64,000 nucleotides of DNA from Dysgonomonas sp. Marseille-P4361 (GTDB lineage Bacteria > Bacteroidota > Bacteroidia > Bacteroidales > Dysgonomonadaceae). The notes beneath the pieces are model-generated. The model ran no database searches, was not told the DNA's origin, and saw only the letters and a list, made by a program, of their open reading frames with translations. Shown piece after piece: positions 1 through 64,000 of the stretch. The stretch covers positions 496,001 through 560,000 of the forward strand of contig NZ_OPYL01000002.1 of NCBI RefSeq assembly GCF_900343125.1. Reading direction: 5' to 3'. Numbering within the stretch: the first letter of the stretch is position 1; each line of letters starts with the position of its first letter. A program made the position numbers and the translations under genes.

Positions 1-1
1 T

Positions 2-247
2 ATAAGTAAATTGACTTTCTCTCCTAACGAATGGTTAGTTGTTTTGGAAGGGTATCAAAATGTATTTATTCTAATAGCAATAGGGTATATAATGCATTTC
101 CTACCGGAGAATTTTGTTAATTCTGTAAAATCGGGATTCAATGCTATTCCTTTAGTTGGAAAAGCAACAATTGCAGGATTAGTATTCTGGCTGGTATTTG
201 CTACAGCATCTAGCGGGCCTCAACCATTTATCTACTTCCAATTCTAA
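2..247 (+). CDS. MBOAT-family O-acyltransferase, C-terminal fragment
   Basis: The reading frame is open at the left edge of the window, so only the last 81 or so residues are present. They hold two hydrophobic segments (around NVFILIAIGYIMHF and ATIAGLVFWLVFA) and end in PQPFIYFQF, a C-terminus I know from Bacteroidetes membrane-bound O-acyltransferases of the AlgI/DltB type. Such proteins move acyl groups, often acetyl, onto exported polysaccharides across the inner membrane. The apparent TTG start at 11 is only the first start codon inside the window and is not the true start. The exact substrate cannot be told from this fragment. Confidence 0.7.
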   Translation: MSKLTFSPNEWLVVLEGYQNVFILIAIGYIMHFLPENFVNSVKSGFNAIPLVGKATIAGLVFWLVFATASSGPQPFIYFQF

Positions 248-286
248 AGGAAAGAGTTGTTTAATTTTATAATGAAAAGGACAATA

Positions 287-637
287 TCAGTTTGGGCTGT
301 CAAATTCTTTTTCAAGGCTTTCTAGCTCTTTTTTTATCCCTTCAAGTTTTTCTATCACCTGAAGTTTACGTGTTATTTCATCTTTTTTATGACTTAAGGT
401 CTGTCTTGCACCTTCCAAGGTCATGCCCTTTTCTTTTACCAGATGATAAACAAGTGAGATATCTTCTATGTCTTTGCGGGTATACTGTCTTACTCCTCCA
501 TCCGTCTTTCGGGGATTGATCGAACTGAATTCCGTTTCCCAAAAACGCAGAAGAGATTCTCTAACATCGAAGTGAGCAGCAACTTCTTTTATAGAGTAGT
601 ATAGACGATTGCTATTTTCGAAATCTATCTTTTTCAT
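287..637 (-). CDS. MerR-family transcriptional regulator (short)
   Basis: A 116-residue protein. Residues about 13-80 form a MerR-type winged helix: YSIKEVAAHFDVRESLLRFWE as the helix-turn-helix, then GGVRQYTRKDIEDI, then a helical stretch (EKGMTLEGARQTL). The remainder is a charged coiled-coil dimerisation helix (residues about 80-112). There is no C-terminal effector domain, as is usual for short Bacteroidetes members with unknown signals. It starts 8 bases after the M23 peptidase on the same strand and is probably cotranscribed with it, so a cell-envelope role is possible but is inference only. Confidence 0.85.
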   Translation of the reverse strand: MKKIDFENSNRLYYSIKEVAAHFDVRESLLRFWETEFSSINPRKTDGGVRQYTRKDIEDISLVYHLVKEKGMTLEGARQTLSHKKDEITRKLQVIEKLEGIKKELESLEKEFDSPN

Positions 638-645
638 AGAAAATA

Positions 646-1617
646 TTAATCCATTGCTTGCCCATGATTGGCAGCTATTTGAAGCATCTTGTCGTATTCC
701 TCCGGAGTTAAATCGTTGAAGTAATATCTTGCCGGATTGTCGGGGCGACCTTTTACCAGAACTTCGTAATGTAGGTGAGGTCCTGTCGATTTACCGGTGT
801 TTCCTACTTCTCCAATTTGCTCTCCTCTGATAACTTTTTGCCCTACACGAACATTGTATTTGTTGAGGTGGGCATATAAGGTTTCATACCCGTATCCATG
901 ATCTATTATGATACACTTTCCATAACCTTGTTTCCAGTCAACATACGAAACTGTTCCATTGGCTGTAGCATAAACAGGAACTCCTATATTGGCAGAGAAG
1001 TCCATCCCACTATGAAATGCTATTGTTCCATAATGAGGGTCAATTCTTAAGCCATATCCCGAAGCCATTTGTTTCAAGAATTTGCTTGGTACAGGTTGTA
1101 TACTTGGAATATGTTGCAGTTTATCCTTATACGTTCTGGCCATTTCTAAAACATCGTCAAACGAGTTGGACTGAATGTATAGTTGCTTTGCTATATAGTC
1201 CATCTTTTTCGATGTTTGTATAATCAGGTCAGAATTTGATAATTCGGATAAATATTCATATTTACTGTTTGGCCCAACTCCCGAACTTCGGATAGAAGAG
1301 GGAATAGGATCGGAAAGAAAGATGGCACGATACAGGTTATCGTCACGTTGTTGAATATCTTGCAACACGGCAGCCATCTCGTCAGCTCTTTTCGATAAAA
1401 TTTCTATTTGTGTATCCTTAAGGCGGTCTTTCTTATCCCGCTCCATACTCCAGGGAGTACCAAAAAAGTAAACAATAATAAATATTGCAGCTATACCAAC
1501 TACTATTCCAGATATCATATGTCTGAAAATAGTAATGATCTTATCCGTCATACTAGGATAGATCCTGTCATAAGTAAGGGTTTGCGGATTGTATCTATAA
1601 TATACTTTTCGCTTCAT
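646..1617 (-). CDS. M23-family (LytM-type) metallopeptidase, membrane-anchored
   Basis: A 323-residue protein with a cytoplasmic basic N-terminus, one membrane segment at about residues 35-53 (ISGIVVGIAAIFIIVYFFG), a helical, probably coiled-coil, periplasmic region (about 57-165) and a C-terminal M23 domain. The zinc-site motifs are visible: HSGMDFS (His and Asp ligands) and the final HLHYEV with its His-x-His pair. It should therefore be an active peptidoglycan endopeptidase and not a degenerate EnvC/NlpD-type activator. It is first in a two-gene unit with the MerR-like gene and has a near-consensus promoter upstream. Confidence 0.9.
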   Translation of the reverse strand: MKRKVYYRYNPQTLTYDRIYPSMTDKIITIFRHMISGIVVGIAAIFIIVYFFGTPWSMERDKKDRLKDTQIEILSKRADEMAAVLQDIQQRDDNLYRAIFLSDPIPSSIRSSGVGPNSKYEYLSELSNSDLIIQTSKKMDYIAKQLYIQSNSFDDVLEMARTYKDKLQHIPSIQPVPSKFLKQMASGYGLRIDPHYGTIAFHSGMDFSANIGVPVYATANGTVSYVDWKQGYGKCIIIDHGYGYETLYAHLNKYNVRVGQKVIRGEQIGEVGNTGKSTGPHLHYEVLVKGRPDNPARYYFNDLTPEEYDKMLQIAANHGQAMD

Positions 1618-1654
1618 TCGCTGCTAACTTGTATTTTTATTTTGACAAGTTCGA

Positions 1655-1686
1655 CAAAAGTAAAGTTTTTGAACTATTTTTGCAAA
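1655..1686 (-). promoter_or_regulatory. Bacteroidetes-type promoter for the M23-MerR pair
   Basis: On the minus strand, TTTG (1686-1683) is followed after 20 bases by TACTTTTG (1662-1655). This fits the Bacteroidetes -33/-7 consensus TTTG-N19-21-TAnnTTTG. Predicted transcription start is near 1648, about 30 bases before the ATG at 1617. Seen in sequence; not experimentally supported. Confidence 0.6.
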
Positions 1687-1796
1687 TTGTATATATTAAG
1701 AAACCCAAATAAGGAAATAACGATATTAAAATTAGTAAAGATATAAATTTAATGTACTTTGCCTCTTTGCTAATTTGTTGATAGATAATTTAAAAT

Positions 1797-4415
1797 ATGA
1801 TGACTTCTAAAGAAATTCGCGAATCTTTCAAATCCTTTTTTGCTTCAAAAGGACATCAGATTGTGCCTTCGGCTCCCATGGTTATAAAAGATGACCCTAC
1901 ATTGATGTTTACCAATGCGGGAATGAACCAGTTTAAAGATATAATATTGGGAAATGCCCCTATAAAATATCCCAGAGTGGCCGACTCTCAGAAATGTCTT
2001 CGTGTAAGTGGTAAGCATAACGATTTGGAAGAGGTTGGACATGATACTTATCACCACACTATGTTCGAAATGCTAGGTAACTGGTCATTTGGCGATTACT
2101 TCAAAAAAGAAGCGATAGAATGGGCCTGGGAGTATCTTACAGAAGTGATTAAATTAGATACGAACCGTTTGTATGTAACAGTTTTTGAAGGTAGTCCAGA
2201 AGAAGGGTTGTCTCGTGATGATGAAGCTGCAGGCTATTGGGAGAAGTATTTACCTAAAGATAGAATCATTAATGGTAATAAGAAAGATAACTTTTGGGAG
2301 ATGGGAGATACAGGTCCTTGTGGTCCATGTTCTGAAATTCATATAGATTTACGTTCTAATGAAGAACGGACAAAGGTAGATGCTCTGACTTTAGTAAACG
2401 AAAGCCATCCTCAAGTTATCGAGATTTGGAACCTTGTATTTATGCAATATAACAGAAAAGCAGACAAATCACTCGAACCACTACCAGCAAAAGTGATTGA
2501 TACAGGTATGGGATTCGAGCGTCTGTGTATGGCTGTACAAGGCAAAACTTCGAATTATGACACCGATGTTTTCCAAACTATTATTAAAGCTATAGGTGAA
2601 TTGTCCGGCTCAGTTTATGGTCAGGATGAGAAGAAAGATATAGCAATGCGAGTTATAGCAGATCACATTCGTACAATTGCTTTTTCTATAACAGATGGGC
2701 AGTTGCCTTCTAATGCAAAAGCCGGTTATGTAATTCGTCGTATATTGCGTCGTGCAGTACGTTATGGCTATACATTCTTAGATCAGCATAAATCTTTCAT
2801 GTATAAACTGATTCCAGCCCTGATAGAAACAATGGGCGAAGCTTATCCTGAGTTAGTTCAACAGCAAACGTTGATCGAAAAAGTTATCAAAGAAGAAGAA
2901 GAGTCTTTCTTACGTACACTTGATACAGGTATAAAATTATTGGATAAGCAAATTGCAGAAGCTAAATCGAAAAACGAAAAGATATTGAGCGGAGCAGATG
3001 CTTTCACCTTGTACGATACCTATGGATTTCCTCTTGATTTGACAGAATTAATCTTACGTGAGAATGATATGACAGTCGATCAGAAAGGCTTTGATACAGA
3101 AATGCAAAAGCAAAAAGACAGAGCACGTAATGCTGCAGCTGTAGAAACAAGCGACTGGGTTACAGTTAAAGATGGAGAACAAGAATTCTTTGGATATGAT
3201 TTTACTGAATGTGACACAGAGATACTTCGTTACAGAAAAGTAAAACAAAAGAATAGTGAATATTACCAGATTGTGTTAAGTCGTACTCCTTTCTATGCCG
3301 AAATGGGAGGTCAGGTAGGAGACAGTGGTTGGCTGATTAATGGTGATGAAGAAGTCGAGATATTTGATACGAAACGAGAAAACAACTTAGCTGTTCATTT
3401 AGCTAAGAAGATGCCTAAAGATGTTACAGCTGGATTTGTAGCCCGTATTAATATCAAAAATCGTACAGCTACAGAGTGTAATCACACTGCTACTCACTTA
3501 TTGCACGAAGCTTTAAGAGAAGTATTGGGTAGCCATGTAGAGCAAAAAGGTTCATATGTTTCACCAACAGTTCTACGTTTCGACTTTGCTCATTTCCAAA
3601 AGATGACAGATAAAGAGATCAGAAAAGTAGAACGTATAGTAACAGCTAAAATTCGCGAAAATATAACTCGTGTAGAAATGCGTCATATGCCTATAGCAGA
3701 GGCTAAAGAAATGGGTGCAATGGCATTGTTTGGCGAAAAATATGGTGACGATGTACGTGTTATCAAATTTGGTGATTCGATAGAATTGTGTGGGGGAACT
3801 CATATTTCATCTACGGGACGTATTGGTTCATTCCGCATTATAAATGAAAGTTCTATCGCTGCAGGTATCCGCCGTGTGGAGGCGATCACTGCTGAAATTT
3901 GTGAAGATTATTTCTATACACAACAAGAAGTTTTATCAGAAATTCGTTCACTGTTCAATAATGCTCCTAATCTGACTCAGACGTTGCATAAATTCTTTGA
4001 AGAGAATGCAGAGTTGAAAAAGAAAATGGAAGAATATGTGAAAGAAAAGACTGTGCAACTGAAGGAAAAAGTGATTAAGAAAAAACAAGTAATCAATGGA
4101 ATTGATGCTTTCATTCTTAATGGTTCTATTCCAGCTGATATAGCTAAAGATATTGCTTTCCAAATAAAAGGAGAATTTCCTAAAAATGCAGTATTTATAG
4201 GAGCAACAGATGCGGAAAATAAACCAATGTTAACATTGATGATCACTGACGATCTTGTAAAAGATCATGAATTGAATGCTTCTCAAATAATCAGAGATGC
4301 AGCTAAACATATCCAAGGTGGAGGTGGTGGACAACCTCATTTTGCAACAGCCGGTGGTAAAAATATTGAAGGTTTGTCAAATGCATTAGAGGCTATAATC
4401 GAAAAGATTAAATAA
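1797..4415 (+). CDS. alaS: Alanine--tRNA ligase
   Basis: Full-length 872-residue class II aminoacyl-tRNA synthetase that charges tRNA-Ala in the cytoplasm. The N-terminal catalytic domain begins with [15 protein letters not shown] and has [12 protein letters not shown] and [14 protein letters not shown]. The editing domain carries the zinc motif NHTATHLLH (about residue 562) and CGGTH (about residue 664), which removes mischarged Ser and Gly. The C-terminal C-Ala domain has the glycine run [14 protein letters not shown]. Two ATG codons lie together at the start (1797 and 1800) and either may be used. A strong hairpin terminator follows. Confidence 0.98.
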
Positions 4416-4435
4416 TAAATTCATGTCAATTATAT

Positions 4436-4469
4436 CAAAAGAGGCTGGTTTTGAAACTAGCCTCTTTTG
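4436..4469 (+). terminator. Intrinsic terminator after alaS
   Basis: An inverted repeat of about 15 bp: CAAAAGAGGCTGGTTT (4436-4451) pairs with AAACTAGCCTCTTTTG (4454-4469), with one G-U pair and a very short loop. It is T-rich on the 3' side on both strands, so it could work in either direction. It lies 20 bases after the alaS stop. Confidence 0.85.
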
Positions 4470-4493
4470 TTTAAAATAGACAAATTAAGTTAT

Positions 4494-4501
4494 TATCTTT
4501 G
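4494..4501 (+). promoter_or_regulatory. Candidate -7 element TATCTTTG for the radical SAM gene
   Basis: TATCTTTG matches TAnnTTTG exactly, 21 bases before the ATG at 4523. The nearest TTTG upstream is at 4466-4469, giving a spacer of 24, longer than usual and inside the alaS terminator. The position argues against the TTG at 4499 as the translation start, because that codon overlaps the promoter. Confidence 0.45.
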
Positions 4502-4522
4502 TTGTTCTCTGAAAATAAAGAA

Positions 4523-6208
4523 ATGAAGACAGTTCTTACGACATTAAATGCCAAATATATTCATACATCTTTAGCCCTTCGTTGGCTGTATGTAGCAAAT
4601 AAGGATCAGTTTGATATCGATTTTGTAGAATATACAATAAAGGAAAAACTGGAGACTGTAGCTACAGAGCTATTAGTACAAGAGCCGGATGTATTAGGAA
4701 TAGGGGTGTATATATGGAATGTAGAACAAACCAGAGAACTTATATCTATTCTTAAGGGACGAAAGCCGAATCTGATAATTATACTCGGAGGTCCCGAAGT
4801 TACTTATGAACCTGAATTCTTTTTAGATAATTGGAGTGTTGATTATATTATAAGTGGAGAAGGGGAATTTGTACTAGGAGAGCTTCTTTCTGTTATAGAG
4901 CAAGGGAATAAAGATGCAATAATAGAAGGAGTTTCTAATAAACAGCACATTAGCAAAGTCATTGTTCAAGCTGATCTGGAGAAACTGGTGCAATTAACAT
5001 CTCCTTATAGTTTAGAGAGAGATAGGGATGAGTTGAAAAATAGAATGGTATATTTCGAAACATCGAGAGGATGCCCTTATCAATGCCAATACTGCTTGTC
5101 TTCTTTAGAAAAAGGTGTTCGTTATTTTTCAATGGATTACACTCTAGGTAATCTAGGTTATTTAATCAATAGTGATGCTAAACAAATAAAATTTCTGGAT
5201 AGAACATTTAATCTAAATAAAGAACATACATATAGTATTTTCAATTTTTTGATAAAAAATCATCGTGAGAATCTGAGTTGTCAGTTTGAAATTTATGCTG
5301 ATTTGCTCAAAGAGGATATGATCGACTACTTAAACACAAATTTACCGGGAAAGTATTTTAGATTTGAAGTTGGAATACAATCAACCTACGAGCCTACTAA
5401 TATAGCTGTGAGAAGGAAGCAAAACTTTCCTTTGCTATACGATAATGTAAAGAAACTGATGGATGGAGAACGTATTGACTTACATCTGGACTTAATAGCA
5501 GGATTACCTTATGAATCTCTCGATCGTTTTGTCAAGTCGTTCAATGATGTATTTAGCTTAGGAGCTAAGGAGGTACAATTAGGCTTTCTGAAAATGTTGA
5601 GAGGTACGAATCTCCGTAAAAATGCAGCTCAGTATGGTTATGAATACGAAGCAAAAGCACCTTATGAGATTAAATATAATGCTGATATTTCAGAAGAAGA
5701 TCTTGGACGTATACATGAGGCAGAGCATGCATTGGAGAAATTTTGGAATAGTGGGCGTTTTTCGTTAACAATGAATACCCTATTTGATAATGAATATAAA
5801 GGTCGATATTTCGAACTGTTTGATGAAATAGGGCAATATTATAAATCTCATAATTTACCACACAGAGGATATCAATTAGAGGATTTGTTTAGATACCTGC
5901 ATTCTTTCTTATTATCAAAAGGCATTGATTTATTCAATCTTTTACGACAAGATTACTATAACAATTTTACTAGAAGACCTCAAGGTTTTTGGGAAGAGCA
6001 AATTGATAAAAAAAAGAGAAAACAATTGCTTTATCAAATAGGGCAAGATAAAGATTTTCTCAAGAAATATAATTTGACCAGAAACATTATAGAAAAGCAA
6101 ACAGCTGTAGATTATATATCAGAAAATACTTTCTTATTAACCATCTTTTTGCTAAAAAATGATAAAATAGATCGTCTTTCGGTTCAATATGTAAAATGTG
6201 TTGATTAA
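4523..6208 (+). CDS. B12-binding-domain radical SAM protein (DUF4080 type)
   Basis: I place the start at ATG 4523 (MKTVLTTLNAKYIHTSLAL), because the upstream TTG falls in the promoter. That gives 561 residues. An N-terminal cobalamin-binding-like Rossmann domain (about 1-140; GIGVYIWNVEQT, LGGPEV) precedes a radical SAM core with Cys184-x3-Cys188-x2-Cys191 (GCPYQCQYC) for the [4Fe-4S] cluster. The C-terminal part (about 380-561) resembles the DUF4080 domain common in Bacteroidetes and Clostridia. Family members are usually annotated without a known substrate, and nothing in the neighbourhood suggests one. The gene stands alone between alaS and the MFS gene. Confidence 0.85.
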   Translation: MKTVLTTLNAKYIHTSLALRWLYVANKDQFDIDFVEYTIKEKLETVATELLVQEPDVLGIGVYIWNVEQTRELISILKGRKPNLIIILGGPEVTYEPEFFLDNWSVDYIISGEGEFVLGELLSVIEQGNKDAIIEGVSNKQHISKVIVQADLEKLVQLTSPYSLERDRDELKNRMVYFETSRGCPYQCQYCLSSLEKGVRYFSMDYTLGNLGYLINSDAKQIKFLDRTFNLNKEHTYSIFNFLIKNHRENLSCQFEIYADLLKEDMIDYLNTNLPGKYFRFEVGIQSTYEPTNIAVRRKQNFPLLYDNVKKLMDGERIDLHLDLIAGLPYESLDRFVKSFNDVFSLGAKEVQLGFLKMLRGTNLRKNAAQYGYEYEAKAPYEIKYNADISEEDLGRIHEAEHALEKFWNSGRFSLTMNTLFDNEYKGRYFELFDEIGQYYKSHNLPHRGYQLEDLFRYLHSFLLSKGIDLFNLLRQDYYNNFTRRPQGFWEEQIDKKKRKQLLYQIGQDKDFLKKYNLTRNIIEKQTAVDYISENTFLLTIFLLKNDKIDRLSVQYVKCVD

Positions 6209-6370
6209 ATTCACTTTTATTTGTTAAATTTGCCTGTGCTAAAATAATACTGAAAAGCATTTATTTATAAAATCTTATAATAATATCAGTGTTGCTATAA
6301 GATGAAATTAACATATAGAGTATGTTGTTGCTTGAAAAATATAATACCTTATAAATTTTGAATCTATTTT

Positions 6371-7594
6371 ATGGAAAACAAAAAAGTCTTTATTAAGCTG
6401 TGCATAATGATGTTTATGCAGTATTTCATTTTTGCAGTATGGTGGGTTCCATTTGCTGCTTATCTCGAAAAATCACTTCAGTTGAGTATGGGTGAAGTAT
6501 CACTTATCTTATGTGCTATGGCTATTGGTTCTATGGCCTCTTCTATTATAGGAGTTTTAGCCGATAGACGCTTTGCGGCTGAAAAAGTCTTAGCAGCATT
6601 AAATTTATTGACAGCCTTGTGCCTCTTTGTTGCAACGCAGCAAACAACATTCGTAGGATTAATGATAACCGTAACCTTAACAATGCTGTGTTATATGCCA
6701 ACTTGGAGTTTGACAAGCTCTATAGCGATGACACACGTTCCGGCTGAACAATTTCCGAGAATGCGCTTAATTGGTTCTATAGGTTGGTTTGCCTCAGGAG
6801 CTTTTAGTTTAGTTGCAATATATGTTTTCCATTTGGATGTTTTTGATGGAAGTGTATTCCCTATGTATTGTGGGATAGGAGCGGGGATAATAGCTGCTAT
6901 ATTAAATCTAACCTTACCAAATACACCACCGGCAGAGAATAAACGTAAATTCTCGTTGATGGATATATTCGGTTTGCGAACTTTGTCTATACTAAAGAAT
7001 AAGAACTATAATATCTTTATCTTTCTAACATTCTTAGCCATTATTCCTTTTAATTTATATCACGTGTATGGTTCTACATTCTTCTCTGATGTAGATGTTA
7101 AAAATATTACTGTTACTATGAATTGGGGAGTAGCGGTAGAGATGATATTCTTATTTGTAACAACAATTATTTTGATGAAGTGTGGCTTTAAGAAAACTTT
7201 ACTTTTCGGTTTGATTGCCATGCTACTTCGTTATTTGTCGTTCTATTTAGGAGTTGAATTCGGACAACCATGGTTGTATAGTATAGGAGTTCTTACACAT
7301 GGTATTATTTTCGGACTCTTCTTTGTCGTAGGACAAGTGTATACAGATAAAGTCGCCCCTGCTGAGATTAGAGCAGAAGCTCAAGGGTTTTTGTCTTTCC
7401 TAGTTTGGGGGGTTGGGTATCTAATAGGTACGCTTGTTAATGGATATTTAATTGGCAACTATAGACTTGAAGATACTGCAGATTGGAGTATCGTATTTGG
7501 AATTTCGGCAGTGTTTACTTTAATAATAATTGTTTTATTTACAATGTTCTTTAAGAATACAGATAATCTTTTGGAAGAAAAAAATAATAATTAA
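6371..7594 (+). CDS. MFS transporter, nucleoside/oligosaccharide:H+ symporter-like
   Basis: A 407-residue inner-membrane protein with about 12 hydrophobic segments. The N-terminal half (MQYFIFAVWWVPFAAYL; PTWSLTSSIAMTHV; MRLIGSIGWFASG) resembles the nucleoside-proton symporter (NupG/XapB) and LacY-like branch of the major facilitator superfamily, and closely related proteins are common in Bacteroidetes sugar loci. It ends 5 bases before a Gfo/Idh/MocA oxidoreductase, so the pair is very probably one transcript importing and oxidising the same sugar derivative. A candidate promoter (TAAATTTG at 6225-6232) lies about 140 bases upstream. Substrate is unknown. Confidence 0.82.
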   Translation: MENKKVFIKLCIMMFMQYFIFAVWWVPFAAYLEKSLQLSMGEVSLILCAMAIGSMASSIIGVLADRRFAAEKVLAALNLLTALCLFVATQQTTFVGLMITVTLTMLCYMPTWSLTSSIAMTHVPAEQFPRMRLIGSIGWFASGAFSLVAIYVFHLDVFDGSVFPMYCGIGAGIIAAILNLTLPNTPPAENKRKFSLMDIFGLRTLSILKNKNYNIFIFLTFLAIIPFNLYHVYGSTFFSDVDVKNITVTMNWGVAVEMIFLFVTTIILMKCGFKKTLLFGLIAMLLRYLSFYLGVEFGQPWLYSIGVLTHGIIFGLFFVVGQVYTDKVAPAEIRAEAQGFLSFLVWGVGYLIGTLVNGYLIGNYRLEDTADWSIVFGISAVFTLIIIVLFTMFFKNTDNLLEEKNNN

Positions 7595-7599
7595 TAACT

Positions 7600-8712
7600 A
7601 TGAGAAAATTAAGAGTTGGACTTGTTGGTACAGGCATGATAGGAAAACTACATGCAGATGCAATAGGGCGAATCCCAGGAATAGAATTAGTGGCTATAAC
7701 AGAGAGTAACAAAGATTTACTGGAGGCCCAAAAAAACTATTTTAGAGTTAATGCCTATTCTGATTATAAGGAAATGATAGCGGCTGAAAACTTGGATGTA
7801 TTGCATAACTGTACACCAAACGTTTTTCACTACGAAATAAATAAATATGCCCTTGAAAACGGAATTCATGTCTATAGTGAAAAGCCTTTGGCTATAACAG
7901 TAGAACAGGGTGAAGAATTAACTCAGCTGGCAAAAGCAAAAGGACTGGCTAATGGCGTTAATTTCAACTATCGTAACAATGCGATGGTGCAAGATATGAG
8001 AGTTCGTATGCAAAAAAAAGATGCAGGACGTTGTCTCTTGATTCATGGTCATTATGTTCAAGATTGGTTGATGTATGATACTGATTTTAATTGGAGACTT
8101 GAAACAAAAGATGGGGGAGAGTCAAGAGCGTTAGCGGATATAGGTTCTCACTGGTTTGATACAGTTCAAACGATCACAGGAAAAAAAGTTGAATCAGTAT
8201 ATGCTCATAATTTTATTGCACATCCTATCCGTAAAAAAGTATCAGGAGATAAAACTGAAGATTTTAAAGTTGAAACCGAAGATGGAGGGCTAATTATTTT
8301 CCGTTTAGAGGATGGTACACAAGGATCATTGGTTGTGTCTCAGGTTAGTGCTGGTTATAAAAATCAGTTGTTAGTTTCTGTTGATTGTGAGAAATACTCA
8401 ATGCGATGGAATCAGGAGCAGTCGGATCGTTTGGTTATTGGAACCAGAGAAAACGGATTAGCTGAAATATTTGCATCGGCAGATGTTTTGGATCCTAGTG
8501 TGAGCAGATATGCTACTCTGCCTTCTGGTCATCCAGTAGGCTGGGCAGATGCTTTTGCTAATGGTTTCAAAGAGTTTTACAGATCTATATTCAATGGCGA
8601 TTATAAGAATGAAGTAACATATTCTAACTTCGAAAATGCAACATATATAATGAAAGTTGTAGAAGCATGCTTGAAGAGCTCCAAAATTGGGGCATGGGTA
8701 GATGTCGAATGA
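7600..8712 (+). CDS. Gfo/Idh/MocA-family NAD(P)-dependent oxidoreductase
   Basis: A 370-residue protein with an N-terminal Rossmann fold (RVGLVGTGMIGKLHADAI, residues 4-21), the family EKP motif (YSEKPLAI, about residues 93-100) whose Lys is usually catalytic, and a C-terminal alpha/beta substrate domain containing DIGSHWFDTVQ (catalytic His). No Tat or Sec signal, so it is cytoplasmic. Its partner is the MFS transporter 5 bases upstream. A likely role is oxidation or epimerisation of an imported sugar or inositol-like compound; the exact substrate is not visible. Confidence 0.88.
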   Translation: MRKLRVGLVGTGMIGKLHADAIGRIPGIELVAITESNKDLLEAQKNYFRVNAYSDYKEMIAAENLDVLHNCTPNVFHYEINKYALENGIHVYSEKPLAITVEQGEELTQLAKAKGLANGVNFNYRNNAMVQDMRVRMQKKDAGRCLLIHGHYVQDWLMYDTDFNWRLETKDGGESRALADIGSHWFDTVQTITGKKVESVYAHNFIAHPIRKKVSGDKTEDFKVETEDGGLIIFRLEDGTQGSLVVSQVSAGYKNQLLVSVDCEKYSMRWNQEQSDRLVIGTRENGLAEIFASADVLDPSVSRYATLPSGHPVGWADAFANGFKEFYRSIFNGDYKNEVTYSNFENATYIMKVVEACLKSSKIGAWVDVE

Positions 8713-8743
8713 TATTGGCCATAGAAATATCCTAATATAATTT

Positions 8744-8780
8744 GAGGCTATTCCGGAATGTCTGGGTAGCCTCTTTTTTT
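8744..8780 (+). terminator. Intrinsic terminator after the Gfo/Idh gene
   Basis: GAGGCTA (8744-8750) pairs with TAGCCTC (8767-8773) and is followed directly by seven T (8774-8780). The 16-base interior contains the small palindrome TTCCGGAA. Confidence 0.85.
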
Positions 8781-8802
8781 AATAATAGAAAATAGAGAAA
8801 TT

Positions 8803-9681
8803 ATGAATAAGATTATCTTGTTAGCAATATTGTTTTATCTTTCTTCCTTGTGTCATGTATATGCTCAGAATAATAACTACCTGTCATTTGAAAATAAAAA
8901 AGAACTACAATCTTTTTTTGAATTTAAAAATGATGATTCAATTATTTTGAGTGGACATAGAGGAGGACGAGAGAAAGGTTTTCCTGAAAATAGTATCGAA
9001 GGATTTGAAAACGTACTGAGTAAAATATCTGCTTTTTTCGAAATAGATCCTCGCTTAACGAAAGATGGAGTAATTGTTCTGATGCATGATGAAACATTAG
9101 ACAGAACGACTACAGGAACAGGTAGATTAGCAGATTATACTTGGGTAGAATTACAAGATGTACGCTTGAAAGATAGTGAAGGGAATATTACTCCTTATAA
9201 AATACCACTGTTGGAAGATGTTATAAAGTGGAGCAAAGGAAAAACTATTATCAATTTGGACAAGAAAGATGTGTCGATGGAGAGGATTGTTGAACTAATA
9301 AAAAAACATAAAGCTGAAAATCATGTTATGCTGACAGTACATACTGGAGCTCAAGCTCGTTACTACTACGACCGATTGCCTGATATAATGATGTCTGCTT
9401 TTGCTCGTAATGATAAAGAGTATGAAGATTTAGCAATATCAGGTGTGCCTTGGCAGAATATGATTGCGTATGTAGGGGCAACAATTGATAATAAAAATAT
9501 GCACATTGTCGACAAACTTCATGCGAATGGGGTAAGATGTATGGTCTCTTTTGCACCTACTCATGATAAAAAGAAAAAGACGGACGAACGCGATGCTGCT
9601 TATAGAGAAGAAATAAAGAAAAATCCAGATATAATAGAATCAGACTTTCCTATTGAGGTTTGGATGGTGCTGTCAGAGTAA
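8803..9681 (+). CDS. Glycerophosphodiester phosphodiesterase, exported
   Basis: A 292-residue protein with an N-terminal signal peptide (MNKIILLAILFYLSSLCHVYA, cut probably before Q22). The GDPD barrel follows: SGHRGGREKGFPENS with the catalytic His-Arg, FEIDPRLTKDGVIVLMHDETLDRTT with the Glu-x-Asp metal ligands and catalytic His. It should hydrolyse glycerophosphodiesters to glycerol-3-phosphate and an alcohol in the periplasm or at the outer membrane. It lies between two terminators and is monocistronic. Confidence 0.92.
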   Translation: MNKIILLAILFYLSSLCHVYAQNNNYLSFENKKELQSFFEFKNDDSIILSGHRGGREKGFPENSIEGFENVLSKISAFFEIDPRLTKDGVIVLMHDETLDRTTTGTGRLADYTWVELQDVRLKDSEGNITPYKIPLLEDVIKWSKGKTIINLDKKDVSMERIVELIKKHKAENHVMLTVHTGAQARYYYDRLPDIMMSAFARNDKEYEDLAISGVPWQNMIAYVGATIDNKNMHIVDKLHANGVRCMVSFAPTHDKKKKTDERDAAYREEIKKNPDIIESDFPIEVWMVLSE

Positions 9682-9691
9682 TATAAAAAGA

Positions 9692-9716
9692 AAGGAGCTT
9701 TAGTTTAAAGCTCCTT
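9692..9716. terminator. Bidirectional terminator between GDPD and DUF937-like genes
   Basis: AAGGAGCTTTA (9692-9702), loop GTT, TAAAGCTCCTT (9706-9716): 11 perfect base pairs between two convergent genes, with A-rich sequence to the left and T-rich to the right, so it can serve both. Confidence 0.85.
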
Positions 9717-9722
9717 CTTGTT

Positions 9723-10160
9723 TTATTTTCCAAAGATACTCCCTATGGCATCCAATAGTCCTCCTTTTTTACCACCCGACACAGATTCTATGATAGAGCC
9801 AATATCGAATGAGTCTCCTGAGTCATTGTTTTTTTGAGAAATCATGCTCATTACAGCAGGGATAACAGTTGTAGCAATAGTATTGGCTACACCTTTACTT
9901 AGTCCCACTTTTTCGATGAGGGAAGATATTACAGATGTTTGGATGGAATCAGTAAGTGAATTACTCGCTTTAGAATCTCCGGTAAACATTCCGATCAGGT
10001 CAGATACATTTCCTCCACTAAGCTGGTTTTTGATACCATCAACAATACTCGAAGTAGTAGTTTCTATAGCTGCCTCTTTTTTGTCTGCAGGTACATCCGC
10101 ATTGTTTGTAATGCTCTTAAGAGCTTCTTCTTTTACAAGATTAATAATACTGTCTAGCAT
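9723..10160 (-). CDS. DUF937-like protein
   Basis: A 145-residue soluble, helical protein beginning MLDSIINLVKEEALKSI and ending GGLLDAIGSIFGK, with repeated Gly-rich segments (LSGGNVSDLIGMF, SGGKKGGLLDAIG). I associate this pattern with the DUF937/YidB-like family of unknown function. It has no signal peptide or membrane segment. It is convergent with the GDPD gene and lies downstream of the HAD gene on the same strand, but separated from it by 76 bases. Confidence 0.6.
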   Translation of the reverse strand: MLDSIINLVKEEALKSITNNADVPADKKEAAIETTTSSIVDGIKNQLSGGNVSDLIGMFTGDSKASNSLTDSIQTSVISSLIEKVGLSKGVANTIATTVIPAVMSMISQKNNDSGDSFDIGSIIESVSGGKKGGLLDAIGSIFGK

Positions 10161-10236
10161 AATTTGAAAATTAAATTTGTGATAAGATTCTAACGTTTAA
10201 ATATTTATTTTGTTTAATGCAAGATACGGATATTTT

Positions 10237-10971
10237 CTATAGGGCAATAATATTGTTGTATAAATTTTCCCATTCATTATAAAGAGACTCCATCGAAGGT
10301 AAAACAATATTGGCTCCGGCATCCCACAATACTTTATCATCTATTGGACCTGTATTTATGGCAACGGTGAAAACACCTGCAGCAACAGCCGACTCAACTC
10401 CTCTTGGCGCATTTTCTATAACAATAGCCTGATTGGGTTTCAGATTTCCAGATTTCTCCAGACCCATTAAGTATGGTTCGGGATGAGGTTTTCCGTGCTT
10501 AACATCAAATGCAGTTACCATACACTTAGGATCAAATAATTCAGGGAAACTATCGTTGATTTTATTGATTAGCGTAGGTTGTCCCGATCCAGTAACAACA
10601 ACACATTTCAAACCACTATTATGAACTTTCTTTACAAAATCATATGCATAAGGGATAAGACTTCCGTCATTGTATTTCACGAACAGTTCCGTTTTTCTTT
10701 TATACATCTGTTCCTTTTCTTCATCAGTTGCATCTCTTCCTCTTTCTCTTTTCATGATATGATTTATGGTATTGCGTCCTACCATTCCTTCATATAGGTA
10801 AAATTCTTCGGTAGTACTTGCCAGATTGAAATCATCCATTGTTTCTTTCCACGATTTGGCATGCCATTTCATAGAGTCGAACAGAACACCATCCATATCG
10901 AATAGAACAGCTTTAAGATCGAAATGAGACAGGTCATGTTTGTTCAAATAGTCTTTTAAAATAGTAATCAT
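10237..10971 (-). CDS. HAD-superfamily phosphatase, beta-phosphoglucomutase-like
   Basis: A 244-residue HAD subfamily IA protein. Motif I is VLFDMDGVLFDS (nucleophile and acid Asp, about residues 25 and 27), motif II VVVTGSG, motif III Lys in KHGKPHPEPY, and motif IV VIENAPRGVESAVAAG. The alpha-helical cap between motifs I and II is present. The family includes beta-phosphoglucomutases and sugar-phosphate phosphatases, and the substrate is not determined by sequence. A minus-strand -7 element TATATTTG lies at 11004-10997. Confidence 0.85.
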   Translation of the reverse strand: MITILKDYLNKHDLSHFDLKAVLFDMDGVLFDSMKWHAKSWKETMDDFNLASTTEEFYLYEGMVGRNTINHIMKRERGRDATDEEKEQMYKRKTELFVKYNDGSLIPYAYDFVKKVHNSGLKCVVVTGSGQPTLINKINDSFPELFDPKCMVTAFDVKHGKPHPEPYLMGLEKSGNLKPNQAIVIENAPRGVESAVAAGVFTVAINTGPIDDKVLWDAGANIVLPSMESLYNEWENLYNNIIAL

Positions 10972-11069
10972 TATTATGGATCTATAATATTGTCTGCAAA
11001 TATAGGGATATATTTTTAAAACAGGAGGTTGTTAATTTGATACAGAAAAACAAAAAATAAATCATTTTA

Positions 11070-11100
11070 TTTGTATTTGTGAAAAAATGGAATAACTTTG
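11070..11100 (+). promoter_or_regulatory. Promoter of the leucine operon
   Basis: TTTG (11070-11073), a 19-base spacer, and TAACTTTG (11093-11100) match the Bacteroidetes TTTG-N19-21-TAnnTTTG consensus. Predicted start of transcription is about 11107, 16 bases before the leader-peptide ATG. Confidence 0.7.
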
Positions 11101-11122
11101 TCAATTGTATAATTGAAACGAT

Positions 11123-11200
11123 ATGTCAACTCATAGTAATATTATTCTTAGCTCACTCATTATCCTCTGGAAAAACTTTGGGGTGAGTATTGCTATGTAG
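11123..11200 (+). CDS. Branched-chain amino-acid leader peptide (attenuator)
   Basis: A 25-codon reading frame, ATG 11123 to TAG 11198-11200, reads MSTHSNIILSSLIILWKNFG then VSIAM. Nine of 25 codons are branched-chain: five Ile, three Leu, one Val, clustered as Ile-Ile-Leu (11141-11149) and Leu-Ile-Ile-Leu (11156-11167). It sits between a promoter and an intrinsic terminator directly ahead of leuA. The codon content and position are those of leader peptides in which ribosome stalling on scarce charged tRNA-Leu/Ile lifts termination. It has no other visible function. Translation is inferred. Confidence 0.75.
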   Translation: MSTHSNIILSSLIILWKNFGVSIAM

Positions 11201-11263
11201 TTACTAGTATAAAGGATAAAGCAAAGCCTTTCTCACTCTTAGGTAGATGAGAAAGGCTTTTTT
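11151..11263 (+). promoter_or_regulatory. Transcription attenuator of the leu operon (alternative hairpins)
   Basis: GCTCACTC (11151-11158, inside the leader codons) can pair with GGGTGAGT (11181-11188). GGGGTGAG (11180-11187) can instead pair with CTCACTCT (11232-11239), extended imperfectly by 11189-11197 with 11222-11230; this blocks the terminator. The terminator is AAAGCCTTTCTCA (11223-11235) with TGAGAAAGGCTTT (11248-11260), 13 perfect pairs, then T to 11263. A ribosome stalled at the Leu-Ile-Ile-Leu codons would cover the first CTCACTC and free GGGTGAG for the antiterminator; one reaching the stop codon would cover GGGTGAG and allow termination. Confidence 0.75.
11223..11263 (+). terminator. 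Attenuator terminator ahead of leuA
   Basis: A 13-bp perfect stem with a 12-base loop followed by TTTTTT, 40 bases upstream of the leuA ATG and in the same transcription direction. A terminator at this place makes sense only as a conditional one. Confidence 0.85.
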
Positions 11264-11303
11264 GTTTGATATAAATTAAATATTAATATAATAATAAAGT
11301 GTT

Positions 11304-12794
11304 ATGGACAAATTATTTATTTTCGACACCACATTGAGAGATGGAGAACAAGTTCCTGGTTGCCAGTTGAATACAATTGAGAAAATTGAGGTAGCTAAAG
11401 CACTCGAATCGCTCGGTGTTGATGTAATCGAAGCAGGATTTCCGGTTTCAAGTCCAGGAGACTTTAATTCCGTAGTGGAAATCTCCAAAGCTGTTACATG
11501 GCCTACAATATGTGCATTGACCCGTGCGGTAGAAAAAGATATAGAAGTAGCAGCCGAAGCGCTTAAATATGCTAAGAATAAGCGTATACATACGGGTATA
11601 GGTACTTCGGAGTATCACATAAAATATAAATTCAATTCTACACAAGACGAAATTATAGAAAGAGCTATAGCAGCGGTGAAATATGCGAAACGTTTTGTAG
11701 AAGATGTTGAATTTTATGCCGAAGATGCAGGTCGTACCGATAATGAATATTTAGCTCGTGTTGTTCAGGCTGTAATTAATGCAGGGGCAACAGTGGTCAA
11801 TATTCCGGATACTACTGGCTATTGCCTTCCTACTGAATATGGAGCAAAAATTAAATATTTGATAGATAATGTGGATATGAAGAAAGCGATTCTTTCTACA
11901 CACTGTCATCAAGATTTAGGTATGGCTACAGCTAACTCTATCATGGGAGTATTAAATGGAGCCCGTCAGGTAGAAGTTACAATCAACGGAATAGGGGAGC
12001 GTGCCGGAAATACATCTTTGGAAGAAGTGGTAATGGCAATCAAGAGCCACAAAGAATTGAATATTGAGACTAATATCAATACTCAGCGAATCTATCCTAC
12101 AAGCCGTATGATTTCAAGCCTAATGAATATGCCAGTACAGCCTAATAAGGCAATTGTGGGGCGCAATGCATTTGCACACTCTTCAGGTATTCATCAGGAT
12201 GGCGTGTTGAAAAATCTATCAACTTACGAAATTATTGATCCGAAAGAAGTTGGTATTGATGATAATGCAATTGTATTAACTGCACGTAGTGGACGCGCGG
12301 CATTGAAGAATAGACTAAACTTACTGAATATAGAAGTTACCGAAGATCAGCTTGCTGAAATTTACCAACGTTTCCTTGAATTGGCAGATAAGAAGAAAGA
12401 TATAACAGATGAAGATATCTTAATCTTGGCAGGAAAAGAAACAAATCAGATGCATCGTATCAAACTTGATTTTATGCAGGTAACTTCAGGTATCGGTGTA
12501 AAATGTATAGGTGTAGTCGGTTTGGATATTGCAGGGGAGAAATTCCAGGCATCGGCCACCGGTAATGGTCCGGTAGATGCAGGGATTAAGGCTGTAAAAG
12601 AAATCATAAAACGACAAATGGTTATCGAGGAATTCCTTATTCAGGCTATAAACAAAGGTAGTGATGATACAGGAAAAGTACATATGCAGGTATCGCACGA
12701 GGGAGTTATTTATTACGGTTTCTCGGCAAATACAGATATAGTTGTAGCTTCTGTTGAGGCATTTATCAACGCAGTCAATAAATTCACGATTTAA
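11304..12794 (+). CDS. leuA: 2-isopropylmalate synthase
   Basis: A 496-residue cytoplasmic enzyme that condenses acetyl-CoA with 2-oxoisovalerate, the first committed step of leucine synthesis. The DRE-TIM barrel starts [19 protein letters not shown], continues with [12 protein letters not shown], the metal-binding HCHQDLGMA and [13 protein letters not shown], and HSSGIHQDG. The C-terminal allosteric domain for leucine feedback (about residues 380-496) is complete, ending in the [17 protein letters not shown] helix. First gene of the leu cluster, 40 bases after the attenuator terminator; 34 bases separate it from leuC. Confidence 0.96.
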
Positions 12795-12828
12795 TTAGAG
12801 TATAAAAATAAAAGAAGAAATATAGTAT

Positions 12829-14223
12829 ATGAAAACATTATTCGACAAAATATGGGATGCACATACCGTGTCATCTGTAGAAAATGGGCCTACGCAGTTG
12901 TATATAGATCGTCATTTTTGTCATGAAGTGACAAGCCCTCAAGCTTTCAATGGGTTAAGAACAAGGGGTTTGAAAGTGTTTCGCCCAGATAGGACAACAA
13001 TAACAGCAGACCATAATACACCGACTATAAATCAGGATCAACCTATAAAGGATGCCATTTCAAAGAATCAATTGGATACCTTATCTAAAAATGCAGAGGA
13101 GTTTGGAATAAAAATGTTTTATCCTTTAGGTCATCAAAAGAATGGTGTTGTTCATATCATTGGACCTGAGAATGGTTTTACTCAACCTGGGATGACTATT
13201 GTTTGTGGCGATAGCCATACCTCTACACATGGAGCTTTTGGTGCTATCGCTTTCGGTATTGGTACTAGCGAGGTGGAAATGGTATTAGCTTCTCAATGTA
13301 TTTTGCAAACCCGTCCTAAAACGATGCGCATAACCTTTAACGGAAAATTAAGGGAAGGTGTGACAGCTAAAGACTTGGCTCTTTACATGATCTCTAAATT
13401 GACAACTGGAGGAGCAACAGGCTATTTTGTCGAATATGCGGGAGAAGCTGTTCGCAATATGTCGATGGAAGAGCGTATGACTCTTTGTAACTTAAGTATT
13501 GAAATGGGTGCTCGCGGAGGATTAGTTGCTCCGGATGAAACTACATTTGCTTATGTTAAAGGTCGAGAATTTGCTCCTAAAGGTGAGGAATGGGATAAAG
13601 CACTAGCCTATTGGAAAACGTTGAAAACGGATGAAGGTGCTAAATTTGATAAAGAACTAAGCTTTGATGCAGCGGACATACAACCAATGATCACTTATGG
13701 AACCAATCCTGGTATGGGAATGGCTATAAATGATACAATCCCAACCCTTGAAGATATTGATGAAGCAGGTCGTATATCTTTCCAAAAATCGATGGATTAT
13801 ATGGGCTTCAAACCGGGAGAAAAAGTTGAAGGGAAATCAATCGACTATGTTTTCTTAGGCAGTTGTACCAATGGTCGTATTGAAGATTTTCGTATGTTTG
13901 CTAACTTTGTAAAAGGAAAGAAAAAAGCTGATAACGTTGTTGCTTGGTTAGTTCCAGGGAGCTGGATGGTAGAAAAACAGATTCGTGAAGAAGGTTTATA
14001 TGATATCCTAAAAGACGCAGGCTTTGAACTTCGTCAACCGGGTTGTTCTGCATGTTTAGCTATGAATGACGATAAAGTTCCTGCAGGAAAATATGCAGTA
14101 TCTACATCGAATCGTAATTTTGAAGGACGTCAAGGACCAGGTGCACGCACTATATTGGCAGGTCCTTTGGTAGCTGCTGCTGCTGCCGTGACCGGGAAAA
14201 TAACAGATCCTCGTAATTTCTAA
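12829..14223 (+). CDS. leuC: 3-isopropylmalate dehydratase large subunit
   Basis: A 464-residue aconitase-family protein that isomerises 2- to 3-isopropylmalate with LeuD. The [4Fe-4S] ligands are visible: Cys346 in [11 protein letters not shown] and Cys406 and Cys409 in [11 protein letters not shown]. The N-terminus ([27 protein letters not shown]) and [19 protein letters not shown] are typical. It lies between leuA and leuD with short gaps and should act in the same transcript. Confidence 0.97.
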
Positions 14224-14242
14224 CCATCAAAAACAAATAAAA

Positions 14243-14836
14243 ATGGAAAAATTTCAAACATTAACATCAACATATGTACCTCTACCAATCGAGAATGTAG
14301 ATACAGATCAAATTATACCTGCACGTTTCCTTAAAGCAACAAATAAGGATGGTTTTGGAGATAATCTCTTTGCAGACTGGAGATATAATAAGGATGGAAG
14401 TCCGAAAGAAGACTTTGTCTTAAATAATCCTACCTACAGTGGTGAGATCTTGGTTGCAGGAAAAAATTTTGGTAGCGGATCGAGTAGGGAACATGCTGCA
14501 TGGGCAGTAGCAGGATATGGATTTAAGGCTGTGGTATCTAGTTTTTTCGCTGATATTTTCAAAAATAATGCATTGAACAACGGGGTTCTTCCTGTAATCG
14601 TTTCTCCAGAGTTTCTATCTGAAATATTTAACAGTGTAAATAATAATCCGAAGTCAACATTGACAATCGATCTTGAAAAGCAAACTATAACGAATAACGA
14701 AACAGATAAGACTGAAAACTTCGAGATCAACCCTTATAAAAAAGAATGTTTGTTGATGGGGTTAGATGATATTGATTATTTATTATCTAAAAAAGACCTG
14801 ACCACGAAATTTGAAGAAGAACGTTCATTTCAATAA
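14243..14836 (+). CDS. leuD: 3-isopropylmalate dehydratase small subunit
   Basis: A 197-residue swivel-domain partner of LeuC. It has the characteristic [14 protein letters not shown] near the N-terminus and [16 protein letters not shown] followed by [18 protein letters not shown]. Length is normal for the family. It starts 19 bases after leuC and ends 14 bases before the GH127 gene, so the operon appears to read straight into the glycosidase. Confidence 0.97.
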
Positions 14837-14850
14837 GACATATTGTATCT

Positions 14851-17316
14851 ATGAATAGAAAAATACTATCTCTCTTTTGTTTACTGGGAATAGCTACGCT
14901 AAGCAGTCATTCCCAGCAACTGATTCCAGTATCTTTTGACAAAGTAAACCTTCATGATGAGTTTTGGAGTAATCGGATAAAACTACAGAAGGACGTTTTA
15001 GTGCCTGTCGCTTTTGATCGTACAGAGATAGCTGTTGAGGACCTTAGGCGTACAGCAAATTATTTGAAAGGCACAGAAAGTCCGCTACCATCCGATAGCA
15101 GATTTAGCACATCCGATCTTTTTAAGGTGATAGAGGGTGCTGCTTATCTCTTGAAGATGGAAAGAGATACTAAGCTAGAGAAGCAAATAGATGATATAGC
15201 TGTTATAATTGCAGAAGCTCAACAAAAAGACGGATATTTATATCCTCCACACATAACAGGATCATACAAGACTGCTCCTCTGTGGGGTGGTGCCGGAATG
15301 GGAGATAAACCCTATTCATGGGTAGTCCATAGTCATGAATTATATAATGTCGGACATTTGTATGAAGCAGCTGCTGCCTATTATCAGGCAACAGGAAAGA
15401 GGAATCTTCTTGATATTGCAGAGAAGAGTGCTAAACATATAAACAAAGTATTCTTCGAGGGTGATCCGAATTATAATAATGGAATTCCTGTCAATCAGGC
15501 TCCGGGGCACCAAGAGATAGAATTAGCTTTGGTAAAACTCTATCGTGTAACAAACAACCCTCTTTATCTTGATATGGCAAAGAAATTTGTTGATGTTAGA
15601 GGCGTAACTTATATTCCCGATGGAGAAGGAACTATGTCTCCTGAATATGCTCAACAGCATGCACCCGTTAGAGAGCAAGATGAAGCGGTAGGACACTCGG
15701 TTCGTGCAGTTTATCTTTATTCAGCTATGGCAGATGTAGGGGCTCAGACTAATGATCCTACACTAAGTCCTGCTCTTGATGAGATTTGGCACAATATTGT
15801 CGATACGCGTATGCATATTACGGGAGGATTGGGAGCTATTCATGGCATTGAAGGCTTTGGTCCAGAATATGAATTACCGAATAAAGAAGCATATAATGAG
15901 ACTTGTGCCGCTGTAGGTAATGTGTTTTTCAATCATCGCATGTTCTTATTAGAGAAAGATGGGAAATATATGGATGTGGCTGAGGTTTCATTGTTGAATA
16001 ATGTATTGGCGGGAGTGAACCTTGAAGGGAATAAATTCTTTTATGTCAATCCTCTCGAATCTTCAGGTATGGTCGATCGTTCTCATTGGTTTGGAACAGC
16101 TTGTTGCCCTACCAATATGGCGCGTTTGGTACCTCAGGTTTCGGGTCTGATGTATGCTCATACTGATAATGAAATTTATTGTGCTTTTTATACAGGGAGT
16201 TCTACTGACTTTGAACTAAAATCAGGAAAAGTTTCATTGGTTCAAGAGACGGAATATCCTTTTGATGAAACTATTAAAATAACAGTCAATCCTGAGAAAC
16301 AGAATCAAAAGTTCGCGCTCAAAATGAGAATTCCTACATGGACAGGATCTCAATTTGTACCGGGTAAACTGTATAATTATATAGACAATAATGTACAGAG
16401 ATGGGAGGTTAATATTAATGGGAAGAAACAAAATGATCTTTTATTAGATAAAGGTTTTCTTTCTATCAATAGAAAGTGGAAAAAAGGAGATGTGGTAGAA
16501 CTAAGATTGCCTATGCCGGTTCGTTATTCTCATGCAATAGAGGAAGTAAAAGCAGATAACGGACGTGTTGCTATCACTCGTGGTCCATTAGTGTATTGTG
16601 CTGAAGGTATAGATAATGAAGGAGGTACAGATCGCTATTTTATTGAAAATATAGAAGCTAATCCAGTAATAACTAAGGAAAAGTCGAGTCTATTAAAAGG
16701 GATAGATTTTATAAAAGGTATTCCAGCTAAATATCTCGATAATAAGGGTGTTGTGCATGAGTCTGAATTAACATTAGTTCCCTACTATGCATGGAATAAT
16801 AGAGGTGTTTCTTCTATGAATATCTGGTTTGCAGAGAGTGAGGATGTTGCTAAACAAGGACTGAACTTTATGCCTTTAATCTTATCAGACGTTAAAGCTT
16901 CGCATACGAATGGAGGTGAGGATGTATTATCTATTGTAAATGGAAAATACCCAAAACATTCATTCGATAATGAAATTGAACGTTGGACTTCATGGAATCA
17001 AAAAGGCAAAAAACAATCGATTGATTTTACATTTGAAAAACCAACAGATCTGAAAGCTTTTTCTGTCTACTGGTATGATGATAAAGGTGGTGTTCAGATT
17101 CCAGAATCGTGGAATTTAGAATTTAAGGATAATAATGGAGATTGGAAAGCTTTTCCTCTCTATTCTACAGACTCTTATAGTCTGCTGAAAGATCAATTTA
17201 ATTTGGTTCATTCCGATGGAGACTCTTTCATAATAAAGGAGCTTCGTCTTAATATGACACCTAAAAAAGATAATGCAGTAGGAGTTTTGCAAGTAAAATT
17301 TGATACAGCTAACTAG
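14851..17316 (+). CDS. GH127-like (DUF1680) glycosidase, exported
   Basis: An 821-residue protein with a signal peptide (about residues 1-21, ending SSHSQ) and a long six-hairpin (alpha/alpha)6-type catalytic region. The zinc-thiolate and nucleophile residues known from the beta-L-arabinofuranosidase HypBA1 have counterparts: Glu350 and Cys352 in YNETCAAVGN and Cys418-Cys419 in GTACCPTNMARL. The C-terminal 130 residues (NGKYPKHSFDNEIERWTSW onward) look like a discoidin-type carbohydrate-binding domain. The expected activity is cleavage of beta-L-arabinofuranosides, but the family also has other specificities. Oddly, it lies inside the leucine operon, 14 bases after leuD and 30 before the second synthase. 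Confidence 0.88.
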   Translation: MNRKILSLFCLLGIATLSSHSQQLIPVSFDKVNLHDEFWSNRIKLQKDVLVPVAFDRTEIAVEDLRRTANYLKGTESPLPSDSRFSTSDLFKVIEGAAYLLKMERDTKLEKQIDDIAVIIAEAQQKDGYLYPPHITGSYKTAPLWGGAGMGDKPYSWVVHSHELYNVGHLYEAAAAYYQATGKRNLLDIAEKSAKHINKVFFEGDPNYNNGIPVNQAPGHQEIELALVKLYRVTNNPLYLDMAKKFVDVRGVTYIPDGEGTMSPEYAQQHAPVREQDEAVGHSVRAVYLYSAMADVGAQTNDPTLSPALDEIWHNIVDTRMHITGGLGAIHGIEGFGPEYELPNKEAYNETCAAVGNVFFNHRMFLLEKDGKYMDVAEVSLLNNVLAGVNLEGNKFFYVNPLESSGMVDRSHWFGTACCPTNMARLVPQVSGLMYAHTDNEIYCAFYTGSSTDFELKSGKVSLVQETEYPFDETIKITVNPEKQNQKFALKMRIPTWTGSQFVPGKLYNYIDNNVQRWEVNINGKKQNDLLLDKGFLSINRKWKKGDVVELRLPMPVRYSHAIEEVKADNGRVAITRGPLVYCAEGIDNEGGTDRYFIENIEANPVITKEKSSLLKGIDFIKGIPAKYLDNKGVVHESELTLVPYYAWNNRGVSSMNIWFAESEDVAKQGLNFMPLILSDVKASHTNGGEDVLSIVNGKYPKHSFDNEIERWTSWNQKGKKQSIDFTFEKPTDLKAFSVYWYDDKGGVQIPESWNLEFKDNNGDWKAFPLYSTDSYSLLKDQFNLVHSDGDSFIIKELRLNMTPKKDNAVGVLQVKFDTAN

Positions 17317-17346
17317 TTACTGGTATCGTTTCAAAAAGAAAAGCCT

Positions 17347-18855
17347 ATGATAGAAATAATGGATACAACCCTTCGTGATGGAGAACAAACAGCTACAGTT
17401 TCGTTCTCTACACAAGAGAAGATGAGCATAACATACTTACTCGTTGAACTGGGGGTTAATCGTATAGAGATTACTTCAGCACGGGTATCGGAGGGCGAAT
17501 TTGAGGCAGTCAAGAAAATTGCGGATTGGGCTCGCCAAACTGATAATATAGATAAGATTGAGATTCTAGGTTTTATAGATAAAGGGCAGTCTGTAGATTG
17601 GATAAAAAAAGCTGGTTGCAAGACTATAAACCTGCTGACAAAAGGCTCTTATAAGCATGTAACAGAACAGCTCAGAAAGACTCCGGAGCAACATTTGGAA
17701 GATATAAAACGAGAGGTTTTGTATGCGAATGAGTCAGGCATTACAGTTAATATATACTTGGAAGATTGGTCGAATGGAATTATACATTCCGAAGACTATG
17801 TCTATTTCTTGATGGATGGACTGAAAGATTTACCTATCAAACGATTTATGCTTCCCGATACATTGGGAATTTTAAATCCGCATAGTACGTGGAGAACTTG
17901 TCGTAGAATGATCAGTCGCTATCCTGATCTCCATTTCGATTTTCATGCACATAATGATTATGATTTGGCGGTAGCCAATACGATGGTTGCAGCCGAGGTA
18001 GGAGTGAAGGGTATTCATACGACGATGAATGGTCTTGGAGAACGTGCTGGTAACGCTTCATTAGCAAGTGTTATAGCCGTATTTCACGATCAGTTAAATC
18101 TGAAAACATCTATCAAAGAGGAATCTATCAATATGGTAAGTCGTATGGTAGAGTCTTATTCGGGGCAGGTCATCTCAGCAAATCAACCTATTGTAGGAGA
18201 AAATGTCTTTACTCAATGTGCCGGAATTCATGCAGATGGAGACAATAAAAATAATCTGTATTTCAACGAGTTGTTTCCGGAACGCTTTGGGCGTATTCGC
18301 GAATATGCATTAGGAAAGCTTTCGGGTAAAGCGAATATTCGTAAGAATATCGAGGCCTTAGGTATCGATTTAGATGAGCCAGATATGCTGAAAGTTACCA
18401 ATCGTGTAACGGAATTAGGAGATAAAAAAGAAATTATAACTCAAGATGATCTTCCATACATTATTGCAGATGTCCTGAAAAATAATGAAAAAGAGAAACG
18501 TATCAAGATACTCTCTTTTGCTTTTGTATTGACTAAAGGATTACGACCTACTGCAACCGTAAAAATAGAGATAGATGGACAAGAACATGAGTGGACAGCT
18601 CCGGGAGATGGACAATACCATGCATTTTCGAAGGCTCTCTATAAAATATATACACGTCTGAATAAACCAACACCGACATTAACGAACTATACGGTTTATA
18701 TTCCACCAGGAGGACGTACTGATGCTTTAGTGCAGACTGTTATAACTTGGGAGTTCAAAGGAAAAACCTTTAAAACAAGAGGTCTTGATGCCGACCAGAC
18801 AGAGGCTGCTGTAAAAGCAACAGAAAAGATGTTGAATATTATAGAAGATATGTAA
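17347..18855 (+). CDS. Second LeuA/CimA-family synthase, candidate (R)-citramalate synthase
   Basis: A 502-residue DRE-TIM metallolyase with a C-terminal LeuA-type regulatory domain (about 385-502, ending TEAAVKATEKMLNIIEDM). The barrel begins [19 protein letters not shown] and has HAHNDYDLAVAN and GLGERAGNASLASV. Its substrate region differs from LeuA: IEITSARVSEGEF replaces [12 protein letters not shown]. In Bacteroidales a second synthase of this kind commonly sits with leuACDB. Citramalate synthase (acetyl-CoA plus pyruvate, feeding isoleucine through LeuCD and LeuB) is my preferred reading, but the sequence does not prove it; a second isopropylmalate synthase is the alternative. Confidence 0.75.
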   Translation: MIEIMDTTLRDGEQTATVSFSTQEKMSITYLLVELGVNRIEITSARVSEGEFEAVKKIADWARQTDNIDKIEILGFIDKGQSVDWIKKAGCKTINLLTKGSYKHVTEQLRKTPEQHLEDIKREVLYANESGITVNIYLEDWSNGIIHSEDYVYFLMDGLKDLPIKRFMLPDTLGILNPHSTWRTCRRMISRYPDLHFDFHAHNDYDLAVANTMVAAEVGVKGIHTTMNGLGERAGNASLASVIAVFHDQLNLKTSIKEESINMVSRMVESYSGQVISANQPIVGENVFTQCAGIHADGDNKNNLYFNELFPERFGRIREYALGKLSGKANIRKNIEALGIDLDEPDMLKVTNRVTELGDKKEIITQDDLPYIIADVLKNNEKEKRIKILSFAFVLTKGLRPTATVKIEIDGQEHEWTAPGDGQYHAFSKALYKIYTRLNKPTPTLTNYTVYIPPGGRTDALVQTVITWEFKGKTFKTRGLDADQTEAAVKATEKMLNIIEDM

Positions 18856-18886
18856 GGAATATCAAGTATAGTTTTGGATAATTAAT

Positions 18887-20902
18887 ATGAAAGGATATAT
18901 AAAGAGACTTCTTAATGACAAGTTTATTCGATGTCTATTATTTATATTGGTAGCTTATTTGGCTATCCTCTTTTTCTTGTTTCTTTCCAGATGTGCCTTT
19001 TTTATTTCTAATTGGGATGCTGTCGATGCTATTGATAGTTCTATAAAACAGCTCTATATTCTAATAGCTTTTCGTAGAGGTTTAAGATTTGATAGTGTAA
19101 TAGCAAGTTATATCTCTTTAATTCCGCTGATAGTCATATTCTTGTTTGCACAGTTCAGACGATTGAATAAGGTGATATTAAAAATAATTCTGATATATTA
19201 TATAGTATGTGGATTTGGTATATTAGCAATCTCTATGGCAAATATACCATACTATTTGTATTTCAATAAACATATTGATACTTCTGTTTTTCAATGGTTT
19301 GAATATTTTAGTGAAACTTTTGGAATGGTAGCAGAAGAATCATCATACCTAATTTATATTCTATCTTTTGTTTGCTTGTTTTCTTTATATGTATTCTTGT
19401 TTACCAGGCTGTATAAGCTTACAATAAGAGAGGAAGAAGATAAGCAATATAATGGGAAATATTATCTCATAAACAGTGCTGTTTTAGTCTTTTTATTTCT
19501 TTTTTTTGTAGGAGGTACTTATGGATTCTTCCCTGGAGGATTAAAAAGAAAGCATTCTATATTTTGTGGTGAAATTATCCTTTGTAATGCAGTGATGAAT
19601 CCTGTGTTCTTTCTTACAGACTTGCCTGCTTCGATGAAAATAGATCGATTGATAGATGAAGAAACTGCAATAAAGAATATTGGTAAAGAATTAGGTTTTG
19701 ATATATCTAAGGATATATATATAAATAAGGCTGTTGAAAATGATACTATAATGAATAGACCAAATATTGTTATTGTGTATATGGAGTCGTTTTCTAGTAA
19801 ATATTTGGAAACGAAAGGTAAAAATGGAGATTTTGTTACTCCTTATATACAGGAACTTAAAGATAAATCATATTTTTTCAAAAAGTTTTATTCACAAGGT
19901 ACGCATACCAACCAAGCTATAACATCAGCACTATATAGTCTTCCAGCTTTCTTTGACAAAGTTATGACAACGAAAACAAATATGAAGTTGGACTTTGAAA
20001 AATATGCAATGGATCAGTTTGATGAGTTGAGAAAAAAATCATTAACATTATACGGATTACCTAATGAACTGAAAAACCAAGGATACTATAGTCAAATGTT
20101 TGTAACACATACAAAAACATATGAAAACTTTGACTATTTCGCTGTTCAAAATGAAATAGATAAAGTGTATGGCCTTGAAGATTATCCAGATGCGAAGCCT
20201 ACCAGTGTTTGGGGTATTTCTGATGAAGATTTATTGAAAAATGCATTGGAAAAGATAGATTCTATATCGAAAGAAAATATTCCATCTATGACTGCTATTC
20301 TAACTATCAGTAATCATCCTCCTTATATCTATACCGAACAGTTTAAAAATGTATCAGTAAATAAGGACGAAAGGGCTGTTGCATATATGGATGATTGTAT
20401 CAAGAACTTTATGAAAGAAGCCAGTGAAAAAGAGTGGTTTAATAATACGATCTTTGTCTTTTTGGGCGATCATGGACGTAATTTCTCGTCAGACCTCCAA
20501 GAATATAACTACCCATTGTCTCTTAACCATGTCCCTCTGATTATCTATTCACCACTGTTTGAGGGTATGCCTCAGCATAACTCTTCATTAATGGGGCAAA
20601 TAGATTTTTATCCTGTAATAATGGGTTTGTTAGGAAAAACGCCAACATATAATACGTTTGGAGTAGATGTCTTATCTAAGGAAAGAAAGTATATCTATTT
20701 CACATCAGACAGCAAACTTGCCTGTATGAGTAACGATTATCTCTATAATTATGATTTTACTTACGATAGCGAGTTTTTATATAGACTGGATGATGAAACA
20801 TATGAAAATATTTTGGAGGAAAATGTAGCTGTGGCAGATAGTATGAAAAACTATGCAACATCAATGATTAGAGGTGTAAAATATATTTTAAAAAATAACT
20901 AA
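18887..20902 (+). CDS. LtaS/OpgB-like membrane sulfatase-family phosphoglycerol transferase
   Basis: A 671-residue protein with about five membrane segments in the first 215 residues ([18 protein letters not shown]-like and similar) and an extracytoplasmic alkaline-phosphatase/sulfatase domain (about 295-620). Domain motifs are [14 protein letters not shown] (metal-binding Glu), GTHTNQAIT with the probable catalytic Thr339 or Thr341, and FLGDHGRN late in the domain. Lipoteichoic-acid synthases of this fold transfer glycerophosphate; in Gram-negatives relatives modify glucans or lipopolysaccharide. The acceptor here is unknown. It stands between the second synthase and leuB, 4 bases from leuB, so it belongs to the leu transcript. 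Confidence 0.85.
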
Positions 20903-20906
20903 CGAT

Positions 20907-21980
20907 ATGAAGTTAAATATTGCTGTTCTTCCCGGAGATGGGATTGGTCCTGAAATAATAGGACAAGCTTTGCGTGTTATCGAAGCCGTATGTGAAAAGT
21001 ATGGACATGATTTGTCTTATGAATATGGATTAGTAGGGGCTACGGCTATCGATCAAGTAGGTAATCCTTACCCTGAAGGTACACACGAACTGTGTATGAC
21101 TTCAGATGCGGTTCTTTTTGGTGCAATAGGAGATCCTAAATACGATAATAATCCATCTGCTAAAGTACGTCCCGAGCAAGGACTTTTGGCAATGAGAAAG
21201 AAACTAGGTTTGTATGCGAACTTACGTCCGGTAACAACATTTCCTTCTCTTATTCATAAATCTCCTTTGCGTGCAGACTTGATTGAGGGAGCAGATTTTA
21301 TGTGTGTAAGAGAATTAACAGGAGGCCTATACTTCGGTCGTCCTCAAGGACGTAGCGAAGATGGCAATACAGCTTATGATACATGTGTTTATACTCGCGA
21401 AGAAGTAGAGAGAATCTTACATCTTTCATATAAGTATGCGCGTATGCGTCGCAAGAAACTGACCGTTGTCGATAAAGCGAATGTATTAGCTTCTTCCCGT
21501 TTGTGGAGACAAGTAGCTCAGGAAATAGAGAAAGAGTATCCCGATGTTGAAACCGAATATATGTTTGTGGATAATGCAGCAATGCAGATTATTCAATGGC
21601 CAAAACGCTTCGATGTCCTAGTGACAGAAAATCTATTTGGAGATATCCTGACCGATGAAGCTTCTGTTATCACAGGATCATTAGGAATGTTGCCTTCTGC
21701 TTCGATCGGAATTCATACATCTGTCTTTGAACCAATTCATGGATCTTACCCTCAGGCAGCCGGTAAAAATATCGCAAATCCATTAGCAACAATTCTGTCA
21801 GCGGCAATGATGTTTGAGTACGCTTTCGAATTGCAAGAGGAGGGAAGCCTGATACGTAGAGCTGTAGCTGCATCTATGGAGGCTGGTATAGTAACGGAAG
21901 ATATTGCTTCGGGAGATGTTAAAGCTTCTTCGACTTCCGAAGTCGGAGATTGGATTGTCAATTATGTAAAAGAGCAGTAA
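20907..21980 (+). CDS. leuB: 3-isopropylmalate dehydrogenase
   Basis: A 357-residue NAD-dependent beta-decarboxylating dehydrogenase. Motifs: [17 protein letters not shown] at the start, [15 protein letters not shown], the metal-binding [22 protein letters not shown], and the nucleotide-binding [19 protein letters not shown]. It catalyses the last-but-one leucine step and, with a citramalate synthase, can also serve isoleucine. Last gene of the cluster, followed by a very strong terminator. Confidence 0.97.
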
Positions 21981-22006
21981 ACGTCTCTTTTATTTTGCAT
22001 AGATGA

Positions 22007-22039
22007 AAGACAAGGTTGCTATCGTAGCAACCTTGTCTT
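22007..22039 (+). terminator. Terminator of the leu operon
   Basis: AAGACAAGGTTGCTA (22007-22021), loop TCG, TAGCAACCTTGTCTT (22025-22039): 15 perfect pairs, followed by ATTTAT. It closes the leuA-to-leuB transcript. Confidence 0.88.
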
Positions 22040-22128
22040 ATTTATAGATAAGATTTATTCTTTTTTAATGGCTGTTCAAAATTTAGTAATCTGCTATATT
22101 TTTTATATTTTTGGAATTCTATTTTAAA

Positions 22129-23931
22129 ATGATGTCTGTTAAAAAACTATATAATAATTTTCTTGTCTGGAAAACCCAGAATGTAAATGAAAGACAAATG
22201 GTTTTGTTTGTGAGTTTCCTTATAGGAATATTCACTGCATTTGCTGCTTACGTCCTTAAATCATTAATTCATTTAATTCAGGATCTTCTTACTTCTAATT
22301 TTTTGTCCGAAGGGGCAAACTATATTTATCTCATAACACCGGCTGTCGGTATTCTTATTGCCGGTCTGTATGTGAGATATGTAGTTAGAGATGATATAAG
22401 TCATGGGGTTACTAAGATTCTTTATGCCATATCACAGCGTAAAAGTTTCATAAAACTGCATAATGTTTATACCTCAATAGTAGCCAGTTCTATAACAATC
22501 GGATTTGGGGGGTCAGTAGGAGCCGAGGCTCCGATTGTTCTTACCGGATCGGCTATCGGTTCTAATCTTGGACGTTTTTTTAAGGTAGAACAGAAGTACT
22601 TAATGCTGCTCATTGGTTGTGGAGCCGCAGGTGCAATTGCAGGTATCTTTAAAGCTCCTATAGCAGGGTTGGTATTCGTTGTAGAAGTATTGATGCTCGA
22701 TCTTACAACTTTTACGGTCTTGCCTCTTTTGGTGACTTCTGTTACAGCAGCTACTCTTTCATACATTACGATGGGGAGCAATGCTATGTTTAACTATGCT
22801 CATTCAAGCGATTTCATTCTCGAGCGTATTCCATATGTGATTTTATTAGGTATATTTTGTGGTATTGTTTCTCTGTATTTTACCAGAGCGATGAATTGGA
22901 TAGAAAATATATTTAGGAAATTAACTTACTGGAAAAAATTCGCCTTGGGTGCCAGTATGCTAAGTATATTAATCTTCCTCTTACCTCCGCTATATGGAGA
23001 GGGATACGATACAATAAATCTTCTCATTAGTGGTTCGAAAGACTATTCATCTATCATAGAAAATAGTATGTTCTTTAAGTTCGAAGATTACCGTTGGACA
23101 ATCATACTATTTCTTACAGGTGTGTTATTGATGAAGGTATTTGCTTCCAGTGCGACTAATGGTGGTGGTGGAACTGGGGGGATATTTGCTCCGTCTTTGT
23201 TCCTTGGTTGTATTGCAGGATTTGTGTTCTCCTTCACTTTAAACAACTCAGGTATTCTTTCTTCTTATATGCCTTTCTTACCTGAAGATAACTTTGCATT
23301 GATGGGAATGGCGGGAGTTATGGCGGGAGTTATGCATGCCCCGTTAACAGGAACATTCTTGATCGCAGAACTAACAGGAGGATATGAACTGTTATTGCCT
23401 TTGATGATTGTCTCTATTTCGTCTTATACCTTTATTAAAATATTTGAGCCTCATAGTATATACTCTATGCGTTTGGCTAAAAAAGGAGAATTGATTACAC
23501 ATCAGAAAGATAAAGCTGTTTTAACCTTGATGGATATTGAGGAGCTGATTGAAACTAATTTCCAAAAAGTTCACCCCGAGATGACTTTAGGTGATATGGT
23601 GAAAGTTATCTCTCGATCACCTCGAAATGTATTTCCAGTCGTGGACGATCAGAATCGTTTCTTAGGAATTGTTCTTATGGATAATATCAGAAACATTATG
23701 TTCCGACCAGAGCTATACAGTCGATTTACCGTATCGAGAGTGATGACTTCAGCACCGGCAACTATTGTTGTTGGAATGCCTATGGAGACGGTTATGAAAT
23801 CTTTTGATGAGACAAAAGCTTGGAATCTCCCTGTCGTGGATGAGAATGATGTATATCTTGGATTTATTTCAAAATCGAATATATTAGATGTCTACAGAGA
23901 GGTTCTTGCCGAAAACTTTGTAGAAGAGTAA
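22129..23931 (+). CDS. ClC-family chloride channel/transporter with CBS pair
   Basis: About 600 residues from ATG 22129 (a second ATG follows at 22132; the upstream TTG at 22111 is less likely). The membrane part (to about residue 430) has the ClC selectivity motifs GSVGAEAPIV, including the gating-type Glu, and GGTGGIFAPSLFLG. The cytoplasmic C-terminus holds two CBS domains (about 465-595) that bind adenine nucleotides in relatives. It should move chloride, or exchange chloride for protons, across the inner membrane. It is followed 28 bases later by the zinc-ribbon protein gene. Confidence 0.92.
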   Translation: MMSVKKLYNNFLVWKTQNVNERQMVLFVSFLIGIFTAFAAYVLKSLIHLIQDLLTSNFLSEGANYIYLITPAVGILIAGLYVRYVVRDDISHGVTKILYAISQRKSFIKLHNVYTSIVASSITIGFGGSVGAEAPIVLTGSAIGSNLGRFFKVEQKYLMLLIGCGAAGAIAGIFKAPIAGLVFVVEVLMLDLTTFTVLPLLVTSVTAATLSYITMGSNAMFNYAHSSDFILERIPYVILLGIFCGIVSLYFTRAMNWIENIFRKLTYWKKFALGASMLSILIFLLPPLYGEGYDTINLLISGSKDYSSIIENSMFFKFEDYRWTIILFLTGVLLMKVFASSATNGGGGTGGIFAPSLFLGCIAGFVFSFTLNNSGILSSYMPFLPEDNFALMGMAGVMAGVMHAPLTGTFLIAELTGGYELLLPLMIVSISSYTFIKIFEPHSIYSMRLAKKGELITHQKDKAVLTLMDIEELIETNFQKVHPEMTLGDMVKVISRSPRNVFPVVDDQNRFLGIVLMDNIRNIMFRPELYSRFTVSRVMTSAPATIVVGMPMETVMKSFDETKAWNLPVVDENDVYLGFISKSNILDVYREVLAENFVEE

Positions 23932-23959
23932 ACACACAACTTTATTTTCATATAAATAT

Positions 23960-25252
23960 ATGGCTAAAAGAATAAAAGCTATACAATGTCCACAATGTGG
24001 AAGTGCCGATCAAAAGCAGTTAAAAGATGATTATTATCAATGTAAGAACTGTGGAGCAAATTACTATCTTGATAATGATGATGTAAATATAAACGTTACC
24101 CATAGGGTGGAGACTCCAACTCAACCACAAGTAAGTCCTAAGAAGGCTTTGTGGGCTACAGTAATTGGAGTAGCTCTTTTTTTGTTAATATTCCTTCTTC
24201 CCCAATTATTTGATTCCAAATCATCATTAAATACAAAATCACGTTTTAAGGGTAGAGCGGAAATAAATACAACAGTGAAGGTAAATGATAAACTCTATAT
24301 ATTAGTATTGACTCAGACTGGTATGGGAGATGCTCCGAGAGATGTTTATTATGAATTTTTAGATCCGGAAACAGAGGAGGTTGTAAAAACTGAACAGCTC
24401 TTAAATTTAAACAAGATAAGTATATCAAGTACTGATGTGAAGAGATTCTCGGATGGAAAAACATATATAGTAGCTAACGACCAGCGAATACTTGTTGTAG
24501 ACGATAAAGAGTTAAAAGTTACAGATGTTACAGATACTATGTTTCAAGGAGATTCTTTATACACTTCGGGTATTGTGAGTGCAGATATTTACAGCTTATA
24601 CGGTGATGCTATAAAGGTAATGACCAGTATGGGGCGAGAATATTTCTATTATCCAATAACAAAGCAAAGTTTTGCTACAGATAAGATGTACCAATACACA
24701 TCCGATGATAATACGTTAACACCAAATGCAAAGGAAAGTATTGTTTATTTGTTTTCAGAAAGAGGTAGTTCTTCTATGCAGATGGATGCTGCAGAAGAAT
24801 TTAAGCTTTTGAAGGTTGTTTATAATGATAATGTAGGAGGTGTACAAGATAAAGGATATCGTGCCAGATGGGATAAAGATTTTAGAACAGGAGAACTTGA
24901 TTTGAAGCTTTATGTTAAACGAATGATTTCCTATTCTGATTTGACTCCCGGAAGAGTGTATTTTAATCCGGAGATACTTTATTACAATGATGATTATGTT
25001 TTTATTTGTATAACAACAAATGCGTCTAAAGAATCGGGGCTTGTATTGCAATGTTTGGATGCTAAAAATGGCGACTTATTGTGGTCGAAAGCTGTGGAAA
25101 CCAAGAATGACAGGTATCAGTATTTTTATAAAGATGCATTATTTGCCGGAGATAAATTTATGATGACATTGGATAATACAAAATATGTATTATTGGATAA
25201 TAAAGGAAATATAATCAAATATTTCAACCTGTACGGAACAAACGACTGGTAA
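23960..25252 (+). CDS. Unknown zinc-ribbon, single-membrane-span protein with beta-propeller-like domain
   Basis: A 430-residue protein I cannot assign to a named family. Residues about 9-34 form a zinc ribbon (CPQCGS ... CKNCGAN). One membrane span follows at about 68-86 (LWATVIGVALFLLIFLLPQLF). The rest is beta-rich; near the C-terminus LDAKNGDLLWSKAV and LLDNKGNIIKYF look like PQQ-type propeller repeats. Topology would put the ribbon in the cytoplasm and the propeller outside. It is probably cotranscribed with the ClC gene. The function is unknown. Confidence 0.75.
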   Translation: MAKRIKAIQCPQCGSADQKQLKDDYYQCKNCGANYYLDNDDVNINVTHRVETPTQPQVSPKKALWATVIGVALFLLIFLLPQLFDSKSSLNTKSRFKGRAEINTTVKVNDKLYILVLTQTGMGDAPRDVYYEFLDPETEEVVKTEQLLNLNKISISSTDVKRFSDGKTYIVANDQRILVVDDKELKVTDVTDTMFQGDSLYTSGIVSADIYSLYGDAIKVMTSMGREYFYYPITKQSFATDKMYQYTSDDNTLTPNAKESIVYLFSERGSSSMQMDAAEEFKLLKVVYNDNVGGVQDKGYRARWDKDFRTGELDLKLYVKRMISYSDLTPGRVYFNPEILYYNDDYVFICITTNASKESGLVLQCLDAKNGDLLWSKAVETKNDRYQYFYKDALFAGDKFMMTLDNTKYVLLDNKGNIIKYFNLYGTNDW

Positions 25253-25273
25253 GAAAATGTGGGGATTTTCTTA
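25250..25273 (+). terminator. Possible terminator hairpin before fmt
   Basis: TAAGAAAAT (25250-25258, overlapping the stop codon) pairs with ATTTTCTTA (25265-25273) around the loop GTGGGG. The stem is AT-rich and the following TTAATTATATT is a poor T-tract, so this is weak. Confidence 0.4.
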
Positions 25274-25302
25274 ATTATATTATTAAAACTAGGGGATAAC
25301 GA

Positions 25303-26271
25303 ATGAATAAAGAAGATTTACGTATTGTTTTCATGGGTACACCAGACTTTGCGGTAGAGAGTCTACGTACTTTAGTAGAAAACAATTATAATATAGTTGG
25401 GGTAATAACAATGCCCGATAAGCCAAGTGGGAGAGGTCATAAGATTCAATATTCGGCAGTAAAGAAATATGCATTGGAGCAAAATCTACCTTTGCTGCAA
25501 CCCGAAAAATTGAAAGATGAATCTTTTTTGGATGAATTAAAAGCCTTAAAGGCAGATCTTCAGATTGTAGTAGCTTTCCGTATGCTACCCGAAGTAGTTT
25601 GGAATATGCCTAAATATGGTACATTCAATCTGCATGGATCTTTACTTCCTCAGTATCGTGGAGCAGCACCTATCAACTGGGCTATCATAAATGGAGAAAA
25701 AGAAACCGGAGTAACAACTTTTTTCTTGACGCATGAAATAGATACAGGTAAAATTATTCTACAAGAAAGAATACCAATAGGAGAGAACGATAATGTAGGT
25801 AAAATCTACGATCAATTAATGAATATTGGAGGACGACTTGTCTGTCAGACCGTAGATCTGATCTTAGATAATAAAGTAGATGCAATATCGCAGGACCAAT
25901 TCTATGTAAACGAGGAAGATTTAAAGCCCGCACCAAAAATATTTAAAGAAACTTGTCGTATCGATTGGGGTAAATCTGCACAAGATGTGCATAATCTGAT
26001 TCGAGGAATGTCTCCTTATCCTGCGGCGTGGACTGAGTTATATATTCCGGATAAGGAATCTCAAATGGTGAAAATATTTGCTTCGGAAGTTGTAGAAGGG
26101 AAAGCAATACCTGTCGGACAAATACAGACTGATAATAAAACCTATCTGCATGTTGGTTGTGGCGATGGGCTTGTAAGTATAACAGAGATTCAGTTTGCAG
26201 GTAAAAGAGCAATGAAAATAGATGAAGTCTTAAGAGGTTACAAGTTTGAAGAAGGAGCTTATTTTAAATAA
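25303..26271 (+). CDS. fmt: Methionyl-tRNA formyltransferase
   Basis: A 322-residue enzyme that formylates initiator Met-tRNA. The start RIVFMGTPDFAVESLRTL and the active-site region FNLHGSLLPQYRGAAPINWAIINGE (formyl-folate binding; catalytic Asn-His) are clear, and the C-terminal OB-like tRNA-binding domain (about 207-315) is present. It is not linked here to def, which is its partner in many bacteria. ATG 25303 gives the normal length. Confidence 0.97.
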   Translation: MNKEDLRIVFMGTPDFAVESLRTLVENNYNIVGVITMPDKPSGRGHKIQYSAVKKYALEQNLPLLQPEKLKDESFLDELKALKADLQIVVAFRMLPEVVWNMPKYGTFNLHGSLLPQYRGAAPINWAIINGEKETGVTTFFLTHEIDTGKIILQERIPIGENDNVGKIYDQLMNIGGRLVCQTVDLILDNKVDAISQDQFYVNEEDLKPAPKIFKETCRIDWGKSAQDVHNLIRGMSPYPAAWTELYIPDKESQMVKIFASEVVEGKAIPVGQIQTDNKTYLHVGCGDGLVSITEIQFAGKRAMKIDEVLRGYKFEEGAYFK

Positions 26272-26344
26272 ACCTCTTTATCTATAATAGATTAGATATA
26301 GTCATATAGAAACATTAAATGATAATAACAACAGTAAAATCTGT

Positions 26345-26352
26345 TACTTTTG
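26345..26352 (+). promoter_or_regulatory. Candidate -7 element TACTTTTG ahead of aroB
   Basis: TACTTTTG fits TAnnTTTG, 26 bases before the aroB ATG. I cannot see a convincing TTTG element at the right distance upstream. Confidence 0.35.
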
Positions 26353-26378
26353 TCACCTTTTAGTTAAAATAGCAGTTT

Positions 26379-27434
26379 ATGCAAAAAGTTATAAAATCCA
26401 CAGATCTAAATAAAGATTTAACAGATATTCTAAGTCAATTATCATTTGACCGATTGTTTATTCTTACAGACGAGAATACAGAAAAGCTTTGCTATCCTTT
26501 GGTTCAAGATAATGAACAAATAGCCAAAGCCGGGAAAATTGTAATCAAGGCTGGTGATAACAATAAAAATATTGAACAGTTAGCTTCTATATGGAAATAC
26601 CTTTCAGAAAATGGAGCTACTCGTCACTCTTTGCTTATCAATCTGGGTGGAGGTATGTTGACAGATATAGGAGGTTTTGCTGCTGCAAGCTTTAAGAGGG
26701 GCATAAAATGTATTAATATACCGACAACCTTGCTTGGTGCAGTAGATGCTGCTGTTGGGGGTAAAACAGGAATAAATTTCAACGGACTAAAGAATGAGAT
26801 AGGGGCATTTGCTCCGGCTGAGACAGTGCTGATCGATTCTGCATTTTTCAAAAGCCTCGATGCTCAAAATTTACTATCAGGCTATGCTGAAATGATTAAG
26901 CATGGACTTATTGATAGTGATGAAACATGGAAAGATGTGATTTCTTTCGATATGGAGGAAGTTGATTTTGAAAGGTTGAAACAGTTAGTCGTAAATTCAG
27001 TTCTTGTGAAAGAACGTATTGTTGAGGTTGATCCTTTTGAAAGAGGTATTCGCAAAGCTTTGAATTTGGGACATACAATCGGACATGCTTTCGAAAGTCT
27101 CTCTTATGACATAAATAGACCTATACAACACGGATATGCCGTTGCGTGGGGGCTTGTTTGTGAATTATACCTTTCGTTGAAATATTGCGGTTTCCCTAAA
27201 GAAAAACTATATAAGACCGTTTATTTTATCAGAGACAATTATGAAGGATTCTTCTACGATTGCAATCACTACGATCGTCTGTATGAATACATGAAGCACG
27301 ATAAGAAGAATGAATCGGATATGATCAATTTTACATTCCTGTCAGATGTTGGTAAAATAGAAATCAACCGAACCGCAACAAAAGAAGATATTTACGATTC
27401 GATTGATTTTTTGAGGGAAAGTGTTGGTCTTTAG
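26379..27434 (+). CDS. aroB: 3-dehydroquinate synthase
   Basis: A 351-residue NAD- and zinc-dependent enzyme of the shikimate pathway. The NAD-binding LGGGMLTDIGGFAA, the phosphate-binding IPTTLLGAVDAAVGGKTGIN and the zinc-site LNLGHTIGHAFES are visible. Length is normal. It is convergent with the VOC gene with only 4 bases between stop codons and no terminator in the gap. Confidence 0.97.
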   Translation: MQKVIKSTDLNKDLTDILSQLSFDRLFILTDENTEKLCYPLVQDNEQIAKAGKIVIKAGDNNKNIEQLASIWKYLSENGATRHSLLINLGGGMLTDIGGFAAASFKRGIKCINIPTTLLGAVDAAVGGKTGINFNGLKNEIGAFAPAETVLIDSAFFKSLDAQNLLSGYAEMIKHGLIDSDETWKDVISFDMEEVDFERLKQLVVNSVLVKERIVEVDPFERGIRKALNLGHTIGHAFESLSYDINRPIQHGYAVAWGLVCELYLSLKYCGFPKEKLYKTVYFIRDNYEGFFYDCNHYDRLYEYMKHDKKNESDMINFTFLSDVGKIEINRTATKEDIYDSIDFLRESVGL

Positions 27435-27438
27435 TTTA

Positions 27439-27819
27439 TTACAAGTTAAGAGGTAATACTTCAATCCAATAATCATCTGGGTCGTTAATAAAATAAAGAC
27501 CCATATCATGATTTTCGTATGCGATACATCCCATCTCTCTATGGTATTCGCGTATTTGTTCGTAATCTCCCGGAACACGGGCACATAGATGGCTTTCGTT
27601 TTCTCCTAACTCATATGCTTGAGGGTGATCTCTCAACCAAGTTAACTCTAGAGAAAACGGGCTTTCTCCATCACCTAAGTAAACCAAAATAAAAGAGCCA
27701 TCACCTGCTTCTTTTCTACGTATTTCTTTAAAACCTAGTGCTTTTTTGTAGAAAGCAATGCTGTTATCTAGGTTTGTTACATTAATATTGAAATGATCAA
27801 ATCTTGCTTTTATGTCCAT
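27439..27819 (-). CDS. VOC-family (glyoxalase-like) protein
   Basis: A 126-residue single vicinal-oxygen-chelate unit: FDHFNINVTNLDNSIAFYKKALGFKEI at the start (His metal ligand), FSLELTW in the middle, and DPDDYWIEVLPLNL at the end (Glu ligand). It resembles lactoylglutathione-lyase-like proteins, which isomerise hemithioacetals, but many VOC proteins have other jobs. It lies 32 bases after the MBL-fold gene on the same strand and may be cotranscribed. Confidence 0.85.
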   Translation of the reverse strand: MDIKARFDHFNINVTNLDNSIAFYKKALGFKEIRRKEAGDGSFILVYLGDGESPFSLELTWLRDHPQAYELGENESHLCARVPGDYEQIREYHREMGCIAYENHDMGLYFINDPDDYWIEVLPLNL

Positions 27820-27851
27820 TGTGACTATGATTTATAGTGTTAATAATTTAT

Positions 27852-28571
27852 TTAAAATTCTATACTTTGCCCCTTATATTTCCAACTGATAGAATTACAT
27901 CGTTTTTGGATAGCAAAATCGGCAAAAGCTACGATTGATCCATAGTTGTTGCCAAAGTGCATAGGAACAAAAATATCAGTTTCAATTGTATTTAAAAATT
28001 GCTCTGCACCTTTCATATAGTCCTTTCCTAAGCGTATATCGATAGGAAACATGACTAAATCCAGATGCTGTACATGTTCTGATAGGAGTGTGAGTTCATC
28101 ATTGTAATAATTTTCTGCTTCATTTATCTCTTCTTCGGTAGACTCTTCATTCCAGTGCCAGTTGTTCAGATCGCCGGCATGGAAAATAGTTTTATCATCA
28201 GCTTTTATAAGGAAAGATATTCCTAAGTCGGTTGATCCAAAAGCCTGTATTGATAGGATACCGTCTTTGTAAGTATCTAATTTGTCCATGTAAATAGCAT
28301 CACCTTCAGTTGCCATTTTATTGTCTAAAATATCTTTGGAAAAAATATAAACAATATCATTTCTCTGCTTTTTCCATTCTAATATTTCCGGATTAAAGTG
28401 GTCTTGATGAGAATGGGTACATAGAATGTATAATTTCTTATTGTTTTTCAGTACCTTTTGATGTACTATGCCATCATTGTCCTCATTCGAATCTTTATAA
28501 TAATCGATAATCATAGAAAAGTTGTCATTTTCTAAAACAAAACCGCTATGGAAAATATATGTAAGTTTCAT
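27852..28571 (-). CDS. MBL-fold metallohydrolase (UlaG/RNase Z-like fold)
   Basis: I choose ATG 28571 (MKLTYIFHSGFVLEN), 239 residues. It has AAAGAAAGAG just upstream, and the alternative start at 28619 falls within a TATCTTTG promoter element (28624-28617). The metallo-beta-lactamase motif is THSHQDHF (about residues 50-57), followed by IFHAGDLNNWHW and FVPMHFGNNY with further metal ligands. A two-metal hydrolase is expected; the substrate is unknown. Confidence 0.82.
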   Translation of the reverse strand: MKLTYIFHSGFVLENDNFSMIIDYYKDSNEDNDGIVHQKVLKNNKKLYILCTHSHQDHFNPEILEWKKQRNDIVYIFSKDILDNKMATEGDAIYMDKLDTYKDGILSIQAFGSTDLGISFLIKADDKTIFHAGDLNNWHWNEESTEEEINEAENYYNDELTLLSEHVQHLDLVMFPIDIRLGKDYMKGAEQFLNTIETDIFVPMHFGNNYGSIVAFADFAIQKRCNSISWKYKGQSIEF

Positions 28572-28728
28572 CTCTTTCTTTATATTTAATAACAAAAAAA
28601 ACAATTTATAGTTTAGCAAAGATATAAATGAAAAGTATTTAATCTTATTTTTATGTTATGCAACATGTAAATATCGATTTGATAGGTTTAAATAGTTTAT
28701 AATCTACTGTTTATAACTGTTTTTATAT

Positions 28729-28759
28729 TTTGTGTGTTCGTACACACTTTTTATTTTTG
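28729..28759 (+). promoter_or_regulatory. Promoter with embedded palindrome ahead of the DUF1080 gene
   Basis: TTTG (28729-28732), 19-base spacer, TATTTTTG (28752-28759): a near-perfect Bacteroidetes promoter. The spacer is filled by GTGTGT-TCGT-ACACAC (28732-28747), six perfect base pairs of dyad with a central CG. That position suits a repressor operator. The predicted start is near 28766, leaving a leader of about 115 bases that contains a small hairpin, TATCAAT (28794-28800) with ATTGATA (28806-28812). Confidence 0.6.
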
Positions 28760-28880
28760 ATGTTATTTCGTTACTTTGTAGAGCATCTATTCTTATCAAT
28801 GTCAAATTGATAGACTATCGTTTGTTATCATCGAAAAAGATCTAGCAAAAAAGAATATTTACATAGCAAATATAAATAAA

Positions 28881-30230
28881 ATGAAAAAAAGTATTTTATT
28901 AACTGTTTTATTACTACTGACAGTAGGACTTACTGCTCAAGATTGGAAACCTCTTTTTAATGGAAAGAATTTAAAAGGATGGAAAAAGTTAAATGGAAAA
29001 GCTGAATATAAAGTTGTAGATGGTGCTATTGTTGGGTTTTCTAAGATGGGAACACCTAACACCTTCTTGGCTACAACTGAAAATTATGACAATTTTATTT
29101 TAGAGTTTGATTTTAAGGTAGATGATGCTTTAAACTCAGGTGTACAGTTTAGAAGTTTAAGTACAAAAGACTATAAAAATGGAATTGTGCATGGATATCA
29201 ATTCGAAATAGATCCATCTAACAGAGCTTGGTGTGGTGGTGTTTATGATGAAGCTCGCAGAGGATGGTTATATCCGATGACAATTAATAATCAAGCTCAA
29301 ACTGCATTTAAAAATGGGGTCTGGAATAAGGCGAGAATAGAGGCTATTGGAAATTCGATTCGTACTTGGATAAATGGAATCCCTTGTGCAAATATTTGGG
29401 ATGATATGACTCCTAGCGGTTTTATTGCACTACAAGTACATTCTATAGGTAATAAAGCAGATGCGGGGAAAACAATAAGTTGGAAAGATATTCGTATTTG
29501 TACGACAGATTTAGAAAAATATCAAACTCCGGAGGCTAAAGCTGCTCCAGAGGTTAATTGTGTGATAAACTCTATATCCCCAACTGAAGCTAAAGATGGA
29601 TGGAAGCTGCTATGGGATGGAAAAACTACCGAAGGTTGGAGAGGTGCCAAGTTGGCTACTTTTCCTGCTAATGGATGGAAAATAGAAGGTGGTATATTAA
29701 AGGTTATAAAAAGTGGAGGAGCAGAGTCTGCAAACGGAGGAGATATCGTAACTACGAAAAAATATAAAAACTTTATCCTTTCAGTTGATTTTAAAATAAC
29801 AGAAGGAGCAAATAGCGGTATTAAATATTTTGTAAATCCGGATCTTAACAAAGGAGAGGGGTCTGCTATTGGTTGTGAATTTCAGATTTTGGATGATGAA
29901 AAACATCCCGATGCAAAGTTAGGAGTAAAAGGAAATCGTAAATTAGGAGCTTTATATGATCTGATTCCAGTATCAGAAGATAAACCTTTCAAAAAAAATG
30001 AGTTTAATACGGCAACTGTGATTGTAAAAGATAATCATGTTGAACATTGGTTGAATGGAGCTAAACTTTTGGAATATGAGCGAGACAATCAGATGTGGAA
30101 TGCTTTAGTTGCTTACAGCAAGTATCGCGATTGGCCTAATTTTGGAAATGCAAAAGAAGGAAATATCCTGTTGCAAGATCATGGAGACGAAGTTTGGTTC
30201 AAGAATGTAAAAATTAAAGAATTAAAATAG
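28881..30230 (+). CDS. Tandem DUF1080 protein (3-keto-disaccharide-hydrolase-like), exported
   Basis: A 449-residue protein with a signal peptide (about residues 1-19, ending GLTAQ). Two DUF1080 jelly-roll domains follow. The first is residues about 20-212 ([19 protein letters not shown] ... WKDIRIC); the second, about 233-449, starts [16 protein letters not shown] and ends [12 protein letters not shown]. The family is LamG/concanavalin-like; some members hydrolyse 3-keto-glycosides, others may only bind sugar. The gene has its own promoter and palindrome, and is followed by a terminator hairpin before the GH43 gene. Confidence 0.86.
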
Positions 30231-30254
30231 AAATATACTTAAATATAAATGTAG

Positions 30255-30304
30255 AATATCTGTAGCATAAACGATTTTGATCGATCATGTTACAGATATT
30301 TTTA
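30255..30304 (+). terminator. Terminator hairpin between DUF1080 and GH43 genes
   Basis: AATATCTGTA (30255-30264) pairs with TACAGATATT (30291-30300), and the interior can pair further (GCAT with ATG, CGAT with ATCG). TTTTT follows. It may separate or lower expression of the GH43 gene. Confidence 0.7.
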
Positions 30305-30337
30305 TTAAACCACCTAAAAGCAATGATTTTTTAATTT

Positions 30338-31879
30338 ATGAAAATGAAATCAGTTTTACTTATTGTAAGTATCCTTCTTACATTCAACTTGTGGAGTCAA
30401 GAAAAAGAAACCTATAATAATCCGGTAATTAGAGGAGATATGCCTGATCCTTCTGTAATAAGAATAGGGGAAAAGTATTATGCAACGGGCACCTCTTCCG
30501 AATGGGCTCCTTTCTATCCCGTTTTTGAGTCTAAAGACTTGGTGAATTGGACACAGACCGGACATATATTTAACAAAAAGCCGGAGTGGACAGTGAATTC
30601 CTTTTGGGCTCCTGAGTTGTATCATCATAAAAATGGCAAAATATACTGTTATTATACAGCTCGTAGAAAATCAGATAATGTTTCTTATATAGGTGTAGCT
30701 GTAGCAGATACTCCAACGAGCGAATACGTTGATCATGGTCTTATTATCGAACATGGAACTGAAGCTATTGATGCCTTTGTCTATGATGATGAAGGACAAT
30801 TGTATATAACTTGGAAAGCTTATGGATTGGATAAACGTCCTATCGAGATTGTGGGAAGTAAACTATCTGCAGATGGATTAAGGTTAGAGGGAGAAATATT
30901 TTCACTACTGAAAGATGATGAGGGAATAGGTATGGAAGGACAGTGTCACTTCAAACAGGGAGATTATTACTATATTGTTTATGCTTCTCGTAGTTGTTGT
31001 GGTCCAGGTAGTGATTATGATGTATGTGTCGCTCGATCGAAAAGCTTTAAAGGTCCTTATGTGAAATACGAAGGAAATCCAATTCTTCATGGTGGAGGAG
31101 GAGAATTTATATCTTCAGGTCATGGGACGGCTGTTGTCACACCCGATGGACGTATGTTTTATATGTGTCATGCCTATCTTGGCGGAGATGATTTCTATAT
31201 GGGGCGGCAACCTATTTTACAAGAAATGTATGTCGATGCTGATGAATGGGTACACTTTCGCACGGGAAATATAACTAAAGTTAAGCAAGAGATTCCTTTT
31301 GATGGAGTAAAACAAAGTCTGATATCAGACTTTGAAGACTATTTTGAGGGTGAACAATTACATCTGAACTGGACATGGAATTATGTTTATTCTGATGTTA
31401 AAACTAAAATAAATGCTGGAAAACTTTTGTTGAGTGGTGAATGCAAATTGGGCAATGATTTCGGTTCTGCATTGTGTGTACGTCCGATTACGCCTAATTA
31501 TACTTATGAAACTCAGGTGGCTAATATGAATGAAAGTTTTAAGGGGTTGACAATGTATGGAGATGATAAGAATCTAGTCATGTGGGGCTGTGAAGGGGAT
31601 AAGTTCATGTTGAAAGCAATTAGAGATGGAAAAGAAGAATTGCTTTACGAATCTACTCTGGGCTCAGATTGTTTCTTGAGAATAGAAGTTCAAAATGGCT
31701 GTAAGCTTAATTTTTATAAGAGTAGTGATGGTCAGAATTGGGTAAAAGTAAATGCTGAAGCAAAAGATTTCAATTATTTGGTTAGATGGGATAGAGTTGC
31801 TCGCCCAGGTTTAATTCATAATGGAATATCTGAAAGTCCTGCTGAGTTTTCTTATTTTAAATTGAGAAATATGAATTAA
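30338..31879 (+). CDS. Glycoside hydrolase family 43 enzyme, exported
   Basis: A 513-residue protein with a signal peptide (about 1-20, ending TFNLWSQ). The five-bladed beta-propeller (about 25-320) shows the GH43 catalytic triad: Asp37 in MPDPSV (base), Asp145 in IDAFVYDDEG (pKa-modulating), and Glu200 in IGMEGQC (acid). A C-terminal beta-sandwich (about 335-513) is typical of accessory domains. Expected activities are alpha-L-arabinofuranosidase or beta-xylosidase on plant polysaccharides. A CysCys in YASRSCCGPGSD is unusual-looking but not catalytic. The first ATGs are at 30338 and 30344. Confidence 0.9.
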   Translation: MKMKSVLLIVSILLTFNLWSQEKETYNNPVIRGDMPDPSVIRIGEKYYATGTSSEWAPFYPVFESKDLVNWTQTGHIFNKKPEWTVNSFWAPELYHHKNGKIYCYYTARRKSDNVSYIGVAVADTPTSEYVDHGLIIEHGTEAIDAFVYDDEGQLYITWKAYGLDKRPIEIVGSKLSADGLRLEGEIFSLLKDDEGIGMEGQCHFKQGDYYYIVYASRSCCGPGSDYDVCVARSKSFKGPYVKYEGNPILHGGGGEFISSGHGTAVVTPDGRMFYMCHAYLGGDDFYMGRQPILQEMYVDADEWVHFRTGNITKVKQEIPFDGVKQSLISDFEDYFEGEQLHLNWTWNYVYSDVKTKINAGKLLLSGECKLGNDFGSALCVRPITPNYTYETQVANMNESFKGLTMYGDDKNLVMWGCEGDKFMLKAIRDGKEELLYESTLGSDCFLRIEVQNGCKLNFYKSSDGQNWVKVNAEAKDFNYLVRWDRVARPGLIHNGISESPAEFSYFKLRNMN

Positions 31880-31900
31880 TCTCTTCGGATAATATAAATA

Positions 31901-31935
31901 AAAGAAGCTCTATCTAATCAAGATAGAGCTTCTTT
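31901..31935. terminator. Bidirectional terminator between GH43 and permease genes
   Basis: AAAGAAGCTCTATCT (31901-31915), loop AATCA, AGATAGAGCTTCTTT (31921-31935): 15 perfect pairs between two convergent genes. Confidence 0.9.
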
Positions 31936-31953
31936 ATAATAATACCTAAAGGG

Positions 31954-33408
31954 TTATTGTTTGTTGTTTAGCTTACTATGTTTTATACCATAGGTGAAAT
32001 ATATGATAAAGCCTAATATAGACCATCCTATAAGTCTTTGCCATGTACTCCAAGGAAGGGATAACATTTGTATGATACAGATTGCAGCACCCAAAAGAGG
32101 AATAAATGGAACAAAAGGAGTTTTAAATGGGCGGTTCAAGTCTGGTTGAGTTCTGCGTAGTATAACGATAGAAATACATACTATTGTAAAGGCCATCAAT
32201 GTTCCTATAGAGACAAGTTCGCTTAATACATGCAGAGGAAATAGTCCTGCAATAATAGCTGTTATCACACTTGCGAATATCGTTGCATTTTGAGGAACTC
32301 CATGTTTGCTATGTACTTTCGAGAAAACTTTAGGAAGTAACCCATCCTTTGATATAGAATAGTATATTCGTGATTGACCGAGCATCATTACTAAAATAAC
32401 CGAACTCAGACCTGCAATGGCTCCCAGTTTGATGAAAGGACTTAGCCATGCTAATCCCGATCCGGCACGATCGATTGCTAAAGCGATAGGTGCATCTACA
32501 TTCAATTCTGTATAGTTAACCATTCCTGTTAGAACTAAAGTTACAGCTATATAAAGTAGAGCACATATGAGTAATGATATTAATATACCTTTAGGCATAT
32601 CTCTCTGAGGATTTTTAGCTTCTCCGGCAGCAGTCGAAAGAGCATCGAAACCAAGATATGCATAGAATACAACGGCTGCACCTCTTAAGATACCAGTCCA
32701 TCCAAAATGTCCATATTCACCAGTGTTTTCAGGTATATATGGTGTCCAGTTGCTTGTGTCTATGTATGATAATCCGAAGCCAATGAATAGTAATATAACT
32801 GAAACTTTAATGACAACTATAATATTGTTTACTAGAGCCGATTGCTTAATGCCTCCAAGAAGAAATGACGAAACCACCCCAACAATGAATACTGCAGGAA
32901 AATTGATGATCTTACCAGTCCATACCCAACTACCATCTACAAGGTGGTCAAATGTTGCACCTGATATTTGTTTGGGGAAAGCAATTCCCCACCCATCAAG
33001 TAGACTCAACATATAGCCAGACCAGCCAACGGCAACACTCGAGCACGCAAAAAGGTATTCTAGAACTAATATCCAACCAACAAACCATGCTAACATTTCG
33101 CCCATTGTGGTGTAACTATAGGAATATACTCCCCCAGATACAGGAATCATTGCAGCATACTCAGCATAACATAATCCGGCTAAAACACAGCCTATTGCAG
33201 AGATAAGAAAGGAAATTGTTAATGCAGGTCCTGCATACATGGCTGCAGCCTGTCCTGTAATTACAAAAATCCCAGTACCAACTATAGCTCCAATTCCTAA
33301 AGTAATGAGATTTGCAGAAGAAAGATTCCTTTTTAGTCCGCTTATATTTTCAGTAGATTCACTTAAAATAGCGGAGATATCTTTCTTTTTGAATAATCGT
33401 TCTATCAT
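31954..33408 (-). CDS. APC-superfamily amino-acid permease
   Basis: A 484-residue inner-membrane protein from ATG 33408 (MIERLFKKKDISAIL), with about 12 membrane segments. The first carries the APC signature LGIGAIVGTGIFVITG, followed by SGGVYSYSYTTMGE. It resembles the cationic amino-acid transporter (CAT/YfnA) branch. The upstream TTG start at 33429 is rejected because a TACTTTTG promoter element occupies 33434-33427. It probably imports amino acids with protons; the specificity is not visible. Confidence 0.88.
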   Translation of the reverse strand: MIERLFKKKDISAILSESTENISGLKRNLSSANLITLGIGAIVGTGIFVITGQAAAMYAGPALTISFLISAIGCVLAGLCYAEYAAMIPVSGGVYSYSYTTMGEMLAWFVGWILVLEYLFACSSVAVGWSGYMLSLLDGWGIAFPKQISGATFDHLVDGSWVWTGKIINFPAVFIVGVVSSFLLGGIKQSALVNNIIVVIKVSVILLFIGFGLSYIDTSNWTPYIPENTGEYGHFGWTGILRGAAVVFYAYLGFDALSTAAGEAKNPQRDMPKGILISLLICALLYIAVTLVLTGMVNYTELNVDAPIALAIDRAGSGLAWLSPFIKLGAIAGLSSVILVMMLGQSRIYYSISKDGLLPKVFSKVHSKHGVPQNATIFASVITAIIAGLFPLHVLSELVSIGTLMAFTIVCISIVILRRTQPDLNRPFKTPFVPFIPLLGAAICIIQMLSLPWSTWQRLIGWSILGFIIYFTYGIKHSKLNNKQ

Positions 33409-33511
33409 AATTTTGAAAAATTTATGCAAAAGTAAAGAAAATAGAATGATTCTCTATGCAAAAGTGTTTTATTTGTAACAAAAGTCTTGTTTAAAATAGA
33501 ACTTAGTCTTG

Positions 33512-33529
33512 TTCAATTACTAAATTGAA
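33512..33529. repeat. Short palindrome between permease and proC
   Basis: TTCAATT (33512-33518), ACTA, AATTGAA (33523-33529): seven-base dyad in the divergent intergenic region. It could be an operator for either gene, but AT-rich palindromes also occur by chance. Confidence 0.3.
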
Positions 33530-33652
33530 TAGAAAATATTGTCTCATATTTATCATATTTAGTGTGAGTCGGATGACAAAAATTATCTAATTATTCTAGG
33601 TTTCTTTTTCTGAAATTATTAATTTCGTTTGTAATATATAAAGAGTAAAAGC

Positions 33653-34438
33653 ATGAAGATTTCTATTATTGGAGCCGGAAATATGGGGGGAGCTATAGCT
33701 TGTGGTCTTGCAATGAGTGATAGTATAGATCCTGTATCTATTACAGTTATCGATCATAGGGGGAGAAATCTTGATCGATTAAAAAAAGTAAGCGAGAAGT
33801 TGAATGTTGTAGTTGCTGATTACACCTCATTATCCTATGCTGATATAGTCATTGTTGCAGTAAAACCATGGTTGGTTGAGGAGATTCTTCATACCTATAA
33901 AAAATATTTAACTAATCCAGAGCAATTGATCGCCTCTGTTGCAGCAAACGTATCTTTGGATGATCTGGAAAAATGGACTAGGCAAGGACAACCTGTTTTT
34001 CGGGTAATGCCCAATACGGCTATCGCTGTTCGCCAAAGTATGACATATATAGCATCTAAAAATGCAGATGAAGAAAAATGTCACTGGATATTTGAGCTTT
34101 TTAGCCAGTTAGGTAAAGTTGAATTTGTGGAGGAAAAAATGATGCCGGCTCTGACGTCTTTAACTTCGTGTGGAATAGCTTTTGCTTTCCGCTATATAAG
34201 AGCAGCGATGGAAGGTGGTGTTGAAATGGGTATTTATCCAGAAGATGCAAAAAGTGCAGTGCTTCAAACTTTGAGAGGGGCAATTGATTTATTGGAGGCC
34301 AATGGTACAAACCCGGAAGTAGAAATCGATAAAGTAACAACACCTGGAGGTATTACAATAAAGGGGTTAAACGAAATGGAGCATTCAGGCTTTAGCTCTT
34401 CCGTAATAAAAGGGCTTAAGGCAAGTCATGTAAAATAA
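33653..34438 (+). CDS. proC: Pyrroline-5-carboxylate reductase
   Basis: A 261-residue NAD(P)H enzyme making proline. The Rossmann start KISIIGAGNMGGAIACGLA, the conserved FRVMPNTAIAVRQSMTYI and the C-terminal dimer helix VTTPGGITIKGLNEMEHSG (the family signature TPGGtT with Ile for Thr) are present. Length is normal. It is monocistronic, divergent from the amino-acid permease. Confidence 0.95.
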   Translation: MKISIIGAGNMGGAIACGLAMSDSIDPVSITVIDHRGRNLDRLKKVSEKLNVVVADYTSLSYADIVIVAVKPWLVEEILHTYKKYLTNPEQLIASVAANVSLDDLEKWTRQGQPVFRVMPNTAIAVRQSMTYIASKNADEEKCHWIFELFSQLGKVEFVEEKMMPALTSLTSCGIAFAFRYIRAAMEGGVEMGIYPEDAKSAVLQTLRGAIDLLEANGTNPEVEIDKVTTPGGITIKGLNEMEHSGFSSSVIKGLKASHVK

Positions 34439-34584
34439 ATGTAAAGAATAAGACTCGCATTTTCATGATAGCTATAGAATGAAGTTATATACATCTTTAT
34501 TTTATAGATTATTATAATATCGAAATTAATAAAAAAAGATACTGAGTGTAATAATTTCGTTCATATGTATTATCTTTACATATT

Positions 34585-34710
34585 GGTAATAATCCGCTTT
34601 TTTGAGAAGGTGGATTGTTCTGTATAGGGGGCTTTTAGCTCATTGTGCTGATTAGATTAGACTTTGCTTGATACACGTAAGGTTGTTGTAGGCTCCCCTT
34701 TGAGATAGAA
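34585..34710 (+). ncRNA. Candidate structured RNA upstream of recJ (6S-like possibility)
   Basis: The 290-base gap between proC and recJ is locally GC-richer here and folds. AATCCGC (34590-34596) can pair with GTGGATT (34610-34616), and GGGGGCTT (34627-34634) with AGGCTCCC (34690-34697) as a closing stem of eight pairs, around a large weakly paired interior containing TTAGACTTTG, which resembles the -7 promoter element. A -7-like TATCTTTA lies at 34571-34578. A promoter-mimicking bubble would suit a 6S-type RNA, but it may instead be a recJ leader. I cannot confirm identity. Confidence 0.3.
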
Positions 34711-34729
34711 GAAAGAAAAACTATATATA

Positions 34730-36457
34730 ATGATTTACAAATGGAATTACGAAGACCTAACATCCCAGCAAAAAGAGCAAAAAGATAAGCTCGCTAAGAA
34801 ATTAGGCATAAGTCCTGAGCTTTGCCGACTATTGATACAGAGAGGAATATCAACAGAAGAAGATGCATTTAAGTTTTTTCACCCAAGCTTAAAAGATCTT
34901 CACGATCCTTTCTTATTGCCTGATATGGATAAGGCAGTAAAGAGAATAGAAAAAGCTCTGGGAGACAAACAACGCATTTTGATATACGGAGACTATGATG
35001 TAGATGGTACTACAGCAGTAGCCTTGGTGTATAAGTTTCTAAGAAAATTTACGACTAATCTAGATTATTATATCCCCGATCGTTATGATGAGGGATATGG
35101 TATCTCTGAGCAAGGAATAGATTATGCAGAAGAAACAGGGGTGAAACTAATTATAGCTTTAGACTGTGGTATAAAGGCGATTGAAAAAATTGCTTATGCC
35201 AAAGAAAAAGGAATAGATTTCATTATCGGAGACCATCATATGCCAGATGATGTGTTGCCTGATGCGGTAGCTGTTATTGATGCAAAGCGTGAGGATTCGA
35301 CTTATCCTTATGAACACTTGTCGGGCTGTGGAGTTGGGTTTAAGCTAGTACAAGCTTTGGCTCAAAACAATAGGCTAGATTTTTCTGAAATAACGGACTT
35401 GCTTGATTTAGTTGCTGTAAGTGTTGCATCTGATATTGTACCTATTACAGGAGAGAATAGGATTTTGACATATTATGGTCTAAAACAAATCAATTCAAAT
35501 CCAAGTCTAGGGCTGAAGGGTATAATAGATATTTGTGGACTAACTTATAAAGGCATAACAGTTAATGATATTATCTTTAAAATAGGGCCTCGCATCAATG
35601 CTTCTGGTCGTATGATGAAAGGTAAAGAGGCTGTAGACTTGCTGTTAGCTAATACGATAGAAGATGCTCGCGAGAAAAGTGCGAATATCGACCATTATAA
35701 CGATGATCGTAGAGAGTTAGATAAAAGAATAACCGAAGAGGCAATACAGTTTATAGATGAAAATATAGACATGAAGAAGAAGAAAAGTATTGTCATTTAT
35801 AACGAAAGTTGGCACAAGGGAGTAATTGGAATTGTCGCTTCCCGGTTGACAGAGAAATACTTACGTCCGGCCATTGTTCTGACAAAATCTCAAGGTTTGA
35901 TTACAGGGTCGGCTCGATCAGTGATGGGGTTTGATGTTTACAAAGCAATAGAATCATGTAAGGATATTCTTGAAAACTTTGGTGGGCATACATATGCAGC
36001 CGGATTATCATTGAAAGAAGATAATTTGAATGAGTTTCAAAAACGTTTTGAAACCTTGTCTATTGATATGATAGCTCCGGAAATGATGAGACCGCAAATA
36101 AATATCGATGCCGAATTGAGATTTAAGGATATAAATGCAAAGTTTATGGTAGATTTGGCAAGCTTTGCTCCATTTGGTCCGGAAAATTTGAATCCAATTT
36201 TTGTAACTCGTAGTGTAAAAGACTATGGTACAAGTAAACTCGTAGGTAAAAATAATGTTCATCTCAAGTTGGAAATGATAGATGATACATCTTCTACTCC
36301 AGCAAATGGTATTGCTTTTCGTCAGAGTGATAGCTATGACATGGTAAAGAATGGAAAATCATTTGATATTTGTTATACATTGGAGGAGAATACTCATAAT
36401 GGGAAAACAAATATACAGTTATATATAAAAGATATTGATACAGGCCAGATGCACTAA
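34730..36457 (+). CDS. recJ: Single-stranded-DNA-specific exonuclease RecJ
   Basis: A 575-residue DHH-family 5'-3' exonuclease for recombination and mismatch repair. Motifs: YGDYDVDGTTA (Asp88 region), LDCGI, GDHHMPDD (DHH at 168-170), the DHHA1 domain (GVIGIVASRLTEKY and FGGHTYAAGLSL), and a C-terminal OB-type domain (about 455-575). Followed 43 bases later by recQ, its usual functional partner (helicase supplying single strands), probably in one transcript. Confidence 0.96.
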   Translation: MIYKWNYEDLTSQQKEQKDKLAKKLGISPELCRLLIQRGISTEEDAFKFFHPSLKDLHDPFLLPDMDKAVKRIEKALGDKQRILIYGDYDVDGTTAVALVYKFLRKFTTNLDYYIPDRYDEGYGISEQGIDYAEETGVKLIIALDCGIKAIEKIAYAKEKGIDFIIGDHHMPDDVLPDAVAVIDAKREDSTYPYEHLSGCGVGFKLVQALAQNNRLDFSEITDLLDLVAVSVASDIVPITGENRILTYYGLKQINSNPSLGLKGIIDICGLTYKGITVNDIIFKIGPRINASGRMMKGKEAVDLLLANTIEDAREKSANIDHYNDDRRELDKRITEEAIQFIDENIDMKKKKSIVIYNESWHKGVIGIVASRLTEKYLRPAIVLTKSQGLITGSARSVMGFDVYKAIESCKDILENFGGHTYAAGLSLKEDNLNEFQKRFETLSIDMIAPEMMRPQINIDAELRFKDINAKFMVDLASFAPFGPENLNPIFVTRSVKDYGTSKLVGKNNVHLKLEMIDDTSSTPANGIAFRQSDSYDMVKNGKSFDICYTLEENTHNGKTNIQLYIKDIDTGQMH

Positions 36458-36500
36458 CGCATGACTATATAGCCATGTAAAGAACTTATGGTTTGACTGA

Positions 36501-38402
36501 ATGGATATTTTTCATAAAATACTAAAACAATATTGGGGGTATGATGAATTTCGTCCCCTGCAAGAAGATATAATTCATTCTGTTTTTCAGAAAAGAGACA
36601 CCCTAGGGCTTATGCCTACAGGTGGAGGTAAATCACTGACCTTTCAGGTGCCGGCTATGGCAATGGAAGGTCTTTGTCTTGTCGTAACTCCGCTTATTGC
36701 TTTGATGAAAGATCAGGTGGAGAATCTAAAAGATAGAGGCATTAAGGCACTTTCTATATATTCAGGGATGACTCGGCAGGAGATTCAGACCACATTGGAT
36801 AATGCAATTTTTGGAGATTATAAATTTTTGTATGTTTCTCCTGAACGATTGGCGACACAACTGTTTTTGAGTAGGTTGGATAAGATGACTATTAGTCTGC
36901 TTGTAGTTGACGAGTCGCATTGTATCTCTCAGTGGGGATATGACTTCCGCCCTTCCTATCTGAAAATAGCCGATATTCGTCAATATATTCCTGGGGTTCC
37001 GGCCTTAGCGTTAACAGCCACAGCCACTCCGGAGGTGATAGACGATATTCAAAATCAACTTCATTTTAAAGAGAAAAATGTTTTTAAGAAAAGCTTTGAA
37101 AGAAATAATTTAGCATACGTAGTTCACAATACAGAAAATAAAGAAGAGGAGCTTGTTAACCTGATAAAACGTGTAAAAGGTTCAGGGATAGTATATGTTA
37201 GAAGTCGGCAGAAAACAAAGGAATTGTCAGATTTTCTTTCACAGCAAAATGTGTCGGTCGATTATTTTCATGCAGGACTAACAAATACCGAAAAGAATAG
37301 AAAATTGATATCTTGGAAAGAAAATGCAATACGGGTTATTGTCTGTACAAATGCCTTTGGGATGGGAATTGACAAGCCTGATGTTCGATTCGTTATTCAT
37401 ATGGATTTGCCTAACTCTATTGAGGAATATTTTCAGGAAGCCGGACGTGCGGGGCGAGATGGGAATAAATCGTATGCAATTATATTATACAATAAGCAAG
37501 ATAGTGCAAAACTAAAAAGACGAATAAAAAACGAATTTCCGGAAAGAGATTTTATTTTGCATGTTTATGATTCTCTAGCTTATTTTTTTCAAGTAGCAGA
37601 AGGGTATGGAGTAGGGAGTATATTTGATTTCAATCTTCATCAGTTCTGTAAAATATATAAACTGCCAATTTTGCCTACACATAATGCAATGAAGATCTTG
37701 GATTTGGCGGGGTATATAGAATATACAGACGAAATAGATAATCGTTCGCGTCTAATGTTTCTTGTTTATAGAGATGATCTTTATAGCTATAAGTTTGATA
37801 AACAATACGAACGTCTTGTAAATACTACTCTTCGTTTATATACTGGTATTTTTACTAATTATGCGACTATAAATGAAGAGGAAATCGCTCAACGATTGGA
37901 AACGAGTAGGGGTGATGTGTATGAAATGTTTAAATCTCTTTCTAAGCGTAGAATTATCGATTATATCCCACATAAAAAAACACCACTTGTAGCTTATAAA
38001 CAACCTAGAATAGATACAAAATTTGTCTTGATTCCTAAAGCTGTAAATGAAGACAGAAAGGAGCGTTTTGAAAAACGGATTGCTTCTATGAGTAATTATG
38101 CAGAGCAAACAATCTATTGCAGAAGTCGCTTGTTACTATCTTACTTTGGAGAAGAGTCTTCTTCAGAATGTGGGCACTGTGATGTGTGCCGATCAAGAAA
38201 TAAAAAAGGCATAAATAATATTGAGTTTGATAAGATTTCTGGTCGTATCAGAGATCTGATCCAAGGTGGAGAGGCTAAAGAGGTAGAGTATATAGTAAAT
38301 GCGCTAAAGGAATATCCATCTGAAATTGTGATCGAAGTGATTCGTTTTATGGTCGATAAAAGTGAAATAGAGATCACGTTTAATAAAATAAAACTTAAAT
38401 AG
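36501..38402 (+). CDS. recQ: ATP-dependent DNA helicase RecQ
   Basis: A 633-residue superfamily 2 helicase. Walker A PTGGGKS (about 39-45), Walker B/DEAH-box DESH (137-140), LTATATPEV, and QEAGRAGRDG (motif VI) are all present. The zinc-binding RQC region is visible: C-RSRLLLSYFGE then CGHCDVC (about 540-560). No recognisable HRDC domain follows; the C-terminal 65 residues are a short winged-helix-like tail. RecQ proteins without HRDC are known. It pairs with recJ upstream and initiates recombination by unwinding. Confidence 0.94.
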   Translation: MDIFHKILKQYWGYDEFRPLQEDIIHSVFQKRDTLGLMPTGGGKSLTFQVPAMAMEGLCLVVTPLIALMKDQVENLKDRGIKALSIYSGMTRQEIQTTLDNAIFGDYKFLYVSPERLATQLFLSRLDKMTISLLVVDESHCISQWGYDFRPSYLKIADIRQYIPGVPALALTATATPEVIDDIQNQLHFKEKNVFKKSFERNNLAYVVHNTENKEEELVNLIKRVKGSGIVYVRSRQKTKELSDFLSQQNVSVDYFHAGLTNTEKNRKLISWKENAIRVIVCTNAFGMGIDKPDVRFVIHMDLPNSIEEYFQEAGRAGRDGNKSYAIILYNKQDSAKLKRRIKNEFPERDFILHVYDSLAYFFQVAEGYGVGSIFDFNLHQFCKIYKLPILPTHNAMKILDLAGYIEYTDEIDNRSRLMFLVYRDDLYSYKFDKQYERLVNTTLRLYTGIFTNYATINEEEIAQRLETSRGDVYEMFKSLSKRRIIDYIPHKKTPLVAYKQPRIDTKFVLIPKAVNEDRKERFEKRIASMSNYAEQTIYCRSRLLLSYFGEESSSECGHCDVCRSRNKKGINNIEFDKISGRIRDLIQGGEAKEVEYIVNALKEYPSEIVIEVIRFMVDKSEIEITFNKIKLK

Positions 38403-38443
38403 AATAAAAAAGCGGCATAATGAAATGATTGTTTAAATTCTTT

Positions 38444-38476
38444 TTTGTTAATAAATAGACAATTATATTATCTTTG
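38444..38476 (+). promoter_or_regulatory. Promoter of the CorC/HlyC-tgt-lptF/G unit
   Basis: TTTG (38444-38447), a 21-base spacer and TATCTTTG (38469-38476). Predicted transcription start is near 38483, 18 bases before the ATG at 38501. Confidence 0.65.
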
Positions 38477-38500
38477 TAGCATTATCATTTACACAAAAAT

Positions 38501-39844
38501 ATGGACATATTTCTCGGTATATTTATTACCTTCTTTTTTGTATTTTTAAATGGATTCTTTGTTGCGGCAGAATTTGCCATCGTTAAAGTAAGGTCTTCTC
38601 AATTAGAGTTAAAAGCTCAGGCAGGTAATAAATCTGCAACCTTATCTAAGCATATAGTAACACATCTTGATGCATATCTTGCAGCTACTCAGTTTGGTAT
38701 AACCTTATCCAGCCTAGCTTTAGGGTGGATTGGAGAGCCTATTGTATCTAAAATGATTGGACAATTATTAGGATTGTTCGATTTGTCATTGGCACCTGCT
38801 TTGTTATCTACAATTTCTTTGGCGGTAGCCTTTATTATAATTACGATGTTACATATTGTATTAGGAGAGTTAGCTCCTAAATCATTGGCAATTCAACGAT
38901 CAGAACAAACAACTTTGGTTATTGCATATCCTCTTCATGCTTTCTACTGGATTTGTCGTCCTTTTATATGGGCATTGAACGGAATAGCCAATTTTATATT
39001 AAAGCTAATAGGACTACATGCCGTAACGGAACAAGAAGCTTATTCTAGTGACGAACTCCGATATCTTGTTGATCAGGCTAAGGAGAGTGGCAATGTAGAT
39101 GAGACCGAATTTGATATTATTCAAAATGCATTTGATTTCTCAGAGCGTACTGCTCGTCAGATAATGGTTCCTCGCACTCAGGTTGTGGCAATAGATGTTA
39201 ACGACTATGATGAAAAAACACTGGAGTTTGTAATTGAAGAAGGGTACTCTCGTATTCCTTGTTACGAAGATAATATTGATAATACTATTGGAGTTGTACA
39301 TCTGAAGGATATTTTGAAGAAAATGCGTATTAATGGGACAGTTGATATCCGTGCTATAGTACGTCCTGTATCATTTACACCCGAGACAAAACGTATTGGT
39401 CAATTATTAAAAGAATTTCAAGTGAAACATCAACAAATAGCTATGGTGTTGAACGAATATGGTGGTGTTGAGGGGGTAATAACAATGGAAGATATCTTAG
39501 AAGAGCTTGTAGGAGAGATACAAGACGAATATGATAATGAAATTCCATTTGTTGAACAGACAGGAAATGACACCTATTCTGTAATAGCTACAGCTGCTAT
39601 ATCGGATATAAATGACGAATTACCACATCCTATTGATAGAGAGAAACAATATGATACCCTTGCTGGATATCTGATTGATAAATTCGGGAGAATTCCAAAT
39701 ATTCATGATATGCTTGAAGCAGAAGGGTATGAATTTAAAATTCTGAAGAAAAATAAAACGTCAATAGTTGTTGTACAAATAAGAGATTTGGTTGAAAGAG
39801 CAGAGGAAGAAAATCTTGATCAACCCAAAACAGAGCAGATCTAG
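38501..39844 (+). CDS. CNNM/CorC-type hemolysin-family transporter
   Basis: A 447-residue protein with an N-terminal DUF21 (CNNM) membrane domain (about 1-190; FFFVFLNGFFVAAEFAIVKVR), a cytoplasmic CBS pair (about 210-335; RQIMVPRTQVVAIDV, IAMVLNEYGGVEGVITMED) and a C-terminal CorC/HlyC FAD-like domain (about 355-435). Despite the old name hemolysin, relatives act in magnesium or other cation efflux. First gene of a three-gene run; tgt starts 13 bases later. Confidence 0.93.
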   Translation: MDIFLGIFITFFFVFLNGFFVAAEFAIVKVRSSQLELKAQAGNKSATLSKHIVTHLDAYLAATQFGITLSSLALGWIGEPIVSKMIGQLLGLFDLSLAPALLSTISLAVAFIIITMLHIVLGELAPKSLAIQRSEQTTLVIAYPLHAFYWICRPFIWALNGIANFILKLIGLHAVTEQEAYSSDELRYLVDQAKESGNVDETEFDIIQNAFDFSERTARQIMVPRTQVVAIDVNDYDEKTLEFVIEEGYSRIPCYEDNIDNTIGVVHLKDILKKMRINGTVDIRAIVRPVSFTPETKRIGQLLKEFQVKHQQIAMVLNEYGGVEGVITMEDILEELVGEIQDEYDNEIPFVEQTGNDTYSVIATAAISDINDELPHPIDREKQYDTLAGYLIDKFGRIPNIHDMLEAEGYEFKILKKNKTSIVVVQIRDLVERAEEENLDQPKTEQI

Positions 39845-39857
39845 GAGATAATATACA

Positions 39858-40988
39858 ATGAATTTTGAATTACAGTATACTGATAGCCAATCAAAGGCTA
39901 GAGCAGGACTTATTACCACGGACCATGGACAGATTGAAACTCCTATTTTCATGCCTGTAGGCACACAAGGAGCCGTAAAAGCTGTACATATGACCGAACT
40001 CGAGACAGATATCCAAGCTCAAATAATCTTAGGAAATACATATCATTTATACTTGCGTCCAGGATTAGATATTCTGAAGCAGGCAGGAGGACTACATAAA
40101 TTTAACAGTTGGTCTAAACCTATCCTGACCGATAGTGGAGGTTTTCAGGTCTTTTCTCTAGCTGAGAATAGAAAACTGACAGAAGAAGGAGCTATATTTA
40201 GGTCTCATATCGATGGTTCAAAGCATTTCTTTACTCCAGAGTCTGTAATGGATATAGAAAGAGTTATTGGCGCTGATATAATGATGGCTTTCGATGAATG
40301 TACTCCAGGTGATGCAGATTATAGATATGCAAAGAAATCATTGGAGCTGACCGAAAGATGGTTGGATCGTTGTATAAAAAGATTCTCGGAAACAGAATGT
40401 CCTTATGGCTATAAACAAGCACTATTTCCGATTGTACAAGGTTGTGTATATCCTGATTTACGCAAGAGAGCTGCAGAGAATGTAGCTTCTAAAGGTGCTG
40501 AAGGAAATGCCATTGGTGGGTTGGCTGTAGGTGAACCTACAGAGAAGATGTATGAAATGATAGAGGTGGTGAACGAAATCTTGCCAAAAGATAAACCCCG
40601 TTATTTGATGGGAGTAGGTACTCCGGCTAATATTCTGGAAGCTATAGAACGAGGTGTAGATATGTTTGATTGTATTATGCCAACGCGTAATGGACGTAAC
40701 GGTCAGCTATTTACTCGTAATGGTATCATGAATATGAGGAATAGAAAATGGGCAAATGATTTCTCTCCTATAGATGAGAATGGAACCTCTTTTGTTGATA
40801 CTTTATATTCAAAAGCATATCTTCGTCATCTGTTTATTACAAACGAAATTCTTGCTCTTCAAATAGCCTCTATACATAATCTGTCATTTTATTTATGGTT
40901 GGTAAAAGAAGCTAGAAAACATATTATAGCGGGAGACTTTACTGCATGGAAAAACTCTATTATAGAGGATGTTTCACGTCGTATTTAA
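39858..40988 (+). CDS. tgt: tRNA-guanine transglycosylase, lacking zinc cysteines
   Basis: A 376-residue TIM-barrel enzyme that inserts the queuosine precursor preQ1 at G34 of tRNAs. LTDSGGFQVFSL (catalytic Asp92), GGLAVGEPTEKMYEM and MFDCIMPTRNGRNG (nucleophile Asp about 271) are intact. The usual C-x-C-x2-C zinc ligands near the C-terminus are absent: the region reads DENGTSFVDTLYSKAYLRHLF, with the final His conserved. I believe this variant occurs in other Bacteroidetes, so it may be a lineage trait. Sits between a cation transporter and an LptF/G gene. Confidence 0.95.
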   Translation: MNFELQYTDSQSKARAGLITTDHGQIETPIFMPVGTQGAVKAVHMTELETDIQAQIILGNTYHLYLRPGLDILKQAGGLHKFNSWSKPILTDSGGFQVFSLAENRKLTEEGAIFRSHIDGSKHFFTPESVMDIERVIGADIMMAFDECTPGDADYRYAKKSLELTERWLDRCIKRFSETECPYGYKQALFPIVQGCVYPDLRKRAAENVASKGAEGNAIGGLAVGEPTEKMYEMIEVVNEILPKDKPRYLMGVGTPANILEAIERGVDMFDCIMPTRNGRNGQLFTRNGIMNMRNRKWANDFSPIDENGTSFVDTLYSKAYLRHLFITNEILALQIASIHNLSFYLWLVKEARKHIIAGDFTAWKNSIIEDVSRRI

Positions 40989-41007
40989 GAATTAATAGAG
41001 ATTGAGT

Positions 41008-42099
41008 ATGTTATCGATATTAGATAGGTATATAATAAAGAAATTTTTGGGGACATACATCTTCTCCATTATGCTTATCATTTCGATCGCTGTTGTTTTT
41101 GATATTAACGAAAAACTAGATAAGTTCCTTAATAATAAAGCTCCTTTACAAGCCATTATATTTGAATATTATCTAAATTTTATTCCTTATTATACGAACT
41201 TGTTCAGTGCTTTGTTCGTATTCATTGCCGTTATATTCTTCACATCCAAACTCGCTGATAATTCAGAAATTATAGCTATGCTGTCGAATGGTATGAGCTT
41301 TAAGCGCTTGATGAAACCATATATGATTTCGGCAGGAATAATTGCTCTGTTTTCTTTTGGACTTAATAGTTTTATTATACCTCCGGCTAATACAACACGT
41401 ATACAATTTGAAAATAAATATGTAAAGGATAAGAGTGTTGTACGTATTTCCAGTGTTCAAATGCAAGTAGAGGAAGATGTCATTTTATACATGGATAGCT
41501 ATGACAATACAACTCGCTTGGGAAAGAACTTGTCTTTGGATAAATTTGAAGGTAAAGAATTAGTATCCAGGTTAATTGCCTCTAGAGTAGAATATGATAG
41601 CGCCTACCAATGGACTATCAAAGATTATATGATTAGGGAGTTCAAAGGGATGAGAGAAGTTATAACTACAGGTACAGAACTTGATACTACTATAAATGTT
41701 ATTCCGAGCGATTTCCTTGCATCGGTGAAAGATATTGAACAGATGACTTCTCCTCAGTTGTATAAATATATCGAGAGACAGAAGTCCAAAGGGCAAGCTA
41801 ATATTGGTAATGTGAGTCTGACTCAATATGAAATAGAGTTTCATAAACGCTTTGCTTCTGTATTATCTGCATTTATACTGACATTGATCGGAGCTTCCCT
41901 TTCTGCCCGAAAAGTAAAAGGAGGAATGGGGCTTAATATTGGTATAGGTCTTGGATTGAGTGTTTCTTATATTCTATTTCAAACAGTAAGCTCTTCTTTT
42001 GCAGTTTCAGGTGCTATGGCGCCATGGGTTGCTGTTTGGATACCAAATGTTGTTTTTGCTTTTATAGCAGGCTTCCTATATACAAAAGCACCTAATTAA
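41008..42099 (+). CDS. LptF/LptG-family lipopolysaccharide export permease
   Basis: 364 residues from ATG 41008 (MLSILDRYIIKKFLGTYIFS); the TTG two codons earlier is not needed. The YjgP/YjgQ pattern is clear: three N-terminal membrane segments, a periplasmic beta-jellyroll (about 130-260), and three C-terminal segments. It forms the transmembrane part of the Lpt ABC transporter that extracts lipopolysaccharide from the inner membrane. No lptB is nearby, and only one of the two paralogues is here, so I do not choose between F and G. Nineteen bases after tgt. Confidence 0.92.
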   Translation: MLSILDRYIIKKFLGTYIFSIMLIISIAVVFDINEKLDKFLNNKAPLQAIIFEYYLNFIPYYTNLFSALFVFIAVIFFTSKLADNSEIIAMLSNGMSFKRLMKPYMISAGIIALFSFGLNSFIIPPANTTRIQFENKYVKDKSVVRISSVQMQVEEDVILYMDSYDNTTRLGKNLSLDKFEGKELVSRLIASRVEYDSAYQWTIKDYMIREFKGMREVITTGTELDTTINVIPSDFLASVKDIEQMTSPQLYKYIERQKSKGQANIGNVSLTQYEIEFHKRFASVLSAFILTLIGASLSARKVKGGMGLNIGIGLGLSVSYILFQTVSSSFAVSGAMAPWVAVWIPNVVFAFIAGFLYTKAPN

Positions 42100-42148
42100 G
42101 ATATAAACTAGATGCTTCTGTAATTCTTTATTTTATACAACTAAGATG

Positions 42149-42670
42149 TTACCAACCAAAAGCTTCTTCACCCATCCATTTACCTTGGGCTTTCATCACT
42201 TGTTCTATAACATCGCGAGCTATGCCATCTCCACCTTTTAAGTGAGATATGTATTTAGCAATGCCTCTAATTTCAAAGGCAGCGTCAGCCGGAGCAACAG
42301 ATAAACCCACAGCCTTCATAACTTGATAATCAGGTATATCATCACCTGAGTATAGAATTTCTTCAGCTTTATAACCTGTTTTCTGCATGTAGTCGTTCAG
42401 ATCATTAATTTTTATTCTCGACTTCATGTATATTTCCTTAACTCCTAATTTACTGAAGCGAACTCGTATGTTTTCAGTGTCTGCTCCTGTGATGATAGCT
42501 ACATCAAAACCATTCTTTATTGCCAGATTAATTGCGTATCCATCTTTTATATTGACCATACGCATTGGCTCTCCTTCTTTGGATAATGGGATAGTACTAG
42601 GAGAGAGAACTCCATCCACATCGAAAATGAATGACTTTATTTTGGTAAGATCGTAGTTTATAGAACTCAT
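42149..42670 (-). CDS. kdsC: 3-deoxy-D-manno-octulosonate 8-phosphate phosphatase (KdsC-like HAD)
   Basis: A 173-residue HAD phosphatase without a cap: FIFDVDGVLSPS (nucleophile Asp), IITGADTENIRVRFSKLGV, and YSGDDIPDYQVMKAVGLSVAP. That arrangement and the KDGYAINLAIKNGFDVAI stretch are typical of KdsC, which dephosphorylates KDO-8-phosphate for lipid A-core synthesis. Its ATG overlaps the stop of the DUF2520 gene by four bases, so the two are translationally coupled. Last gene of the topA-to-kdsC run. Confidence 0.9.
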   Translation of the reverse strand: MSSINYDLTKIKSFIFDVDGVLSPSTIPLSKEGEPMRMVNIKDGYAINLAIKNGFDVAIITGADTENIRVRFSKLGVKEIYMKSRIKINDLNDYMQKTGYKAEEILYSGDDIPDYQVMKAVGLSVAPADAAFEIRGIAKYISHLKGGDGIARDVIEQVMKAQGKWMGEEAFGW

Positions 42671-43434
42671 GATTTATTATTGATTTTATGTATATTCTCA
42701 CTCACCAGCTTATATATATCCTTGATGTCTTGGTCTTCTATAAGAGATAAATGATTATTGATAATATTCTCATCAAATCGGATGGCAGGACCCGTTTGAG
42801 CATCTTTAGGAGATAACTCTTTTACTTTCGATGCAGTCTCATTAATGAGAGGTAATGCAATATCGAAAGGTAGATTAATCTTCTTTAAGAATAGCTCAGA
42901 TAGCGCATACATATGGTTGGTAAAGTTACACGCAAATACACCGGTTAAGTGTATATATTTTCTATCCTCAGAGTTTAATTCTGATACTTTTGAAGATAGG
43001 GTAGAGGCTAGTCCTTTTATTTTGTCTAAAGCGTCTTTATTAGATGCTTCTACAAAAAGAGGAATAGTATTCCATTCAATATCTCTATTTTTACTAAATG
43101 TCTGAAAAGGATATAGCACTCCATAATCAGTAGTGTATTTACTGAAAATATCTAAAGGCACGCTTCCTGCAGTATGTATAGCTATACCTTGATGCTTAGG
43201 TGTTTTTGCAATAATTTCTTCTAGAATAGAGTCTTTGACCGAGTAGATGTACAAATCAGCATTATTTGTAACCGAATGTATATCAGTAATTGCTTCGGCT
43301 TCTACTTTCAGTGCCAATTCGGATGCAGACTCTAGTGTGCGACTGTATATTTGAACTATATTAAAAGATTTTTTATAGAGTTCTGTCGCTAGATGTGTTG
43401 CCACATTTCCTGCACCTATAAAGACAATTTTCAT
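42667..43434 (-). CDS. Rossmann-like and DUF2520 domain protein
   Basis: A 255-residue protein with an NAD(P)-binding start KIVFIGAGNVATHLATEL and a helical C-terminal DUF2520 domain (about 125-250; LTGVFACNFTNHMYALSE). It resembles ketopantoate-reductase/ProC-type dehydrogenases. It is commonly next to kdsC in Bacteroidetes, and here overlaps it by four bases, which suggests a linked but undefined role. The reaction is not known to me. Confidence 0.82.
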   Translation of the reverse strand: MKIVFIGAGNVATHLATELYKKSFNIVQIYSRTLESASELALKVEAEAITDIHSVTNNADLYIYSVKDSILEEIIAKTPKHQGIAIHTAGSVPLDIFSKYTTDYGVLYPFQTFSKNRDIEWNTIPLFVEASNKDALDKIKGLASTLSSKVSELNSEDRKYIHLTGVFACNFTNHMYALSELFLKKINLPFDIALPLINETASKVKELSPKDAQTGPAIRFDENIINNHLSLIEDQDIKDIYKLVSENIHKINNKS

Positions 43435-43437
43435 TTA

Positions 43438-43779
43438 TTAGTTACTTTTCTTCGAAGTTATAACCATAGCTATACCGACTGCGATAAGAGCTATAGGTAC
43501 AATGAGATTGGAATAATTGGCCATCCAACCAAAGAATAAATCAGCATTCAGCAAAATGCCGACAATTAAGAATATCCAGCCTAGAATTTTTTTAGGTTGA
43601 GTTGCAAGGAATACTATTCCTCCGATCAGAAGAAAAGAGCCAATACTTATAAATTTTTCACTGTATGGAATCTTTGCAAGTATCCCTATTTTATCAAGAA
43701 GAAATAATATACCAAAAATCAAAATAGATATTCCGTAAGATAATCTATCATTTGATTTGCTTTTAGAAGAAGTAGACAT
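43438..43779 (-). CDS. Small membrane protein (LiaF/DUF5668-like N-terminus)
   Basis: A 113-residue protein with about four hydrophobic segments (ISILIFGILFLLDKIGI, FISIGSFLLIGGIVFLA, ILGWIFLIVGILLNADLFFG, LIVPIALIAVGIAMVI) and short polar ends. It resembles the transmembrane module found in LiaF- and DUF5668-type proteins. Gaps of 3 and 5 bases to its neighbours place it in the topA-kdsC transcript. Function unknown. Confidence 0.65.
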   Translation of the reverse strand: MSTSSKSKSNDRLSYGISILIFGILFLLDKIGILAKIPYSEKFISIGSFLLIGGIVFLATQPKKILGWIFLIVGILLNADLFFGWMANYSNLIVPIALIAVGIAMVITSKKSN

Positions 43780-43784
43780 ATATT

Positions 43785-44333
43785 TTAATCAATTAGTTGA
43801 TTTATATTAAATTTTCCTACATGGACTTTTTCCCACTGTAGTTTTTCTTCATCGAAAGGAGGACGATCTTGAGCTTTGTTTCCAAAAGCAATGACAGATA
43901 ACACTTGCAATTGAGCTGGAATATCGAGCAGATTACGAATATAGTCGTCAGATGGAGTATCAGCATCGGTAAAACGTTCCCTTATTTGAACCCAACAACT
44001 GCCAATTCCTAAATCTTCAGCCTGTAATTGCATCATTATTGATGCTATTGACGCATCTTCGATCCAGACATCACTTCTTGTTGGATCAGCTAGCACTATT
44101 ACAGCCAACGTACATCCGGCTATAAGTTTACTGCCATGCTTCTTAGCTAAAGATAATTTTTCTAACATTTCTTTATCTTCAACCAAAACAAATTGCCAAG
44201 GATTGGAACTCTTGGATGCAGGAGACATTAATGCTGACTTAAGAATTAGTTCTACTTGTCCTGCTTCTAGCGGTTCATCAGTAAATTTTCGCGTGCTGCG
44301 TCTCGTTATTATAAGTTGTTTAAAATCTTTCAT
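43785..44333 (-). CDS. Nitroreductase-family FMN protein
   Basis: A 182-residue member of the NfsA/FRP fold. ITRRSTRKFTDEPL near the N-terminus is the FMN phosphate-binding RxSxR motif, followed by SPASKSSNPWQFVLVED and LGIGSCWVQIRER. It should be a flavin-dependent NAD(P)H oxidoreductase. Physiological substrate unknown. It lies 10 bases after the sugar transferase gene. Confidence 0.9.
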   Translation of the reverse strand: MKDFKQLIITRRSTRKFTDEPLEAGQVELILKSALMSPASKSSNPWQFVLVEDKEMLEKLSLAKKHGSKLIAGCTLAVIVLADPTRSDVWIEDASIASIMMQLQAEDLGIGSCWVQIRERFTDADTPSDDYIRNLLDIPAQLQVLSVIAFGNKAQDRPPFDEEKLQWEKVHVGKFNINQLID

Positions 44334-44343
44334 TTTAGTATGA

Positions 44344-45723
44344 TTATCTTCTGGTAAGACTCTCTACCTCTTCTTCGAGTTCTGTAACTGTTTTTAATCC
44401 TTCTGTACTGCTTTTTCGAAGAAGTATATTCATTGTTTGCATTACGAGTTTAATATCTAAGGCAAGCGAATAGCCATTGATATACAAAAGGTCATATTTT
44501 AATTTATCCTGAACAGAAGTATTGTATTTCCCCTGTACTTGAGCTAATCCGGTTAATCCTGCTTTTACTCTATGTCTAAGATTGTATTCAGGCATTTCTT
44601 TTTGAAATTGCTCTACAAAGAAAGGCCTTTCAGGGCGTGGGCCAACAATACTCATATCTCCAATAAGGATATTGAATATTTGAGGAATTTCATCTAGACG
44701 GGTTGCTCTTAAAATACGACCAATCTTAGTGATGCGTTTGTCTGTATCTTGAGCTAAAACAGGACCTGATTTCGCTTCAGCATTTTCTATCATTGTCCTG
44801 AACTTATAAATCTTAAATATTTTATTGTTACGAGTTACCCTTTCTTGTACATAGAAAGCAGTTCCTCCTCCAATCTTTAGAATTAAATATATTATTGTTG
44901 CCGGAATAAGGAAAATAATAAATGCTATACCTGCTAAAACAACATCAATAAACCGTTTTAAAGATTCACTGCTAGGAGAGATATTTAACTCTCTTACATC
45001 CAATACGGGAGAATCGTCTATCTGTAGAAAGTTAGCATTAAACTGTAATATTTCTGAACTTTTAGGTTGGTAGAAAACAGTATAATTATTTTCTATACAG
45101 TAGAGAATAATCTTTTGCTTGTATTCTTCTTCTACATCTTCAGTTAGGAATGTAATATCACACTCTTTGATTAATTCATAAACATTAGGATAATTAGGCG
45201 CACATACATGTTTTATGTGTGACCACATACCTCTAGATTCTAATAACTTATAAGCAAGTGGCTGTGATTTTTCATAACCAACGACCAAGACGGATTTACT
45301 CTTGTTGACCTTAAAATACATTTTGCTGGCAAAGAGGTGCCAGAGTGTGATTAAGAAAGCTTGAATTGCAGAGCTTGTTAATAATATACTTCTAGGGAAA
45401 GCAAATTCTCTGGCAAGGAAGCTTATAGCCATCGTAACAAATAGTTGAGTTATAATAGCTAAAACAACCGTATAGCCAATACCAAAGAACGTAAAATCCT
45501 TAGGTTTATCAAGCTCAAATATATGACTAATAATAATATAACTTAATCCAATATATGGGGAGATGGCAACGAAAGCAAACCAGTTCTCAGAGAAATTATC
45601 CAAAGAGTCTTTGAACAGGTCAAACGATAAGATAATTGCGCCATATATTATAACTAAATCGAATAGAGGAGTCAAAATCTTGAATCCTCTATATCCGAAT
45701 ATATTTTCTAAGAACTTATTCAT
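44344..45723 (-). CDS. Polyprenyl-phosphate sugar-1-phosphate transferase (WbaP/WcaJ type)
   Basis: A 459-residue inner-membrane protein. Four N-terminal membrane segments (about 15-130) and a CoA-binding-like middle domain (about 140-235) precede another membrane segment (about 262-285) and the catalytic bacterial sugar transferase domain: KIYKFRTMIENAE, RLDEIPQIFNILIGDMSIVGPRPERP and HRVKAGLTGLAQVQGKY. It starts a lipid-linked glycan (capsule, exopolysaccharide or O-antigen) by moving a sugar phosphate to undecaprenyl phosphate. No glycosyltransferase cluster surrounds it, so it may serve unlinked loci. Confidence 0.9.
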   Translation of the reverse strand: MNKFLENIFGYRGFKILTPLFDLVIIYGAIILSFDLFKDSLDNFSENWFAFVAISPYIGLSYIIISHIFELDKPKDFTFFGIGYTVVLAIITQLFVTMAISFLAREFAFPRSILLTSSAIQAFLITLWHLFASKMYFKVNKSKSVLVVGYEKSQPLAYKLLESRGMWSHIKHVCAPNYPNVYELIKECDITFLTEDVEEEYKQKIILYCIENNYTVFYQPKSSEILQFNANFLQIDDSPVLDVRELNISPSSESLKRFIDVVLAGIAFIIFLIPATIIYLILKIGGGTAFYVQERVTRNNKIFKIYKFRTMIENAEAKSGPVLAQDTDKRITKIGRILRATRLDEIPQIFNILIGDMSIVGPRPERPFFVEQFQKEMPEYNLRHRVKAGLTGLAQVQGKYNTSVQDKLKYDLLYINGYSLALDIKLVMQTMNILLRKSSTEGLKTVTELEEEVESLTRR

Positions 45724-45760
45724 CTACTGTATTGTAATTTGTGTTTATAAACAGTAAGGG

Positions 45761-48103
45761 CTATTTCTTTTTTGCTTTACTCTTGGTTTTTGACTTCCCT
45801 TTAGTCTTGGTTTCGGTCGAATTTACAATTTCCATCGCTGTTTTGTAGTCTATATCTTCAGGAACAGTGCCTTTAGGAATCTTGTAGTTACTCTTGTTGT
45901 AAGAGATATAAGGACCGTAACGACCATTTAGTATTTGCAAATCAGGTTCTTCTGAAAAAGTTTTTATTAGTTTCTCTGCTTCCTTCTTTCTTTTTTCCAG
46001 AATTAAAGGAATCGCAGCTTCTAAATCTACACTGTAAGGATCATATTCCTTTGGTAAAGAAACAAACTTGCCATCATGTTTGATATAAGGGCCAAATCTC
46101 CCTGAGCTAACGCTGACTTCCTTTCCTTCAAATTCTCCGATTGATCGGGGTAAGTCAAACAGTTTGAGCGCTTCTTCTAGTGTAATTGTTGCTATCGATT
46201 GATTTTTTTGAAGTCCGGCAAACTGTGGTTTGTCATCATCTTCTTGTACTCCTATCTGAACCATAGGGCCAAATCTACCGATTTTCACAGAAACTTGCTT
46301 GCCCGATTTAGGATCTGTACCAAGTATACGTTCCCCTATCTTATGGTCTGTCTGCATATTTGTTGCAGCTTCTACAACAGGATGGAATACTTTGTAAAAG
46401 TTATCAATAAGTTTACTCCAGTTTATTTCCCCTTCAGCAATAAGGTCAAATTCTTTTTCAACGTTAGCTGTAAAGTTATAATTCAAAATACCGGGGAAAT
46501 ATTCAGTAAGAAAATCATTTACAACAATTCCTATATCAGTAGGTATTAATTTCCCTTTATCAGCTCCTGTTATTTCTGACTTTTTTGTATCTGTTATCTT
46601 ACCTTTTTTCAAAGACAAGACATTGTATTCTCGTTTAGTTCCTTCTATATTACTTTTTTCAACATACTCACGATTTTGTATAGTCGATATTGTCGGAGCA
46701 TAAGTAGATGGACGTCCGATTCCTAACTCCTCCAACTTTCTAACTAATGCAGCTTCACTATAACGACTAGGACGTTGAGTGAAACGCTCAGTAGCATTAG
46801 TCTCTTGCATGTCAACACTTTCTCCCTTAACAACAGAAGGCAACAAGCTTGTCTCCGAATCAATTGTTTCGTCGTCTGTACCTTCTAGGTAGACATGAAG
46901 AAACCCATCAAATTTAATTACTTCACCTACGGCAGTAAATCTAAATTCTTTACTATTCGATATGTTTATCGATATGGTTGTTTTTTCTAGTTCAGCATCA
47001 GCCATTTGTGAGGCGATCGTTCTTTTCCAAATTAAATCGTATAGTTTCTTTTCTTGCGCAGTGCCAGATATAGTATGCTCAGACATATAAGTTGGTCTGA
47101 TAGCCTCGTGAGCCTCTTGCGCCCCTTTAGATTTTGTTGAGAATTTTCTGACCTTAGAGTATTTCTCTCCATAAGCAGATTCAATTTCTTTTTTCGCCGA
47201 ATTAATGGCAAGACCAGATAGATTGACAGAGTCTGTACGCATATATGTAATCTTTCCGGATTCATATAGTTTTTGGGCAACCATCATAGTCATAGATACA
47301 GGAAAGCCTAGTTTTCTGGAAGCCTCTTGCTGTAATGTTGAAGTTGTAAACGGTGCAGCCGGAGATTTCTTAACAGGTTTAGTCTCTATGTCTTCTATGC
47401 TGAAGTTAGCATCTTTTAAGCTTTCAAGAAATTTTAAAGCCTCTTCTTTTGTCTTTAATCGTTTATTTAATTCTGTTTTTATTTCAGATTTAATACCATT
47501 TTCTTCTTTTATGAAAACGGCAGTAATCTTATATGATGCTTCGGTCTGAAAAGCCTGAATCTCACGCTCTCTTTCCACGATCAGGCGCACAGCTACAGAT
47601 TGTACTCGTCCTGCAGACAGTGCTGGCTTAACTTTTTTCCATAAAACAGGCGATAACTCAAATCCTACTATACGGTCTAATACTCGTCTGGCTTGTTGTG
47701 CATCAACTAAATTGATGTCTATCTTTCTTGGGTTTTCTATAGCATGCAAAATGGCTTCTTTAGTAATCTCATGAAATGCGATTCTTCGAGTTTTGTTTTC
47801 ATCCAGTTTCAATGTTTTGAAAAGATGCCAAGAAATAGCCTCTCCTTCACGGTCTTCATCGGAAGCGAGCCATACAATATCAGCTTCTTTTGCCGCTTTT
47901 TTGAGCTCGTCTACAATTTTCTTCTTGTCAGCCGGAACTTCATATATAGGAGTATAATTATCCTCCATATCTATGCCTAAGTCTTTCTTTTTAAGGTCTC
48001 GTATATGTCCATAACTAGACATGACTTTATAATCTTTCCCTAAAAATTTCTCAATGGTTTTGGCTTTCGCTGGAGATTCGACAATTACTAAATTTTTTTG
48101 CAT
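45761..48103 (-). CDS. topA: DNA topoisomerase I, zinc-finger-free form
   Basis: A 780-residue type IA topoisomerase relaxing negative supercoils. Toprim domain KNLVIVESPAKAKTIEKFLG with SDEDREGEAISWH; catalytic Tyr287 in ITYMRTDSVNLS. Instead of C4 zinc fingers the C-terminus (about 590-760) has topoisomerase C-terminal repeats (KIGRFGPMVQIG, SSGRFGPYIKHDGKF, NGRYGPYISYNKSNY) and a lysine-rich tail (KGKSKTKSKAKKK), as is normal for Bacteroidetes and some other phyla. It is first in the run of minus-strand genes; a TACTTTTG element lies at 48184-48177. Confidence 0.96.
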   Translation of the reverse strand: MQKNLVIVESPAKAKTIEKFLGKDYKVMSSYGHIRDLKKKDLGIDMEDNYTPIYEVPADKKKIVDELKKAAKEADIVWLASDEDREGEAISWHLFKTLKLDENKTRRIAFHEITKEAILHAIENPRKIDINLVDAQQARRVLDRIVGFELSPVLWKKVKPALSAGRVQSVAVRLIVEREREIQAFQTEASYKITAVFIKEENGIKSEIKTELNKRLKTKEEALKFLESLKDANFSIEDIETKPVKKSPAAPFTTSTLQQEASRKLGFPVSMTMMVAQKLYESGKITYMRTDSVNLSGLAINSAKKEIESAYGEKYSKVRKFSTKSKGAQEAHEAIRPTYMSEHTISGTAQEKKLYDLIWKRTIASQMADAELEKTTISINISNSKEFRFTAVGEVIKFDGFLHVYLEGTDDETIDSETSLLPSVVKGESVDMQETNATERFTQRPSRYSEAALVRKLEELGIGRPSTYAPTISTIQNREYVEKSNIEGTKREYNVLSLKKGKITDTKKSEITGADKGKLIPTDIGIVVNDFLTEYFPGILNYNFTANVEKEFDLIAEGEINWSKLIDNFYKVFHPVVEAATNMQTDHKIGERILGTDPKSGKQVSVKIGRFGPMVQIGVQEDDDKPQFAGLQKNQSIATITLEEALKLFDLPRSIGEFEGKEVSVSSGRFGPYIKHDGKFVSLPKEYDPYSVDLEAAIPLILEKRKKEAEKLIKTFSEEPDLQILNGRYGPYISYNKSNYKIPKGTVPEDIDYKTAMEIVNSTETKTKGKSKTKSKAKKK

Positions 48104-48594
48104 ATATCTTTTACTTATCTTGGTTAGAGCTACTCAAATAGTTTAAATCTACTTGACAGAATACTCTCATGAACGGCAAAAGTAATGATTTTGTTTTAAA
48201 TAACTAAAATAAAATTTATTTCTGCTATGGTTTATATCTATTATATGTGTAATTTAAAGTATTTCTATTTAATGATATCTAGTTTCTGTGAAATATAAAT
48301 AAGATATAGATCTAACTTTTCTATTTCTTTTAAATTCTATATTGCTTCTTGTTTCTCTTTGATTGATAGATAAAATTTATGGGTGATAGGTGCGGTACCT
48401 ATTCTTTATTCAGACTTTCATGGTAAGAAGATTCGGTTGCTATTGTTTATACGCTTGTGTTATTGTATTTTTGCAGGCCTTAACGAAATACCTGAAAAAT
48501 AACATTGTTAGATGAGATGACACTCCTGTTTTATGGATAGTGAGAGTCTTGCTCTAATTATTAATTGAAAAAGGTATAACTTAAAATACAAAAA
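48104..48594. other. 490-base intergenic region between divergent topA and pflB
   Basis: The left 80 bases hold the topA promoter region. The middle (48185-48380) is AT-rich with nothing I can identify. A small palindrome, ATAGGT-GCGGT-ACCTAT, lies at 48386-48402. The pflB promoter is at 48441-48473, and the 120-base pflB leader contains an imperfect hairpin, GACACTC with GAGAGTC. No gene seen. Confidence 0.6.
48441..48473 (+). promoter_or_regulatory. Candidate pflB promoter
   Basis: TATTG (48441-48445), spacer of 20, and TATTTTTG (48466-48473), which matches TAnnTTTG. The predicted start near 48480 leaves a leader of about 115 bases before the pflB ATG. The -33 element is imperfect. Confidence 0.45.
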
Positions 48595-50826
48595 ATGGAC
48601 GCGTATAAAGGTTTTAAAGGTACAAAATGGCAAGAAGAAATCAATATAAATGATTTCATTTTGCAAAACTACAAAGAGTACACAGGGGACGAAAGTTTCC
48701 TACAAGGCCCTACTCAAGCAACAACCACACTTTGGAATAAGCTAAGTAAAATGTTTCTAGAAGAGAAGGAAAGAGGTGTTTATGATGCCGAAACTCGTAT
48801 TCCTTCTCAGATTGATGCTTATGGAGCTGGATATATAGATAAAGATTTAGAAAAAATAGTCGGAGTTCAGACTGATAAACCTCTTAAAAGAGCAATTTTT
48901 CCGAACGGAGGTCTTCGTATGGTGAAACAAAGCCTTGCTGAATATGGCTATGACTTAGATAAAACTACTGAAGAAATATTCACTAAATATAGACGTACTC
49001 ACAACGAAGGTGTTTTTGCTGCTTATACCGACAGTATCCGTCGTGCAAGAAGTAACGGTTTATTAACAGGGCTTCCTGACGCTTACGGACGTGGTCGTAT
49101 TATTGGAGACTATCGTCGTGTAGCACTTTATGGTGTTGACCGCTTAATTTCAGAACGTCAAAGAAGATTTAAGGAATGTGATCCTATTGTGATGACAGAT
49201 GATCTTATTCGTCTGCGTGAAGAATTAAGTTCTCAGATTGAAGCTCTGAAAGCATTGAAGCGTATGGCTGCTAGCTATGGTTTCGATATTTCGCAACCTG
49301 CTAAAAATGCTCAAGAAGCTATTCAATGGACTTACTTCGCTTACCTTGGTGCTATCAAAGACCAGAATGGTGCTGCTATGAGCCTTGGTCGTGTAACCAC
49401 TTTCCTTGATATCTTTATCGAAAGAGACTTGCAGGAAGGTGTTATCACAGAGCAAGATGCTCAGGAGATGATCGACCATTTCATCATGAAGCTGCGTATT
49501 GTACGTTTCTTGCGTACCAACGAATACAACGAATTGTTCTCTGGCGATCCTGTATGGGTAACAGAGTCAATCGGTGGTATGACAAACAACGGCAAGTCTA
49601 TGGTAACTAAAAACAGTTATCGTATGCTTCATACACTATACAATCTAGGACCGGCTCCGGAACCAAATCTTACAATCCTGTGGAGTGAGCGCCTGCCTGA
49701 AACATGGAAACGTTATTGTGCCAAAGTTTCAATCGATACATCTTCGCTGCAATACGAGAATGATGATATCATGCGCCCTCAATTAGGTGACGACTATGGT
49801 ATCGCTTGTTGTGTATCTCCAATGCGTATCGGTCATCAAATGCAATTCTTCGGTGCTAGAGCAAATCTTCCTAAAGCTTTGTTGTATACAATCAACGGAG
49901 GTAAGGATGAGATAACAAAAGCGCAAGTCCTTCCTAGACATTGGGTCGAAAAAGTTTCTGGCGAATATCTTGACTTCGAAGAAGTGTGGGAGAAGTTTGA
50001 TCGCACGCTGGACTGGGTTGCAGAGACTTACGTTAAAGCTCTGAATATTATTCACTATATGCACGATAAATATTCGTACGAAGCACTTGAAATGGCTTTG
50101 CATGATGTTGATATCGTTCGTACACAAGCATTCGGTATTTCAGGTCTGTCTATTATTGCCGACTCGTTTGCAGCTATCAAATACGGCAAAGTACGCGTAG
50201 TGAGAGATGCTGACGGAGATGCAGTAGACTACATTGTTGAAGGCGAATACATTCCATTTGGTAACAACGACGAAAGGACCGATAAATTTGCTGTAGAAAT
50301 CGTTGAGAAATTCATGAGCAAAATACGTAAACGTAAGATGTATAAGGGAGCTATTCCTACACAGTCGGTATTGACTATTACATCAAATGTAGTTTACGGT
50401 AAGAAAACAGGAAATACTCCTGACGGACGTCGTGGTGGTACTCCGTTTGCTCCGGGTGCAAACCCTATGCACGGACGCGATACCAAAGGTGCTGTTGCAT
50501 CGCTTTCGTCAGTAGCTAAACTTCCTTTCGAACATGCTAATGATGGTATTTCTTATACATTTGCCATTACACCAAATACGCTAGGTAAGAACAGAGAAGA
50601 AGAAGCTAAAAACCTTGTAGGGTTGATGGACGGCTACTTCTTGCAAACCGGTCACCACTTGAATATAAATGTATTTGACCGCAATCTGTTGATCGATGCT
50701 ATGGATCATCCTGAAAAATATCCTCAGTTGACTATCCGTGTATCGGGCTATGCAGTTAACTTCGTTAAGCTAACTAAAGAGCAACAATTGGATGTTATAA
50801 ACAGAACGATTACAACTTCATTCTAA
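48595..50826 (+). CDS. pflB: Formate C-acetyltransferase (pyruvate formate-lyase)
   Basis: A 743-residue glycyl-radical enzyme converting pyruvate and CoA to acetyl-CoA and formate in anaerobic metabolism. The active-site Cys405-Cys406 pair ([10 protein letters not shown]) and the radical Gly718 in [12 protein letters not shown] near the C-terminus are present. The Cys-Cys pair marks true pyruvate formate-lyase as opposed to diol-dehydratase-like relatives. The gene uses visibly more C-ending codons (AAC, GAC, TTC) than its neighbours, in keeping with high expression. The activase gene follows. Confidence 0.97.
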
Positions 50827-50917
50827 TATTTCATCAATAATAATATCGGGGCAGGCAGAGATAAATGATTTCATTGTATCTTTGTCTGTCTTTATTTTTT
50901 ACTTAAACAATCGAACA

Positions 50918-51640
50918 ATGAAAGGTCGTATTCACTCCTTCGAGTCTTTTGGTACTAAAGATGGTCCGGGTATCCGCTTTGTATTCTTTTTGCAAGGTTG
51001 TCCGCTGCGTTGCCTTTATTGCCACAATCCCGATACATGGAGTATGAAGAATACAACACATGAGCTTACAGCTGAAGAAGCCTTTAGTGAGGTGCAGAAA
51101 GTAAAGAACTTCATTCGAACGGGTGGTATAACCGTTTCGGGAGGAGAACCTCTTTTGCAGCCTGAGTTTGTACTCGAATTGTTTAAGCTCAGCAAGCAAG
51201 AAGGGATTCATACCACTGTAGATACTTCGGGTTTTATTCTCAACGATAAGGTAAAGAGTGTACTGGAATTTACAGACCTTGTGTTGTTAGACATAAAACA
51301 TATAAATCCTAATACATACAAAGAGCTAACGGCTAAGCCTTTGGAACCAACTCTTGATTTTCTTAACTATCTATCTTCTATAAATAAACCCGTATGGCTC
51401 AGATATGTACTGGTTCCCAGATTTACCAATGATGAAGAGGATTTAGATAACTGGGCTAAATATGTATCGCAATACAGCACCATTATAGAGCGTGTAGATA
51501 TTCTTCCTTTCCACCAAATGGGTATTCACAAATGGGAAGAGATAGGAGAGGACTACAAACTAAAAGAGGTTAAACCGCCCACAAGAGAAGAAATTGAAAT
51601 CGCCGAAAATATCTTCAAAAAATACAATCTTCCCGTCTGA
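50918..51640 (+). CDS. pflA: Pyruvate formate-lyase-activating enzyme
   Basis: About 240 residues from ATG 50918 (MKGRIHSFESFGTKDGPG); the upstream TTG at 50882 gives an unconserved extension. Radical SAM cluster Cys28-x3-Cys32-x2-Cys35 (GCPLRCLYCHNPDTW) and the GGEPLLQPEF motif are visible. It abstracts a hydrogen from the PflB glycine to generate the radical. It lies 91 bases after pflB, probably in one transcript. Confidence 0.96.
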   Translation: MKGRIHSFESFGTKDGPGIRFVFFLQGCPLRCLYCHNPDTWSMKNTTHELTAEEAFSEVQKVKNFIRTGGITVSGGEPLLQPEFVLELFKLSKQEGIHTTVDTSGFILNDKVKSVLEFTDLVLLDIKHINPNTYKELTAKPLEPTLDFLNYLSSINKPVWLRYVLVPRFTNDEEDLDNWAKYVSQYSTIIERVDILPFHQMGIHKWEEIGEDYKLKEVKPPTREEIEIAENIFKKYNLPV

Positions 51641-51685
51641 TTTTAACTAAAAAGTGACAAAGGTGACAGATTCTGGTGTTTTTCT

Positions 51686-52159
51686 TTATTCCGAATACAT
51701 CTCTAAAAAAGGAGAAGAGAACCCTCTGAAGCCGGACGGCTTTTTACTTGCTTCTATTCGGCGTATTCTTGCTTTTTCCTCTCTTCGCCTTTGATCTTTG
51801 TCCAATACAAATCGAATGACAGCTATACTTGGCAATACCTTGCGTATTTTTGCCAATTTAGATTTAACCTTAAACTCGGAAGGATTATCATTGTCTACTT
51901 CGTAGCTAATGATCTCTTCTTGTATGGTCGTCTCTTTTAGTCGTTCTTTCAGCGCTGAGTGAGCCATCTCAACCAGCCTTTCGTCTCTGATCTCCATTGC
52001 TTCGTCAATCGCTTGTGCAAATTCTGCTTTTTCGCTGCGCCATTCGTAAAAGGTTTTTCTCGAAATGTTCAGAGCATTACAAATCTCTGTTATTGTATAC
52101 ACATCTTCTTCTATCAATCTTACGATCTTCATGACCAATCTTTCGCTATACTTTGCCAT
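51686..52159 (-). CDS. Terminase-small-subunit-like helix-turn-helix protein, orphan
   Basis: A 157-residue basic protein. Residues about 8-45 form a helix-turn-helix (RLIEEDVYTITEICNALNIS RKTFYEWRSEKAEF in two parts), followed by a helical segment (AIDEAMEIRDERLVEMAHSALKERL) and a charged C-terminus. It resembles the small-terminase or phBC6A51-type proteins of phages and their chromosomal relatives in Bacteroidales. There are no other phage genes nearby, so it is either a remnant or a domesticated DNA-binding protein. Convergent with pflA. Confidence 0.65.
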   Translation of the reverse strand: MAKYSERLVMKIVRLIEEDVYTITEICNALNISRKTFYEWRSEKAEFAQAIDEAMEIRDERLVEMAHSALKERLKETTIQEEIISYEVDNDNPSEFKVKSKLAKIRKVLPSIAVIRFVLDKDQRRREEKARIRRIEASKKPSGFRGFSSPFLEMYSE

Positions 52160-52639
52160 AAGGTTTTTATTGTATAGATAAAGATGTGGGGAAATCGTAA
52201 GAAGTGTCTTGTAGGTTATTTGAATACAGCTATGGTTTAAATATCTAAAGTCCTTTTCAGAAAAGATGTCTTTGAAGCTCTTGTGTCTTCATTAACTACG
52301 TTAGTAGGTTTTACAAATCCGTCATTTATCTGTTGGTTGAAATTTATTTTTATAGACTTTTAAATTTATTGGTGTTTTCAGATATAGACACAAATATATT
52401 AATTATTGACAGCATTAGGCACTATATTGATGTTTCGTATTCATCTTGTTATTATATTTTTGTTTCAGCTATAAGTTTTAGATATATGATGTTTAGTAAA
52501 TGATGGTTTGAATATAGTGTTATTGTGTGTGAAATTTTCAAACTTTAGTGAGTCTGCGAAGTGATTTTGCGGGCTTTACTATTTTAATTATAGTTTTCCT
52601 TATATCGTTCATATTATTTATTTTCTATACATTTATCAA
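52160..52639. other. 480-base AT-rich intergenic region
   Basis: It contains the first copy of a 14-base direct repeat (52190-52203), stretches of low complexity and no convincing reading frame, RNA or terminator. A short GC-richer segment (52550-52575) has no stable hairpin I can find. Confidence 0.5.
52190..52203 (+). repeat. 14-base direct repeat, left copy
   Basis: GGAAATCGTAAGAA, identical to 52873-52886. The two copies enclose about 670 bases with only the small membrane ORF. Confidence 0.5.
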
Positions 52640-52828
52640 ATGATTTCAGATGAACAATTATTTCCCATTACAATAGCTAGCCATATTTTATTTGTATGTC
52701 TTATGGTTTTATTTGTTATAATGATGATTTCGAATAGAAAAAAGTCTGCTAAATGCATAGCTATAATTGCGGCTGTAGTCCTTGCTATAATTATAACTAT
52801 TTCTATGATTCGTGTATTTTATTTATAA
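52640..52828 (+). CDS. Small hypothetical two-span membrane protein
   Basis: A 62-codon frame, MISDEQLFPITIASHILFV at the start. Two hydrophobic helices (about 8-30 and 40-60) are separated by a basic turn SNRKKSAK, giving a hairpin with the loop in the cytoplasm. No family recognised. It is flanked by AT-rich DNA and a direct repeat. It could be a genuine small membrane protein, but no promoter or ribosome-binding site is convincing. Confidence 0.4.
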   Translation: MISDEQLFPITIASHILFVCLMVLFVIMMISNRKKSAKCIAIIAAVVLAIIITISMIRVFYL

Positions 52829-52872
52829 ATGAATTATACTTGAAGTTCATAATATACCTTACGAGGTTTTAA

Positions 52873-52886
52873 GGAAATCGTAAGAA
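52873..52886 (+). repeat. 14-base direct repeat, right copy
   Basis: GGAAATCGTAAGAA, second copy. Its CGTAAG (52879-52884) can also pair with CTTACG (52858-52863), a 6-bp hairpin that lies just downstream of the GH95 stop codon on the minus strand. Confidence 0.5.
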
Positions 52887-52913
52887 ATATATTGAAAGCT
52901 TGCTTATTCTCTT

Positions 52914-55217
52914 TTATTCCCTCTTAAGTTGATGATTTAAATTGATTTTTTCTCCTTTTTTAGTCATCACAGAGTAATTATTTACTCCATCAGTAATATG
53001 TAATTTTCCACCGTTTCGGGAAACGATAGTTACTTCACTAACTTGCTTGTTGGTCCACTTGATATCAACAACAAACCCACCTCGAGCACATAAACCTTTT
53101 ACTTCTCCATCAGAAAAAGTATCAGGCAATGCAGGTAGTAATTGCAACGTGTACACCCCGTCTTTTCCTTTTGATTGGCTTTGTAGTAGCATTTCGGCAA
53201 TGGCAGCTGTTGCCCCGAAGTTGCCATCAATCTGAAAAGGAGGGTGTGCGTCAAATAGGTTAGGATAGGTCTTGTCTGTCAATAAAGTAGATAAGAGTTT
53301 ATATGCTCTATTTCCGTTTTGTAGGCGATTCCACATATTAATCTTCCATGCAAGCCCCCAGCCTGTACCACCGTCGCCGCGCCCCTCTAGTGTTTTGCGG
53401 GCGGCTTCAGCTAATTCAGGAGTGGCTAGAGTTGTAATCTGATTTCCGGGATGCAATCCGAATAAATGGGATGTGTGGCGATGATGAGGCTCCACTTCTT
53501 TGTAATCTTCAGCCCATTCCATAATACGTCCGGTTTTGGGACTTATTTGTATAGGAGCCAAACGTGAAAGAGTCTCTAGGCAACGGGTTTTAAAAGCATG
53601 ATCGGTATCGAGTATTTCACACGATTCAATACAGTGAGTCAATAAATCGTTTATAATCTGTAAGTCCATAGTTGCCCCATAGGTAAATACCGATTGTGTA
53701 CCATCTGGCAGAAAGTAAGCATTCTCGGGAGAGTAGGAGGGGTTAGTTACCAATTTACCTGCATTTGCTGTACCCTCAGGGGCTTCAACCAAAAAGTCTA
53801 AAATAAATTCTGCTGCCCCTTTCATCAGTGGATAGCCTCTTTCTTTCAGAAACTTTTTATCTCCTGTATAGGTGTAATGAATCCAAGGATGCTGGGCAAG
53901 CCATGCTGCCCCCATAGGCCATATTCCTTGCGGTCCATCGGCCGGAACAGTAAAACCCCATATATCGGTCAGATGGTGAACTACCCAACCATTGGCTCCA
54001 TAAAGAGTTTTGGCGGTTCTATTTCCTGGTATTGTTAAGGCTTCACACAGGTCGAATAGAGGTAAATGCATTTCCGAGAGATTGGTTATTTCAGCAGGCC
54101 AGTAATTCATTTGTAAGTTGATATTCGTATGATAGTCGGCACTCCAAGGCGGATTCATTTGCCATGCCCACATTCCTTGTAGATTAGCAGGCATTGTCTC
54201 TGGTCTCGAACTGCATATAAGTAAATAACGTCCGAATTTGAAATAAGTAGCAATCAGGTCATTGTCTGGGTTACCTTTTTCTTTGGCTAGCTGTATTCTT
54301 TTATCTGTAGGTAGGTTTAGAATATTCTTATCAACATTCCCTAAATTCAGATCAACACGATTGTAATATTTTTGATGTTCTTTTATGTGATCATCTCTTA
54401 GTTGTGCGTATGATTTCTTTGTTGCTTTATCTATTTTATGAGAACATACTATTACAGGGTCTATAGATGGATCAGATCCGTTAAGCATATTTTTTAATCC
54501 GGGATAGTTTGTTGCTCCGCTAACGTATAAGGTTACTTCTTCCGCATTACTAATGTGCATAATCCCGTTATCTATATCAATTTTCCCTTTTTTGACAAAA
54601 GCTTTTACCTGAGCAGCGAATTTCATCCCTCTTTGTTCTCTATTATTGTCTTTGCAGTCTATTTGCCCAGTTAGTAGAATCGAATTATTATTAGGATCCG
54701 CAATACATTGAGCATCCTGTGCCCTTCTCATTGTTAAGGAAAAGTCTATTTTTCCTCCTTTTTCTGTCGTGAATTTTATAATCAATATGTCATCGATTGG
54801 CGATATAAAGCTTTCTCGTGTATATTTTCTCCCATTAAAGGAATAGTTTGTAGTTGATATGGCTGTGGATAGATCAAGACCTCTTACATAACTTTGTACC
54901 TTCATATGTGGAGTGTCGAACCATATTTCTCCAAGCGATTGGTAGGGTTTTATTCTTTCAGGTATTCCCATCATATGCTTAGAGGCTAATTCTACAGCTT
55001 TGTTGTTCTCTCCAGCGAAAAGTAAGCGTTGTACTTCTGGTAGGTTTTCTAATGCAGTAGGATTGTTTCTCTCGAAAGGGTATCTATCCCAAAGAGAAGC
55101 TTCGTTTAGTTGTATTCTTTCATCAGCTACACCTCCGAAAACCATAGCCCCTAGTTTGCTGTTTCCAAGAGGAAGAGCTTCTTCCCATATTCTAGCCGGC
55201 TGTTGATACCAAAGCAA
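52914..55217 (-). CDS. Glycoside hydrolase family 95 alpha-L-fucosidase-like
   Basis: The intact frame holds the whole GH95 enzyme from [23 protein letters not shown] to the C-terminus, about 765 residues. Catalytic-region motifs are present: [18 protein letters not shown] (Asn pair), [20 protein letters not shown] (general acid Glu region) and [15 protein letters not shown] (Asp). GH95 enzymes remove alpha-1,2-linked L-fucose (or L-galactose) by inversion. The only in-frame start codon available is TTG at 55217, which would give a protein without a signal peptide. The frame actually continues upstream with a signal-peptide-like segment but lacks an ATG (see 55218-55401). Confidence 0.88.
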
Positions 55218-55401
55218 GTCTTGTCCTCGAGATTTAGATGCTGTACTTGTTATTTCTGCTCTGTCAATCCATTCTGCAGTAATTTCACTTGTGCGTACCG
55301 AAGCTGGAATAGAGTCGGATGCTTGTATTGAAAGAGAAAATGAGTAAAAGAAACTTGATATAAATAGAAAGGATATTCTGAAAAAAAGGATATTTCATCA
55401 T
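55218..55401 (-). other. Out-of-frame 5' end of the GH95 gene (signal peptide)
   Basis: Reading upstream of 55217 in the GH95 frame gives an open stretch: a hydrophobic segment ([20 protein letters not shown]) ending QA-SDSIPAS, then about 40 polar residues up to DLLWYQQ. It has no start codon before a stop at 55397-55395. An ATG-ATG at 55401-55396 lies in another frame and enters through MMKYPFF. The frames meet at a run of seven A on the plus strand (55381-55387): with six, the ATG would read straight into the signal peptide and GH95 domain. Confidence 0.7.
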
Positions 55402-55474
55402 GCGTGATTTTTAATAGTATAAATATGAAAGGTTAAATTGATTGGATAAATATACCTATTTTCAGGCAAATACT

Positions 55475-55515
55475 ACAAAAAATAACCTCTCCAAATAAAA
55501 AATACTAGGAGAGGT
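55475..55515 (-). terminator. Terminator after the outer-membrane receptor gene
   Basis: On the minus strand ACCTCTCC (55515-55508) pairs with GGAGAGGT (55492-55485), with flanking AATAA/TTATT pairing, followed by TATTTTTTGT. It separates the receptor gene from the GH95 gene downstream on the same strand. Confidence 0.8.
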
Positions 55516-55539
55516 AACGTTATTAGAAATAGTAACTAA

Positions 55540-57870
55540 CTATTTTGTACCCGACATAATTCCTGCATTAGAGTCGTCATTATCCAATCGCTTATTACCT
55601 GCTTTGTATTGACGCCCAAAGTTTAAGTTGATTGAAAAATTGATAGCAAACAATTGGCGTAAATTATCAGTATGTAGCTTCGAAATATTAGGAGTCAGTG
55701 CAGATAAATTACGCGTGTTTTGTGTATATTCTTTGGTGAATGGATTCATCTCCATTACTCCTAAGCTCCATTTGTCGGTATTATATCCAGCCATTACGGT
55801 ATGGAATCGTTCTCCACTCATTAATGTTTCGCCCCATAAACTTCTCCAGCGTCCATAACCTTCTACGTTTAAGAACCATTTCTTATAGTTTGCAGTTAAA
55901 GATGCATAAATGCGCCAGTTGGTGAATGTATGTGTGTATTCGTTTCCATAACTGATAAAGCGGTTTACGCTAGGGGCAACAGATAAGGAAATATAATCAC
56001 CTAAGGGTTTCAATTTTATGTTCAACTGAGAGTATAAACGGTGAAAACCTTTCTGGTTCATATTGGTACGAACAAATTTATCAACTCCATTGATGTTTTC
56101 TAACGAAATACTTTCCATTATAGGTCTATGATCGTACGAATAACGCATCATAAACTCTAATCCGATCATTCCTTTACTGTATCCTGCATTTATACTGTTC
56201 GAGAAGTATTTTACAGTTCTCAGATTAGGGCTTCCCCTTCTTATTTGCAAAGAGTCTATATCTTGTACCACATTGTTGAGGTCGGATAAAGAAGGCGAGT
56301 AACTTGAGATAAATCCGTTGTAGCGTATATATGCATTGTCATTGATATTGTAACTCACTCGTAATGTAGGGCGGAAAGTATAATCTTCATTACTGCTGCC
56401 TCCTTGGCTATTGTAAGTGCGAGTACCACCTACACCAAAAGTATAGTTGAATTTTCCTTTACGAAGCTGATATTCTACATATCCGTACGTTTCTGCAAAT
56501 TTCAGATTAACATCGGAAGATACATTACCCTCATATATGTTCTTCGTATAACTTTGAGTATGTTTCAGACCTCCTGATATTTTACCGTTTTTTAGTCCTT
56601 TTTCGTATATTCCTTCTGATATCAAAGAATATTTATCTCCATTTACGATAGAAGTTATATCAGTAGTTGGTATATCATGTCTCTTTTCTAAATAAAAACG
56701 TTCCGATTTAGAATCTATATAGGTTCCTACTACATTGAATATAAGCAATTGTTCACTTTTTAAATTATGCTGATAATACAAATCTAACGAAGGAGCATTA
56801 CTTCGCCATGTAGAATGGTCTGAAATATGAATCGGATCTTCGTTTTCGAGTGAATACATCTTACTTTCTCTGTCCGAAAATTGGCTTGGAATATCATTGT
56901 TATTATTCTTTAATTTAGCATTGAACATATATTTATCTGTTTCGGTCAGATTGTAGTTAAGCGCCAGATTTAGATTGTATTCTCTGTATTTTGTCGGTTG
57001 TCCCTCTTCTGTTCGTTCTAATGTTTTGTTTGGATAATTATAAGTTTCCAGATTTTCGCGATTCCATTTAATCCCTCTTCTTCTCCAATAGCCATTAACA
57101 CTGAACTCTGATTTCTTGTTGTTAAGTTTAGCAGAAGCGAAGTTTTCTCCAAAGTCCATTTTGTAGAAAGGTACATTTGCAAGATTGGCAGATACATTTC
57201 CACCCGACTCATTTCTACGGGTGATATAATCTATCACAGCAGGAGCATTGCCATATCTCATCCCAGGATCGTCATGATATTCTATACGGATAATCTCTGA
57301 AGGATTTAAAGCCATTATTTCTTCTATCGAAATTTCACGACCATTCATCCTAAGTTGGACTGCATCGCCATTTGGCACTGTTATTGTATTGTTTATTGGG
57401 TTGATGATAATACGAGAGAGTTGGAGATTGCGTAAAAGAGATACACCATTGTTTGAAGCTTTAATCTGTGATTCGGTAGGGACTATGAGTTTGCGGTCAG
57501 CTTTTTGTACGATTGCATTTCCTGTTACGGTAACATCTTTTAGAGCAACATCTGATGTTTTTAGTTTTATCTTTCCTAGATCTACATTTTCGCCTGTAAC
57601 TTGTATGGGGTTGTATTTTTTTTCGTAACCAACATAGGTAATGGATAAGATATATTGTTCTTTGTCGATGTTATCTATCGAGAATACACCTTGCTCATCA
57701 GACAACACTCCGGCTATAAAAGTAGAATCTTGTTTTAGCAATGCTATATTGGCAAACTCAATTTCTTTTTGGGTAGTATCGTCTATTACAATTCCTTTTA
57801 TCTCACTTTGAGAAAAAGTAGTTCCTGAAACAATACAAAGAATAGATAATATGACTAATCTGAAATACAT
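55540..57870 (-). CDS. Outer-membrane beta-barrel protein with carboxypeptidase-like domain (TonB-receptor-like)
   Basis: A 776-residue protein with a signal peptide (about 1-20, ending TTFSQ), an N-terminal carboxypeptidase-regulatory-like domain (about 24-105; SEIKGIVIDDTTQKEIEFANIALL, YVGYEKKY), a plug-like region (about 115-215, with LKDVTVTGNAIVQKADRK) and a long barrel of alternating aromatic strands ending GRQYKAGNKRL. Bacteroidetes outer-membrane family proteins of this kind are TonB-dependent-receptor-like. No SusD partner lies beside it, so a classic polysaccharide locus is not supported. A true C-terminal aromatic residue is absent, with a short polar tail. Confidence 0.85.
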   Translation of the reverse strand: MYFRLVILSILCIVSGTTFSQSEIKGIVIDDTTQKEIEFANIALLKQDSTFIAGVLSDEQGVFSIDNIDKEQYILSITYVGYEKKYNPIQVTGENVDLGKIKLKTSDVALKDVTVTGNAIVQKADRKLIVPTESQIKASNNGVSLLRNLQLSRIIINPINNTITVPNGDAVQLRMNGREISIEEIMALNPSEIIRIEYHDDPGMRYGNAPAVIDYITRRNESGGNVSANLANVPFYKMDFGENFASAKLNNKKSEFSVNGYWRRRGIKWNRENLETYNYPNKTLERTEEGQPTKYREYNLNLALNYNLTETDKYMFNAKLKNNNNDIPSQFSDRESKMYSLENEDPIHISDHSTWRSNAPSLDLYYQHNLKSEQLLIFNVVGTYIDSKSERFYLEKRHDIPTTDITSIVNGDKYSLISEGIYEKGLKNGKISGGLKHTQSYTKNIYEGNVSSDVNLKFAETYGYVEYQLRKGKFNYTFGVGGTRTYNSQGGSSNEDYTFRPTLRVSYNINDNAYIRYNGFISSYSPSLSDLNNVVQDIDSLQIRRGSPNLRTVKYFSNSINAGYSKGMIGLEFMMRYSYDHRPIMESISLENINGVDKFVRTNMNQKGFHRLYSQLNIKLKPLGDYISLSVAPSVNRFISYGNEYTHTFTNWRIYASLTANYKKWFLNVEGYGRWRSLWGETLMSGERFHTVMAGYNTDKWSLGVMEMNPFTKEYTQNTRNLSALTPNISKLHTDNLRQLFAINFSINLNFGRQYKAGNKRLDNDDSNAGIMSGTK

Positions 57871-58102
57871 ATTTGTGTTTTTTATTGATTAAGAAATAAT
57901 GAAAATAAAGTGTATGATATTGCAACATTCATTAAGTATGACGAAGAAGTCTTAATAAACGTTACAAAAAAAGTAACTTATTTTCGTTTTATTTTAACCT
58001 CGATTGCTATAAGCTATATATAGTAGTGTTTTCAGACCTGAAGGGTAGCTATACAGTGGTAATAAACTTAATACAGTTATTATATAACTCGTAACTTTTC
58101 AC

Positions 58103-58110
58103 TATATTTG
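58103..58110 (+). promoter_or_regulatory. Candidate -7 element TATATTTG ahead of ileS
   Basis: TATATTTG matches TAnnTTTG 34 bases upstream of the ileS ATG. I see no clear TTTG at the expected distance, only T-rich sequence. Confidence 0.45.
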
Positions 58111-58144
58111 TCCTCAATTTTTAAAAGCATGTTTTATACTCATT

Positions 58145-61100
58145 ATGACTAAACAGTTTTCAGAATATAACAAGTTCAATCTATCTGATATTAATAAAGA
58201 AATATTAGAGAAATGGGATAAAGAAAATGTATTCCAACAAAGTCTTGATTTACGTGCAGGCGCACCGTCATTTGTTTTTTACGAAGGTCCGCCTTCAGCA
58301 AATGGAATGCCGGGTATTCACCATGTAATGGCTCGTTCGGTAAAGGATATTTTCTGTCGTTACAAAACGATGAAAGGCTTTCTTGTTAACCGTAAAGCGG
58401 GATGGGATACTCACGGTCTACCCGTAGAACTGGGAGTAGAAAAAATGCTTGGTATAACCAAAGAAGATATTGGTAAAAAAATATCTGTTCAGGAATATAA
58501 CGATGCTTGTCGCAAGGAAGTGATGAAGTATACGGGAGAATGGGAAAACCTTACTCGTATGATGGGATACTGGGTAGATATGAAAGACCCTTATATCACT
58601 TACGATAGCCGCTATATAGAAACACTTTGGTTCTTGCTAAAAGAATTATACAAAAAAGGATATCTGTACAAAGGATATACTATACAGCCATATTCTCCTG
58701 CTGCGGGAACAGGACTTAGTACACACGAACTAAACCAACCCGGTGCATATCGTGATGTAAAAGACACGACTTGTGTGGCTCAGTTCAAGATGAAGAATCC
58801 GAAAGAAGAAATGGCTCAGTTTGGAGAAGCTTTCTTCTTGGCATGGACTACTACACCTTGGACATTACCTTCCAATACAGCATTGGCTGTAGGACCAGAG
58901 ATTGAATATGTGTCTGTACAAACATATAATCCATATACAGCTAAGCCAATAACGGTAGTACTGGCTAAATCTCTTTTCTATAGTCTGTTTAACGAAAAAG
59001 CAAAAGATATTGCTTTGGAAGATTATAAAGAGGGGGATAAACTTGTCCCTTACAAGATTGTAGCAGAGTATAAAGGAAAAGATCTGGTAGGTATGGAGTA
59101 TGAGCAACTAATCCCTTGGGTAAATCCGGGTGAAGGAGCTTTCCGTGTGATACCTGGAGACTTTGTAACTACTGAAGATGGTACAGGGATAGTTCATATT
59201 GCTCCTACATTCGGAGCAGATGATGCTAAAGTAGCTAAAATTAATGATGTGCCTGCTATGTTGTTAATCGATAAGGACGGTAATATTCGCCCTATGGTTG
59301 ACCTTACGGGTAAATTCTTCCCTATAGAAGAACTGGATGCTGATTTTGTAAAAGAAAAAGTAAACGTTGATCTATACAAAGAATTTGCAGGACGCTATGT
59401 GAAAAATGAATACGATGAAACATTGCCTTTTGATGCAGCCACACTGGATGTAGATCTTAGTGTAATGTTGAAACTGCAAAACAGAGCATTTAAAATAGAA
59501 CGTCATGTGCATAACTATCCGCACTGTTGGCGTACCGATAAACCAATTCTTTACTATCCTTTGGATAGCTGGTTTATACGTACAACAGCGGCTCGTGAAC
59601 GTTTGATTGAGCTGAATAATACAATCAACTGGAAGCCTCAATCGACAGGAACAGGTCGTTTCGGAAAATGGTTAGAAAACCTTCAGGACTGGAACCTAAG
59701 CCGTAGTCGTTATTGGGGAACACCTCTTCCAATCTGGCGAACAGAAGATGGAAAAGAAGAGAAATGTATTGGTTCGGTAAAAGAACTGTACGAAGAAATG
59801 CAGAAAGCTGTTGATGCCGGCTTCATGAAAGAAATACCTTGGAAAGGCTTCGAAATAGGAAATTTGGATAAAGCTAATTATGAGAAAATAGACCTACATC
59901 GTCCGTATGTAGATGATATTATATTAGTGTCAGACTCTGGTCAGCCAATGAAACGTGAAACTGACCTGATCGATGTTTGGTTCGACTCAGGGGCAATGCC
60001 ATTTGCGCAAGTGTTCTATCCGAACATAAGCGAGGAGGAATTTAATAAGGTTTACCCTGCGGATTTTATAGCAGAAGGAGTAGACCAAACTCGTGGATGG
60101 TTCTTCACGTTGCATGCTATATCTACCATGTTTAAAGATAGCATATCATTCAAAAATGTGATCTCTAATGGTCTTGTTTTAGATAAGAATGGTATGAAGA
60201 TGTCTAAACGTTTAGGTAATGCAATTGATCCATTCTCCACTATCGAACAATATGGTTCAGACCCATTGCGCTGGTATATGATTACAAATGCTTCGCCTTG
60301 GGATAACCTGAAATTTGATATAGAAGGGGTTGAAGAAGTTCGTCGTAAATTCTTCGGAACACTGTATAATACATATTCATTCTTCTCATTGTATGCCAAT
60401 GTAGATAAATTCGCATTTGCAGAAGATGAAATACCTATGTCGCAACGGCCAGAAATCGATCGTTGGATTATTTCTTTATTGAATACATTGGTAAAAGATG
60501 TAGATGAGTATTACGAGGCGTATGAACCAACAAAAGCAGGTCGTGCGATTTCAGATTTTGTAAACGACAACTTGAGTAACTGGTATGTTCGCCTGAACAG
60601 AAAACGTTTCTGGGGTGGGGGAATGACTCCAGATAAATTGTCAGCATATCAAACACTATATACTTGCTTGGAAACAGTAGCTAAACTAATGGCGCCTATC
60701 GCTCCTTTCTATGCAGATAAGCTATTCACAGATCTAGTTTCTGTTACAGGAAGAGATAAGGCTTCGTCAGTTCATTTAGCCGATTTTCCTAAATATGATG
60801 CAAGTGTGATTGATAAAACACTAGAAGAGCGTATGCAGATAGCTCAGGATATCTCCTCAGCTGTATTAGCATTGCGTCGTAAGGAGAGCATCAAAGTTCG
60901 CCAACCGCTTACTCAAATAATGGTGCCTATATTGAACGAACAACAACGTGACGATATAGAAGCTGTCCGCGATTTGATTCTTGGGGAGGTGAATGTTAAA
61001 GAATTGAACTATGTGGATAGTGCAGCCGGTATCTTGGTGAAGAAAGTTAAACCGGACTTTAAAAAGCTAGGACCTCGTTATGGTAAGATAATGAAACAGC

Positions 61101-61555
61101 TTGCAGCTGAGGTTCAGAATATGACTCAAGAAAATATCGTTCAATTCGAAAAAGAAGGAACATTCAAGTTTGATATTGATGGACAATCTGCTGTAATAGA
61201 ATTGGCAGATGTTGAGATCATATCAGAAGATATTCCGGGTTGGTTGGTTGCAAATGCTGGAAAACTGACAGTTGCGCTAGACGTTACTATTACAGACGAT
61301 TTGAGAAAAGAAGGTATTGCCCGTGAATTGGTAAACCGTATACAGAATATTAGAAAATCGAGTGGTTTTGATATTGTAGACAGAATAAAAATACAAATAT
61401 CAGATAAAGAACAAATCAGAGAAACAGTTGCAGACTTTAAATACTACATATCGTCGCAAGTTCTTGCTGACGAGATTATCTTGACAGATGTGAAAAATGG
61501 TCAAGATATAGACATGGATGATTATATTTTACAGATCAATATTGAGAAAGTCTGA
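58145..61555 (+). CDS. ileS: Isoleucine--tRNA ligase
   Basis: A 1136-residue class I synthetase. The HIGH-type motif reads GMPGIHHV (about residues 55-62), with GPPSANG just before; the KMSKS-type loop is GMKMSKRLGN (about 683-692). The editing CP1 domain (AWTTTPWTLPSNTALAVG) and anticodon-binding region are present. Length fits the long eukaryote-like IleRS form found in Bacteroidetes; this type is often less sensitive to mupirocin, an inference from the family and not from a residue test. It heads a five-gene run. Confidence 0.96.
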   Translation: MTKQFSEYNKFNLSDINKEILEKWDKENVFQQSLDLRAGAPSFVFYEGPPSANGMPGIHHVMARSVKDIFCRYKTMKGFLVNRKAGWDTHGLPVELGVEKMLGITKEDIGKKISVQEYNDACRKEVMKYTGEWENLTRMMGYWVDMKDPYITYDSRYIETLWFLLKELYKKGYLYKGYTIQPYSPAAGTGLSTHELNQPGAYRDVKDTTCVAQFKMKNPKEEMAQFGEAFFLAWTTTPWTLPSNTALAVGPEIEYVSVQTYNPYTAKPITVVLAKSLFYSLFNEKAKDIALEDYKEGDKLVPYKIVAEYKGKDLVGMEYEQLIPWVNPGEGAFRVIPGDFVTTEDGTGIVHIAPTFGADDAKVAKINDVPAMLLIDKDGNIRPMVDLTGKFFPIEELDADFVKEKVNVDLYKEFAGRYVKNEYDETLPFDAATLDVDLSVMLKLQNRAFKIERHVHNYPHCWRTDKPILYYPLDSWFIRTTAARERLIELNNTINWKPQSTGTGRFGKWLENLQDWNLSRSRYWGTPLPIWRTEDGKEEKCIGSVKELYEEMQKAVDAGFMKEIPWKGFEIGNLDKANYEKIDLHRPYVDDIILVSDSGQPMKRETDLIDVWFDSGAMPFAQVFYPNISEEEFNKVYPADFIAEGVDQTRGWFFTLHAISTMFKDSISFKNVISNGLVLDKNGMKMSKRLGNAIDPFSTIEQYGSDPLRWYMITNASPWDNLKFDIEGVEEVRRKFFGTLYNTYSFFSLYANVDKFAFAEDEIPMSQRPEIDRWIISLLNTLVKDVDEYYEAYEPTKAGRAISDFVNDNLSNWYVRLNRKRFWGGGMTPDKLSAYQTLYTCLETVAKLMAPIAPFYADKLFTDLVSVTGRDKASSVHLADFPKYDASVIDKTLEERMQIAQDISSAVLALRRKESIKVRQPLTQIMVPILNEQQRDDIEAVRDLILGEVNVKELNYVDSAAGILVKKVKPDFKKLGPRYGKIMKQLAAEVQNMTQENIVQFEKEGTFKFDIDGQSAVIELADVEIISEDIPGWLVANAGKLTVALDVTITDDLRKEGIARELVNRIQNIRKSSGFDIVDRIKIQISDKEQIRETVADFKYYISSQVLADEIILTDVKNGQDIDMDDYILQINIEKV

Positions 61556-61615
61556 TAAAAAGAATTATCTTAGTAAAAATAAAACAGGGTGTTAACGTAT
61601 TAAAAAATTGAAGTT

Positions 61616-61996
61616 ATGGCAGAAAAAACAAGATACTCAGATGAGGAACTGGTTGAATTCCGTGACATTATCCTTGAAAAACTCAACAAAGCTAAAAAGG
61701 AATATGAAGAGCTAAGAGCAGCAATGACTAATGCTGACGGTAATGATGTTGCGGATACATCTCCGACTTTTAAAGTATTGGAAGAAGGAGCATCTACGCT
61801 ATCGAAAGAAGAAGCAGGTCGTTTGGCTCAACGTCAAATGAAGTTTATACAAAACTTACAGTCTGCTCTTATTCGTATCGAAAATAAAACTTATGGCATT
61901 TGTCGCGAAACAGGTAAGCTAATTCCTAAAGAGCGCTTACGAGCAGTACCGCATGCTACATTAAGTATTGAAGCTAAAAATAGCGGAGTAAGATAA
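61616..61996 (+). CDS. DksA/TraR-family protein with degenerate zinc finger
   Basis: A 126-residue protein with an N-terminal helical coiled coil (about 8-55), ADTSPTFKVLEEG, and the C-terminal globule YGICRETGKLIPKERLRAVPHATLSIEAK. Only one of the four zinc Cys is left (GIC), the pattern being C-x2-T. Bacteroidetes relatives share this, so zinc binding is likely lost in the lineage. It may bind RNA polymerase through the secondary channel as DksA does. It lies between ileS and lspA. Confidence 0.85.
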   Translation: MAEKTRYSDEELVEFRDIILEKLNKAKKEYEELRAAMTNADGNDVADTSPTFKVLEEGASTLSKEEAGRLAQRQMKFIQNLQSALIRIENKTYGICRETGKLIPKERLRAVPHATLSIEAKNSGVR

Positions 61997-62011
61997 TTAA
62001 AATAAAAATTG

Positions 62012-62063
62012 AGAAAGGAAGAAAAAATAGTCTGAATGTAGTACTGTTTTTTCTTCGCTTTCT
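62012..62063 (+). terminator. Hairpin between the DksA-like gene and lspA
   Basis: AGAAAGGAAGAAAAAA (62012-62027) pairs with TTTTTTCTTCGCTTTCT (62047-62063), about 15 pairs with one bulged G, and an inner AGT/ACT. The T-run is in the 3' arm and not after it. It could be a partial terminator or a processing site. Confidence 0.5.
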
Positions 62064-62082
62064 TTGAGGATATAAACTAAGT

Positions 62083-62727
62083 ATGAAAGATAATCGAGGA
62101 CTGATTGCTATATTGGTTATAGTATTGGTTATAGTTATAGATCAAGTATCAAAAATTTGGGTAAAAACGAATATGTCTCTCTATGAAAGTATAGAGGTGT
62201 TTAGTTGGTTTAAAATTTACTTTGTAGAAAATCCGGGGATGGCTTTTGGCTTGGAACTGGGAAGCGGAGAAGCTAAATCGGCAGGAAAACTCTTTTTGAC
62301 ACTGTTTCGTATTGTAGCTATCGGTTTTATCGGATATTATCTTCATCTATTGGTTAAGCAAGGATACCAGAAAGGGTATGTTGCTTGTATTGCACTCATT
62401 TTAGCCGGAGCTTTCGGCAACATAATTGATAGTGTTTTTTATGGAGAAATATTTTCAGCAAGCTATCAAGGACATGTAGCATCTTTTGTGCCTCTAGGAG
62501 AAGGGTATTCAAGCTGGTTGCATGGTAAAGTGGTAGATATGTTGTATTTCCCTTTAATAGAAGGAACTTTCCCCGATTGGTTTCCTAAATGGGGTGGAGA
62601 AGACTTTATATTCTTCAGCCCGATATTTAATATAGCTGATTCTGCAATTACTGTAGGGATTGCTTTATTATTAATATTTTATCGTAAGACATTGGCTCTA
62701 TCTTTAGAGAAAAAAGAACAAGCTTAA
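62083..62727 (+). CDS. lspA: Lipoprotein signal peptidase (SPase II)
   Basis: A 214-residue inner-membrane aspartyl protease that removes lipoprotein signal peptides. N-terminal IAILVIVLVIVIDQVSKIWVK, VENPGMAFG, the catalytic-Asp motifs GNIIDSVFYGE and FNIADSAITVG, and four membrane segments are visible. It is about 50 residues longer than the Escherichia coli enzyme; an insertion between the two Asp motifs (about 125-170, YQGHVASFVPLGEGYSSWL) is responsible and is familiar from Bacteroidetes. Its likely client, a lipoprotein gene, starts 5 bases later. Confidence 0.95.
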   Translation: MKDNRGLIAILVIVLVIVIDQVSKIWVKTNMSLYESIEVFSWFKIYFVENPGMAFGLELGSGEAKSAGKLFLTLFRIVAIGFIGYYLHLLVKQGYQKGYVACIALILAGAFGNIIDSVFYGEIFSASYQGHVASFVPLGEGYSSWLHGKVVDMLYFPLIEGTFPDWFPKWGGEDFIFFSPIFNIADSAITVGIALLLIFYRKTLALSLEKKEQA

Positions 62728-62732
62728 TTGTA

Positions 62733-63689
62733 ATGCAACGCTATCTCATATATACGATAATTTTTTCTTTCATATTACTGACTGCATGCAGTCGGAGACC
62801 TAGCTATGTCTTGTCGGAGGAAAAAATGACAGACGTATTATATGATATTCAATTAGCACAAGCTGTTTTTAAAATGAATACTGATTTTACTTCAGACGAT
62901 AAGAAAGATCAGGTAATAGAAGGTATTCTAAAAAAGCATAAAATATCTCAGGCGGACTTAGATTCATCTTTAATATGGTATTCTGATAATATCAATATTT
63001 ACATTGATATAAACGATGAGGTTGCCGAAAGACTTAAAACAGACTATGATACTGTTGAAGCCCGTCGCAATCACCTAAATAAGAATGTTCGCGATTGGAG
63101 TAAATATATAATTCCTCCGTTTTTCTATCTGACAGAATCTTCACCTTTAATTTCTTTTGAGATAGACTCTGTTAAAAGAAAGACTTTGGATATGAAAAGT
63201 TTTAATATTGCTTTCAATGTTCAGGGGATAAATAAGCTTCAGGATGTTGAAGCTGCAATATATTATACATACAAAGATACATTAATCAGAAATACATTCT
63301 CTATAGACGAGAATGCAAGAACTGTATTAAAGAAGCCCGAACTTCCGGATAGCTTACTGAAAGAAGTGTCAGGATATATATATATGAGAAACAAGGTAGA
63401 AGGAGCTACCTCCAATGTCTTATTCTATAATGTCTCTTATTCAGATTCTATTTTTTACGATGATGATATAATGGCTCCTTCTGTCATTAAAGAGCCTGTA
63501 AGAAGAGAACGGATTAGACCCAATCAGGGTTCAATAGAGTCCGTAAGGAAAGATATAAATAGTACAGAAACTAAGAGTCTTGATACTTCTAAAAGCGAAG
63601 ACGATATTCCTGTACTATCAAGAGATGATGTAAATAAAAGTCCTATATTGAAGCGTAGTAGAGATAGTGAAAGAATAAAAAGAAATTAA
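62733..63689 (+). CDS. DUF4296-containing lipoprotein
   Basis: A 318-residue protein with a lipoprotein signal (IFSFILLTAC, lipobox LTAC, Cys19) and an N-terminal DUF4296 region (about 28-120; MTDVLYDIQLAQAVFKMN). The middle is beta-rich. The C-terminus (about 245-318) is polar, with many Ser, Asp, Arg and Lys and probably disordered. Widespread in Bacteroidetes and of unknown function. It follows lspA by 5 bases and precedes the last gene by 2. Confidence 0.85.
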   Translation: MQRYLIYTIIFSFILLTACSRRPSYVLSEEKMTDVLYDIQLAQAVFKMNTDFTSDDKKDQVIEGILKKHKISQADLDSSLIWYSDNINIYIDINDEVAERLKTDYDTVEARRNHLNKNVRDWSKYIIPPFFYLTESSPLISFEIDSVKRKTLDMKSFNIAFNVQGINKLQDVEAAIYYTYKDTLIRNTFSIDENARTVLKKPELPDSLLKEVSGYIYMRNKVEGATSNVLFYNVSYSDSIFYDDDIMAPSVIKEPVRRERIRPNQGSIESVRKDINSTETKSLDTSKSEDDIPVLSRDDVNKSPILKRSRDSERIKRN

Positions 63690-63691
63690 TC

Positions 63692-63982
63692 GTGAGAACC
63701 CGTTATTTTTCACATTATGTCTATATCGAACCAGACATTTTACTCAAGAACTACATTGTAGAAATGGATGAGGAACATCATATTACAGATGTTTTTCCCT
63801 TTGAAAAAGAAATAGAGCGGACTGAATTTTATTCCGGTATTTTACTCTTTGTCGGAGTGAATATAGCTTTTACCGAAATCTCATTGGATAAAATAAAAGA
63901 ACTTACTTTAAAGCAGGAATATGTAGAAATATCCTCGAATAAAAAATATAAAATGTTTCATATTGAGGATTTTATAAAGTAA
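63692..63982 (+). CDS. Small protein of unknown function
   Basis: A 96-residue frame starting with GTG at 63692, two bases after the lipoprotein stop. No ATG start is available near the beginning (RTRYFSHYVYIEPDILL); the next Met is at residue 25 (VEMDEEHH). The protein is soluble, alternating beta and polar helical segments, with no motif I recognise. The tight spacing supports translation in the lspA operon. It may be a lineage-specific partner of the lipoprotein, but that is only a guess. Confidence 0.65.
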   Translation: MRTRYFSHYVYIEPDILLKNYIVEMDEEHHITDVFPFEKEIERTEFYSGILLFVGVNIAFTEISLDKIKELTLKQEYVEISSNKKYKMFHIEDFIK

Positions 63983-64000
63983 GAATCCGAATATTTACCT

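Follow-up and report, generated by a model that had tools for sequence, protein, structure and literature searches.

The leucine operon of Dysgonomonas sp. Marseille-P4361 is very probably preceded by a classical ribosome-mediated transcription attenuator, which would control the leu(-cimA) operon; we put the probability of this reading at a little over nine in ten. Support comes from a leader frame that is open in each of 64 aligned leaders, from compensatory changes in the antiterminator, and from a promoter motif present in 47 of 60 leaders. A sequence-only reading of this DNA had named conservation of the short frame and compensatory changes in relatives among its checks; both of these were run, and both came out in its favor.

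Here, the window is the whole 64,000-nucleotide stretch of DNA that was analysed, taken from a genome of 3.3 Mb. Read 5' to 3', the region upstream of the operon holds a TTTG-N19-TAACTTTG promoter, a 25-codon frame that contains GGGGTGAG, a 13-bp terminator with a T-rich tail, and then leuA. The features are these.

11070..11100, plus strand: Bacteroidota-type promoter, with a -33 TTTG at 11070-11073 and a -7 TAACTTTG at 11093-11100 (motif match)
11123..11200, plus strand: leader reading frame, 25 codons, MSTHSNIILSSLIILWKNFGVSIAM, stop TAG (translation; leader frames conserved in relatives)
11132..11158, plus strand: segment 1, CATAGTAATA at 11132-11141 and CTCACTC at 11152-11158, predicted to pair with segment 2 and the stretch just 3' of it (folding)
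11141..11149, plus strand: first control-codon cluster, Ile-Ile-Leu (ATT ATT CTT) (sequence)
11156..11167, plus strand: second control-codon cluster, Leu-Ile-Ile-Leu (CTC ATT ATC CTC) (sequence, comparison)
11180..11187, plus strand: segment 2, GGGGTGAG, antiterminator 5' arm (comparison, folding)
11223..11239, plus strand: segment 3, AAAGCCTTTCTCACTCT, terminator 5' arm, which includes the antiterminator 3' arm CTCACTCT at 11232-11239 (comparison)
11248..11268, plus strand: segment 4, terminator 3' arm TGAGAAAGGCTTT at 11248-11260 and T-rich tail (comparison, folding)
11304..12794, plus strand: leuA, 2-isopropylmalate synthase, first structural gene (TIGR00973, 649.6 bits, cut-off 598.7)
12829..21980, plus strand: remaining genes of the presumed operon, leuC through leuB (NCBIfam, spacing, strand)
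14851-17316, plus strand: glycoside-hydrolase-like gene (NCBIfam match below the model cut-off)
17347-18855, plus strand: citramalate-synthase-like gene (best NCBIfam match 649.6 bits against a cut-off of 950)
18887-20902, plus strand: sulfatase/LtaS-like gene (NCBIfam match below the model cut-off)
20907-21980, plus strand: leuB, last gene of the presumed operon

The leader and its operon

The genes run in the order leuA, leuC, leuD, glycoside-hydrolase-like, citramalate-synthase-like, sulfatase/LtaS-like, leuB, and are presumed from spacing and strand to be co-transcribed. The glycoside-hydrolase-like gene, for which we take GH127 to be the label, and the LtaS-like sulfatase gene are insertions: the first separates leuD from the cimA-like gene, and the second separates the cimA-like gene from leuB. 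In the same genome the ilv cluster (L184) seems, by eye, likewise to be interrupted by unrelated genes between ilv genes. The product of the citramalate-synthase-like gene has Leptospira citramalate synthase as its top sequence match in the PDB.

The consensus for promoters in Bacteroidetes is TTTG-N~20-TAnnTTTG. The sequence-only reading had placed a consensus promoter ahead of the frame, and the motif is found there, with a 19-nt spacer between its two boxes. In the window alone this is weak evidence (6 matches against 2.92 expected, with 9 of 100 shuffles reaching 6). Comparison speaks more strongly: 47 of 60 leaders carry TAnnTTTG in the 75 nt that precede their ATG, where 4.1 would be expected. 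The transcript is expected to start near 11105-11108. A scan for sigma-70 promoters found 6 against 5.6 expected, not above chance; the same scanner detected no terminator, probably because its loops are limited to 3-8.

The 25-codon frame proposed at the outset, with nine Ile/Leu/Val codons, is found at 11123-11200, and the nine are five Ile, three Leu and one Val. Seven of the 12 control-codon positions encode one of these three amino acids, a number that none of 200 shuffles reaches. From the end of the second cluster, at 11167, to the 8-nt antiterminator arm is a distance of 12 nt.

The 13-bp terminator, described earlier as overlapping a second copy of CTCACTC, was also recovered. Its predicted stem pairs 11223-11235 with 11248-11260 at all 13 positions (-20 kcal/mol, z -5.37) and ends 43 nt before the leuA start. 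The two copies of CTCACTC (11152-11158 and 11232-11238) and the GGGTGAG that is complementary to both (11181-11187) all lie where they had been reported, but the complementarity, then called exact, is not strictly so: one pair is G.U.

The 1:2 hairpin extends farther upstream than had been seen, with CATAGTAATA at 11132-11141 opposite TATTGCTATG at 11188-11197. It is present in the minimum-free-energy structure of the window, and segment-2 bases pair upstream in single-sequence folds. Its region is modestly stable (z -1.11 in the window, a mean of -2.08 over 64 rows), and alifold on the 64-row alignment gave no consensus helix there. For the window's own antiterminator stretch, folding is barely better than for shuffles (z -0.79).

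Comparison across leuA loci

A scan of genome contigs gave 590 leuA loci, of which the best 80 were compared; within that set the closest relative of the window's LeuA is that of Dysgonomonas sp. PF1-14 (94%). A script scanned the 270 nt that precede leuA for a stem combined with a T-tract and a CC[TC]3 arm, and found it in 64 of the 80 loci and in the window. One locus (L020) was dropped because it has no leader frame, and alignment A1 therefore holds 63 loci and the window, 64 rows in all. Terminator, antiterminator and leader frame are, accordingly, retained in 63 of the 80 other leuA loci. Two of the 17 loci outside A1 (L025, L045) have too little upstream sequence; in the remaining 15, with 370-450 nt of it, the element was not found by the script and frame check. 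Its presence and absence imply 10 state changes on a tree of 81 LeuA proteins.

Pairs were counted against the stated structures, because alifold on the MAFFT alignment returned only part of the terminator. The antiterminator is paired in 89.6% of cells over the 64 rows, against 81.9% after shuffling (none of 500 shuffles is as high), and pairing drops to 37-62% when the partner is slid. Cells changed on both sides number 42, against 13.3 in shuffled alignments, and 0 of 500 shuffles reach 42. Counted instead as pairs with both-side change, the number is 6, which is not unusual (144 of 500 shuffles reach it). For the terminator, 92.3% of cells are paired, against 40-67% when slid, and 45 are changed on both sides, against 14.5 shuffled.

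The variants of segments 2 and 3 illustrate how the two co-vary: GGAAGTGAG/CTCACTTCC, GGGTGAGA/TCTCACCC, AAGCGAG/CTCGCTT, GAGTGAG/CTCACTC and CAAGTGAG/CTCACTTG. Column 187 changes from A to G in 10 rows, with the matching C in segment 2 in nine and in the terminator arm in seven. This change is matched on two sides because segment 3 is shared by both helices. Just one or two changes on the LeuA tree suffice for each antiterminator pair that varies. This, in turn, means that the rows are not independent, and the strength of the evidence lies in the number of different pairs.

One stretch of the terminator arm, CCTTTCTCAC (11227-11236 and its homologues), is nearly invariant over the 64 rows, more so than pairing alone seems to require. 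Its CCTTTCT also resembles the 3' end of 16S rRNA.

By one fixed rule, an ATG-started frame crosses the control region in all 64 rows, and the mean number of Ile/Leu/Val codons is 7.8 of 12, against 1.13 in shuffles (sd 0.22); some such leader frame turns up in 37% of shuffled sequences. A different and stricter frame rule finds a leader frame in 61 of 65 rows. Counted back from segment 2 (60-61 of the 65 rows), the share of Ile/Leu/Val is 92, 89, 85 and 66% at codons -8 to -5, and only 7% at codon -4. This abrupt edge, five codons before the antiterminator arm, would correspond to about one ribosome front. Across the rows, the last base of the stop codon lies from -9 to +24 nt relative to the start of segment 2; the one exception, L059 at +31 nt, is a row where the rule took the wrong frame.

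Codon choice inside the leaders is also distinctive. Over 60 leaders, CTA makes up 77 of 261 Leu codons (29.5%) against 41 of 1973 in leuA (2.1%), where it is the rarest Leu codon of the genes compared, and ATT makes up 81% of leader Ile codons against 41% in leuA. No CTA occurs in the window's own leader, which uses CTT once and CTC twice for Leu; CTC is the rarest Leu codon (4.8%) in 14 window genes. Base-pairing constraint and relatedness could lie behind part of this bias.

These patterns bear on a rival reading in which the attenuator senses the general speed of translation, and not leucine or isoleucine in particular. The nine Ile/Leu/Val codons are, after all, of several kinds, and Ser, Trp and Lys codons also occur in the frame. 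But a general sensor does not account for a share of these amino acids that is high (66-92%) exactly at the stalling positions and collapses one codon on, nor for the enrichment of the rare CUA, nor for ilv, thr, trp and his leaders of the same phylum or genome that carry codons of their own pathways. It is very unlikely, although it survives best among the rivals.

A closer view comes from 40 stretches of Dysgonomonas genomes, which a script classed as 22 leu (23 with the window) and 18 ilvD. In four of the leu stretches (L202, L203, L207, L220) the best frame given by the script is a different one; the leader can be seen in the sequence of L202, L203 and L207. By eye, the first CTCACTC copy is exact only in the window and L207 among the 23 leu rows; 14 have TTCACTC, and the other seven have other letters or no leader stretch at this position. 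As an exact sequence, then, the first copy is not kept. Also by eye, 19 of the 22 leu relatives stop at the TGA inside the GGGTGAG motif; the frames of L196 and L234 continue past it, and the L220 stretch does not include this position. Owing to a single additional G ahead of GGGTGAG, the window's frame passes the stop used by most of the genus and continues to TAG. The stop lies in or directly after segment 2 in each visible leu row.

Mechanism, rivals and known systems

The features by which an attenuator is recognized can be read from sequence and comparison: a leader frame with cognate codons, a predicted terminator before the first gene, a mutually exclusive antiterminator that co-varies, control codons spaced one ribosome front ahead of segment 2, and a stop in or near segment 2. 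From these, we infer the start of transcription, translation of the leader, stalling and read-through.

RNA polymerase would start near 11107, and a ribosome would follow at the leader ATG at 11123. Should charged tRNA-Leu and tRNA-Ile be plentiful, the ribosome would reach the stop and cover segment 2 (11180-11187), or would release and let segments 1 and 2 pair. With segment 2 occupied, segment 3 would pair with segment 4, and transcription would end near 11263. Should either amino acid be scarce, the ribosome would stall on the control codons, the last of which is the CTC at 11165-11167, with its front at about 11177. The stalled ribosome would hold segment 1, and the free segment 2 could form 8 bp with segment 3 before segment 4 has been transcribed. 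With that antiterminator formed, the polymerase would read into leuA.

The spacing suits this scheme. The front of a ribosome lies about 15 nt beyond the first P-site base. A ribosome stalled with 11165-11167 (Leu) in its A site would leave the RNA exposed from about 11178 onward, just short of segment 2 (11180); one that has reached the stop codon (11198-11200) would hide segment 2.

Leader-peptide attenuation is textbook in Proteobacteria, where the enterobacterial leuLABCD and ilvGMEDA operons are controlled in this way, and where the E. coli leuL leader carries rare CUA Leu codons. The element described here resembles these in its short leader with control codons, its mutually exclusive hairpins and its terminator directly before the first gene; the rare CUA codons in leaders of this family recall leuL. 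It differs in its Bacteroidota promoter, its compact 1-2-3-4 layout and its CCTTTCTCAC terminator arm, and in an operon that holds a citramalate-synthase homologue.

Riboswitches and T-boxes, of course, also use terminator-antiterminator pairs, and the leader region here is structured. The element might then be a leader of this kind, binding a ligand or a tRNA and using the same terminator, with the short frame incidental. Yet no Rfam 15 family reached its gathering score, whether in the window, in the 17 leu loci searched or in a further 19 ilv/thr/trp/his loci, and the 8 weak matches are all far below the cut-offs. Moreover, what is conserved ahead of segment 2 is a run of Ile/Leu codons ending at a fixed distance, alifold found no consensus helix there, and related thr and trp leaders carry Thr/Ile and Trp codons instead. 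A leader of this kind is accordingly very improbable, slightly more so than a sensor of translation speed. About as improbable is the reading in which the terminator is constitutive and the short transcript ending at 11263 acts mainly as a small RNA or through a trans-acting leader peptide: the predicted terminator is strong and the leader peptide peTrpL has been reported to act in trans (PMC7298713, in the part consulted), but a constitutive terminator needs neither a co-varying antiterminator nor a fixed ribosome spacing, and leuA follows immediately after the element in each of the 20 family loci that score best.

The Bacteroid-trp motif (RF01692) contains Trp codons and is probably an attenuator, and the Termite-leu motif (RF01730) lies upstream of leucine genes. 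In Table 1 of one survey they appear as a Bacteroidetes cis-regulatory motif and as a termite hindgut entry, respectively (PMC2864571). Bacteroid-trp belongs to a different operon and has no gathering-score match to the window or to the 17 leu or 19 ilv/thr/trp/his loci. Termite-leu was considered as the same element and set aside, with no gathering-score match in the 17 leu loci. Several of the compared loci look, from their isolate names, like termite-gut MAGs.

Attenuators in Bacteroidetes/Chlorobi are reportedly mentioned in the abstract of Vitreschak et al. from 2004. In 2010 the authors of a survey wrote, in the part consulted, that they knew of no such system demonstrated beyond Proteobacteria and Actinobacteria, apart from ermC, prior to their own Firmicutes case (PMC2965389). 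The sections seen of a B. thetaiotaomicron map describe short ORFs in long 5' UTRs as reminiscent of leader peptides (PMC7366714). For Flavobacterium psychrophilum, of the same phylum but another lineage (Flavobacteria), the accessible part of one study speaks of "strong clues" that leader-peptide attenuation operates ahead of operons for amino-acid biosynthesis, and of structured 5' elements without Rfam matches, for example before pheA and hisG; the leu operon is not named in that part (PMC9723704). The sequence-only reading was unsure whether the mechanism had been described in Bacteroidetes. It is, thus, not wholly undescribed there, and no leu attenuator from Bacteroidota was found among the open-licence literature matches listed.

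Sister leaders and the amino acids they sense

LeuCDB can serve the leucine pathway and also, starting from citramalate, the isoleucine pathway. A citramalate-synthase homologue within the operon makes both isoleucine and leucine plausible signals, and would explain the mixture of Ile and Leu codons in the leader. It is present in 23 of 25 genomes of the genus. A missing threonine route to isoleucine was considered as the reason for the Ile codons and rejected, as the window's genome has a strong ilvA match (496 bits). Dual sensing, drawn from the leader codons and the citramalate-synthase homologue, is a reasonable inference and, given that ilvA, stays one. Across the genus the threonine route is patchy: a strong ilvA match (above 480 bits) occurs in only 7 of 25 Dysgonomonas genomes, the window's own among them.

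To follow the element further, a covariance model, R1, was built from alignment A1, with the terminator as its only helix. At E<0.001 it matches two places in the window's genome, before leuA and before ilvD (E 1.8e-7); the first match holds by construction, the window being a training row, and the ilvD copy is independent. R1 has a match in 93 of the 101 family genomes (60 of the 62 good ones), in at least 114 of 393 order genomes and in at least 34 of 395 phylum genomes. The last two counts are lower bounds, since strict filters were used, with 9 candidates scored per genome, and left 279 and 361 genomes without a match; the window's own genome is counted in all three sets.

The 20 best-scoring family loci and L111-L115 all precede leuA. 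Among the weaker phylum loci, L116-L139, 21 of 24 precede ilvD, ilvE, ilvA, an acetolactate-synthase small-subunit-like gene, thrA or trpE, as judged from BLAST or from how the following gene begins (L123, L133 and L137 fall outside the 21). Their leaders are rich in Ile/Val, in Thr/Ile (MTINNTTIITIITTG) or in Trp (INWWWWNSV). NCBIfam, run on 8 of the 21 genes, confirmed seven, with that of L121, cut by the locus end, an aspartate kinase; the small-subunit-like gene of L118 had no NCBIfam match at 1e-60.

The ilvD sister attenuator (L084, G000:C6:403540-403662; also L184), which the sequence-only reading did not include, has the leader MTNCFLHILILDILLVEQNR. Its segment 2 reads TGAGAAAGG in 18 of 18 stretches from relatives and TGAGGAAGG in the window's genome. 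This is nearly a copy of the terminator 3' arm, which means that segments 2 and 4 would compete with nearly the same letters. Two leader-like elements are likewise additions. One, upstream of a trpB confirmed by NCBIfam (L087, G000:C8:86068, R1 E 0.099), has the Trp-codon leader MTILLTNKAWWWRSQLSKS, a terminator and 8-bp complementary segments. The other (L174, G000:C8 226500-229000) has His codons, with MHHHHHFLLSTGK from the shortest start, a terminator and 7-bp complementary segments, before a gene whose start looks HisG-like by eye. It came from a search that gave 23 pattern places; 11 regions spanning 14 of them were examined, and one, that before the hisG-like gene, is a short ORF with at least four consecutive His codons. 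No leader was seen in about 300 nt upstream of thrA in the window's genome. R1 matches at E<=1 number 8 in this genome; one of them, which was discarded, falls on the strand opposite the leu terminator, and beside four others (L086, L088, L089, L090; E 0.027-0.63) no recognizable amino-acid gene was seen.

In five of six loci chosen for two adjacent matches or an extra terminator, two units of leader ORF and terminator stand in series before ilv genes. The genes are ilvD-like at L188 and L189, ilvE-like at L191 and L193, and small-subunit-like at L192; L190 shows the arrangement partly, with no second terminator above score. The two leaders are nearly identical at L191, which has a further terminator upstream, and differ in others of the tandem loci. 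Among the literature matches listed for tandem attenuators with leader peptides, Salmonella mgtCBR is the one with the term in its title.

The regulation of amino-acid synthesis in Bacteroidota, major bacteria of gut and environment, seems, to our knowledge, little studied. The leu element offers a concrete and testable rule for how leucine and isoleucine synthesis would respond to supply, and is a further RNA element that no Rfam 15 family matched. The mechanism is classic, of course; a conserved leu example from Bacteroidota is not catalogued in the sources searched. The same architecture recurs with other codons before ilv, thr and trp operons. The balance tips slightly toward a broader view, in which leader-peptide attenuation is a main control of amino-acid operons in Bacteroidota (leu, ilv, thr, trp, his), with a shared architecture and swapped codons; leu-cimA would then be a dual Leu/Ile sensor, and some ilv operons would carry two serial attenuators with their own leaders, giving multiplicative or combinational control. 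The leader family would also provide a natural series on ribosome spacing and rare-codon sensing outside Proteobacteria.
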